NCBI GenBank assembly: GCA_903921675.1
Contig: CAIXQW010000200.1
Location: 1 to 36,467 of the forward strand
Direction of reading: 5' to 3'
Origin: an uncultured bacterium
GTDB taxonomy: Bacteria > Bacteroidota > Bacteroidia > Chitinophagales > Chitinophagaceae
Length of the DNA stretch: 36,467 bases
Below the pieces are notes generated by a model. It did not search any database, was not told where the DNA came from, and worked only from the letters and a program-made list of their open reading frames with translations. Of this stretch, positions 1-36,467 are shown piece by piece (position 1 is the first letter of the stretch; each line of letters starts with the position of its first letter). A program made the position numbers and the translations under genes.

Positions 1-26
1 AGGATGAGGATGAGGATGAGGATGAG
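1..26 (+). repeat. Hexanucleotide tandem repeat (AGGATG)
   Basis: Four perfect AGGATG units plus a partial fifth open the window and may continue to the left of it. In the probable reading frame they encode alternating Asp and Glu. A six-base unit keeps frame, so changes in copy number would only lengthen or shorten the acidic tail. Confidence 0.8.
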
Positions 27-35
27 GAAAAATGA
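1..35 (+). CDS. 3' end of an upstream gene with an acidic Asp-Glu tail (partial)
   Basis: Reading from base 3, the codons give an alternating Asp-Glu run (four DE pairs) followed by Glu-Lys and a TGA stop at 33-35. The stop overlaps the ATG of the next gene (32-34) in an ATGA arrangement, which in bacteria usually marks co-transcribed, translationally coupled genes. Only the last ten codons are in the window, so the protein cannot be identified. A run of alternating acidic residues at a C-terminus is a low-complexity tail. The frame is inferred from the repeat and the overlap, not from homology. Confidence 0.45.
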   Translation, partial: DEDEDEDEEK

Positions 36-376
36 GTCCACTGATTAATCCTTCATTTTTACTCGATAGTCCCTTAAAACTCGTCTTCTTTGGCGGTAAA
101 GGTGGCGTAGGAAAAAGCACATGCGCAACCGCGACAGCGTTAAAACTAGCTCAGAGTTATCCACAGAAACATTTTTTGTTGGTCTCAACTGATCCGGCAC
201 ATTGTTTAAACAATATATTATCTAATTGTGAGTTGCCTACTAACTTGAATGTTCGTGAGTTAAGTGCGGCAGATTCATTACACAAATTTAAGTTAAAGTA
301 TGAAGAAAACACTACTAATGACCATTGGTCTTTTGATGCTTTGTGCACAAATGGCCTGGGCTCAAAGCGCAGTTAG
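32..376 (+). pseudogene. Truncated ArsA/GET3-family ATPase (N-terminal fragment)
   Basis: The first ~90 residues match the start of ArsA/TRC40/GET3-type ATPases: a deviant Walker A motif GGKGGVGKST at residues 21-30 and the family motif TDPAH at about 53-57. Family members are usually 300 or more residues and dimerise to drive anion export or tail-anchored protein handling. Here the homologous frame fades at about base 300-312 and the open frame then runs out-of-frame over the beginning of susC, ending at 376 with residues unlike the family. The switch-II region, the metal or client-binding part and the rest of the ATPase core are missing, so the fragment cannot be functional. It is either a deletion remnant or an assembly chimera. 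The start overlaps the stop of the preceding acidic-tail gene. Confidence 0.85.
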
Positions 377-3300
377 AGGCCGCGTTTTGGATGACAAAGG
401 AGACGGAATTTCAGGCGCTTCTATTCGTGTTAAGGGCACGGCAAGGGGCGTAAATGCTGACAATGGTGGTAATTTTACCATTACGGCAAATGGTGATGAA
501 ACTTTGGTAGCTTCTGCATCAGGTTTTAAACCTGCAGAATCAGCAGCTACAGATGGTGTTACAATTCAATTAATGTCTGATAAAAGATCTATCGAAGGTG
601 TAGTTGTTACAGCATTAGGTGTAAAAAGAGAAAAAGCAGCGTTAGGTTATGCTACTACTACCTTGAATAATGATGATATCAATAAAGGTAATAATCCAAG
701 TGCATTAAGTGCATTACAAGGTAAGGTGTCAGGTGTAAATATTACCAGTAATACTGGTGGCCCAGGAGGTTCTACTCGCGTGGTTATTCGTGGAGAAAAA
801 TCTTTATCTCGCGGTAATAATGCATTGATAGTAGTGGATGGTATTCCTATTAGTAATGGGGATAGAACTGCAGGAAGTAGTTTAAGCCAAATTGATTTTG
901 GTAACCGTGGTAATGATATTAATCCTGATGATATTGAAAGTATCACTGTATTAAAAGGTGCTGCAGCTACTGCATTATATGGTAGTCAAGGTGCTGCTGG
1001 TGCGGTTATGATTACAACAAAATCTGGTAAAAGAAAAGGTAAAGGTCGCCCTGCAGAAATTTCATATAATGTGAACCATACATGGGGTTCTGTTTTAAAA
1101 TTTCCTACTTTCCAAAATCAATTTGGTCAAGGAGATTTAAATGGTGTAGAAGATGATAGAAGAGAAAACTTTAGTTGGGGTTTGCCTTTTGACGGCAAAT
1201 TAAGGCCATGGGGTCAAATTATTGATGGTAAACAAAAAGTAAAACCTTACAGCGCTATCGAAGATAATGTGCAATCTTTCTTTAAAGTAGCAAAAACTTT
1301 AGAAAACAACGTGAGCTTTACTGGATCTAGTGATAAAACTTCTTATTTTGTTGCCTTAAATGCAATGAATAACACTGGTATGATTGAAAATAATTTTATC
1401 AATCGCTACGGTATTCGTTTTAATGCTAATCATGAATTTTCTAACAAGTTTTATAGCAATATAGGTTTCAATTACATTAATTCTGCTGCGCGTACAGACC
1501 AACAAGGCCAAGGTGATGGTGGTTTATGGAATAACTTAATTCAAACTCCACGCGATATTCCTATTTCAGAATTATCCAATTTAAATGATGCATTTAACTC
1601 TTATTCTTTATTGGACCCAATTACTGGTAAAAAGAAATATGGTTATTATGGTGCATATACCAATAACCCATATTGGATAGCTAGAAATTACGATAATCGT
1701 AATTTCTACGACAGAGTAATTGGTCAAATTACAACTGGTTACCGTTTTAATGCAGATATCGAATTAATGAATCGCACTGGTGGTGAGGTTTTAAGTGATA
1801 GAACTTTCTATAAAACACCAAAAATTGATGTAACACCTGTTGATCCTTTCTGGGATGGTAATGCTAAAGCAAATAATGGTGGATACTATGAAGGAGCAAC
1901 CAATTTACAAACTATCTATAACGATTTGATGTTGACTGTAAAAAAACAAATTACTCCAAAAATTGGGTTTAATGGTTTGTTTGGTCATAATGTAACACAA
2001 ATTTCAGCTAATACTTTGAGCTCAGAGATTGACCCAACTACTAATGGATTAGTAATTGATGGGTTTTATAATTTAAGCAATGGTAAATCTCCTGTAAATA
2101 CAGATAATGTAAAAGGATTAGAGAGAAAAATAGGCGTATATACCAGCTTAGATCTTGATTATGATAAAACATTCTTTGTTACATTAACTGCTCGTAACGA
2201 TTGGTCTAGTACTTTGAATAATAAATCTTATTTCTATCCATCTGCTAGTGCATCTTGGATATTTACTAAAAGCATAGGAGATAATTTAAAAAATGTATTA
2301 AACTATGGTAAAATACGAGGAAGTATTGCAAGTGTAGGTACAGATGCAAATAGATATGCAAATAATGCTGCTGGTTTTTCTAAGACAGAAATCAATTCTA
2401 ATTTTGGTTCTAATATTTTCCCTTTCAATGGCATACCTGGTTACACTTACCAAAATGGTTATGGTACAAATGTAGCTCCAGAAAGAAGTAGACAATCTGA
2501 AATTGGTATTGATTTAGGATTCTTAAATGATAGAATCACTGCAGATTTTACAGTATACAACAATACTACTACTAACCAAATTATCTCTCAACCTATTCCT
2601 GCATCTAGCGGATTTACAGGTAGAACAATCAATACAGGTGTAATTTCTAACAAAGGTATTGAAATTGGTCTTAGAGCTACTCCTATAAAAATGAAAAATA
2701 GTTTGAAATGGGACGTATTTGGAACATACACAAGAAATAAAAATAATGTAGAAAGCATTGCAGATGGTAGCGACCAAATTATTTTAGGTGGTTTCAGCGG
2801 TATGAGCATTGTAGCTGCTAAAGGAAAGCCATTTGGAACATTCTATGGTATAGATTTAGCAAAAGATGCTAATGGTAGAGTAATTATTGATTCTGCAACT
2901 GGTAATCCTCGTTCTACAACTAAACCAGTATATTTTGGTTCTTATCAGCCTAAGTTTATTGCTAGCTTTGGTACAGGCTTTAGCTTTAAAGGTTTAACAC
3001 TTAGTGTGTTATTTGATACTAAACAAGGTGGATTATTCTATAGCCGTACTAAAGATAACCTTGAGTTTGTTGGAACATCTGCTAGTACTGTAATTAATGG
3101 TACAAGAGATCCGTTTGTATTCGAAAACTCTAGCTACTTAGCTTATGATGGTATTTATAAAACAAATACTGATATTAAAACAGATGTGTATACTTATTTT
3201 ACATCTGCTAATATTAAACCAGTAAGCCAAGATTTGATAGATGCTAGTTATACAAAATTAAGAGAAGTTTCTTTGAGCTATCCTTTGCCAGCATCATTAT

Positions 3301-3491
3301 TAGAAAAAACCAAATTGGGTAATGTTGTATTTGGTGTATTTGGTACAAATTTAAAAATTTGGACTCCAAAAGCAAATGGCTTTGTAGATCCAGAATCAAA
3401 TGCAGGTGGTAGTGGAAACGAACAAGGTTTCGATTTTTTATCAAGACCAACTATGCGTAATCTTGGTGTTCGTTTAAATGTAACTTTCTAA
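300..3491 (+). CDS. SusC/RagA-family TonB-linked outer membrane protein
   Basis: A 1063-residue outer-membrane transporter that with SusD imports a glycan or peptide ligand using TonB energy. A signal peptide covers residues 1-21 (KK near the N-terminus, hydrophobic core, cleavage after WAQ or AWA). It is followed by a carboxypeptidase-regulatory-like beta-sandwich at about 23-95, a plug domain at about 105-240 containing the SusC hallmark KGAAATALYGSQGAAG, and a long barrel ending in the aromatic C-terminus RLNVTF. Length fits the family. The start at 300 is set by the signal peptide. What is odd is upstream: there is no promoter, UTR or spacer, and the ATG lies within the truncated ArsA frame. 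susD follows 25 bp downstream. No sugar-degrading enzyme is adjacent, so the substrate cannot be guessed. Confidence 0.96.
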   Translation: MKKTLLMTIGLLMLCAQMAWAQSAVRGRVLDDKGDGISGASIRVKGTARGVNADNGGNFTITANGDETLVASASGFKPAESAATDGVTIQLMSDKRSIEGVVVTALGVKREKAALGYATTTLNNDDINKGNNPSALSALQGKVSGVNITSNTGGPGGSTRVVIRGEKSLSRGNNALIVVDGIPISNGDRTAGSSLSQIDFGNRGNDINPDDIESITVLKGAAATALYGSQGAAGAVMITTKSGKRKGKGRPAEISYNVNHTWGSVLKFPTFQNQFGQGDLNGVEDDRRENFSWGLPFDGKLRPWGQIIDGKQKVKPYSAIEDNVQSFFKVAKTLENNVSFTGSSDKTSYFVALNAMNNTGMIENNFINRYGIRFNANHEFSNKFYSNIGFNYINSAARTDQQGQGDGGLWNNLIQTPRDIPISELSNLNDAFNSYSLLDPITGKKKYGYYGAYTNNPYWIARNYDNRNFYDRVIGQITTGYRFNADIELMNRTGGEVLSDRTFYKTPKIDVTPVDPFWDGNAKANNGGYYEGATNLQTIYNDLMLTVKKQITPKIGFNGLFGHNVTQISANTLSSEIDPTTNGLVIDGFYNLSNGKSPVNTDNVKGLERKIGVYTSLDLDYDKTFFVTLTARNDWSSTLNNKSYFYPSASASWIFTKSIGDNLKNVLNYGKIRGSIASVGTDANRYANNAAGFSKTEINSNFGSNIFPFNGIPGYTYQNGYGTNVAPERSRQSEIGIDLGFLNDRITADFTVYNNTTTNQIISQPIPASSGFTGRTINTGVISNKGIEIGLRATPIKMKNSLKWDVFGTYTRNKNNVESIADGSDQIILGGFSGMSIVAAKGKPFGTFYGIDLAKDANGRVIIDSATGNPRSTTKPVYFGSYQPKFIASFGTGFSFKGLTLSVLFDTKQGGLFYSRTKDNLEFVGTSASTVINGTRDPFVFENSSYLAYDGIYKTNTDIKTDVYTYFTSANIKPVSQDLIDASYTKLREVSLSYPLPASLLEKTKLGNVVFGVFGTNLKIWTPKANGFVDPESNAGGSGNEQGFDFLSRPTMRNLGVRLNVTF

Positions 3492-3516
3492 TTTTAAAAT
3501 TCTTCAATATAATAAT

Positions 3517-5025
3517 ATGAAAACTAAAATAATTTCAATATTAACTTTAATTGCATTATCTACAAGTTTTGTAGGATGTAAAAAGTTTTTGGATGTAAAT
3601 AATAATCCAAACATAGCAAATAACCCTAATGTAGAATTGGTATTACCTTCTGCACAAGTTGCAATTGCATCTGTAATGGGTGCGCCTTTTCAAATCAATG
3701 GTAGCTTTTGGGCGCAGCATTGGACACAAAGCCCTTTAGCTAGTCAGTACAAAAACTTTGATCAATACCAAGTATCTAGCGATGAGTATAACAGACCATG
3801 GAGAAACTTGTATGCTGGTGCTTTAACAGATTTGAAATATGTATATAACAAAGCGAAGGCGGAGGACAAAAAGCAGTACATGGCTATCTCTAGATTAATG
3901 TCTGCTTATACTTTTCAGGTATTAACAGATGCTTTTGGCGATATTCCTTTTACAGAAGCATTAAAAGGTAGTGTGGCAGATGGTAGTATTATTAATCCAA
4001 AATATGACAATCAAGAAGCAGTATATGATGGAATAATTGCTATGATTGATGAAGCACAAGCTTTGATAGATGTAAATGCAGCTTCCCACCCTGGAACAGA
4101 TGATTTAGTGTATCAAGGAGATATGCAAAAATGGTTAGAATTTTCTAATACTTTAGAATTGAAAGTATATATGCGCTTAAGCGAAGCAAACCCTACAAAA
4201 GCTGCTGCTGGTGTGGCTGCTTTGCAAGGCGCAGATTTCTTAAGTTCTAGTGCTAAAATTTCTTATACTACTACAGGTGGTAGCGAAAATCCATTATATT
4301 CTGAAATGATTGGTTTAAATGGAACTACTAATATTTTTGCTAGTAAAACTTGTGTAGACTTTATGAATAACTATGGAGACCCGCGTGTAGGCGTATTCTA
4401 TAAACCTTTAGCAAATGGTGCAGTAGTAGGACTTACTCAAGGTGATTTTGCTAATAGTGCATCTGCTACAGGTAAATCATTAGGTGGTTATTCTGTAGGT
4501 GCAGATCCAACAGATAATAATTCTGCAACTGCCCCTGTTTATTTTATTTCTCTTCCAGAAAGCGAATTTTTACAAGCAGAAGCTATCGCTAGAGGCTGGA
4601 TGACTGGTGATGATGCTGCGCATTATCAATCTGGTATCTTAGCTAGTTTAGACGCATACCAAACAGAAATAAACAACCAAATTGACAACAGTATTGATTT
4701 AACAGCTTTTGGAAATGCAAATGGAACTTATAGCGATTATATAGATAGTATGTTATTATATATTCCTTATCCAAGTACAGAGCAAGATAAGATAGAAGCT
4801 ATTATCAATCAAAAATGGGTAGCTATGAGTGGTAATCAAGGCTTTGAAGCTTGGACAGAAATGAGAAGAACTGGCTATCCAAAAGGTATGGCTACGAGTG
4901 TTGCCTCTGTAATTGGTGCTGGCTTATTTCCTGCAAGATTTTTGTATCCTACAGATGAAATTAATTTGAATCCTAAATTTCCGGGTACAAAATTAGTGAC
5001 TGATAAAGTATGGTGGGATAAATAA
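3517..5025 (+). CDS. SusD/RagB-family nutrient-binding lipoprotein
   Basis: The 502-residue product is the surface ligand-binding partner (lid) of the SusC barrel encoded 25 bp upstream. It has a lipoprotein signal peptide with lipobox FVGC (Cys21) followed by the usual SusD opening KKFLDVNNNPN. The body is alpha-helical with TPR-like segments, including an LMSAYTFQVLTDAFGDIPFTEAL stretch near residue 130 typical of the SusD-like-2 group, and a C-terminal part with an ARGWMTGDDA-type motif around residues 355-365. The family normally lies on the cell surface. Co-transcription with susC and the following lipoprotein gene is expected because gaps are only ~25 bp. The cargo is not evident. Confidence 0.95.
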   Translation: MKTKIISILTLIALSTSFVGCKKFLDVNNNPNIANNPNVELVLPSAQVAIASVMGAPFQINGSFWAQHWTQSPLASQYKNFDQYQVSSDEYNRPWRNLYAGALTDLKYVYNKAKAEDKKQYMAISRLMSAYTFQVLTDAFGDIPFTEALKGSVADGSIINPKYDNQEAVYDGIIAMIDEAQALIDVNAASHPGTDDLVYQGDMQKWLEFSNTLELKVYMRLSEANPTKAAAGVAALQGADFLSSSAKISYTTTGGSENPLYSEMIGLNGTTNIFASKTCVDFMNNYGDPRVGVFYKPLANGAVVGLTQGDFANSASATGKSLGGYSVGADPTDNNSATAPVYFISLPESEFLQAEAIARGWMTGDDAAHYQSGILASLDAYQTEINNQIDNSIDLTAFGNANGTYSDYIDSMLLYIPYPSTEQDKIEAIINQKWVAMSGNQGFEAWTEMRRTGYPKGMATSVASVIGAGLFPARFLYPTDEINLNPKFPGTKLVTDKVWWDK

Positions 5026-5049
5026 TTAACCTTTAAATTTAGTAAAAAA

Positions 5050-5694
5050 ATGAAAAAAATATTAATAGCTAGTTTAGCATTGTTTTCAATTGTAGGTTTC
5101 TACTCTTGTAAAAAAAATAGAGAAGTAGTTTCTACCGTAGTTACTACCTCAGCACCAACCATTACAATTAGTGGTTCTAAATTTTATAGCATTCAAGTAG
5201 GAGATGCTGTACCTACAGTATCTGCGACAGCCTACGACTCAATATTAAAAGAGACTTGCCCTTTGAGCCTAGATGCTAGCACATTGGATAATACTACACC
5301 AGGTTTATACGTTGTTCCTATCAATTCTAAAAATTCTAATGGATATAAATCTTCTGCTAATGTATTTATTGCGGTAACACCAATTGATAATGCATGGGAT
5401 TTAACTGGCGAATATGCAAGAACATCTAATGGTGCAATTGTAAACGTAACAAAAGTTGCTCGTGGAATTTACGAAGTAGATAATGTAGGTGGTGCACCAA
5501 CATTACCGGTAGTAGGTTACTTTGCGCAATTGACGGATAGTACTATAGATTTTCCTTCTCAACCAACAGAGGTGGTAGGCACGGTTGATTGTACTTCAGA
5601 AAAATTAATGGTAAGTGCAACAGATACTTCTTATTCTTGGGTAGTTAGAAATGCTTTCTTTGGTACAGCTACTCGTACTTTCGTAAAACAATAA
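5050..5694 (+). CDS. Third lipoprotein of the SusCD operon, Ig-like N-terminal domain
   Basis: A 214-residue lipoprotein: signal peptide with Cys20 in the lipobox FYSC, then charged KKNRE. Residues ~35-110 look like a bacterial Ig-like/DUF5011-5012-type beta-sandwich (a PTITISG start, a Val-Ala-Asp-x-hydrophobic pattern, and an ending similar to ANVFIAVTP). The remaining ~100 residues are beta-rich with no recognised motif. Proteins of this kind commonly follow susD and sit on the surface as accessory ligand-binding subunits. The gene starts 24 bp after susD and is the last of the operon, with a hairpin terminator 27 bp beyond its stop. The exact family is uncertain, and the role as an accessory binding protein is inferred from position. 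Confidence 0.8.
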   Translation: MKKILIASLALFSIVGFYSCKKNREVVSTVVTTSAPTITISGSKFYSIQVGDAVPTVSATAYDSILKETCPLSLDASTLDNTTPGLYVVPINSKNSNGYKSSANVFIAVTPIDNAWDLTGEYARTSNGAIVNVTKVARGIYEVDNVGGAPTLPVVGYFAQLTDSTIDFPSQPTEVVGTVDCTSEKLMVSATDTSYSWVVRNAFFGTATRTFVKQ

Positions 5695-5720
5695 TACAAT
5701 TCTAAACCAAAAATAACAAA

Positions 5721-5751
5721 AATCCTCTTGAGTAATCAAGAGGATTTTTTT
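5721..5751. terminator. Bidirectional intrinsic terminator after the SusCD operon
   Basis: A perfect 11-bp stem (5721-5731 with 5736-5746) and a GTAA loop are followed by a run of T on the plus strand. The A-rich left flank gives a T-run on the minus strand as well, so it can also end the convergent gene at 5776-6291. Confidence 0.9.
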
Positions 5752-5775
5752 ATGTTGAGTATTTAATAAATAGCA

Positions 5776-6291
5776 TTAAGATCCAATTATCATGATCACA
5801 TTATTTTTACTTTTGTATTGGCCTGCACTATTTCTAATTTTTATGTTTTCAAACTTTACAGTGTCGCCTTTATATAATCTTTCTGTAAAAGCTTTTTTCC
5901 ATTTTTCAGGCACAGCATCGCCATTTACTGGTTCCATTATATAATCTGTAACTATGGTTGGATAACCTGTGCTATCTTCTGATAATGCTCTTTCGCAGTA
6001 GGTTAAATCAAAGCTAGCTACAGGGTAGTTTTGGTTGGTTTTATTGTCTTTACCACAAACAGGCGAGTTGATTAATTGTAAAAATTGATCTTTATTAATA
6101 GTGCCTCCAGCATTATTATTGCATCCGCCAATAGTAGCAGAGTAGTTGCCTGCAGCTAACAGTTTCTTTTGGGTTTTGGTGGTATCACCAGCATTATCTT
6201 GTTGTATATCTACAAAGTTATTATTATTGGAAAACGAAAATAAACCTACGCTTCCAATACCTAGTAAAATGACACCTGTTTTTAAATTCAT
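5776..6291 (-). CDS. Small exported protein resembling the GldM C-terminal domain
   Basis: A 171-residue protein with an N-terminal hydrophobic segment (about residues 5-20) suggesting export or a membrane anchor, an Asn-rich linker, and a single domain at about 48-171. That domain follows the pattern of the last periplasmic domain of GldM/PorM: an opening IGGCNNNAGGTINKDQF, a central ASFDLTYCER strand, and an ending with LYKGDTVKFENIKI and a final hydrophobic strand. In true GldM (~500 residues, with a membrane helix and four domains) this region contacts the outer T9SS/gliding complex. Here it stands alone, with no gld neighbours. The resemblance is from motif memory and needs a profile search. 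Function is unknown; a T9SS accessory or decoy role would be speculation. Confidence 0.65.
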   Translation of the reverse strand: MNLKTGVILLGIGSVGLFSFSNNNNFVDIQQDNAGDTTKTQKKLLAAGNYSATIGGCNNNAGGTINKDQFLQLINSPVCGKDNKTNQNYPVASFDLTYCERALSEDSTGYPTIVTDYIMEPVNGDAVPEKWKKAFTERLYKGDTVKFENIKIRNSAGQYKSKNNVIMIIGS

Positions 6292-6387
6292 CTTATATTT
6301 ATTATATGAGGTTAAAAGTAAAGGGAATTTTTGTATAGCATAGTTAAAAAGTATATAAATTTATTATTTCACTCGTTATACTTTTTA

Positions 6388-9027
6388 TTACAGGCTATTC
6401 AATTGCCCTTCTAATAATCTAATTTTTTCCATTGCATCAGCTTTTTTCTTATGCTCCAATGCTACAGCTTCTGGTTTTGCATTTTGTACAAATCTTTCGT
6501 TACTCAACTTAGCTTCTACACTTGCCAAAAATTTAATATTGTAGTCTAATTCTTTTTCCAATTCTACTTTTTGCGCAACAGTATCTACTTCTTTACTACT
6601 TGTAAAATAGCATTGCAATGTATCTGCCATAAATGGTACACCATTTGTGATAGGCGCATCGTAATATGCTACATCGCTTGCATATAATTGCTTGCAAAGT
6701 ATTTTTGCTGTTGCAGAAAAAATAGCTTGATTGGCTTGTGGCACATGTAATAGGATTTCATCTTTTGGTTTTAGCTGATTTTTTATTTTTAAATCGCGCA
6801 CCGTTGTAATCATTTGTTGCAAAATATTACCTTGCTTAATGATGGTTTCATCGGCATTTTGCAATGGCAAATAAGTTGTGGCAACTAAATCATCTCCTAT
6901 ATTTCTATTGCCAATATGATGATAAATTTCTTCTGTAACAAATGGCATAAACGGATGCAACATACGCATTAATTCTTCTAAATATTCCTTCGCACATTTT
7001 ATTTCGGCACTGCTGATGCTTTCATCTATGCCAGTTTTAATCCACTCTAAATACCAGCTACAGTAGTCATTCCATATAAGCGAATAAATAGTTTTTAAGG
7101 CTTCACTTAATTTAAACTCTTTCATTTGTGCATCTATAGTTTTTTTAGCTTCGTGTAAACGTTGTAAAAACCAGGTGCTAGCAAATGTGGCAGGGCTATC
7201 ATTTTGTTTTTTAGCCTCTAATATTTTTAAAAGTTTTAATGCATTCCATAGTTTATTGCAAAAGCTTCTGCCTTGGTCGCAGGTGGCCTCGTCAAACAAA
7301 ATATCATTACCTGCAGGACTAGCAATTAAAACACCAAAACGTACTCCATCTGCTCCGTAGTCTTCTATTAGTTTAAATAAGTCTGGGCTATTGCCAAGGC
7401 TTTTACTCATTTTCCTACCTTGCTTGTCGCGCACAATTCCTGTAAAGTATACTTTGTCAAATGGTTTTTGCCCACGATATTCGTAGCCTGCCATTATCAT
7501 TCTTGCTACCCAAAAGAAAATAATTTCTGGTGCTGTAACTAAAGTGGCTGTAGGGTAATAATAATCTAATTCCTTATTGTTGGTTTTATTTTTGTTCCAA
7601 TGAAAAACTTCTAATGGCCACAACCAAGAGCTAAACCAAGTATCAAGCACATCATCATCTTGTCTTAAATTTTGGAATTTAGAATTTGTATTTTGGAATT
7701 TTTCAGTAGCGTCTTCAATTGTTTTAGCTACTACCATTTCTCCATCCTCATTGTACCAAGCAGGTATGCGTTGCCCCCACCAAAGTTGGCGGCTTACGCA
7801 CCAGTCTTTAATGTTCTCCATCCAATGCTTATAGGTATTCTTAAACTTTGGCGGATAAAATTTAATGTCGTCATTCATTACAGCATCTAAGGCAGGTTTT
7901 GCCATCTCTGTCATATTGCACCACCATTGCATGCTCAAGCGCGGCTCTATTATTGCATCAGTTCTTTCGCTATGTCCTACAGGGCTTTTATAATCTTCTA
8001 ATTTTTCTATGTGCCCTTTTGCTTCTAAATCTGCTAATATTTTTTTACGCACTACAAATCTATCTTCACCAATATACAGTTGCGCAGCTTCACTCATTGT
8101 ACCATCTTCATTCAAAGTATCTATTACTGGCAATTTGTATTTTATACCAAGATTGTAATCGTTGATATCATGCGCAGGAGTAACTTTTAGGCATCCAGTT
8201 CCAAATTCTACATCTACATATTCATCTGCAATGATTGGAATTTCTCTATTGATTAATGGCACTAAACATTTTTTACCAATTAAATGTTGATAGCGCTCAT
8301 CAGTAGGGTTTACACAGATAGCCACATCTCCCATAATTGTTTCTGCACGCACCGTAGCTACAGTTATAAAAGGTAAATCACTATTTGCATTTGGATTATT
8401 AGAATTTTCATCTACAATTAAGTATTTTATATAAGCCAACTTGCTATTGGTTTCTTTGAATATTACTTCTTCATCACTCAATGCAGTTTTGGCGCGTGGG
8501 TCCCAATTAATCATTTTTACACCACGATAAATTCTGCCTTTGTTATATAAATCTATAAACACATCTATTACTGCATCGTAATATTCAGCATCCATTGTAA
8601 ATGTAGTTCTATTCCAATCTAATGCACATCCTAGTTTTTTTAATTGTTCTAGAATGATTCCACCATATTTTTCTTTCCAGCTCCATGCATGTGTTAAAAA
8701 TTCTTCGCGGCTTAGTTTATTTTTATCAATACCTTGCTCTTTAAGCATTGCCACTACTTTTGCTTCTGTAGCAATACTAGCATGGTCTGTACCCGGCACC
8801 CAGCAAGTGTTTTTGCCTTGCAGCTTTGCATACCGAATTAGAATGTCTTGTACTGTATTATTTAGCGCATGCCCCATGTGTAACACACCAGTTACATTTG
8901 GTGGAGGCATTACTATTGTATAAGGCACTGCATCATTGGCTTGGCTGCTAAAATATTGTTGCGCTACCCAATGATTGTACCAATTGGTTTCTTTGTCTTT
9001 GGCTATATATAATTTATCTAATTCCAT
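6388..9027 (-). CDS. valS: Valyl-tRNA synthetase
   Basis: An 879-residue class I aminoacyl-tRNA synthetase that charges tRNA-Val. The N-terminal PPPNVTGVLHMGHAL at 41-55 holds the HIGH-type signature (HMGH, 50-53). The CP1 editing domain follows, then DVLDTWFSSWLWP, KMSKS at about 539-543, an anticodon-binding domain, and a C-terminal coiled-coil arm (about 810-879) typical of ValRS. Length fits the family. Two oddities stand out. A short Asn/Phe/Gln-rich stretch before the DTWFSS motif is encoded by an AT-rich interspersed repeat. In the editing domain the usual T-T-R-P-E-T reads T-V-R-A-E-T (residues 225-230). A TAnnTTTG-type promoter element lies 18 bp upstream of the start. Confidence 0.97.
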   Translation of the reverse strand: MELDKLYIAKDKETNWYNHWVAQQYFSSQANDAVPYTIVMPPPNVTGVLHMGHALNNTVQDILIRYAKLQGKNTCWVPGTDHASIATEAKVVAMLKEQGIDKNKLSREEFLTHAWSWKEKYGGIILEQLKKLGCALDWNRTTFTMDAEYYDAVIDVFIDLYNKGRIYRGVKMINWDPRAKTALSDEEVIFKETNSKLAYIKYLIVDENSNNPNANSDLPFITVATVRAETIMGDVAICVNPTDERYQHLIGKKCLVPLINREIPIIADEYVDVEFGTGCLKVTPAHDINDYNLGIKYKLPVIDTLNEDGTMSEAAQLYIGEDRFVVRKKILADLEAKGHIEKLEDYKSPVGHSERTDAIIEPRLSMQWWCNMTEMAKPALDAVMNDDIKFYPPKFKNTYKHWMENIKDWCVSRQLWWGQRIPAWYNEDGEMVVAKTIEDATEKFQNTNSKFQNLRQDDDVLDTWFSSWLWPLEVFHWNKNKTNNKELDYYYPTATLVTAPEIIFFWVARMIMAGYEYRGQKPFDKVYFTGIVRDKQGRKMSKSLGNSPDLFKLIEDYGADGVRFGVLIASPAGNDILFDEATCDQGRSFCNKLWNALKLLKILEAKKQNDSPATFASTWFLQRLHEAKKTIDAQMKEFKLSEALKTIYSLIWNDYCSWYLEWIKTGIDESISSAEIKCAKEYLEELMRMLHPFMPFVTEEIYHHIGNRNIGDDLVATTYLPLQNADETIIKQGNILQQMITTVRDLKIKNQLKPKDEILLHVPQANQAIFSATAKILCKQLYASDVAYYDAPITNGVPFMADTLQCYFTSSKEVDTVAQKVELEKELDYNIKFLASVEAKLSNERFVQNAKPEAVALEHKKKADAMEKIRLLEGQLNSL
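7668..7704. repeat. AT-rich interspersed repeat inserted in frame in valS
   Basis: The unit TTTTGGAATTT occurs twice, separated by an AGAATTTG-type spacer. Repeats of this TTGGAATTT/AGAATTTG kind are, to my knowledge, scattered between genes in many Bacteroidota genomes. Here one sits inside valS and is read in frame as an Asn/Phe/Gln/Lys stretch of about eleven residues just before the conserved DVLDTWFSS motif. Confidence 0.6.
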
Positions 9028-9044
9028 AGTAATAAAAAAGTGTG

Positions 9045-9052
9045 CAAAAATA
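9045..9052 (-). promoter_or_regulatory. Probable -7 promoter element of valS
   Basis: On the minus strand this reads TATTTTTG, a full match to the Bacteroidota consensus TAnnTTTG, 17 bp before the valS ATG. No clear -33 TTTG box was found at the right spacing. Confidence 0.5.
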
Positions 9053-9120
9053 CAAAAATAGTTGGGTAGTGGTTTGTAATATTTTGGTATAAATTATTTC
9101 GTGGTTAAAAGATAGGCATG

Positions 9121-9128
9121 TATATTTG
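9121..9128 (+). promoter_or_regulatory. Probable -7 promoter element of the SprB-like gene
   Basis: TATATTTG matches TAnnTTTG exactly and would give a transcript with a leader of about 60 nt before the start at 9197. The -33 box is not obvious. Confidence 0.45.
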
Positions 9129-9196
9129 AGTTACTGCAAGTATTAAGTGTTTTTGATATACAGAAAAATTTGTCTTCAACTGCTTAAATTATATTA

Positions 9197-12100
9197 ATGT
9201 TATTAATCAAACAATTTTTTATGATGATATCCAAACCAATATGTCTTTTACTTTTTTGCTTTTTTGGGTTTACCAATAGCAGCTTTGGACAATTGGTTAC
9301 AATTGTAGAAGGTGCAACTAAAACTATTCCATGCGATAGTGCTTGTACTACTATTCATAATGTACATTATAATAAAATAAAAACAGATGCTTATACCATC
9401 AGTACTATCCCATATACAACTGTACCACTCAGTTCGCCTAATATTTTAACTCTTGCAGATGATTCGTTTAGTACAAATATTCCAATTGGGTTTACATTTT
9501 GTTACTTTAATAATACTTATAATGATGTAATTATTAGCAGAAATGGAGTAGTTACATTTAATCCAAACTATATAAATATGCCATGTAGTTTTAACACAGC
9601 CCAAACCTTACCCTATAGCAGCAATACCTTTCCGCAGGAAGCTATTTTTTGTCCATTTGTAGATTTAGGTATCAATGCTACAGGACAGATAAAGTATAAA
9701 ACAATTGGCGTAGCACCTTATAGAAAATTTGTTTTGCAATTTGTAAATCTTCCATTATTTGGACCTAATTGTACTACTGCATTAAATACTTTTGAGTTAA
9801 ACTTATATGAATCTACCAATTACATAGATGTTCAAATTACAAACAAATCGGTATGCAATGCAAACCCTTTAGATACTATTAATTTTGCTACACTTGGCAT
9901 ACAAGGTAGCAACAATATATTTCTAACAGCGCCAAATCGCAATGGCAGCATTTGGACCGCCGTAAACGAAGGTTGGCGATTTAGTCCTAGTGGCCCGGTT
10001 GATTATAATATTACATGGTTGCCAATAGCCGGTGCTACTATTTTGCAAAGCAATGCAGATAGTGCCAGAATTTGCACCAATGCCTATCCATATAAAGCAA
10101 TTGTAAAGTACCAACAATATTGCCCAAGTATTATTCAATACGATACGATAGTAATAGACCAAATTCATCCTACAATTGATAGTCTTACAATAACAGATAA
10201 TAATTGCATCGGCGATAATAACGGAACGATTCAAATTTTTACATCATCTACAAATTTACCATTGCAATATTTTGTAAGAGGAAAACCTTGGAGTGCTAGC
10301 AATTTATTTACTGGCCTTCCATCAGATACATTTACAATAGGATTTAAAGATGCCAATAATTGTTCTGTATTTTGGTTAGATACCATTTACACAAAAAGTA
10401 AATTAAAAATAAACATTGATAGTACAAAAGATGCTGATTGTGGTATTCCAAATGGTTCAATTTATTTAAGTGCTGCCAATGGCATTCCTAGTTATACATG
10501 GTGGTGGCAAAATGGATCTGCATTGCCTAATATGACCAATATATATGGAGATTCAAATATATTGGTAAAAGTTACAGATGCCTTAGGGTGTATAGATTCT
10601 ATGCATGTTAAAACAGAAAAAAAAGGCCCAATTGCAGTATTAGATTCCTTAATAAAATCTGGCTGTACAGATAGTACAGGTAAAATATATATTCATGTAA
10701 AAGATAGCACCGGTGTACCACCATTTTCATTTCTATGGAGCAATGGCGATACAACTTCCTTTACCACACATTGCACTGGAGGGGTTTCTTATTCAGTAAT
10801 TATTACAGATGCAATGGGATGTTCAAAAACAAAGTCATTTTTAATGGAGTTTGATAGCCTACCAAATGTAGTAATCAATGTGGTAAAATTACCAACTTGC
10901 AATAAAGCAAATGGTATACTTAATGCGATAGGCAATGGAGGTGCGCCGCCATATACTTACCTATGGTACAATGGGGCTACTACCCAATCGATATCCAATG
11001 CAGACTCTGGCAACGTATATGTAACTATAACAGATGCTAAAGGATGCACAGCTAACTTTTTGTCGCAAATAACAGATATATTAGAAATGCATGTACAAAG
11101 TGGGCAAACCAATACAAAGTGTAATTTATCTAATGGTACAGCCTATGTTGTGCCATGGAATGGAGCTTCTCCATATAGCTATCAATGGAGTAATGGAGTG
11201 GTAGGTAATAATAGTGTAAATATTTTGGCAGCAGGCAATTACTCCGTTATAGTTAGTGATTCGCTAGCATGTATTGATACAATTTATTTTAATATTGCTC
11301 CTTCTGTAGCTATGAATATCAATACTATTGCAAAAAATGCAAATTGTGATACGACCAATGGCATTATTTATACGACCATAAATAATGGTGTAAACCCTTT
11401 ACAATATGCTTGGAGCAACGGAGCAAATACCGCAAATGTTTACAATTTGGCAGCAGGCATTTATACAGTACTTGCTACAGATGCAATAGGCTGTACTGTT
11501 ACTTCTTTAGTGGTAATTAATGATGATGGAAAACCTTATGCAGCAATCACCAATTTTCAATTGCCTTTATGTGCTGGCGATTCTAGTGGTATACTTACCT
11601 TGGTAGCATTTAGTGGTGTTGGCCCTTATAAATACTCATTAGATGGTATTAATTTTGTTTCTAGCCCCACACTTTTAAATGTAGCTGCAGGCACTTATAC
11701 ATTGTATGTAAAAGATGCAAATTCTTGCATGAATGATACTGTAATTACCTTGGCAGATGCTATTCCAATCACCATACAATATGCACCAATAGATACGCTT
11801 ATTTGTTTTCATGATCAAAGTAAATTTACTGTAAATACTACTGGCGGATACCCACCATATAAGTATAATTTAGATAATGCTACATTTAACACCAACAACC
11901 AATTTGCAAATGTAACTATAGGTACACACACTTTGTATTTAAAAGATAGCATTGGTTGCCTTAGAATTTTTCCAATTGTTGTACCTGGTCCAGACTCTGC
12001 ATTGCATACCATTACTAGCCAACAAGATGTGGCTTGCTTCCAAACCAATACAGGATTTATTCATACCCAAATTGCAGGAGGATGGCCGCCGTATGTTTGG

Positions 12101-12505
12101 CAATGGGCAGATGGCAGTGACACACTTACCAGAGATAGTCTAGTGGCAGATGTATATACTTTACAAATTACTGATGCAAAAGGCTGCGAAGTAACTCAGC
12201 CTTATCAGGTGATACAAAATCAATGTTGCGAAGCTTATCTGCCATCTATTTTTAGCCCCAATGCAGATAATATCAATGATAAATTTACTATTATACCACG
12301 CAGCACCATTAGCGAAGTACAATTTATTATATATGATAGATGGGGTGGCAAAGTATTTAGCACCACCAATTTGCAAGAGGGTTGGGATGGAAACTTAATA
12401 GGCAAAGAATTGCCGATGGACACCTACTTTTATACACTAAAATACAAATGCAGTTTTGATGAAAACTATTTTTATTTGAAAGGAGATGTGGTGCTGGTGA
12501 GGTAG
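9197..12505 (+). CDS. Secreted SprB-repeat protein with type B (gliding-associated) T9SS sorting domain
   Basis: A 1102-residue cell-surface protein exported by Sec and then by the type IX system. The signal peptide ends at SSFGQ. The n-region is clean if translation starts at codon 9 or 10 (9221 or 9224), so the first ATG may not be the real one. Residues ~35-290 form a beta-rich N-terminal region of a kind seen in large Chitinophagales secreted proteins. Then come about nine SprB-type repeats, each ending in a D-A-x-x-C signature (TDALGC, TDAMGC, TDAKGC, TDAIGC, KDSIGC and similar). The last ~90 residues are the CHU_C/TIGR04131 domain (YLPSIFSPNADNINDKF, YDRWGGKVF, GWDG, a Y-F-Y-x-L-K strand), which is the type B sorting signal. 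SprB-like proteins act as adhesins or filaments. This one has no gliding genes beside it. Confidence 0.93.
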   Translation: MLLIKQFFMMISKPICLLLFCFFGFTNSSFGQLVTIVEGATKTIPCDSACTTIHNVHYNKIKTDAYTISTIPYTTVPLSSPNILTLADDSFSTNIPIGFTFCYFNNTYNDVIISRNGVVTFNPNYINMPCSFNTAQTLPYSSNTFPQEAIFCPFVDLGINATGQIKYKTIGVAPYRKFVLQFVNLPLFGPNCTTALNTFELNLYESTNYIDVQITNKSVCNANPLDTINFATLGIQGSNNIFLTAPNRNGSIWTAVNEGWRFSPSGPVDYNITWLPIAGATILQSNADSARICTNAYPYKAIVKYQQYCPSIIQYDTIVIDQIHPTIDSLTITDNNCIGDNNGTIQIFTSSTNLPLQYFVRGKPWSASNLFTGLPSDTFTIGFKDANNCSVFWLDTIYTKSKLKINIDSTKDADCGIPNGSIYLSAANGIPSYTWWWQNGSALPNMTNIYGDSNILVKVTDALGCIDSMHVKTEKKGPIAVLDSLIKSGCTDSTGKIYIHVKDSTGVPPFSFLWSNGDTTSFTTHCTGGVSYSVIITDAMGCSKTKSFLMEFDSLPNVVINVVKLPTCNKANGILNAIGNGGAPPYTYLWYNGATTQSISNADSGNVYVTITDAKGCTANFLSQITDILEMHVQSGQTNTKCNLSNGTAYVVPWNGASPYSYQWSNGVVGNNSVNILAAGNYSVIVSDSLACIDTIYFNIAPSVAMNINTIAKNANCDTTNGIIYTTINNGVNPLQYAWSNGANTANVYNLAAGIYTVLATDAIGCTVTSLVVINDDGKPYAAITNFQLPLCAGDSSGILTLVAFSGVGPYKYSLDGINFVSSPTLLNVAAGTYTLYVKDANSCMNDTVITLADAIPITIQYAPIDTLICFHDQSKFTVNTTGGYPPYKYNLDNATFNTNNQFANVTIGTHTLYLKDSIGCLRIFPIVVPGPDSALHTITSQQDVACFQTNTGFIHTQIAGGWPPYVWQWADGSDTLTRDSLVADVYTLQITDAKGCEVTQPYQVIQNQCCEAYLPSIFSPNADNINDKFTIIPRSTISEVQFIIYDRWGGKVFSTTNLQEGWDGNLIGKELPMDTYFYTLKYKCSFDENYFYLKGDVVLVR

Positions 12506-12801
12506 ATTTTTATTTACAATTTACATTAATTTAATAGAAACTTATGGTGTATTACATAGTAGTTGAGCTCCATACGATGTTTCACCATTTGGAAGCGTGT
12601 TGAGGATTCTATCTATAAAAAAAAGTGCTAAGAACCATGCTAAAGCATTGGTTTAGGGTTGTAGCTAGTGGATACACAACACAAAACCATAAGGTTACGA
12701 AACTTATGGAGCAAGAGTTAATATAACTGTTAGTCCCCCCCAAAAAAATAAATCCACCCTACCCTCACCACGCATTCTATTATTATTTTACCTTTACCCC
12801 A
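12506..12801. other. Intergenic region, possibly decayed coding sequence
   Basis: The ~300 bp between the SprB-like gene and ddl hold no intact gene. In one plus frame two protein-like stretches (around 12575-12650 and 12697-12735) are separated by several stops, and a run of eight C's lies at about 12736-12743. This could be a decayed gene or chance; no family is recognisable. The final bases hold the ddl promoter element. Confidence 0.3.
12789..12796 (+). promoter_or_regulatory. Probable -7 promoter element of ddl, start-proximal
   Basis: TACCTTTA matches TAnnTTTG except for the last base and ends 5 bp before the ddl ATG, so transcription would start at or next to the start codon (leaderless or nearly so). 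Confidence 0.4.
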
Positions 12802-13785
12802 ATGAAAAAAAATATTGCTTTACTAGCTGGAGGTTATAGCGGCGAATACGCCATCAGTGTACAAAGTGCCGAAACCATACAATCTAATATAGATGCCGAT
12901 TTATACAACGTGTACAAAATTATCATCACCAAAGCATCTTGGAAGCATATAGCTACCGATGGTGCAGAATATTTGGTAGATAAAAATGATTTTAGCCTAA
13001 CGATACAAGGGCAAAAAATTACCTTCGACTGTGTGTTTTTTGGCATCCATGGCACACCTGGCGAAGACGGTAAAATGCAAGGCTACCTAGATATGTTGGG
13101 CATTCCCTACACTGGCTGCAATAGCATCGTAAGCGGATTTACTTTCAATAAAATATACTGCAACAAAATAGTAGATAATAGCAATTTGGTAGATGTGGCC
13201 AAAAGCATGCACATGTTTAAAGATAGACCACTTACCCCAGATCAAATTCTCAATCAATTAAAACTACCATTGTTTGTAAAACCTGTGGAAGGTGGCAGCA
13301 GCCTTGGTACAAACAAAGTAAAAGAACCAGACCAAATGCAAGCTGCACTAGATGCTGCCTTTGCGGTAGACAATCAAATAATGGCAGAAGAATTTGTAGG
13401 TGGTAGAGAATTGACTATTGGTGTGTACAAAATAAATGGAGAGGTATTTGCCTTGCCTATTACAGAAGTAATTAGTGGCAATGAGTTTTTTGATTATGAA
13501 GCCAAATATTTGGGCAAAAGCACAGAGGTAACTCCTGCGGATATTAGTGGCGATTTAGCCCACAGAATTTCCGATACTGCCAAGCGTATCTACTTATTGC
13601 TAAACTGCGCTGGAGTGGTGCGTGTAGACTTTATAGCCGAGTACAACACCGAGAAGTTATACTTTTTAGAAATAAACACCATGCCTGGCCAAAGCGCAGA
13701 AAGCATTGTGCCACAGCAGGTGCGCGCAAATGGCGACAATTTAAAGCACTTTTATGGGCAAATTATTGCAGAAGCATTGCGTTAA
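12802..13785 (+). CDS. ddl: D-alanine--D-alanine ligase
   Basis: A 327-residue ATP-grasp enzyme that joins two D-Ala for peptidoglycan precursors in the cytoplasm. It shows the N-terminal GGYSGEYAISVQSA motif (about 10-23), FGIHGTPGEDG (about 79-89), PYTGCNS, the ATP-grasp segment FVKPVEGGSSLGT, AEEFVGGRELTIGV, and the C-terminal metal and substrate site LEINTMPGQSAESIVPQQ near 294-311. Length is normal for Ddl. A PASTA-domain membrane protein follows 103 bp downstream in the same direction. A ddl-PASTA arrangement is, as far as I recall, common in Bacteroidota and fits a cell-envelope role. The -7 element is almost at the start codon. Confidence 0.97.
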   Translation: MKKNIALLAGGYSGEYAISVQSAETIQSNIDADLYNVYKIIITKASWKHIATDGAEYLVDKNDFSLTIQGQKITFDCVFFGIHGTPGEDGKMQGYLDMLGIPYTGCNSIVSGFTFNKIYCNKIVDNSNLVDVAKSMHMFKDRPLTPDQILNQLKLPLFVKPVEGGSSLGTNKVKEPDQMQAALDAAFAVDNQIMAEEFVGGRELTIGVYKINGEVFALPITEVISGNEFFDYEAKYLGKSTEVTPADISGDLAHRISDTAKRIYLLLNCAGVVRVDFIAEYNTEKLYFLEINTMPGQSAESIVPQQVRANGDNLKHFYGQIIAEALR

Positions 13786-13888
13786 TTTATTCGTAAAAAA
13801 GCGTATTTTCGGCAATAAAATTGAATATTTGCAATTCTCTAAGCAATAGAGGTAGCAATTAAAATTAAAAAGGTAATTAGTAGCATTA

Positions 13889-15148
13889 ATGAAGAGTTTA
13901 TTTCAAAGGAGTTTATTATTCAATTTATTGGTAATGGCATTTACAGCCGCTGCTTTGGTAATGGTGCTTTTGTTTAGCCTTAATACTATTACCAAACATG
14001 GTCAAGATGCTAAGGTGCCAGAATTAATGGGTAAAAAACTTGGTGAAGCCATGAAGCAATTAGATGGTTTTGAAGTAAAAATAGATAGCATTTACCTGCC
14101 TTACAAAGACCCGATGGAAATTGTAGCGCAAGACCCTAAGGGTGGCGATATGGTAAAAGTGGGTCGTATTATTTACTTAACTGTAAATAAGCAAACACCA
14201 CCAATGATTAGCATGCCTGCATTAGTAAATATGAGTTTTAGAAACGCGGTACTTACCCTACAAAGTTATCGTTTGATAATGGGTGATACCATTTTTAAGC
14301 CAGATATTGCAGCAGGTGCGGTACTTGGGCAATTATTTAATGGCAGACCAATCAACCCTGGTACCCAAATACCTGTAGGTAGTAGAGTAGACTTGGTAGT
14401 AGGTGCTGGATTGAGTGATAGCATTATGCCAGTGCCAGATTTGATAGGTAAATCCTATGTAGAAGTACGCAGCTTGCTGGATGCTTCTGGTATTTTGTAT
14501 AATGTAGTTTGGGATGGCGAAATATCTGATACCAATACTGCTATTATTTACAATCAGCAGCCGGAATCTAAAAACGAATTAGATTTTATTAATAATATTC
14601 CTCCTGGCGATATGATAGACATCCGCATTATGCAAAAACCTAGTGCAGAATTGTTGCGCATGAATCAAGCAGGAAGTAGAAAATTTTTAGACCCAAATGA
14701 TACTAATGCCGTAATTACTTATGGCCCTGCTACCAACGAATTGCCTATAGCTATTGAGGGTACGGATGCACAAGGTAACTCGGTTACTAAAACTACTATT
14801 AAGCCTAAAAAAAAGAAAATAACTACTACGCAAGAGCAAGTAAATGATATTATCAATACAGATTATAATGCACCTGATACAAAACCAGATGCACCTGATA
14901 CAAAACCAGATGATAGATTTGTAGGACCAAAACCACCTACTGCAGATAATAAAATAGATAAAAACAAAACCAATTTACCTGCAGATAAAAATAAAAATAC
15001 CAAACCAGCGTTAGGTAAAGATGGCAAACCTATCAAAGACCCTAAAGCATTAGCTGCAGAAAAAGCTAAACAAGAAGCTGCCAAAAAGAAAAAAGACAAC
15101 CCTGTAAAAAATAAAAATAATAACGATTTTTCAGACGAATTTAAGTGA
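13889..15148 (+). CDS. PASTA-domain membrane protein
   Basis: A 419-residue protein with one N-terminal membrane helix (about residues 10-33), three PASTA domains facing the periplasm (roughly 38-103, 105-175 and 180-252), and a hydrophilic Lys/Asp/Pro/Asn-rich tail from about 300 onward. There is no kinase domain. PASTA domains bind peptidoglycan stem peptides or beta-lactams in other proteins, and in Bacteroidota stand-alone PASTA proteins are usual near ddl and a pseudouridine synthase gene. The tail holds two exact copies of a seven-residue unit rich in Asp and Pro, from a 21-bp direct repeat. The stop overlaps the GTG start of the next gene. A role in sensing or organising cell-wall synthesis is inferred from family and context. 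Confidence 0.9.
   Translation: MKSLFQRSLLFNLLVMAFTAAALVMVLLFSLNTITKHGQDAKVPELMGKKLGEAMKQLDGFEVKIDSIYLPYKDPMEIVAQDPKGGDMVKVGRIIYLTVNKQTPPMISMPALVNMSFRNAVLTLQSYRLIMGDTIFKPDIAAGAVLGQLFNGRPINPGTQIPVGSRVDLVVGAGLSDSIMPVPDLIGKSYVEVRSLLDASGILYNVVWDGEISDTNTAIIYNQQPESKNELDFINNIPPGDMIDIRIMQKPSAELLRMNQAGSRKFLDPNDTNAVITYGPATNELPIAIEGTDAQGNSVTKTTIKPKKKKITTTQEQVNDIINTDYNAPDTKPDAPDTKPDDRFVGPKPPTADNKIDKNKTNLPADKNKNTKPALGKDGKPIKDPKALAAEKAKQEAAKKKKDNPVKNKNNNDFSDEFK
14870..14911 (+). repeat. 21-bp direct tandem repeat in the PASTA gene tail
   Basis: Two perfect adjacent 21-bp copies begin GCACCTGATAC and encode a seven-residue Ala-Pro-Asp-Thr-Lys-Pro-Asp unit twice. The unit keeps frame, so copy number change would alter only the length of the disordered tail. 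Confidence 0.9.
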
Positions 15149-16974
15149 TAAAATATCTTCCAATAATAATTTTGTTGTGCCTTGGTACCAGCCAATTGTC
15201 TGCACAAGAAATTCTAACTAGCCTTACTACCAACGAGGCTATTCAGCATAACCCACAAGCTTCTTTTTCTAAAAAAACAAGAAGCCTAAGTCTACCATTT
15301 ATAGACGATTTTAGCTATAAGGGCCCATACCCTGATGGTACTAAATGGATGGATAATAAAGTATTTATTAATAATACTTTTGGTGTGGATATGCCTACTC
15401 AAGGAGTGGCCACATTTGATGCATTAAATGAATTTGGTTTAAGTTATCATCCTACTACTAATGTGTCTGTGTTCAAAGCAGATTCTTTAACATCGCAAAA
15501 AATTACGATGGGCAGTTATAGCGCTGCAGATAGTGTGTATATGAGTTTTTATATTCAACCACAAGGCAATGGATTTATGCCAGAGTTGTTGGATAGTATG
15601 AAACTATTATTTTTAGACGCTAATGGCAATTGGCAGCAAGTATGGGGCAGAGGTGGCATACCCTTGCAAAACTTTAGCCATATTATGTTGCGCATAGATA
15701 GTAGTATTTATTTTCATAACGATTTTCAGTTTCGCTTTATTAACCTTGCTAGCCCTAACACTAATGATGATGTATGGAATTTGGATTATGTAAAAATAGC
15801 TGCTAATAGAACCCGCCTAGATACAGTACTAAATGATATAGCATTTGCAAAGGCACCAAGTTTTTTATTGGCAGAATATACAAGCATGCCTTACAGACAT
15901 TTCATTAATAATACAACGACAGAACTAGCTGCTAATTTTAATAATACTGTACAAAATAATTATAAGGTAACGCAAACTGTAGGAGTAAATTTATTGGCTT
16001 CAGAATTAAATACCAATACTACTTTACAAACAGATATTGTAAATCTCAATGTGCCTTGGGGTTTACCTGCAGATGCGGTGTATAATAGTTATGCTATTAG
16101 CTACAATCCACCTAATCCTAATGATAATGTAACCATACAGCACAAGTATTTTTATAATAAATTAAATGCATCAGAAAATACCAAGAATGATACAATTGTG
16201 CAGAAAAATGTATTTGCCAATTACTTTGCGTATGACGATGGCAGCAACGAAAAAGCGTATTATTTACTAGGTATGCCAAATGCACCTGCAAGCACAGCAG
16301 TAGCTTTTCATTTAAATCAGGCAGATACTATCAGAGGTTTGGCTATTCGATTTGCTAACCAAGTACCAAGCGGAGAAGGGAAATTATTTACTATTAATTT
16401 ATACCAAAGCCTTGGTGCTACTACACAAGACCAAAAAGAAATTCATCACCAAGATTTTTATAAAGTGCGATACACTGGCGATTTAGAAAGTTTTACTACT
16501 TACAAATTTGATAGTGCAATTGCTTTAGCAGCAGGCACTTATTACATAGGCACTACACAAGCACCCAACAGTGGCGCAGATAGTATTTACTTTGGGTTTG
16601 ATGCCAATACTGCAGCCAATGCCAACCATTTCTTTTATAACGTAGATGGCTATTGGACACCTAGTTTGGTAAGTGGTACAACAATGCTTAGACCAATTGT
16701 AGGTAGCAATTTTACGCCTACTAGTATACAGACAACTACATTGCAACCTGCAGTGCAGGTTTATCCTAATCCTTGCAACAATCATTTGCGGTTGCAAAAT
16801 AATTGTAATGCTACAAACTATTGCATTTTGGATGTAGCAGGCAATACGATGCAATGTAATCCAATTAATAATCAAAAAATAGATGTACAAACCTTACCAT
16901 CAGGGCAATACTTTTTGCAATTGTACAATAACCAAGATAATACACTACAACATACTTCTTTTATTAAACAATGA
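15145..16974 (+). CDS. Secreted protein with type A T9SS sorting domain
   Basis: A 609-residue protein. It starts at GTG 15145, overlapping the TGA of the PASTA gene (GTGA); this start gives a complete signal peptide (IIILLCLGTSQLSAQ, cleavage near residue 21), while no better ATG follows. The middle is a beta-rich region without a recognised catalytic motif. Residues ~535-609 are a Por-type (type A) sorting domain with VQVYPNPCNNHLRL, a central DVAGN turn, and LPSGQYFLQLYN near the end. The product should go to the periplasm, then through T9SS to the surface or outside. The stop overlaps the ATG of the rhodanese gene (ATGA). Its genetic coupling to a PASTA protein suggests an envelope-linked job, but the function is unknown. 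Confidence 0.88.
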   Translation: MIKYLPIIILLCLGTSQLSAQEILTSLTTNEAIQHNPQASFSKKTRSLSLPFIDDFSYKGPYPDGTKWMDNKVFINNTFGVDMPTQGVATFDALNEFGLSYHPTTNVSVFKADSLTSQKITMGSYSAADSVYMSFYIQPQGNGFMPELLDSMKLLFLDANGNWQQVWGRGGIPLQNFSHIMLRIDSSIYFHNDFQFRFINLASPNTNDDVWNLDYVKIAANRTRLDTVLNDIAFAKAPSFLLAEYTSMPYRHFINNTTTELAANFNNTVQNNYKVTQTVGVNLLASELNTNTTLQTDIVNLNVPWGLPADAVYNSYAISYNPPNPNDNVTIQHKYFYNKLNASENTKNDTIVQKNVFANYFAYDDGSNEKAYYLLGMPNAPASTAVAFHLNQADTIRGLAIRFANQVPSGEGKLFTINLYQSLGATTQDQKEIHHQDFYKVRYTGDLESFTTYKFDSAIALAAGTYYIGTTQAPNSGADSIYFGFDANTAANANHFFYNVDGYWTPSLVSGTTMLRPIVGSNFTPTSIQTTTLQPAVQVYPNPCNNHLRLQNNCNATNYCILDVAGNTMQCNPINNQKIDVQTLPSGQYFLQLYNNQDNTLQHTSFIKQ

Positions 16975-17279
16975 GAACAATAACAGTACAAGAATTAAAA
17001 TCTAAAATAGATAGCGGCGAGGCATTTCATTTTTTGGATGTGCGAGAACCTGGGGAATACCAACAAGCTAATTTGGGCGCACACTTATTGCCACTTGGGC
17101 AAATAGCTAATGCGCAAATAGATGATATTGAAGATTGGAAGAATAATGAAGTAATTATTCATTGCCGCAGCGGTATGCGCAGTGGCCAAGCATGTATGAT
17201 ATTAGAAAGCATGGGCTTTACCAATGTAGTAAATGTAATGGGTGGCATATTGGCTTGGAGTGCAGAGTTTGGGGTATAA
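16971..17279 (+). CDS. Rhodanese-like sulfurtransferase domain protein
   Basis: A 102-residue single-domain rhodanese, cytoplasmic by lack of a signal peptide. It shows FLDVREPGEYQQANL at 21-35 and the active-site loop HCRSGMRS with catalytic Cys65, with the loop basic residue Arg70 in place, followed by GFTNVVNVMGGILAW, typical of GlpE/PspE-like proteins. Such proteins move sulfane sulfur between carriers. The ATG overlaps the previous stop (ATGA), making it the last gene of a coupled PASTA-T9SS cargo-rhodanese series. The biochemical link between these neighbours is not clear; the rhodanese may simply be riding in the operon. Confidence 0.94.
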   Translation: MRTITVQELKSKIDSGEAFHFLDVREPGEYQQANLGAHLLPLGQIANAQIDDIEDWKNNEVIIHCRSGMRSGQACMILESMGFTNVVNVMGGILAWSAEFGV

Positions 17280-17357
17280 AATAGGAAAACTCTTTTTTCT
17301 AAATCTACTATCAACATACTTTATATTTTTCTAATACTATTCTTGTTGGTATTCGTG

Positions 17358-17365
17358 TAACTTTG
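17358..17365 (+). promoter_or_regulatory. Probable -7 promoter element of the VWA-AAA+ operon
   Basis: TAACTTTG is an exact TAnnTTTG match, 22 bp before the ATG of the VWA gene, in a 108-bp gap after the rhodanese gene. A correctly spaced -33 box is not clear. Confidence 0.5.
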
Positions 17366-17387
17366 TTTTTTAAAATTCAGCAAGCAA

Positions 17388-18482
17388 ATGATAGGGTTCG
17401 ATTTTGTGAAATATACTGCCAATAAAGAGGATAGCAGTTACAAGCAATTGTTGGACATGTTTATGGAATTACTGCATTACACAAATGGTGATGCGAGTGA
17501 AGCCTTAAATTGGTTAACACAATTAGATAATAAAATGAAATTTACAACACCAGAATATGGTATTGGAGATTTTATAGAAGATTTAAAAAACAATGGCATA
17601 CTAAACGAAAACAATGCAACTGGCCAAATAAAACTATCTAGCAAGGGTGAGCAAACTATTCGTAAAAGAAGTTTGGATGAAATATTTGGTAAGTTGAAAA
17701 AAACGAAACTTGGCAATCATCGGATTAATAAAAGTGGAAAAGGCGATGAAAAAAATTCGGAAACAAAACCCTATTATTTTGGTGATGGACTAGAGTCGAT
17801 AGCACTTACAGATAGTTTAAGAAATGCGCAAATTAATCATGGAGTAGATCAATTTTATTTATCGGAAAACGATTTGGAAATTCATGAAACAGATACTAAA
17901 TCGCAGAATAGCACAGTGCTAATGATAGATATAAGCCACAGTATGATACTATATGGCGAAGATAGAATTACACCCGCCAAAAAAGTGGCAATGGCTTTAA
18001 GCGAGTTGATAAAAACAAAATATCCAAAAGACACTTTAGATATAATTGTATTTGGGAATGATGCCTGGCAAATACAAATTAAAGATTTACCGTATTTAGA
18101 AGTAGGGCCATATCATACCAATACAATAGCCGGACTAGAATTGGCTATGGAATTGTTGCGCAAAAGAAAAAATTCTAATAAGCAAATATTTATGATTACA
18201 GATGGAAAACCTACTTGCATGAAAGTAGGAAACCAGTATTATAAAAATAGTTTTGGTATAGATAGAAAAATATTAAATAAAACCCTAACATTAGCATCGC
18301 AATTGCGTAAACTAAAAATAGCTACTGTAACATTTATGATAGCGCAAGATCCGTATTTGCAAGAATTTGTAAAAGATTTTACAGCCGCTGCCAATGGTAA
18401 AGCATTTTACAGCAGCCTAGATGGTTTGGGTGAATATATTTTTGAAGATTATGAAAATAATAAACGAAAAACAACAAGATAA
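17388..18482 (+). CDS. VWA-domain protein paired with a MoxR-like ATPase
   Basis: A 364-residue protein. Residues ~1-130 form a helical, charged N-terminal region. The von Willebrand factor A domain from about 175 to 345 has a complete MIDAS metal site: DISHS near 180-184 (D-x-S-x-S), a conserved Thr in GPYHTNT, and ITDGKPT. There is no signal peptide, so it is cytoplasmic. It is separated by 14 bp from an AAA+ ATPase of the Mg-chelatase/MoxR type. Such VWA + AAA+ pairs act as chaperone-like machines that insert metal or remodel a client, as in ChlD/ChlI and MoxR/CoxE systems. The client of this pair is not encoded nearby, and no pigment or cofactor genes are in the window. Confidence 0.9.
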   Translation: MIGFDFVKYTANKEDSSYKQLLDMFMELLHYTNGDASEALNWLTQLDNKMKFTTPEYGIGDFIEDLKNNGILNENNATGQIKLSSKGEQTIRKRSLDEIFGKLKKTKLGNHRINKSGKGDEKNSETKPYYFGDGLESIALTDSLRNAQINHGVDQFYLSENDLEIHETDTKSQNSTVLMIDISHSMILYGEDRITPAKKVAMALSELIKTKYPKDTLDIIVFGNDAWQIQIKDLPYLEVGPYHTNTIAGLELAMELLRKRKNSNKQIFMITDGKPTCMKVGNQYYKNSFGIDRKILNKTLTLASQLRKLKIATVTFMIAQDPYLQEFVKDFTAAANGKAFYSSLDGLGEYIFEDYENNKRKTTR

Positions 18483-18496
18483 AATAAATAAAACCA

Positions 18497-19999
18497 ATGC
18501 AATCTACACAACCAAACATACAAACATTAGGCCAGCTAAAAGCTGCAGGATATAAACATCAAACCGTAAAAGAAGAATTAAGAGCCAATTTAATTACCTG
18601 TTTGCAAAACAAAGAAAACCCATTTGAAGGTATTTTTGGATACGATGATACAGTAATACCTGATATAGAAAAAGCAATACTTAGCAAACATAATATTTTG
18701 CTATTAGGCCTTAGAGGCCAAGCCAAAACAAAAATTGCAAGGCAGCTAACTAACTTAATGAATGAATGGGTTCCATTGGTAGAAGGTACAGAAATAAACG
18801 ATGATCCATTTTTGCCTATTACTACTAGCGCCAAAGATAAAATAGCATTGATGGGTGATGACACCCCTATTATTTGGATGCACCAATCAGAGCGCTACAA
18901 CGAAAAATTAGCCACACCAGATGTAAGCGTAGCAGATTTGATTGGCGACTTAGACCCTATTAAAGCAGCTAATTTAAAACTGAGTTTAAGCGATGAAAAA
19001 GTAATACACTATGGTATCATACCAAGGAGTAACAAAGCTATTTTTGTAATTAATGAATTGCCAGATTTGCAAGCCAGAATTCAGGTTTCTTTATTTAATA
19101 TTTTGCAAGAAGGCGATATTCAAATACGTGGTTACAAATTGCGATTGCCCTTAGATATCTTATTTATTTTTACTGCCAATCCAGAAGACTATACCAATAG
19201 AGGAAGCATTGTTACGCCATTAAAAGATAGAATAGAAAGCCAAATACTTACACATTACCCAAATAATATTGAAATAAGTGCAGCCATTACCAAGCAAGAA
19301 AGTAATTTAAGCATTGCACAAAAAGAAAATGTGGTAGTGCTAGATTTGGTGCAAACCATGATAGAAGAAATAGCAATGGCTGCAAGAAAAAGTGAATTTG
19401 TAGATCAGAAAAGTGGTGTAAGTGCTAGGCTTACCATAGCAGCCAACGAGTTGCTATATGCCTCTGCAGAACGCAGAAGTTTGGTAAATAATGAAAAAAA
19501 TACTTATGCAAGAATTAGTGATGTGTATGGCATTATTCCTGCTATTACTGGCAAGGTAGAATTGGTGTATGAAGGAGAACAAGAAGGTCCATATCAAGTA
19601 GCCATCCATTTAATTGGCAAGGCTATCCGGCAGTTGTTTACTAATTATTTTCCAAATCCATCAGACTATAAACGAAGTAAAGTAAAAAAGGAAGACCCTT
19701 ATAAAAGTATTGTCAATTGGTTTGGGCAAAATAATAACACGCTACATATAGGCAATCATATAACCGATGAAGAATATATGGCGCAACTGCACAAAGTAGA
19801 TGGGCTTTATTATTTGGTAAATACTTGGCTGAAATGCGATTCTGAAAAAGAGCAATTGCTTTGGATGGAATTTGTATTGCATGGGCTTGCAGAATTTAGT
19901 TTGATAAGCAAACGCGTATTGCAAACCAATAGCACTTTCAGCGATATTTTAAGCAGTATGATGGATATGAATTTAAGTGATGAAGATGATTATGAATAG
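18497..19999 (+). CDS. MoxR/Mg-chelatase-I-like AAA+ ATPase
   Basis: A 500-residue AAA+ protein that works with the VWA protein encoded 14 bp upstream. The nucleotide-binding loop at 71-78 reads GLRGQAKT, so the second Gly of Walker A is Ala. The Walker B region reads FVINELPD, with Asn in the place of the usual first Asp. The helix-2 insert (LFNILQEGDIQIRGYKLRL), sensor 1 (TANPEDYTNRG) and the PLKDR arginine segment are as in Mg-chelatase subunit I relatives. The C-terminal third (about 370-500) is helical and specific to this longer group. I recall these variant motifs as usual in this subfamily, so loss of ATPase activity should not be assumed. The gene ends 25 bp from the convergent T9SS cargo gene. 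Confidence 0.9.
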   Translation: MQSTQPNIQTLGQLKAAGYKHQTVKEELRANLITCLQNKENPFEGIFGYDDTVIPDIEKAILSKHNILLLGLRGQAKTKIARQLTNLMNEWVPLVEGTEINDDPFLPITTSAKDKIALMGDDTPIIWMHQSERYNEKLATPDVSVADLIGDLDPIKAANLKLSLSDEKVIHYGIIPRSNKAIFVINELPDLQARIQVSLFNILQEGDIQIRGYKLRLPLDILFIFTANPEDYTNRGSIVTPLKDRIESQILTHYPNNIEISAAITKQESNLSIAQKENVVVLDLVQTMIEEIAMAARKSEFVDQKSGVSARLTIAANELLYASAERRSLVNNEKNTYARISDVYGIIPAITGKVELVYEGEQEGPYQVAIHLIGKAIRQLFTNYFPNPSDYKRSKVKKEDPYKSIVNWFGQNNNTLHIGNHITDEEYMAQLHKVDGLYYLVNTWLKCDSEKEQLLWMEFVLHGLAEFSLISKRVLQTNSTFSDILSSMMDMNLSDEDDYE

Positions 20000-20024
20000 A
20001 AGATAGGCTAGGATAAATATTTAC

Positions 20025-22265
20025 TTATTCCACAACTAATTTCACCATTGCTTCATTTACTTTTACATAGTAAATTCCTTTGGTTAAATGGCTAATATCT
20101 ATGCTATTATTTGCATTAATAATTTTTGAATTGTAAATACATTGCCCAAATACATTTATTATTTTGCAATGGTAGGCTTGATTGAAATTAAAATTATCAA
20201 TATCTATTTTAATAAAATTTGTTGCAGGATTTGGAGCAATTTTTATTTGCGTAGTTGTATAATTAGCAATAGCTAAATTTTTTACTTGCCTACATGCCGA
20301 TGTATCTGCACAAGTACCATTGCTTACAATAGCTGCATAATTGCCATTAGCTGTAGCAGTATAACTTTGACCTGTGGCACCACTTATAATTTGATTGGTG
20401 GCACAATTGTACCACTGATAGCTTAGCCCATTGCCATTGGCTGTAAGTATATTACCATTTTGTAAGATGCTAGTATCTATAGGTGTAATAGTTAATTGCA
20501 ATGTTACTACGCTATCGCATCCTGCTGCATTGATTAAGGTGTGGGTGTATGTTCCTGAGGTAGTATAGTTGGTATTGTTGTACCAATAATTATTGCAAGC
20601 GTTTACTGTAATACTACTAGTTGTAGCATCGTTTCTTTTAATAATAATTTTTACAAAACTATCACAGCAGTTGGCTGTGGCAAACTGCATAACAAATGTA
20701 GTATCAAAAGTATAGTAATGGTTATACAACAATAATGCACTATCACAAATAGAATATTTTGCATCTATTACAGGTATACCACAATCTGTAAAGCCTGCAA
20801 CAAATGCATTGGTAAGTTGGCTAGAATCTGGAACATATACGCATGTACTAGGGTCAAAATCTGTGGGACCACTTTTGTAACCTGTTAAATAAATTTTGTT
20901 GTCAGAGTCTAATGAAATAGAATTAGGATAATATTGATAATTCAAAGTTCCTTCTAATGTCATCATGTATCGAAAATTACTATTTGGCGAGTAGGATGCT
21001 ACAAATGAATGAGTTACCCCATTACCACTCAAAGGGTAAAAATTATAATTGTAGATAACATTAGATGGGTCAAAGTCTATTGCACCGCCATTTGTATAAC
21101 CTAATAGAACCACATTGTTGCCTGTATCTATTTTAATATCTCTTACAAAGCAAGAAGTAATATAGTTTTTTAAATTAAATGCCCACTGATAATTACCATT
21201 ACTATCTAACTTTAACAAATATGCATCATCTAATGCTGGGTACAATAATTGTAAGCCAATGTTAGGGTCAAAGTCGGCAATGGTATCAAAATGCCCACCA
21301 ATATACACATTACTTTGATGGTCAATAGCACAGTCGAATACTGTACTAAAATTACTTTGGGCAAATTGTTTTGCCCAAAGTAAATTTCCATTGCTATTAT
21401 ATTTTGCTGCAAAACTAGTGCGTGTATTAGCACCACTTGTTAAATAAAAGGTACTTGCACCTGGGTCAAAATCGGTACTATCAAATAGATACCCACTAAT
21501 TACTAGATTTTGGTTTTTATCTGTTTCTGATGAGGAAATTCCTAAAATATTACTAGTAACTAATTGTTTCACCCATTGAAAGTTGCCATTACTATCAAGT
21601 TTTAAAATAAAGCAATCCTTATCAAAAGTAGATACCAATTGAGTTATACCAATTCCAGGGTCAAAGTCTACAGTATCTTTAAAGTTAGAGCATAAAAATA
21701 TATTGTTATTTGAATCTAATGACATTATAGAATTTCCACCTATATTAGAAAAATTATTTTGAATTTTTTTAGCCCAAATAAAGCTACCATTACTATCCAA
21801 TTTTAAAATAAAATGGCTCCACTTTATATTATCAGATACTAAATTGTAAATACCAAAATTAGGGTCAAAATCTACTGTGCCTTTAAAAGTGCCATGCAAA
21901 TAAATATTTTCATTTTTATCTAATTCAAAATTTACAGACAAATATGCTCCATTTGTTTGAATTGGTTTTGCCCACAAAAAGTTATGGTTACTGTCATGTT
22001 TTAAAATATAGGTGGTTGAAGAGTTACTACTTAAATTAAAGACAGATGAACTATGATCAAAATCTGTAGTGCCGTAAAATGACCCAATAGCATATACATT
22101 GAAATTTTTGTTTATTATTTTTTTTCCTGCACAACTTCCATTACTAAAGGTTACATTAGCAAAATCTAAAGTTTGAGAAAAACTATTGAAATTAAATAAT
22201 AGTATAAAAATAAGTAAAAAAGAATTACATTTTGAATTATTGAACACTAATAAGTAATTCATCAT
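20025..22265 (-). CDS. T9SS-sorted FDP-repeat (probable seven-bladed propeller) protein, copy 1
   Basis: A secreted protein of about 746 residues. An open frame extends to 22310, but the signal peptide (FLLIFILLFNFNSFSQ) fits a start at 22265 or 22262, inside the end of the small gene upstream (overlap of 26-29 nt), suggesting translational coupling. After the signal come seven repeats of about 50 residues with the pattern DFDPxxGxxxL, then a ILKLDSNGNFxWxK strand. Seven such blocks suggest a beta-propeller, similar to SBBP-type repeats. Two Cys-rich domains with YWYNNTNYTTSGTYTH and YQWYNCATNQ follow, then a type A sorting domain starting IKIAPNPATNF and ending YYVKVNEAMVKLVVE. It is a paralogue of the gene at 22775-24985. 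The ligand is unknown. Confidence 0.88.
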   Translation of the reverse strand: MMNYLLVFNNSKCNSFLLIFILLFNFNSFSQTLDFANVTFSNGSCAGKKIINKNFNVYAIGSFYGTTDFDHSSSVFNLSSNSSTTYILKHDSNHNFLWAKPIQTNGAYLSVNFELDKNENIYLHGTFKGTVDFDPNFGIYNLVSDNIKWSHFILKLDSNGSFIWAKKIQNNFSNIGGNSIMSLDSNNNIFLCSNFKDTVDFDPGIGITQLVSTFDKDCFILKLDSNGNFQWVKQLVTSNILGISSSETDKNQNLVISGYLFDSTDFDPGASTFYLTSGANTRTSFAAKYNSNGNLLWAKQFAQSNFSTVFDCAIDHQSNVYIGGHFDTIADFDPNIGLQLLYPALDDAYLLKLDSNGNYQWAFNLKNYITSCFVRDIKIDTGNNVVLLGYTNGGAIDFDPSNVIYNYNFYPLSGNGVTHSFVASYSPNSNFRYMMTLEGTLNYQYYPNSISLDSDNKIYLTGYKSGPTDFDPSTCVYVPDSSQLTNAFVAGFTDCGIPVIDAKYSICDSALLLYNHYYTFDTTFVMQFATANCCDSFVKIIIKRNDATTSSITVNACNNYWYNNTNYTTSGTYTHTLINAAGCDSVVTLQLTITPIDTSILQNGNILTANGNGLSYQWYNCATNQIISGATGQSYTATANGNYAAIVSNGTCADTSACRQVKNLAIANYTTTQIKIAPNPATNFIKIDIDNFNFNQAYHCKIINVFGQCIYNSKIINANNSIDISHLTKGIYYVKVNEAMVKLVVE

Positions 22266-22689
22266 TAGTAGTATTTTGATTAATTTGTGTAAACGTAATT
22301 GTATATCCACCTCCAGAAATAGTTACAGAACCAAAATTACATAAATCAAAATTAGTAGGAGGAATAACACCTTGTAATTCAACTACTCCAGCGTTTTCGT
22401 CCCATGTAGCACCTACTAAACAATAACCTTGCGAAATAGTTGAATTTGCTGGAACAATTACAGCAGGTAAAACTGGGCAAATGGGGGTACAACTCATTCC
22501 TATAGGAACAGTATTTCTATCAGATACTATAAAATTAAGATTGGTAAGATTTCTTACATACACCACTCCAGTTTGTGCAGATGTTTTATAAGAATTTATC
22601 ATCATACCCGATAAGAACACTCCTAAAAAGACTAACCTTTTAGCTAATTTGTTGCTTGTTGTTTGTTGTTTGTTGTTTGTTGTTTTCAT
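22237..22689 (-). CDS. Small exported protein of unknown family, copy 1 (7-nt repeat after start)
   Basis: A 150-residue protein with a long N-region made by tandem AAACAAC repeats, then a basic stretch and hydrophobic signal segment (RLVFLGVFLSGMMINSYKTSAQ, cleavage about residue 39). The mature part (~111 residues) is beta-rich with four or five Cys and a motif shared with its paralogue at 24975-25385: VPANSTISQGY, a W-x(4-5)-G-x-V-E-L segment, (F/Y)DLCN(F/W)G, then GGGYTI-F. There is no sorting domain, so it may stay in the periplasm or be secreted otherwise. Its 3' end overlaps the start of the FDP-repeat gene, so the pair is probably translated together. No known family was recognised. 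Function unknown; it may be a partner or chaperone of the large protein. Confidence 0.8.
   Translation of the reverse strand: MKTTNNKQQTTSNKLAKRLVFLGVFLSGMMINSYKTSAQTGVVYVRNLTNLNFIVSDRNTVPIGMSCTPICPVLPAVIVPANSTISQGYCLVGATWDENAGVVELQGVIPPTNFDLCNFGSVTISGGGYTITFTQINQNTTNDELLISVQ
22651..22685 (-). repeat. Tandem 7-nt repeat (AAACAAC x5) directly after a start codon
   Basis: Five head-to-tail heptamers, four exact and the distal one AAGCAAC, begin at the fourth base of the small gene. With five units the frame is open. With six the frame reaches TAA, and with four it reaches TAG, both within the first few codons past the repeat. This is the pattern of a slippage switch (phase variation by simple repeats). 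Confidence 0.9.
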
Positions 22690-22771
22690 AATTGATAAAT
22701 TTTAGAATATAAAGTTAGAAGCAAATAATTTTAAATGCAATAAAAATGCGGTGAATTTTTGTTAAGGCTAA
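22681..22771 (-). promoter_or_regulatory. Duplicated promoter/leader, copy 1
   Basis: This ~90-bp block upstream of the small gene is nearly identical to 25377-25466. On the minus strand it carries TTG (22738-22740), 20 bp, then TAACTTTA (22710-22717), a near match to the Bacteroidota TTG-N20-TAnnTTTG promoter, about 20 bp before the ATG. Confidence 0.6.
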
Positions 22772-22774
22772 ATA

Positions 22775-24985
22775 TTACTCCACTATCAATTTTACCATTG
22801 CCTCATTTACTTTTACATAATAAATTCCTTTTGCAAAATGGCTTACATCTATGCTATTATTTGCATTTTTGATAATGGAAGCGTAAACACATTCTCCTAA
22901 TACATTAATTATTTTGCAACTATATTGTTGATTTAAATTGAAATTATCAATATCTATTTTAATAAAATTTGTTGCAGGGTTTGGAGCTATTTTTATTTGC
23001 GTAGTTGTATAATTAGCAATAGCTAAATTTTTAACTTGCCTACATGCCGATGTATCTGCACAAGCACCATTGCTTACAATAGCTGCATAATTGCCATTGG
23101 CTGTAGCAGTATAACTTTGGGCTGTAGCACCACTTATAATTTGATTGGTGGTGCAATTATACCACTGATAGCTAAGCCCATTGCCATTAGCAGAAAGTAT
23201 ATTTCCATTTTGTGAAATGCTAGTATCTATTGGTAAAATAGTTAATTGCAATGTTACTAAGCTATCGCATACTGCTGCATTGATTAAGTTGTGGGTGTAT
23301 GTACCTGATGTAGTATAGGTGGTATTGTTGTACCAATAATTATTGCAAGATGTAACAGAATAATTGCAGAACGATTTTGCTTTTTTTGTAAGTGTAAATT
23401 TTACAATACTATCGCAACAGTTGGCAGTAGGAAATTGTAAAATAAAAGTTGAATCATTGTAATAAGTAAAATTATTTAAAATAATGCTGTCGCAAAAATT
23501 TTCATTTTCTGGTTCTACATTTGTGTTGCATATTTTTAATCCAATAATAAATGTATTATCTACATATCCAGAATCTGGAATTACTACGCAACTACTAGGG
23601 TCCATATCTGCATACCCATTTTTATAGCCAGTTACATATATCTCATTGTACTTATCCAAAGCGATGGAATGAGGGTAATTAAGTGCATTTACAGTGCCAC
23701 TTATTGGAAGCATATATTTAAAATTGCCAAGGCTACTGTAACTTACAATAAAACTATGTGTAATACTTCCTCCAACCAAAGGGAAAAAATTATAACTATA
23801 TATTTGATTGCTAGGATCAAAATCTATAACACCACCAGTAGTAACACCCAGCAATACAGCATTGTTACCTGTATCTATTTCAATTTCTCGAAATCTACTT
23901 GATGCAAAAATATTATACAAATTAAATACCCATTGAAAATTTCCTGCACTATCTAATTTTAATAAATAAGCATCAGAGAAACCTGGTGTTACTAAATGAA
24001 TACCTATGCCTGGATCAAAATCTGCTATTGTATCAAAACCTCCAGTAACATATATACTATTTTGCTTGTCTATTTTGCAATTCCAAGATACAGCAAAAGT
24101 ACTTTCCCCAAATTTTTTTGCAAAAATATAATTGCCAAATCTATCAAATTTTATTACTAAACTAGCTCTGTAATTTGGGCTAATGATATAGTTGTTAAAA
24201 CCTGGATTACAATTAACACTATCATCAAACATTGCAGATAAAACAATATTTTGATTGCTATCAATATCAGCACCAGTTATTTTTACATATTTATTGGCAT
24301 CTATTCTATTAACCCAAATAAAATTTCCTGCACTATCTAATTTTAATATAAAGGCATCTTTATCTTTTCTAGAAATTAAATTGTTTACTCCAACTCCAGG
24401 GTCAAAATCTACAGTGTCTTTAAAAGTACCTGTAAAATAAATATTATTGTATTTGTCTACACTTAAGGTAGGAGTATTTACATATTTATTGTTAGGTATT
24501 TGAATAGCCCAAATAAAGTTGCCATTGCTATCTAATTTTACAATAAAATAATCCTTTTGTAAAGTGTCTGCAGTTAAATTATAAACTCCACCTCCTGGAT
24601 CGAAATCTGCTGTACCTCTAAAAGTTCCATACGCAAATACATTATGTTGATAATCTGTTTTTATTTGCATATCACTGCTTGGCGTAAGCGGGTTTAATTG
24701 TAACTGCTTTGCCCAAACAAAGTTGTTAGCATTATCTAGTTTCACAATTGCATTACTATTGCTTGTTGTGCCTAAATTATAAACTCCAGCATTAGGGTCA
24801 AAGTCTACTGTGCCAACAAACCAACTATTGAATAAAGTGTAACTCTCATTTTTTATTATTCTGCCACCTTCATTTATAGAATTAGAGGAAATGATTTTTA
24901 CAAAATCCAAATTCTGCCCTAGTGCAATCATAGGAAAGCAAAGCAAAAAAAAGAATAAAAATCTAATGTTTATTTTAGAGAGCAT
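22775..24985 (-). CDS. T9SS-sorted FDP-repeat (probable seven-bladed propeller) protein, copy 2
   Basis: A secreted protein of about 736 residues. The start at 24985 (MLSKINIRF) gives a compact signal peptide ending MIALGQ. It lies 11 nt inside the end of the small gene at 24975-25385, whereas a longer open frame to 25012 has a poorer N-terminus. Seven FDP-type repeats follow (DFDPNAGVYNL, DFDPGGGVYNL, DFDPGVGVNNL, a degenerate NCNPGF repeat, DFDPGIGIHLV, DFDPSNQIY, DMDPSSC), each paired with a KLDSxGNFxW strand. The Cys-rich domains and type A sorting domain are almost the same as in copy 1. The last ~200 residues are far more alike between copies than the repeats are. Ligand and role are unknown; surface display is expected from the sorting domain. 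Confidence 0.88.
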   Translation of the reverse strand: MLSKINIRFLFFFLLCFPMIALGQNLDFVKIISSNSINEGGRIIKNESYTLFNSWFVGTVDFDPNAGVYNLGTTSNSNAIVKLDNANNFVWAKQLQLNPLTPSSDMQIKTDYQHNVFAYGTFRGTADFDPGGGVYNLTADTLQKDYFIVKLDSNGNFIWAIQIPNNKYVNTPTLSVDKYNNIYFTGTFKDTVDFDPGVGVNNLISRKDKDAFILKLDSAGNFIWVNRIDANKYVKITGADIDSNQNIVLSAMFDDSVNCNPGFNNYIISPNYRASLVIKFDRFGNYIFAKKFGESTFAVSWNCKIDKQNSIYVTGGFDTIADFDPGIGIHLVTPGFSDAYLLKLDSAGNFQWVFNLYNIFASSRFREIEIDTGNNAVLLGVTTGGVIDFDPSNQIYSYNFFPLVGGSITHSFIVSYSSLGNFKYMLPISGTVNALNYPHSIALDKYNEIYVTGYKNGYADMDPSSCVVIPDSGYVDNTFIIGLKICNTNVEPENENFCDSIILNNFTYYNDSTFILQFPTANCCDSIVKFTLTKKAKSFCNYSVTSCNNYWYNNTTYTTSGTYTHNLINAAVCDSLVTLQLTILPIDTSISQNGNILSANGNGLSYQWYNCTTNQIISGATAQSYTATANGNYAAIVSNGACADTSACRQVKNLAIANYTTTQIKIAPNPATNFIKIDIDNFNLNQQYSCKIINVLGECVYASIIKNANNSIDVSHFAKGIYYVKVNEAMVKLIVE

Positions 24986-25385
24986 ATATCCAACCATCAT
25001 TTGCAGAACCAATTGGTGAAAAATCTATTGTGTAACCTCCTCCAGTAATTGGTATTACTCCCCAATTACATAAATCATAATTGGTAGCAGGAATAGCACT
25101 TACAAGTTCTACTCCTCCAGCTATCCAATCCCAATTGCCCCATAATGTAAGATAACCAAAGGTTGCAACAGAATTTGCAGGAATAGTTACTGTAGATGTA
25201 ATATATCCAATTGAAATGCAGTTAGGATCAGTTTGTTTTACTTCTAAGTTTAAAGCTAATGGTGTTCCATTTCTAACAAACAACGTATTTTGTGCAATTG
25301 CTTTATTGCTAAATAAAAAAAATCCCATCATTACAACTCCTAAAAAGACTAACCTTTTAGTTAATTTGTTGTTTGTTGTTTTCAT
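24975..25385 (-). CDS. Small exported protein of unknown family, copy 2
   Basis: A 136-residue paralogue of the product at 22237-22689. It has a signal peptide (RLVFLGVVMMGFFLFSNKAIAQ, cleavage near residue 32) and a ~104-residue beta-rich mature domain sharing VRNGTPLALN, TIPANSVATFGY, a Trp-rich segment, GGVELVSAIPATNYDLCNWG and GGGYTIDF with copy 1. Only two Cys remain (the C of DPNC and the C of DLCNWG), so the disulfide pattern differs. The start codon is followed by two 7-nt repeat units against five in copy 1, a difference of seven codons. Its end overlaps the start of the large gene by 11 nt. No known family recognised; function unknown. Confidence 0.8.
   Translation of the reverse strand: MKTTNNKLTKRLVFLGVVMMGFFLFSNKAIAQNTLFVRNGTPLALNLEVKQTDPNCISIGYITSTVTIPANSVATFGYLTLWGNWDWIAGGVELVSAIPATNYDLCNWGVIPITGGGYTIDFSPIGSANDGWIYAL
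25368..25381 (-). repeat. Tandem 7-nt repeat (AAACAAC x2) directly after a start codon
   Basis: Two exact heptamers begin at the fourth base of the gene, as in the paralogue. Two units keep the frame. Three units would give TAA at codon 12, and one unit would also give an early TAA. Two units alone are less prone to slip than five. Confidence 0.85.
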
Positions 25386-25466
25386 AATTGATAAATTTTA
25401 GAATATAAAGTTAGAAGCAAATAATTTTAAATGTAATAAAATGCGGTGAATTATTGTTAAGGCTAA
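25377..25466 (-). promoter_or_regulatory. Duplicated promoter/leader, copy 2
   Basis: Nearly identical to 22681-22771. The -7-like TAACTTTA (25406-25413) is kept, but at the -33 position the minus strand reads TTA (25434-25436) where copy 1 has TTG, so the two copies may differ in strength. Confidence 0.55.
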
Positions 25467-25478
25467 TTTCAATAATAA

Positions 25479-25508
25479 AAAAACAGCCTAGGGACACAGG
25501 CTGTTTTT
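25479..25508 (-). terminator. Intrinsic terminator, strongest for minus-strand transcription
   Basis: An 11-bp stem (25479-25489 with 25498-25508) with an 8-nt loop. The minus-strand side is followed by a long T-run into TTATTATT, so it best ends a transcript running leftward from about 25640. That transcript would be a short one separate from the small exported gene downstream. Confidence 0.75.
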
Positions 25509-25543
25509 ATTAGGGGATTGCGACTGCTAACTGAAGTCTATTA

Positions 25544-25627
25544 CTATAGACGAAAAATACTATCTGCATTATTGGCGCTATTGTAAAAATAGGTACTGAT
25601 GGCGCCATACCATGCTTCTATAATCAT
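25544..25627 (-). CDS. Possible 27-aa small protein or small RNA upstream of the duplicated module
   Basis: A short ATG-to-TAG frame lies 35 bp before the terminator at 25479-25508. It has a hydrophobic, Tyr-rich start and ends in SIFRL. The DNA also contains the inverted repeat TGGCGC (25573-25578) / GCGCCA (25602-25607), so a structured RNA of about 150 nt is an equal alternative. A terminator with nothing else to terminate is the main reason to believe something is transcribed here. No homology is recognised. Confidence 0.25.
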   Translation of the reverse strand: MIIEAWYGAISTYFYNSANNADSIFRL

Positions 25628-25776
25628 TAGCTTATCTATAAATTTAATTTTTTTTTAATTTTCAAATATCTGTTGGTCTTTACAACAATCTTGTACCTAT
25701 TGATACGTTATCAAGTTTCACAATGTTGATGAAATAACAAAAAAAACTTACTTTTAACACAATCACATTTAAAAGC

Positions 25777-26859
25777 ATGGCTAAAGTAACATTCAATAAT
25801 AAAAATAATGAGTTTTATAACTCTTTAAAAGCCAAAGTAAATACCTATTTTCAAGAAAAAAAAATAGATAAAACAGGTGATTGGCGCCTATACCATAAAG
25901 CATGGGTGCTACTGATTGGGGCATTGGCACTTTACTTAGTTTTACTAAATGTAAGCATGCCGGCTTATCTTTCTTTGATACTGTGTGCTACCCTTGGTTT
26001 TGTAATGGCTAGCATTGGATTCAATGTAATGCATGATGCCTGCCATGGTAGTTTTAGTAAAAATGAAACTTTAAATACCATCATGGGCTATACTTTAAAT
26101 ATACTTGGTGGAAATTCTTACATTTGGAAACAAAAGCACAATATAATTCATCATACTTATACTAATGTAGATGGTATAGATGATGATATTGCGAAAAGCC
26201 CAGTTATTCGCCAATGCTACACACAAAAGTGGGTGCCAGCACATAAAGTGCAGCATTTGTATCTGCCTTTGATATATGCCATCACTTCTATTGCATGGGC
26301 ATTTATTATGGATTTTCAAAAATATTTTAGCGGAAAAATTTACACAACAGAGCGCTGGAAAATGGATTGGAAAGAACATGCTATTTTTTGGGCAGGTAAA
26401 GTATATTTTGCAATTGTTTATATGGCTATTCCTGTTTATTGCGTCGGTTTTAGCAGTTGGTTGATAGGCTTTTTGGTGATGCATATTACCATGGGTTTTA
26501 CATTAGCTATTGTTTTTCAATTAGCGCATGTAGTAGAAGGAGCTCATTTTGTAGAAGCGTATAATCATGATTTGCATGTAGAGGATTCTTGGGCAAAACA
26601 TGAAGTAGTTACTACTGCTAATTTTGCACCAACTAATAAAATTATTAATTGGTATGTAGGTGGATTAAATTATCAGATAGAGCATCATTTATTTCCAAAA
26701 GTTTCGCATATACATTATCCTGCAATCAGCAAATTTGTAAAAGAATCTTGTGCAGAATATAATATTCCATACAACGAATTTCCTACCATGTGGAGTGCTG
26801 TAAAAAGCCATTTTAAAATGATGAAAGAGTTTGGACAAAATCAATTTCAGCCGGCCTAG
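25777..26859 (+). CDS. Membrane fatty acid desaturase (acyl-lipid/acyl-CoA type)
   Basis: A 360-residue integral membrane di-iron enzyme that introduces a double bond in a fatty acyl chain. The three histidine boxes are complete: HDACH at 86-90, HNIIHH at 121-126, and QIEHH at 300-304. The Q at the start of box 3 is typical of front-end (delta-5/delta-6-like) desaturases, here without a fused cytochrome b5. There are about four membrane segments (approximately 42-60, 64-84, 160-180 and 205-245). It stands alone between the divergent small-protein module and a glycosyltransferase. Low-temperature membrane adaptation is a usual role for such enzymes, but regiospecificity cannot be read from sequence. 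Confidence 0.94.
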   Translation: MAKVTFNNKNNEFYNSLKAKVNTYFQEKKIDKTGDWRLYHKAWVLLIGALALYLVLLNVSMPAYLSLILCATLGFVMASIGFNVMHDACHGSFSKNETLNTIMGYTLNILGGNSYIWKQKHNIIHHTYTNVDGIDDDIAKSPVIRQCYTQKWVPAHKVQHLYLPLIYAITSIAWAFIMDFQKYFSGKIYTTERWKMDWKEHAIFWAGKVYFAIVYMAIPVYCVGFSSWLIGFLVMHITMGFTLAIVFQLAHVVEGAHFVEAYNHDLHVEDSWAKHEVVTTANFAPTNKIINWYVGGLNYQIEHHLFPKVSHIHYPAISKFVKESCAEYNIPYNEFPTMWSAVKSHFKMMKEFGQNQFQPA

Positions 26860-26899
26860 GTAGTCTTCTTTTTGCAGTTTTCAGTATGCTAATTGCCTA

Positions 26900-26930
26900 T
26901 TGTCCTTTTCTAAATTTCACACTACATTTG
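26900..26930 (+). promoter_or_regulatory. Promoter of the glycosyltransferase gene, start-proximal
   Basis: TTG at 26900-26902, a 20-bp spacer and TACATTTG at 26923-26930 fit the Bacteroidota consensus well. The -7 element ends 5 bp before the ATG at 26936, implying a leaderless or near-leaderless mRNA. Confidence 0.6.
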
Positions 26931-26935
26931 CACTC

Positions 26936-28090
26936 ATGAATATTGGCTACGAAGCAAAACGCGTGTATCAAAACAGAACAGGTCTTGGTAATGCAGCGCG
27001 TAGTATAGTTCACAGCATGGACGCCAATTACCCTAATCATCAGTATCATTTATTTGCACCTCGTATTACTAATTTGTTTTCTATAGATGGCAATGCTAAC
27101 ATGCATGCTCATGCGCCAAATTTTTGGCTTGGTAATCAAATAAAAGCATGGTGGCGTAGTAAAGGAGTTGTAAAGCAATTAACGCAAAATGAAATAGATG
27201 TTTATATAGGCTTAGGTGCAGAACTTCCACTTGGACTTGCCTCAAAAAAAATAAAATCAATCGTAATGATTTACGATTTGATTTACGAAAGATATCCAAA
27301 GCAATATAATCCAATAGATGTATATACTTATCGAAAAAAAGCAAAATATGCATGTGCTACAGCAGATGCTATAGTTACCATTAGCCAACAAACCAAGCAA
27401 GATTTAATAGATTTTTATGAGGTACCTGCAGAAAAAATTACTGTAGTTTATTTAAGTTGCAATGAGCAATTTTACCAACAACATAGCCCTACAGAAATTG
27501 CTACTATTCAGCATAAATATAATTTGCCAGGGGCCTATTTTTTAAGTGTAGGAAGCATCATAGAGCGCAAAGGATTATCGAAAATTTGTGAAGCGATACA
27601 TTTGCTAAAAAACAATACCATTCCATTAGTAGTAATTGGTAATGGAAAAAATGATTATGCAGATAGTATTGCTGCATTTATTACCAAATATAATTTACAA
27701 GATAAAATTATTTTTCTGAATCAAAAGCCAGAAGCACAAAACAAAAATTATAAGAATAGTATAGACTTTCCAGCTATTTACCAAGGTGCTACAGCCTTAA
27801 TTTATCCATCGGTATTTGAAGGATTTGGATTGCCTGTGTTAGAAGGAATGGCTAGTGGATTGCCTGTTATTACTAGCAATTGTAGCTGTATGCCAGAGGT
27901 AGGTGGAGATGCTGTATTGTATGTAAACCCTTTAGATGCACAAAAAATTGCGGATGCTATGCAGCATGTAAGTACAGATCAGCATTTATGCAATGCACTA
28001 ATTACGAAAGGCAGAATGCAAGCACAGCTATTTTCTGAACAACATTTAGCAAAGAGAATTATGCATGTGGTAGATGAAGTATGTAAATAA
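26936..28090 (+). CDS. GT4-family glycosyltransferase
   Basis: A 384-residue cytoplasmic GT-B glycosyltransferase. The N-terminal domain opens MNIGYEAKRVYQNRTGLGNA, with the Gly-rich donor loop of GT4 enzymes. The C-terminal domain holds FLSVGSIIERKGL near residue 205 and the family signature EGFGLPVLEGMASGLPVITSN starting near 295, with both Glu of the E-x7-E motif. An open frame extends 12 codons upstream to 26900, but that segment overlaps the promoter, and the start at 26936 matches the family. It probably transfers a sugar to a surface polysaccharide or glycolipid; donor and acceptor are unknown. No polysaccharide cluster is nearby. Confidence 0.92.
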   Translation: MNIGYEAKRVYQNRTGLGNAARSIVHSMDANYPNHQYHLFAPRITNLFSIDGNANMHAHAPNFWLGNQIKAWWRSKGVVKQLTQNEIDVYIGLGAELPLGLASKKIKSIVMIYDLIYERYPKQYNPIDVYTYRKKAKYACATADAIVTISQQTKQDLIDFYEVPAEKITVVYLSCNEQFYQQHSPTEIATIQHKYNLPGAYFLSVGSIIERKGLSKICEAIHLLKNNTIPLVVIGNGKNDYADSIAAFITKYNLQDKIIFLNQKPEAQNKNYKNSIDFPAIYQGATALIYPSVFEGFGLPVLEGMASGLPVITSNCSCMPEVGGDAVLYVNPLDAQKIADAMQHVSTDQHLCNALITKGRMQAQLFSEQHLAKRIMHVVDEVCK

Positions 28091-28630
28091 TTGATTGGAT
28101 TAAAGTACATGTACTAGTAAAAAGTTACAGAGTTTATATCTTTTGTACTACTAAAAAAATTTATTTTACATCCTAAACTAAAACTTGTGAAAGAAGAATT
28201 AAAAAATATTTCTTCGCTTTCTTAATACTATAGGAGCAATATCCTTAGGATTTTTAGTAGCTTATTATCGTGTTGCATTTATTATTAAAAGAACCCTATT
28301 GCCAAGCGAATTACTTCTAAATATTGGGCTTCCTACAATTGCAATATAAACAAAGGTGCAGCAATGCCTCACTCGCAAACAAACCTTGCAACAATTATAG
28401 AACTTAGTAAAAGAAAATACAACATAACAAGTTTCTTCATAAGGTAAATCAACATCAGAAACAGCCTGCCTCAAATGCAACTTTGGAGAGAGTTAGGTTT
28501 TCCAATCCCGATACCATGGTTACACTCAGTAAGATTTCTATTTTATTGCCATCCTTAAGATGTTTGTAGAGGACTACATTGGGTTGCATACCCTGTGATT
28601 AAGAGGATGCAATAATTGTGTTGGGATAAA
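28091..28630. other. Gene-poor stretch, possible decayed membrane-protein gene
   Basis: About 540 bp without an intact gene. A 12-bp palindrome (AGTACATGTACT, 28104-28115) follows the glycosyltransferase gene. On the plus strand, GTG at 28187 starts a short frame (VKEELKN). A one-base slip in the A-run would join this to a hydrophobic frame of about 45 codons (28212-28349, with GAISLGFLVAYYR) ending in TAA. Further fragments follow with stops in all frames. This resembles a broken gene for a small membrane protein, but no family is recognised. A 71-codon minus frame at 28265-28480 has no protein-like features. Confidence 0.35.
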
Positions 28631-28658
28631 AAAAGCTAGAAATTTCTTTCTAGCTTTT
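28631..28658 (-). terminator. Terminator of the tRNA-Leu gene
   Basis: A 12-bp stem (28631-28642 with 28647-28658) and 4-nt loop directly follow the tRNA on the minus strand and lead into a T-run. Confidence 0.85.
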
Positions 28659-28661
28659 CAG

Positions 28662-28743
28662 TGCGCCTGGAGGGACTCGAACCCCCATGCCTCTCGGCGC
28701 CAGATCCTAAGTCTGGTATGTCTACCAATTTCACCACAGGCGC
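28662..28743 (-). tRNA. tRNA-Leu (anticodon UAG)
   Basis: The minus strand folds as a class II tRNA: a 7-bp acceptor stem (28737-28743 with 28663-28669), discriminator A at 28662, a D-loop with GG, an anticodon stem CCAGA/TCTGG around loop CTTAGGA (anticodon UAG, reading CUA), an extended variable arm, and a T-arm with GGTTCGAGTCC. The 3' CCA is not encoded and must be added by nucleotidyltransferase. Length is 82 nt, normal for Leu. Confidence 0.97.
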
Positions 28744-28809
28744 GTGATTATGTATACTTCCAATACGATAGCATTTTTTATTGGAAGGCAAAAGTAAAAT
28801 AAAATTCCC

Positions 28810-29826
28810 TTATACCAAAACTTTTATGCCTAAACCTTTGAACGGCCCTAAACTTATGCAGCCATTCTTATACTTTAATCCCCTTGCTAATTCTGTAGTA
28901 TGCAGCAATGGCCCATCTGCATCTAAGTAATCCAGCTGTGGTAAAAATTGTGCTATGGCTGCTGTACCTATCATGCTTTCATTCATACAGCCCATCATTA
29001 CTTTTTTGTTTTTACTTTTAGCTGCTTCTATCATGCGTAAGGCAGGAGTTAGGCCACTGCATTTTGTCAATTTAATATTAATGCCATGAAACACTTCGCA
29101 ACATCTTTCCACATCACTTTCTACCACACAGCTTTCATCTGCTATCAATGGCAAATTACTTTCTTTGTACAATACTGCCATGTCTTCCCAGGCATCTTTT
29201 GCCAAAGGCTGCTCTATCAGCTCAACATTTAGTTTTTTAAGTTCTGGAATAATTTGTAATGCCTCTTTCAAAGTCCAACCAGCATTGGCATCTATGCGTA
29301 TTATGCTGTCTGTGTGTGCACGCAAAGCTTGAATGATGTCTATGTCTTTTGGTGTGCCCAATTTTACTTTATAAATAGGCCAAGGATTTTCTTGCATTTT
29401 TTTTACCATTTCATCTACTTCATCTATACCAATGGTGTAGTCTGTTTGCACAGAATTGTTCCAAGGTGTGCTCCACAATTCATGAATTTGTTTGTTGCGC
29501 AGCTTGGCAAATAAATCCCAAGCAGCCATATCTAATGCGCAAACTAAAAAATGATCTTCCGGAAATAAATGATGCAAAAAATGCCAAAATCTATCGGGAT
29601 GCATTAGGCTATAATTCTCTATTACTTTTCTACCAGATTCTAATTTTTGAATCATAGCATCTAATGTAACGCCGTAATAAACTATTTCGGTTGCCTCTCC
29701 ATAGCCATACACATCCCTAAAACCAAGTTTTACTACCAAAGTAGGTTGGGTGGTTTTTAAACCATGAGCAGTGCGAAATGGATATGTAAAAGGCAAGTCA
29801 TGTTTGGAATACGATAAGCTAAGCAT
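28810..29826 (-). CDS. L-Ala-D/L-Glu (dipeptide) epimerase, enolase superfamily
   Basis: A 338-residue cytoplasmic enzyme that inverts the second residue of dipeptides such as L-Ala-D-Glu released from peptidoglycan, allowing murein peptide reuse. It shows the N-terminal capping domain (1-125) and barrel with KVK (Lys153, Lys155), the metal ligands in RIDAN (Asp179), IEQP (Glu205) and ADES (Asp230), the second catalytic Lys in NIKLTKCSG (252/255), the MGCMNES loop (278-284), and DADGPLL near 300, the dipeptide-binding DxD of this subgroup. Muconate cycloisomerase or o-succinylbenzoate synthase would be the alternatives, but DxD favours the epimerase. A tRNA-Leu gene lies downstream on the same strand, and the -7-like element is only 4 bp from the start. 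Confidence 0.88.
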   Translation of the reverse strand: MLSLSYSKHDLPFTYPFRTAHGLKTTQPTLVVKLGFRDVYGYGEATEIVYYGVTLDAMIQKLESGRKVIENYSLMHPDRFWHFLHHLFPEDHFLVCALDMAAWDLFAKLRNKQIHELWSTPWNNSVQTDYTIGIDEVDEMVKKMQENPWPIYKVKLGTPKDIDIIQALRAHTDSIIRIDANAGWTLKEALQIIPELKKLNVELIEQPLAKDAWEDMAVLYKESNLPLIADESCVVESDVERCCEVFHGINIKLTKCSGLTPALRMIEAAKSKNKKVMMGCMNESMIGTAAIAQFLPQLDYLDADGPLLHTTELARGLKYKNGCISLGPFKGLGIKVLV

Positions 29827-29830
29827 TTGG

Positions 29831-29838
29831 TAAAGATA
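29831..29838 (-). promoter_or_regulatory. Possible start-proximal -7 element of the epimerase gene
   Basis: On the minus strand TATCTTTA (one mismatch to TAnnTTTG) ends 4 bp before the ATG; a TTG lies 16 bp further upstream. The layout resembles that of ddl. Confidence 0.35.
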
Positions 29839-29987
29839 GGTGAATACTAATTAGCAATGATACAATACGGTTTTCCTTACATCTATCATTCTCTCTATTT
29901 TTTTACACAAATATCACAATTGTAATTGTACTTGTATTTTCAAATGGTTTACTTTTACTTTTTAAAAAAATTAAATTAATAGAAAGA

Positions 29988-31247
29988 ATGAAAAGAGTAA
30001 TATTTTCTATAGCAGCAGTAGGCATCATTGCAAATGCTAATGCACAAAGCTTAAATAAAGTAAAAGATGCATTAGAAGAAAAAAATTTGATAGTTGCCAA
30101 GCAAGAAATAGATGGGTTGATGGCTAAGCCAGAATACACAGCCAAGCCTGATGTATGGTTTTGGAAAGGAATGGTAGAAAGCGAATTATCTAAAGACGAT
30201 AAAACAAAAGCTAGTTGTGCAGATTGCAAATTGGAAGCTGTGCAATCTTTTAAAAAATATTTAGATTTAGATAAGAAAGGCGTATTAATGGTTACGCGTT
30301 TCGGAGCGCCAATGTATGAATTATACAATGGTTTTTTAGAAGAAGGCAACAAAGCCTATACTGCAGAAAATGTAGCATTGGCTTATGATCAATTTAATAA
30401 GGCATTGGAGCTACACGACTATATTGGTACAGTAAAATTATTAGAAAGAGAAGGAATAAATTTTGCAGCTATGGATACAATGCTTATATCCAATGTAGCC
30501 ATTTGTGCTATGAATAGTAGTAAAAATTTAGAAGCCATTGCATTGTATAGCAAACTGATAGATAACAAAGCAGCTACAGAAAATATGGCTAATAATTGCG
30601 GTGTACTAGTATCTAATACGTTTATTAGCAATAAGAAAAAAGAAGCACAAGATTTTAATAATAAATGCAAAAACTATTTTGCAAATAACGAAACTTTTTA
30701 CGAAACAGAAATGCAAATGATGGAAGATGCAGATAGGAAAGTAGTAATGGCAAAATACGATGAGGCTATTAAAGCAAAACCAAATGCATACAGAATACAT
30801 TTTAACTATTTAGCAGAAATGTTTAATTATATACATGCAGGCAAGCCATTGAGTGCAGATGAGAAATTAGCTATGCAAACGCGTTTTGATGCTTTGGCAC
30901 AAGCTACCAACGCCATCAATCATACTGCAGATGTAGATGCTTTACTTTGTAAGAATTATTACAATGTAGCATTAGATTATAATGAGCAGTCTTTAAAAAT
31001 AAAAGGCACAGATAAAGAGTCTATTAAACAAAAAGAAGCATTAACAGCAAAGCAAAATGGCTATGTAGAAAAATGTATTCAAGCAGGCTTATCTGCAGAA
31101 AAATTATTTACAGCATCGCCTACTATGGCAGAGGCAGATAAAGAAAATTATAAAAGTATTTTGCCAGTATTAAAAAGCATATTTGCATTTAAAAACGACG
31201 CTGCAAAAGCCGCAGCATACAAAAAGAAAGAAGAAGAATTTAAATAG
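29988..31247 (+). CDS. Exported TPR-like protein
   Basis: A 419-residue protein with a signal peptide (RVIFSIAAVGIIANANAQ, cleavage near residue 20) followed by an all-helical body with TPR-type patterns, for example AVQSFKKYLDL near 83-93 and AYDQFNKALEL near 130-140. The C-terminus is Lys/Ala/Glu-rich. No lipobox, sorting domain or enzyme motif is visible. It is probably a periplasmic scaffold for protein contacts, as is common for Bacteroidota proteins of this length. The gene ends 6 bp from the stop of the convergent gamma-carbonic-anhydrase gene. Confidence 0.8.
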   Translation: MKRVIFSIAAVGIIANANAQSLNKVKDALEEKNLIVAKQEIDGLMAKPEYTAKPDVWFWKGMVESELSKDDKTKASCADCKLEAVQSFKKYLDLDKKGVLMVTRFGAPMYELYNGFLEEGNKAYTAENVALAYDQFNKALELHDYIGTVKLLEREGINFAAMDTMLISNVAICAMNSSKNLEAIALYSKLIDNKAATENMANNCGVLVSNTFISNKKKEAQDFNNKCKNYFANNETFYETEMQMMEDADRKVVMAKYDEAIKAKPNAYRIHFNYLAEMFNYIHAGKPLSADEKLAMQTRFDALAQATNAINHTADVDALLCKNYYNVALDYNEQSLKIKGTDKESIKQKEALTAKQNGYVEKCIQAGLSAEKLFTASPTMAEADKENYKSILPVLKSIFAFKNDAAKAAAYKKKEEEFK

Positions 31248-31253
31248 CAGAAA

Positions 31254-31775
31254 CTATTCAGATTTTTCGAACCAACTGCTGTACATCACATAATTATTGG
31301 CTATTCTATTAATTTCACCAGCTATTAATTCCTGGCTAATATCCTTTACTTTTTTTGCAGGCACTCCGGCATAGATGCAGCCGCTTTCTACTTTCGTATT
31401 TTCTAGCACCACCGCACCCGCTGCTATAATGGTATTGCTACCTATATGGCAATTATCCATTATAATAGCACCCATACCTATCAGCACATTATCTTCTACA
31501 GTGCACCCATGCACCAATGCATTGTGCCCTATACTAACATTATTGCCTAATACTAATTTTGTTTTTTCGTAAGTGCAATGCAGCACTGCGCCATCTTGTA
31601 CATTTACTTTATTGCCCATTCGTATACTATTTACATCGCCACGAATCACAGCATTGAACCACACACTGCATTCCTCACCCATCACTACATCGCCTACGAT
31701 TGTAGCGTTTGGTGCTATAAAGCAATTGTTTGGTATTGCAGGACTAATTCCTTTTACTGGTAATATTGTTGCCAT
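31254..31775 (-). CDS. Gamma-carbonic-anhydrase-like hexapeptide-repeat protein
   Basis: A 173-residue left-handed beta-helix protein of the YrdA/PaaY/CaiE type. Hexapeptide repeats of the [LIV]-G-x(4) kind run from about 20 to 145. The three histidines expected for trimer-interface Zn are present (His66 in AVLHC, His84 in IGHN, His89 in LVHGC). The C-terminus ends with the usual AGVPAKKVKD segment and a helix. Relatives may have carbonic anhydrase activity or an undefined role, so the activity is not certain. The cytoplasmic protein is encoded in a minus-strand cluster with two acetyltransferases, separated by a repeat-bearing gap. Confidence 0.92.
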   Translation of the reverse strand: MATILPVKGISPAIPNNCFIAPNATIVGDVVMGEECSVWFNAVIRGDVNSIRMGNKVNVQDGAVLHCTYEKTKLVLGNNVSIGHNALVHGCTVEDNVLIGMGAIIMDNCHIGSNTIIAAGAVVLENTKVESGCIYAGVPAKKVKDISQELIAGEINRIANNYVMYSSWFEKSE

Positions 31776-31807
31776 CTTATTATATTGTTGAGTTGATTTA
31801 TTGCCTG

Positions 31808-31826
31808 TCCCGAGCCTGCCTCAGGA
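31808..31826. repeat. Small GC-rich imperfect inverted repeat
   Basis: TCCCGAG and CTCAGGA flank a 5-base loop (one mismatch), an unusual GC-rich patch in AT-rich intergenic DNA between elaA and the gamma-CA gene. Similar TCCCGAG-CCTG elements occur between genes in some Bacteroidota, from memory. Confidence 0.4.
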
Positions 31827-31854
31827 TTGTTTATAGTTTTAGTTTTCACTATAT

Positions 31855-31896
31855 GTCTACCATCTTACGTCTTACATCTTATGTCTTGCATCTCAC
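31855..31896. repeat. Degenerate 7-nt tandem repeat (RTCTTAC)
   Basis: Six 7-nt units of the form GTCTACC, ATCTTAC, GTCTTAC, ATCTTAT, GTCTTGC, ATCTCAC follow each other and run into the stop codon of the elaA-like gene (31893-31895 on this strand). It is intergenic apart from that edge. Confidence 0.75.
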
Positions 31897-32333
31897 TTCT
31901 TCATCGGCACATGCGGTATATCGTCTTCCAAAAATTCTTCGCCACAAGTTGCAAATCCTAACTCATTATAAAATTTCTCTAAATATTTTTGTGCTCCTAT
32001 TTTGATTGTGCCTCCAAATGTTGCATCGCAAAAGGCTATTGCTTCTTGCATTAATTCCTTGCCATAATTATGCATTCTATGTTCTTTTTTTATCAACACT
32101 CTGCCAATGCTACAATACGCTTCATAAGAAATACCTTTGGGTATTAGCCTTGCATAGCCAATTAATTCATCTGCATTCATTACTAGTAAATGATAAGATA
32201 CTAAATCTTTATCGTCAATATCTTGGTAATAGCAAGTTTGTTCTAATATAAATACCTCGTTGCGTATCTGTAAAATGCGATACACTTCTATTGGTGTTAA
32301 TTCCGAAAAATGTTTGATAATATATTGTGGCAA
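31893..32333 (-). CDS. elaA: ElaA-like GNAT N-acetyltransferase
   Basis: A 146-residue cytoplasmic GNAT protein that closely follows the ElaA pattern: early SELTPIEVYRILQIRNEVFILEQTCYYQDID, the acetyl-CoA-binding segment IGRVLIKKEHRMHNYGKELM, then GAQKYLEKFYNELGF and the ending EDDIPHVPM. In the CoA loop the usual R-x-x-G-x-G/A reads RMHNYG, so the first Gly is replaced by Asn. The substrate of ElaA is not well established. Its 3' end runs into a 7-nt tandem repeat. It lies 36 bp downstream of another GNAT gene on the same strand. Confidence 0.9.
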   Translation of the reverse strand: MPQYIIKHFSELTPIEVYRILQIRNEVFILEQTCYYQDIDDKDLVSYHLLVMNADELIGYARLIPKGISYEAYCSIGRVLIKKEHRMHNYGKELMQEAIAFCDATFGGTIKIGAQKYLEKFYNELGFATCGEEFLEDDIPHVPMKK

Positions 32334-32369
32334 GTAATATTTTTTAGGATGTAAAAGTAATAAGTATTT

Positions 32370-32912
32370 TTAAAACGGATTGTTAGAAAAATAATCTTCT
32401 CTTTTCAACACCATTTTATATGCTTTCCATTTGCTGCCGCATACTTCCCTAATTTTAAAATCTGTGGGCACTTCTACAAAACCAATTTGTTTATAGCATT
32501 TTATAGCACCAATATTCCAATCAAACACATATAATTCAGCGCTTTGTATGTTCATGTTTTCAAAAATAATTTGCAGCATTTCTTTTACTATGTGCTTGCC
32601 TAAGCCTAAATTTCTAAATTTGCATTCACCTATCAAAATATGGTTGAGCATAGCACTGCTTTCATTCAAATCGGTTATTGCACAATGCCCAATTACTTCT
32701 TGCTGGTAACACACCTTATAAGGTGTTCTAGCTTTTACCGCTATGTATTCTTGCAACTGTGTTTTTGTAATAGGATATTGTAGGCTTGGTCCTGCAAACT
32801 GCATCAAATCTTCTGCATTGCCTACCCATTGGATAAGTCTTTCAAAATCGTCTTGGGTAAATGGTAGTAAATGTAGCAATGGATTATTTTTGTTACAACA
32901 AATATAATCCAT
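32370..32912 (-). CDS. RimJ/RimL-type GNAT acetyltransferase
   Basis: A 180-residue GNAT protein with FTQDDFERLIQWVGNAEDLMQFAG near the N-terminus, the beta-strands GHCAITDL and LNHILIGECKFRNLGLGKHIVKEML (CoA loop R-N-L-G-L-G complete), and LYVFDWNIGAIKCYKQIGF near 128-146, all as in acetyltransferases that modify amino groups of proteins or small molecules. The specific substrate cannot be told. It sits between the elaA-like gene and an orphan 116-residue gene, all on the minus strand with gaps of 20-36 bp, likely one transcript. Confidence 0.88.
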   Translation of the reverse strand: MDYICCNKNNPLLHLLPFTQDDFERLIQWVGNAEDLMQFAGPSLQYPITKTQLQEYIAVKARTPYKVCYQQEVIGHCAITDLNESSAMLNHILIGECKFRNLGLGKHIVKEMLQIIFENMNIQSAELYVFDWNIGAIKCYKQIGFVEVPTDFKIREVCGSKWKAYKMVLKREDYFSNNPF

Positions 32913-32932
32913 TGCATAAAATAAATCAACTC

Positions 32933-33283
32933 TTAGTCAGTTACTATTTTAATACCAGTTACTTTAAACTTGCCAATACTTTTAATACTTAAAAAGTGCA
33001 AGCCAGCATCCATATTGCTAATGTCTATGGTTAGCACATAATCGCCTAAATGATACGATTTTTCTACAGCCATTAGCAATTCGCCATGTGCCGTAAGCAA
33101 GCTAGCTTCTATAGATATATTTTGTTTGCACTGAAAAGAAAATAAAATTCTTTTAGCTACATCCGATTTAAAAAATGGCAATTTGCAGTTGAATCCCTTC
33201 TCGATAGGTTTTGGTTCCAATACTTCATTATCCATCAATTCGCTTTCCCAGCCAGTAAAATTAGAGTTGTATATATGCGTCAT
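32933..33283 (-). CDS. Small orphan protein with a sorting-domain-like end but no signal peptide
   Basis: A 116-residue beta-rich protein without signal peptide or membrane segment. Its last ~45 residues (about 72-116: GDYVLTIDISNMDAGLHFLSIKS followed by a short KFKVTGIKIV strand) look like the second half of a T9SS type A sorting domain (a D-I-S-x-hydrophobic-x-x-G-x-hydrophobic-x-hydrophobic pattern), although nothing marks the protein for export. It may be a cytoplasmic beta-sandwich of similar fold. It is first in a run with two GNAT genes. No family recognised; function unknown. Confidence 0.7.
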   Translation of the reverse strand: MTHIYNSNFTGWESELMDNEVLEPKPIEKGFNCKLPFFKSDVAKRILFSFQCKQNISIEASLLTAHGELLMAVEKSYHLGDYVLTIDISNMDAGLHFLSIKSIGKFKVTGIKIVTD

Positions 33284-33329
33284 TTTTTGTTTGCTTACTA
33301 TGCAAAATTAGGCAAATTTGCAAGTAGCC

Positions 33330-33346
33330 AATATTAAGAAAACATT
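33330..33346. promoter_or_regulatory. Candidate phosphate-regulon operator, copy 1
   Basis: AATATTAAG followed after two bases by AACATT, almost the same as 33531-33547 and sharing AATATTAAG with 34823-34831, all near phosphate-uptake genes. A PhoB-type site is proposed from context only. Confidence 0.3.
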
Positions 33347-33530
33347 ACCTTTTTATTAAAATTTTAATTTTTCCTCTCCAAAGGCACTTAAATTATTCGT
33401 GCATTCGTGGCCAACCACATTATGGTAGTCAGAAATGTAATATTAATAAGTCATCTCTTATTTAGATTCTCATTAGTTCATTTTAAAAACACACCATATT
33501 CGTGCATTCGTGGCATATCATCCAAAACTT

Positions 33531-33547
33531 AATATTAAGGTAACATT
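33531..33547. promoter_or_regulatory. Candidate phosphate-regulon operator, copy 2
   Basis: TTAATATTAAG leads into GTAACATT about 30 bp before the porin -7-like element, a plausible activator-binding position. See the copies at 33330 and 34823. Confidence 0.35.
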
Positions 33548-33607
33548 GGAATTTCTTTTTTTACAAAACGGCTCCGCACCTTTGCAGCATTAAAAACCAC
33601 TACATTA

Positions 33608-34807
33608 ATGAAATCACTACAATTAAGCATTGCAATGCTATTAATTACTATTTCTACATTTTCACAAAACAGCAAAACAGAAGAGCCAAAAAAGAAACAT
33701 TGGTACGAAACCTTTTCTATTAGAGGCTACTCTCAAATGCGCTATAACAGACTATTAGAAACAAACCCATTATTAAAAAATGACCAAGGCGATAGAAGTA
33801 TTGGAGAGAATGGAGGCTTTATGATACGTAGGATGCGCTTGATTTTTAGTGGTAATGTAGGCGAGCATGTTTATATTTATTTTCAGCCAGACCTAGCTTC
33901 TAGCCTAAGTAGTTCTATCAATAATATCCATTTTGCCCAAATTAGAGATGCCTATTTTGATGTAGGGATAGATAAGAAAAATGAATTTAGAATCAGAATT
34001 GGACAAAGTAAAGTTCCTTTTGGGTTCGAAAATATGCAAAGCTCTCAAAACAGGTTGCCATTAGATAGAAATGATGCATTGAATAGTGCTGTTTCTAACG
34101 AAAGAGACTTAGGAGTTAATTTTTATTGGGCTCCAGATAATGTAAGAAAGCTGTATGCTGCATTAGTTGCTGATGGATTAAAGGGAAGTGGAGATTATGG
34201 TGTGTTTGGAATAGGTGCCTATAATGGGCAAACTGCTAATAAAAACGAAGCCAATAACACGCCGCATTTGGTTGCAAGATTGTCTTATCCAGTGCAAATA
34301 AAAAATCAAATAATAGAAGCATCTATACAAGGATATACTGGTAAAACAGTAGTGTTGGATACCAATAAAGGTGTAAAATATCTAAAAGACTTAAACTATA
34401 AAGACGATAGAATGGCTGCATCATTTATCTTATATCCAAAACCATTTGGTATACAAGCAGAGTATAATGTAGGTGTTGGGCCAGAGTTTAATAAGGTAAC
34501 AGACAGTATCGAAAATCAAAGACTAAAAGGTGGTTATGCTACATTTAGTTACAAAACAAACATAGGCAAGCAAGTATTAATACCATTTTACCGTGTACAA
34601 TATTACAAAGGAGGAAAGAAATTTGAAATAGATGCAAGAAGCTATAATATAACAGAAAATGAAATAGGTATAGAGTGGCAACCTAATAAAAACTTTGAAT
34701 TGGTAGCAAATTATACACTAAGTGCTCGCAGATTCGAAGACTACAAAAAACAAAATAATATGCAAAAAGGAAATTTATTAAGACTACAAGCACAAGTAAA
34801 TTTTTAA
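33608..34807 (+). CDS. Phosphate-selective porin O/P family protein
   Basis: A 399-residue outer-membrane barrel with signal peptide (SIAMLLITISTFSQ, cleavage near residue 20). The mature part opens SIRGYSQMRYNRL, and the region with GFMIRRMRLIFSGNVGEHVYIYFQPD (about 73-98), then IRDAYFDVGIDKKNEFRIRIGQSKVPFGFENMQSSQNR, is the typical OprO/OprP start. The C-terminus is LRLQAQVNF with terminal Phe, as needed for barrel insertion. OprP-type porins pass phosphate or polyphosphate. The genes that follow (DUF47/PhoU-like and a PiT transporter) strongly support a phosphate role. Expression is probably induced on phosphate limitation. Confidence 0.93.
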   Translation: MKSLQLSIAMLLITISTFSQNSKTEEPKKKHWYETFSIRGYSQMRYNRLLETNPLLKNDQGDRSIGENGGFMIRRMRLIFSGNVGEHVYIYFQPDLASSLSSSINNIHFAQIRDAYFDVGIDKKNEFRIRIGQSKVPFGFENMQSSQNRLPLDRNDALNSAVSNERDLGVNFYWAPDNVRKLYAALVADGLKGSGDYGVFGIGAYNGQTANKNEANNTPHLVARLSYPVQIKNQIIEASIQGYTGKTVVLDTNKGVKYLKDLNYKDDRMAASFILYPKPFGIQAEYNVGVGPEFNKVTDSIENQRLKGGYATFSYKTNIGKQVLIPFYRVQYYKGGKKFEIDARSYNITENEIGIEWQPNKNFELVANYTLSARRFEDYKKQNNMQKGNLLRLQAQVNF

Positions 34808-34822
34808 TCTCACTATTATATT

Positions 34823-34831
34823 AATATTAAG
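34823..34831. promoter_or_regulatory. Candidate phosphate-regulon operator, copy 3
   Basis: AATATTAAG within TTAATATTAAG, 73 bp before the DUF47 gene and 16 bp after the porin stop; the same core as the two copies before the porin. The AACATT part is not present here. Confidence 0.25.
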
Positions 34832-34903
34832 TTTTTGCTTAATGGAAAACTAAACGAAAATTAAACTAATTTTAAATCTTTTTTAAAACAAAACACAACA
34901 AAT

Positions 34904-35551
34904 ATGGCACTAGGTAGTATCATGAATTTATTTGTTCCTAAGAACAAAGTATTTTTTACCTTATTCGAAAATCTTACAGAAACCACGCTAAAAATGAGTG
35001 ACATTTTTGTAAATTGTATCAACGAAAAAGATTTGAGTAAAAGAAGCGATTTAATTAAGCAAATTGAAGATTTAGAACATGTAAATGACGAATTTACTCA
35101 CCAAATATTTTTAGAATTAGGTAGAAACTTTATTACGCCACTAGACCGCGAAGATATTCACGAGTTAGCTGCTTCTATAGATGATATCAGCGATTACATC
35201 AATGGAGCTGCGCGCTTATTAAACACTTACAACATTACTGATGTGCCAAATAGCGCCTACGACCTTGCACAGTGCATCCACAGAGGTGTAAAAGAGTTGC
35301 AAGTAGCAGTTAGCGATTTGCGCAATCTTAAAAATGTTCGCCAAATTGCAGATTCTTGCATTAAAATTAATAGCATCGAAAATGAAGCAGATTATATTTT
35401 TGAAAAAGCAATGAGTGATTTGTTTGAAAATGAAAAAGACGTTGTAACCATCTTAAAGCTAAAAGATTTATACAACAATATGGAATTAAGTACAGACAAA
35501 TGCGAAGATGCTGCCAATGTAATTGAAAGTATCATTGTAAAATATGCTTAA
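34904..35551 (+). CDS. DUF47/PhoU-like phosphate transport regulator
   Basis: A 215-residue cytoplasmic all-helical protein of the DUF47 (YkaA-type) family, related in fold to PhoU. It shows VPKNKVFFTLFENLTETTLKMSD near the N-terminus, DLEHVNDEFTHQIFLELGRNFITPLDREDIHELAASIDDISDYI at about 46-89 (with the conserved EDI-LA-IDDI-D pattern), ENEADYIFEKAMSDLF near 157-172, and the C-terminal KCEDAANVIESI. Members bind metal through these acidic motifs and regulate the low-affinity PiT transporter usually encoded next to them, as here (PiT starts 122 bp downstream). Confidence 0.94.
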   Translation: MALGSIMNLFVPKNKVFFTLFENLTETTLKMSDIFVNCINEKDLSKRSDLIKQIEDLEHVNDEFTHQIFLELGRNFITPLDREDIHELAASIDDISDYINGAARLLNTYNITDVPNSAYDLAQCIHRGVKELQVAVSDLRNLKNVRQIADSCIKINSIENEADYIFEKAMSDLFENEKDVVTILKLKDLYNNMELSTDKCEDAANVIESIIVKYA

Positions 35552-35595
35552 GGCTATTTGATAATTGGATGATGGAACAATTTGAGAATTACTTA

Positions 35596-35667
35596 ATCAG
35601 CACATCATCAAATCACCACATCAGCAAATCATCACATCAGCACATCATCTAATCATCACATCATCAA
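35596..35667. repeat. Degenerate 8-nt tandem repeat (ATCAnCAn)
   Basis: Nine consecutive 8-nt units of the form ATCA-n-CA-n (e.g. ATCAGCAC, ATCATCAA, ATCACCAC) fill the gap between the DUF47 and PiT genes and end 6 bp before the PiT start. It may affect the leader of the PiT mRNA. Confidence 0.85.
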
Positions 35668-35673
35668 ATTAAT

Positions 35674-36467
35674 ATGACATTTTTAATTATCATCATAGCA
35701 TTAGCCCTGATATTCGATTATATCAATGGGTTTCATGATGCCGCCAACTCTATAGCCACAGTAGTTAGTACCAAAGTATTAACTCCTTTTCAGGCAGTGT
35801 TGTGGGCAGCATTTTTTAATGTGGTTGCATATTTTATTTTTAAAGACCACGCTGTAGCCAATACCATTGGTAAAACAGTAAATAAAGAGTTTATTACACT
35901 ACCAGTTATATTCAGTGGCTTAATTGCAGCTATTGGTTGGAATTTATTGACATGGTGGTATGGCATTCCTTCATCATCATCGCACACATTAATTGGTGGG
36001 TTTGCGGGTGCTGCTATTTGTGCAGCATTAATGAAAGATGGAAATTTGCATTTAGCACAAATTGTAGATAGCAGTAAAATTTGGAAAACAGTTGCATTCA
36101 TATTTTTAGCACCATTAATTGGAATGGCTATCTCCATGTTTTTTACAGTTATAATGGTAAACCCTAATACTTGGATAAAGTGCGGTTTACTTGCACTTAC
36201 AGGAGTTGGTTTATGGTTTTTGTTTCAAAATTTTCAAACAGAAAAAATTAATGAAAACGTAAGTAAATTTTATCGCATAGATAAAAATAGCAAAATAGTA
36301 AGCGACGAAAATATAAAACTAGCCGACGAAAAAGATCCGGTAAAAATAGAAGCTATTCAGAAAAAAATTAAAGAAGCACAAGAAAAAGTAGACAAAGCTA
36401 ATACTGCTTTAGGTATCAGTAAACCATTTACTGCCGAATACGAAACAAAAGGCGCTGATTGGGTTGC
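35674..36467 (+). CDS. PiT-family inorganic phosphate transporter (3' end beyond window)
   Basis: The frame opens at ATG 35674 and is open for 264 codons to the edge of the window. It encodes a multi-spanning inner-membrane phosphate permease. GFHDAANSIAT (about 16-26) is the family signature of the first half, and WYGIPSSSSHTLIGGFAGA (about 97-115) the second. About five membrane segments follow one another until residue ~190. After that there is a ~75-residue hydrophilic, Lys/Glu-rich, coiled-coil-like stretch (about 190-264), where many relatives go on directly to a GHGGNDAQK-type motif. The insert may be a cytoplasmic loop special to this subgroup. The gene is preceded by DUF47 and the porin, forming a phosphate uptake block. 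Confidence 0.92.
   Translation, partial: MTFLIIIIALALIFDYINGFHDAANSIATVVSTKVLTPFQAVLWAAFFNVVAYFIFKDHAVANTIGKTVNKEFITLPVIFSGLIAAIGWNLLTWWYGIPSSSSHTLIGGFAGAAICAALMKDGNLHLAQIVDSSKIWKTVAFIFLAPLIGMAISMFFTVIMVNPNTWIKCGLLALTGVGLWFLFQNFQTEKINENVSKFYRIDKNSKIVSDENIKLADEKDPVKIEAIQKKIKEAQEKVDKANTALGISKPFTAEYETKGADWV

Follow-up and report, generated by a model that had tools for sequence, protein, structure and literature searches.

A heptanucleotide array stands at the very beginning of a small gene in the window (the whole stretch of 36,467 nucleotides that was analyzed), and it is a real feature of that gene. We lean toward reading it, from the sequence, as a slippage-prone contingency tract that would act as a neuO-like translational switch of the small gene, with the large gene that overlaps it being lowered at the same time; the two genes look like a pair of surface or secreted proteins under random on/off control.

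The minus-strand open reading frame (ORF) at 22689-22237 opens ATGA(AAACAAC)4-AAGCAAC-AAATTAG, so that the array is placed directly 3' of ATGA and spans codons 2-13. Within it the perfect period-7 run is 30 nt long (22656-22685), composed of four perfect units and one degenerate unit. The original prediction described five units between 22685 and 22651, AAACAAC four times and then AAGCAAC, which is what we find, but had them begin at base 4 of the ORF, whereas they begin at base 5, after ATGA. The unit is not a multiple of three and lies inside the 5' coding region, as in neuO, and a frame table shows the small gene to be open when the number of units (n) is 2, 5, 8 or 11. With four units translation runs for 12 codons and then meets TAG, with six it runs for 18 codons and then meets TAA, and all remaining counts likewise reach TAA or TAG a few codons beyond the array; this frame arithmetic had been correctly predicted.

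Several comparisons bear on whether such an array could arise by chance. The longest perfect period-7 run reached 19 nt at most in 60 first-order Markov simulations of the window, as against the 30 nt observed. Because random synonymous recoding of the peptide reaches a 30-nt run in only 80 of 200,000 trials, and because every asparagine of the array is encoded by AAC, in a window where AAT is used four times as often, the periodicity belongs to the DNA itself and does not follow from the amino acid sequence. The 838 kb from which array statistics were taken, a third of the genome, yielded at the thresholds applied no second perfect array with a period of 4, 5, 7 or 8, and two consecutive AAACAAC units are found nowhere in the 2.57 Mb genome besides this array and that of the paralogue described below. 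Two other repeats were noted in the window: a degenerate array of ATCATCAC-like 8-mers with a 24-nt super-period (35596-35666), which ends just before the ATG (35674) of a gene that looks like a putative inorganic-phosphate transporter, and an (AGGATG) hexamer array at 1-28 inside which the contig begins, possibly an assembly break point.

The small protein reads MKTTNNKQQTTSNKLAKRLVFLGVFLSGMMINSYKTSAQ... and has a putative signal peptide, with a charged n-region (KLAKR) right after the array, a hydrophobic stretch (LVFLGVFLSGMMI) and a signal-peptidase-I-like site (TSA/Q). Neither it nor its paralogue has a match in Pfam or NCBIfam, a search for homologues of the small gene among 150 relatives gave weak, unconvincing matches only, and a contig scan of genomes with the small paralogue as query gave zero matches; structure predictions for the two small proteins have mean pLDDT values of 36 and 49. 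The large protein contains SBBP-like repeats and a C-terminal T9SS sorting domain, with matches to PF18962 (45.9 bits, cut-off 27), PF06739 (22.6 bits, cut-off 20.5) and TIGR04183. Both large proteins of the window qualify as T9SS cargo by PF18962 and TIGR04183, and the genome encodes the T9SS translocon SprA (2503 bits). The suggestion that the small protein is itself T9SS cargo is not supported: neither small protein of the window has a C-terminal sorting domain in Pfam or NCBIfam, and this domain is carried by the large protein only. If the large gene starts at GTG 22247, it overlaps the stop of the small gene by 11 nt.

Table 1. Features of the gene pair, its tandem paralogue and their arrays, in window positions.
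Feature	Position	Strand	Basis or remark
Tandem array (AAACAAC)4-AAGCAAC	22651..22685	(-)	Sequence and Tandem Repeats Finder
Small exported-protein gene (putative), 150 aa	22237..22689	(-)	ORF
Large gene	20025..22265	(-)	Candidate starts ATG 22265, ATG 22262 or GTG 22247
Leader block upstream of small gene	22645..22771	(-)	Near-identical counterpart before paralogue, about 25463-25345
Small-gene paralogue, 136 aa, 46% identical, begins ATGA(AAACAAC)2	24975..25385	(-)	ORF
Two-unit AAACAAC array of paralogue, n = 2, open frame	25368..25381	(-)	Sequence
Large-gene paralogue with T9SS sorting domain	22775..24985	(-)	Start ATG 24985, 11-nt overlap with small paralogue's stop

Two tandem copies of the gene pair are present, at 22765-20025 and about 25463-22775, and the two-unit, open-frame array that had been predicted for the paralogue is indeed there. 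The leader and start blocks of the two copies are identical at 96 of 98 aligned bases, except for an array difference of 21 nt, exactly three units. Both counts, five in the window gene and two in the paralogue, are in frame, and no OFF variant of either was seen in the one genome. Across the two copies (20025-25463) the ends, comprising the leader and signal peptide on one side and the T9SS C-terminal region on the other, are ~95-98% identical (~95% toward the 3' end of the large gene) and the middle ~60%; with its homogenised ends and diverged core, the duplicated pair is open to recombination between the copies.

A scan of 84,980 genomes for ATGA followed by three units returned one match, L062, in a metagenome-assembled genome (G1058) of an unrelated Bacteroidia bacterium. 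The scan specified the position of the array only; an exported small gene, a T9SS partner, an overlap and a frame rule were not part of the query, and the locus has all four. Its array is (AAACAAC)5(AATCAAC)2, five perfect and two variant units (n = 7), and it follows the same n = 2 mod 3 rule as the window, so that at both loci two of the three classes of unit number end translation early. The ATG frame of L062 runs for 19 codons to a stop, which is the OFF state, and n = 8 would join the ATG to the frame of a small exported protein with a signal peptide. That frame is open, and has no ATG, GTG or TTG upstream of its charged region. The large gene of L062 overlaps the small one by 10 nt (ATGTCCGTAG) and encodes PKD and PF18962 T9SS sorting domains; an overlap of 10-11 nt between large-gene start and small-gene stop is common to all three loci, the two window pairs and L062. 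The small proteins of window and L062 have no similarity by BLAST, for which reason we do not claim common descent of the two loci, and they may be convergent. Two further candidates, from a search of 399 genomes of the order for ATG plus two units, were set aside as chance matches: in L085 the units fall, out of frame, in a gene resembling that for threonyl-tRNA synthetase, and in L084 they are antisense within an ORF. A wider scan of the class around G1058 gave nothing new.

These arrangements also bear on where translation begins. Were the true start 3' of the array, the number of units would be irrelevant to the protein, and downstream starts do exist in the small gene, a GTG at codon 24 and ATGs at codons 29 and 30. 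All three, however, fall in the hydrophobic core of the signal peptide, and the charged region would be lost; moreover, the start consisting of ATG and array is conserved with the leader in the paralogue, and the sole downstream start in L062 is a TTG past the charged region. We regard a downstream start as very improbable.

A sister species of the L062 organism, represented by genome G1070, encodes a small protein 100% identical to that of L062, and over the 2,097 bp 3' of the array the two alleles differ at two positions (99.9% identity). The array of G1070 reads (AAACAAC)2(AATCAAC)2 AATC up to an assembly gap of 151 N and (AATCAAC)3 beyond it, and the resolved units on both sides of the gap differ from the L062 array. 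The gap proves nothing alone, since the contig has three others. Arrays that differ within near-identical sequence are seen both between G1058 and G1070, the array in the latter being broken by the gap, and between the window paralogues, where the difference is one of unit number. Elsewhere along the contig G1058 and G1070 are ~90% identical, and the near-identical tract is the gene pair alone: over ~3.2 kb, the small and large genes and nothing else, identity is nearly 100% (L094 8506-11700 against G1058:C51 17166-20300). This restriction suggests a recent exchange of a surface module between species, with the caveat that it could alternatively reflect mis-assembly or a chimera of co-occurring relatives.

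How unusual is an array in this position? From what is found in the family, the class and viral contigs, AAACAAC repetition is common and its placement right after a start codon is not. Ten arrays of at least three AAACAAC units occur in seven other genomes of the family, none of them at the start of a coding region and nearly all plainly intergenic; intergenic AAACAAC and related arrays in these genomes have 3 to 13 units, and related 7-nt arrays in another family of the class are intergenic as well. At one locus, L052, an AAACAAC array stands before an ATG. Of the 47 viral arrays of at least four units, most either lead up to an ATG or run in frame within a gene, and their counts are steady; ATGA followed by three units occurs zero times in the viral contigs. 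In L165, L167, L173 and about 20 other viral contigs, a conserved small phage gene (MAKFIKF...) has (AAACAAC)4-5 a few bases ahead of its ATG, an arrangement that resembles a fixed A/C-rich translation leader. In L163, L169, L174 and similar viral contigs a coding region itself includes (AAACAAC)4 in frame (SLNNKQQTTNNKQINT), the count being constant.

Such leaders raise the question of whether the window array is no switch at all, serving instead as an unstructured A/C-rich leader or early-codon stretch that aids ribosome loading, its unit count incidental and kept in frame by purifying selection. The composition fits, in that the array has no G or T except one G and is thus expected to be weakly structured, as do the steady counts (4 or 5) of the many viral leaders directly before an ATG, the in-frame viral arrays and the L052 array that precedes an ATG. 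Neither a leader nor a coding aid would call for a period of seven, though, and the out-of-frame allele of L062 and the different make-up of the sister allele sit poorly with it; we consider this explanation improbable. Neutral drift is a further alternative, under which an expansion-prone unit in Bacteroidota meets a tolerant signal-peptide n-region, in-frame counts are selected, and the L062 allele is simply an inactivated gene. It draws on the intergenic arrays of the seven family genomes, the comparable 7-nt arrays of a second family in the class and the difference of exactly three units between the window paralogues. Yet the L062 pair shows no other damage and recurs unchanged in a second species, which is not expected of a decaying gene; and two unrelated lineages have the array directly after the ATG of a small exported/T9SS pair, a placement seen in none of the ten intergenic family arrays. 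Drift on these terms seems to us unlikely.

On the reading that we favor, a frame switch, the array would decide, as in neuO of Escherichia coli K1, in which frame the small gene is translated. In the ON state (n = 2 mod 3) the ribosome, starting at the ATG, would translate the signal peptide and go on into the mature protein; a unit gained or lost in replication would turn the gene OFF by bringing a stop a few codons after the array. Since the start of the large T9SS gene lies within the last part of the small gene, translation of the large gene should fall when the small one is left untranslated. Of the coupling that had been proposed between the two genes, the anatomy stands, as at three of three loci a start for the large gene is available 10-11 nt ahead of the stop of the small one, and joint switching would follow from it. 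The proposed on/off switch itself gains from L062, with the same array at the same place and an OFF count, and from the sister allele with its different array; these do not extend to unit variation in the window organism or to a rate of switching, and the OFF allele found in nature belongs to the L062 assembly (n = 7) and not to the window gene itself. All genomes involved are draft assemblies, one genome per species, and the window organism is a singleton genus. The perfect run is 30 nt in the window, and the L062 tract has five perfect units plus two variants. The four to five units of the window are short for rapid switching; with only four perfect units and one degenerate unit, the window allele, if it switches, probably does so slowly. 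By its anatomy and its frame rule, by the variability of the arrays and by the OFF allele of a relative, the locus qualifies as a member of the neuO type. We infer slippage as the cause, the presence of both states in one population, a large gene that follows the small one and a role in surface variation. To the wider proposition we would give a little less than an even chance: that this is a recurrent Bacteroidota module, in which a start-codon-fused AAACAAC-type array and a small exported protein coupled to a T9SS protein are switched together and exchanged between species, the array changing fastest.

Bacteroidota are known for switching surface structures through DNA inversion; at surface loci of Bacteroides, invertible promoters and shufflons provide stochastic switching by recombinase-driven inversion. 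The switch proposed here would likewise vary the surface stochastically in this phylum, but by a mechanism that differs from recombinase-driven inversion. Tandem heptamers adjoining start codons have been described as TAACTGA direct repeats in Beggiatoaceae, Cyanobacteria and some Bacteroidetes (PMC4679880); these are of a different unit, mostly intergenic and upstream of the start codon, are proposed to be regulator-binding sites, and have no frame rule. Closer in composition is AACAACC of Haemophilus influenzae, an A/C-rich 7-nt unit like AAACAAC that lies within or upstream of TonB-dependent receptor genes (PMC2651432), near or inside genes for surface proteins for which phase variation is proposed. 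The hmw1A and hmw2A repeats of that species, in contrast, are promoter repeats and act on the promoter (PMC2651432), and the proteins and the phylum are others.

The nearest working analogue is neuO, the polysialate O-acetyltransferase gene of the CUS-3 prophage in E. coli K1, which has a coding repeat of AAGACTC (PMC13001214, PMC3046976) with 3-53 units, 20 being most common, and is OFF in 65.6% of genomes (PMC13001214). Both have a heptanucleotide repeat at the 5' coding end, one residue class mod 3 that is translated while the others stop early, and ON and OFF counts that are both found in genomes. They differ in that neuO encodes an unrelated protein, usually has a far longer repeat and belongs to Gammaproteobacteria, and that it is a single gene, whereas the window has a pair in which the small gene overlaps a T9SS cargo gene. 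Among the open-access papers searched, none describes a T9SS cargo switched by repeat slippage, and the novelty here lies in the phylum, in the T9SS partner and in an overlap through which the two genes could be coupled. If the reading is true, a single short tract would control two exported proteins, and the cheap stochastic switch of Haemophilus, Neisseria and E. coli K1 is also in use among uncultured Bacteroidota.
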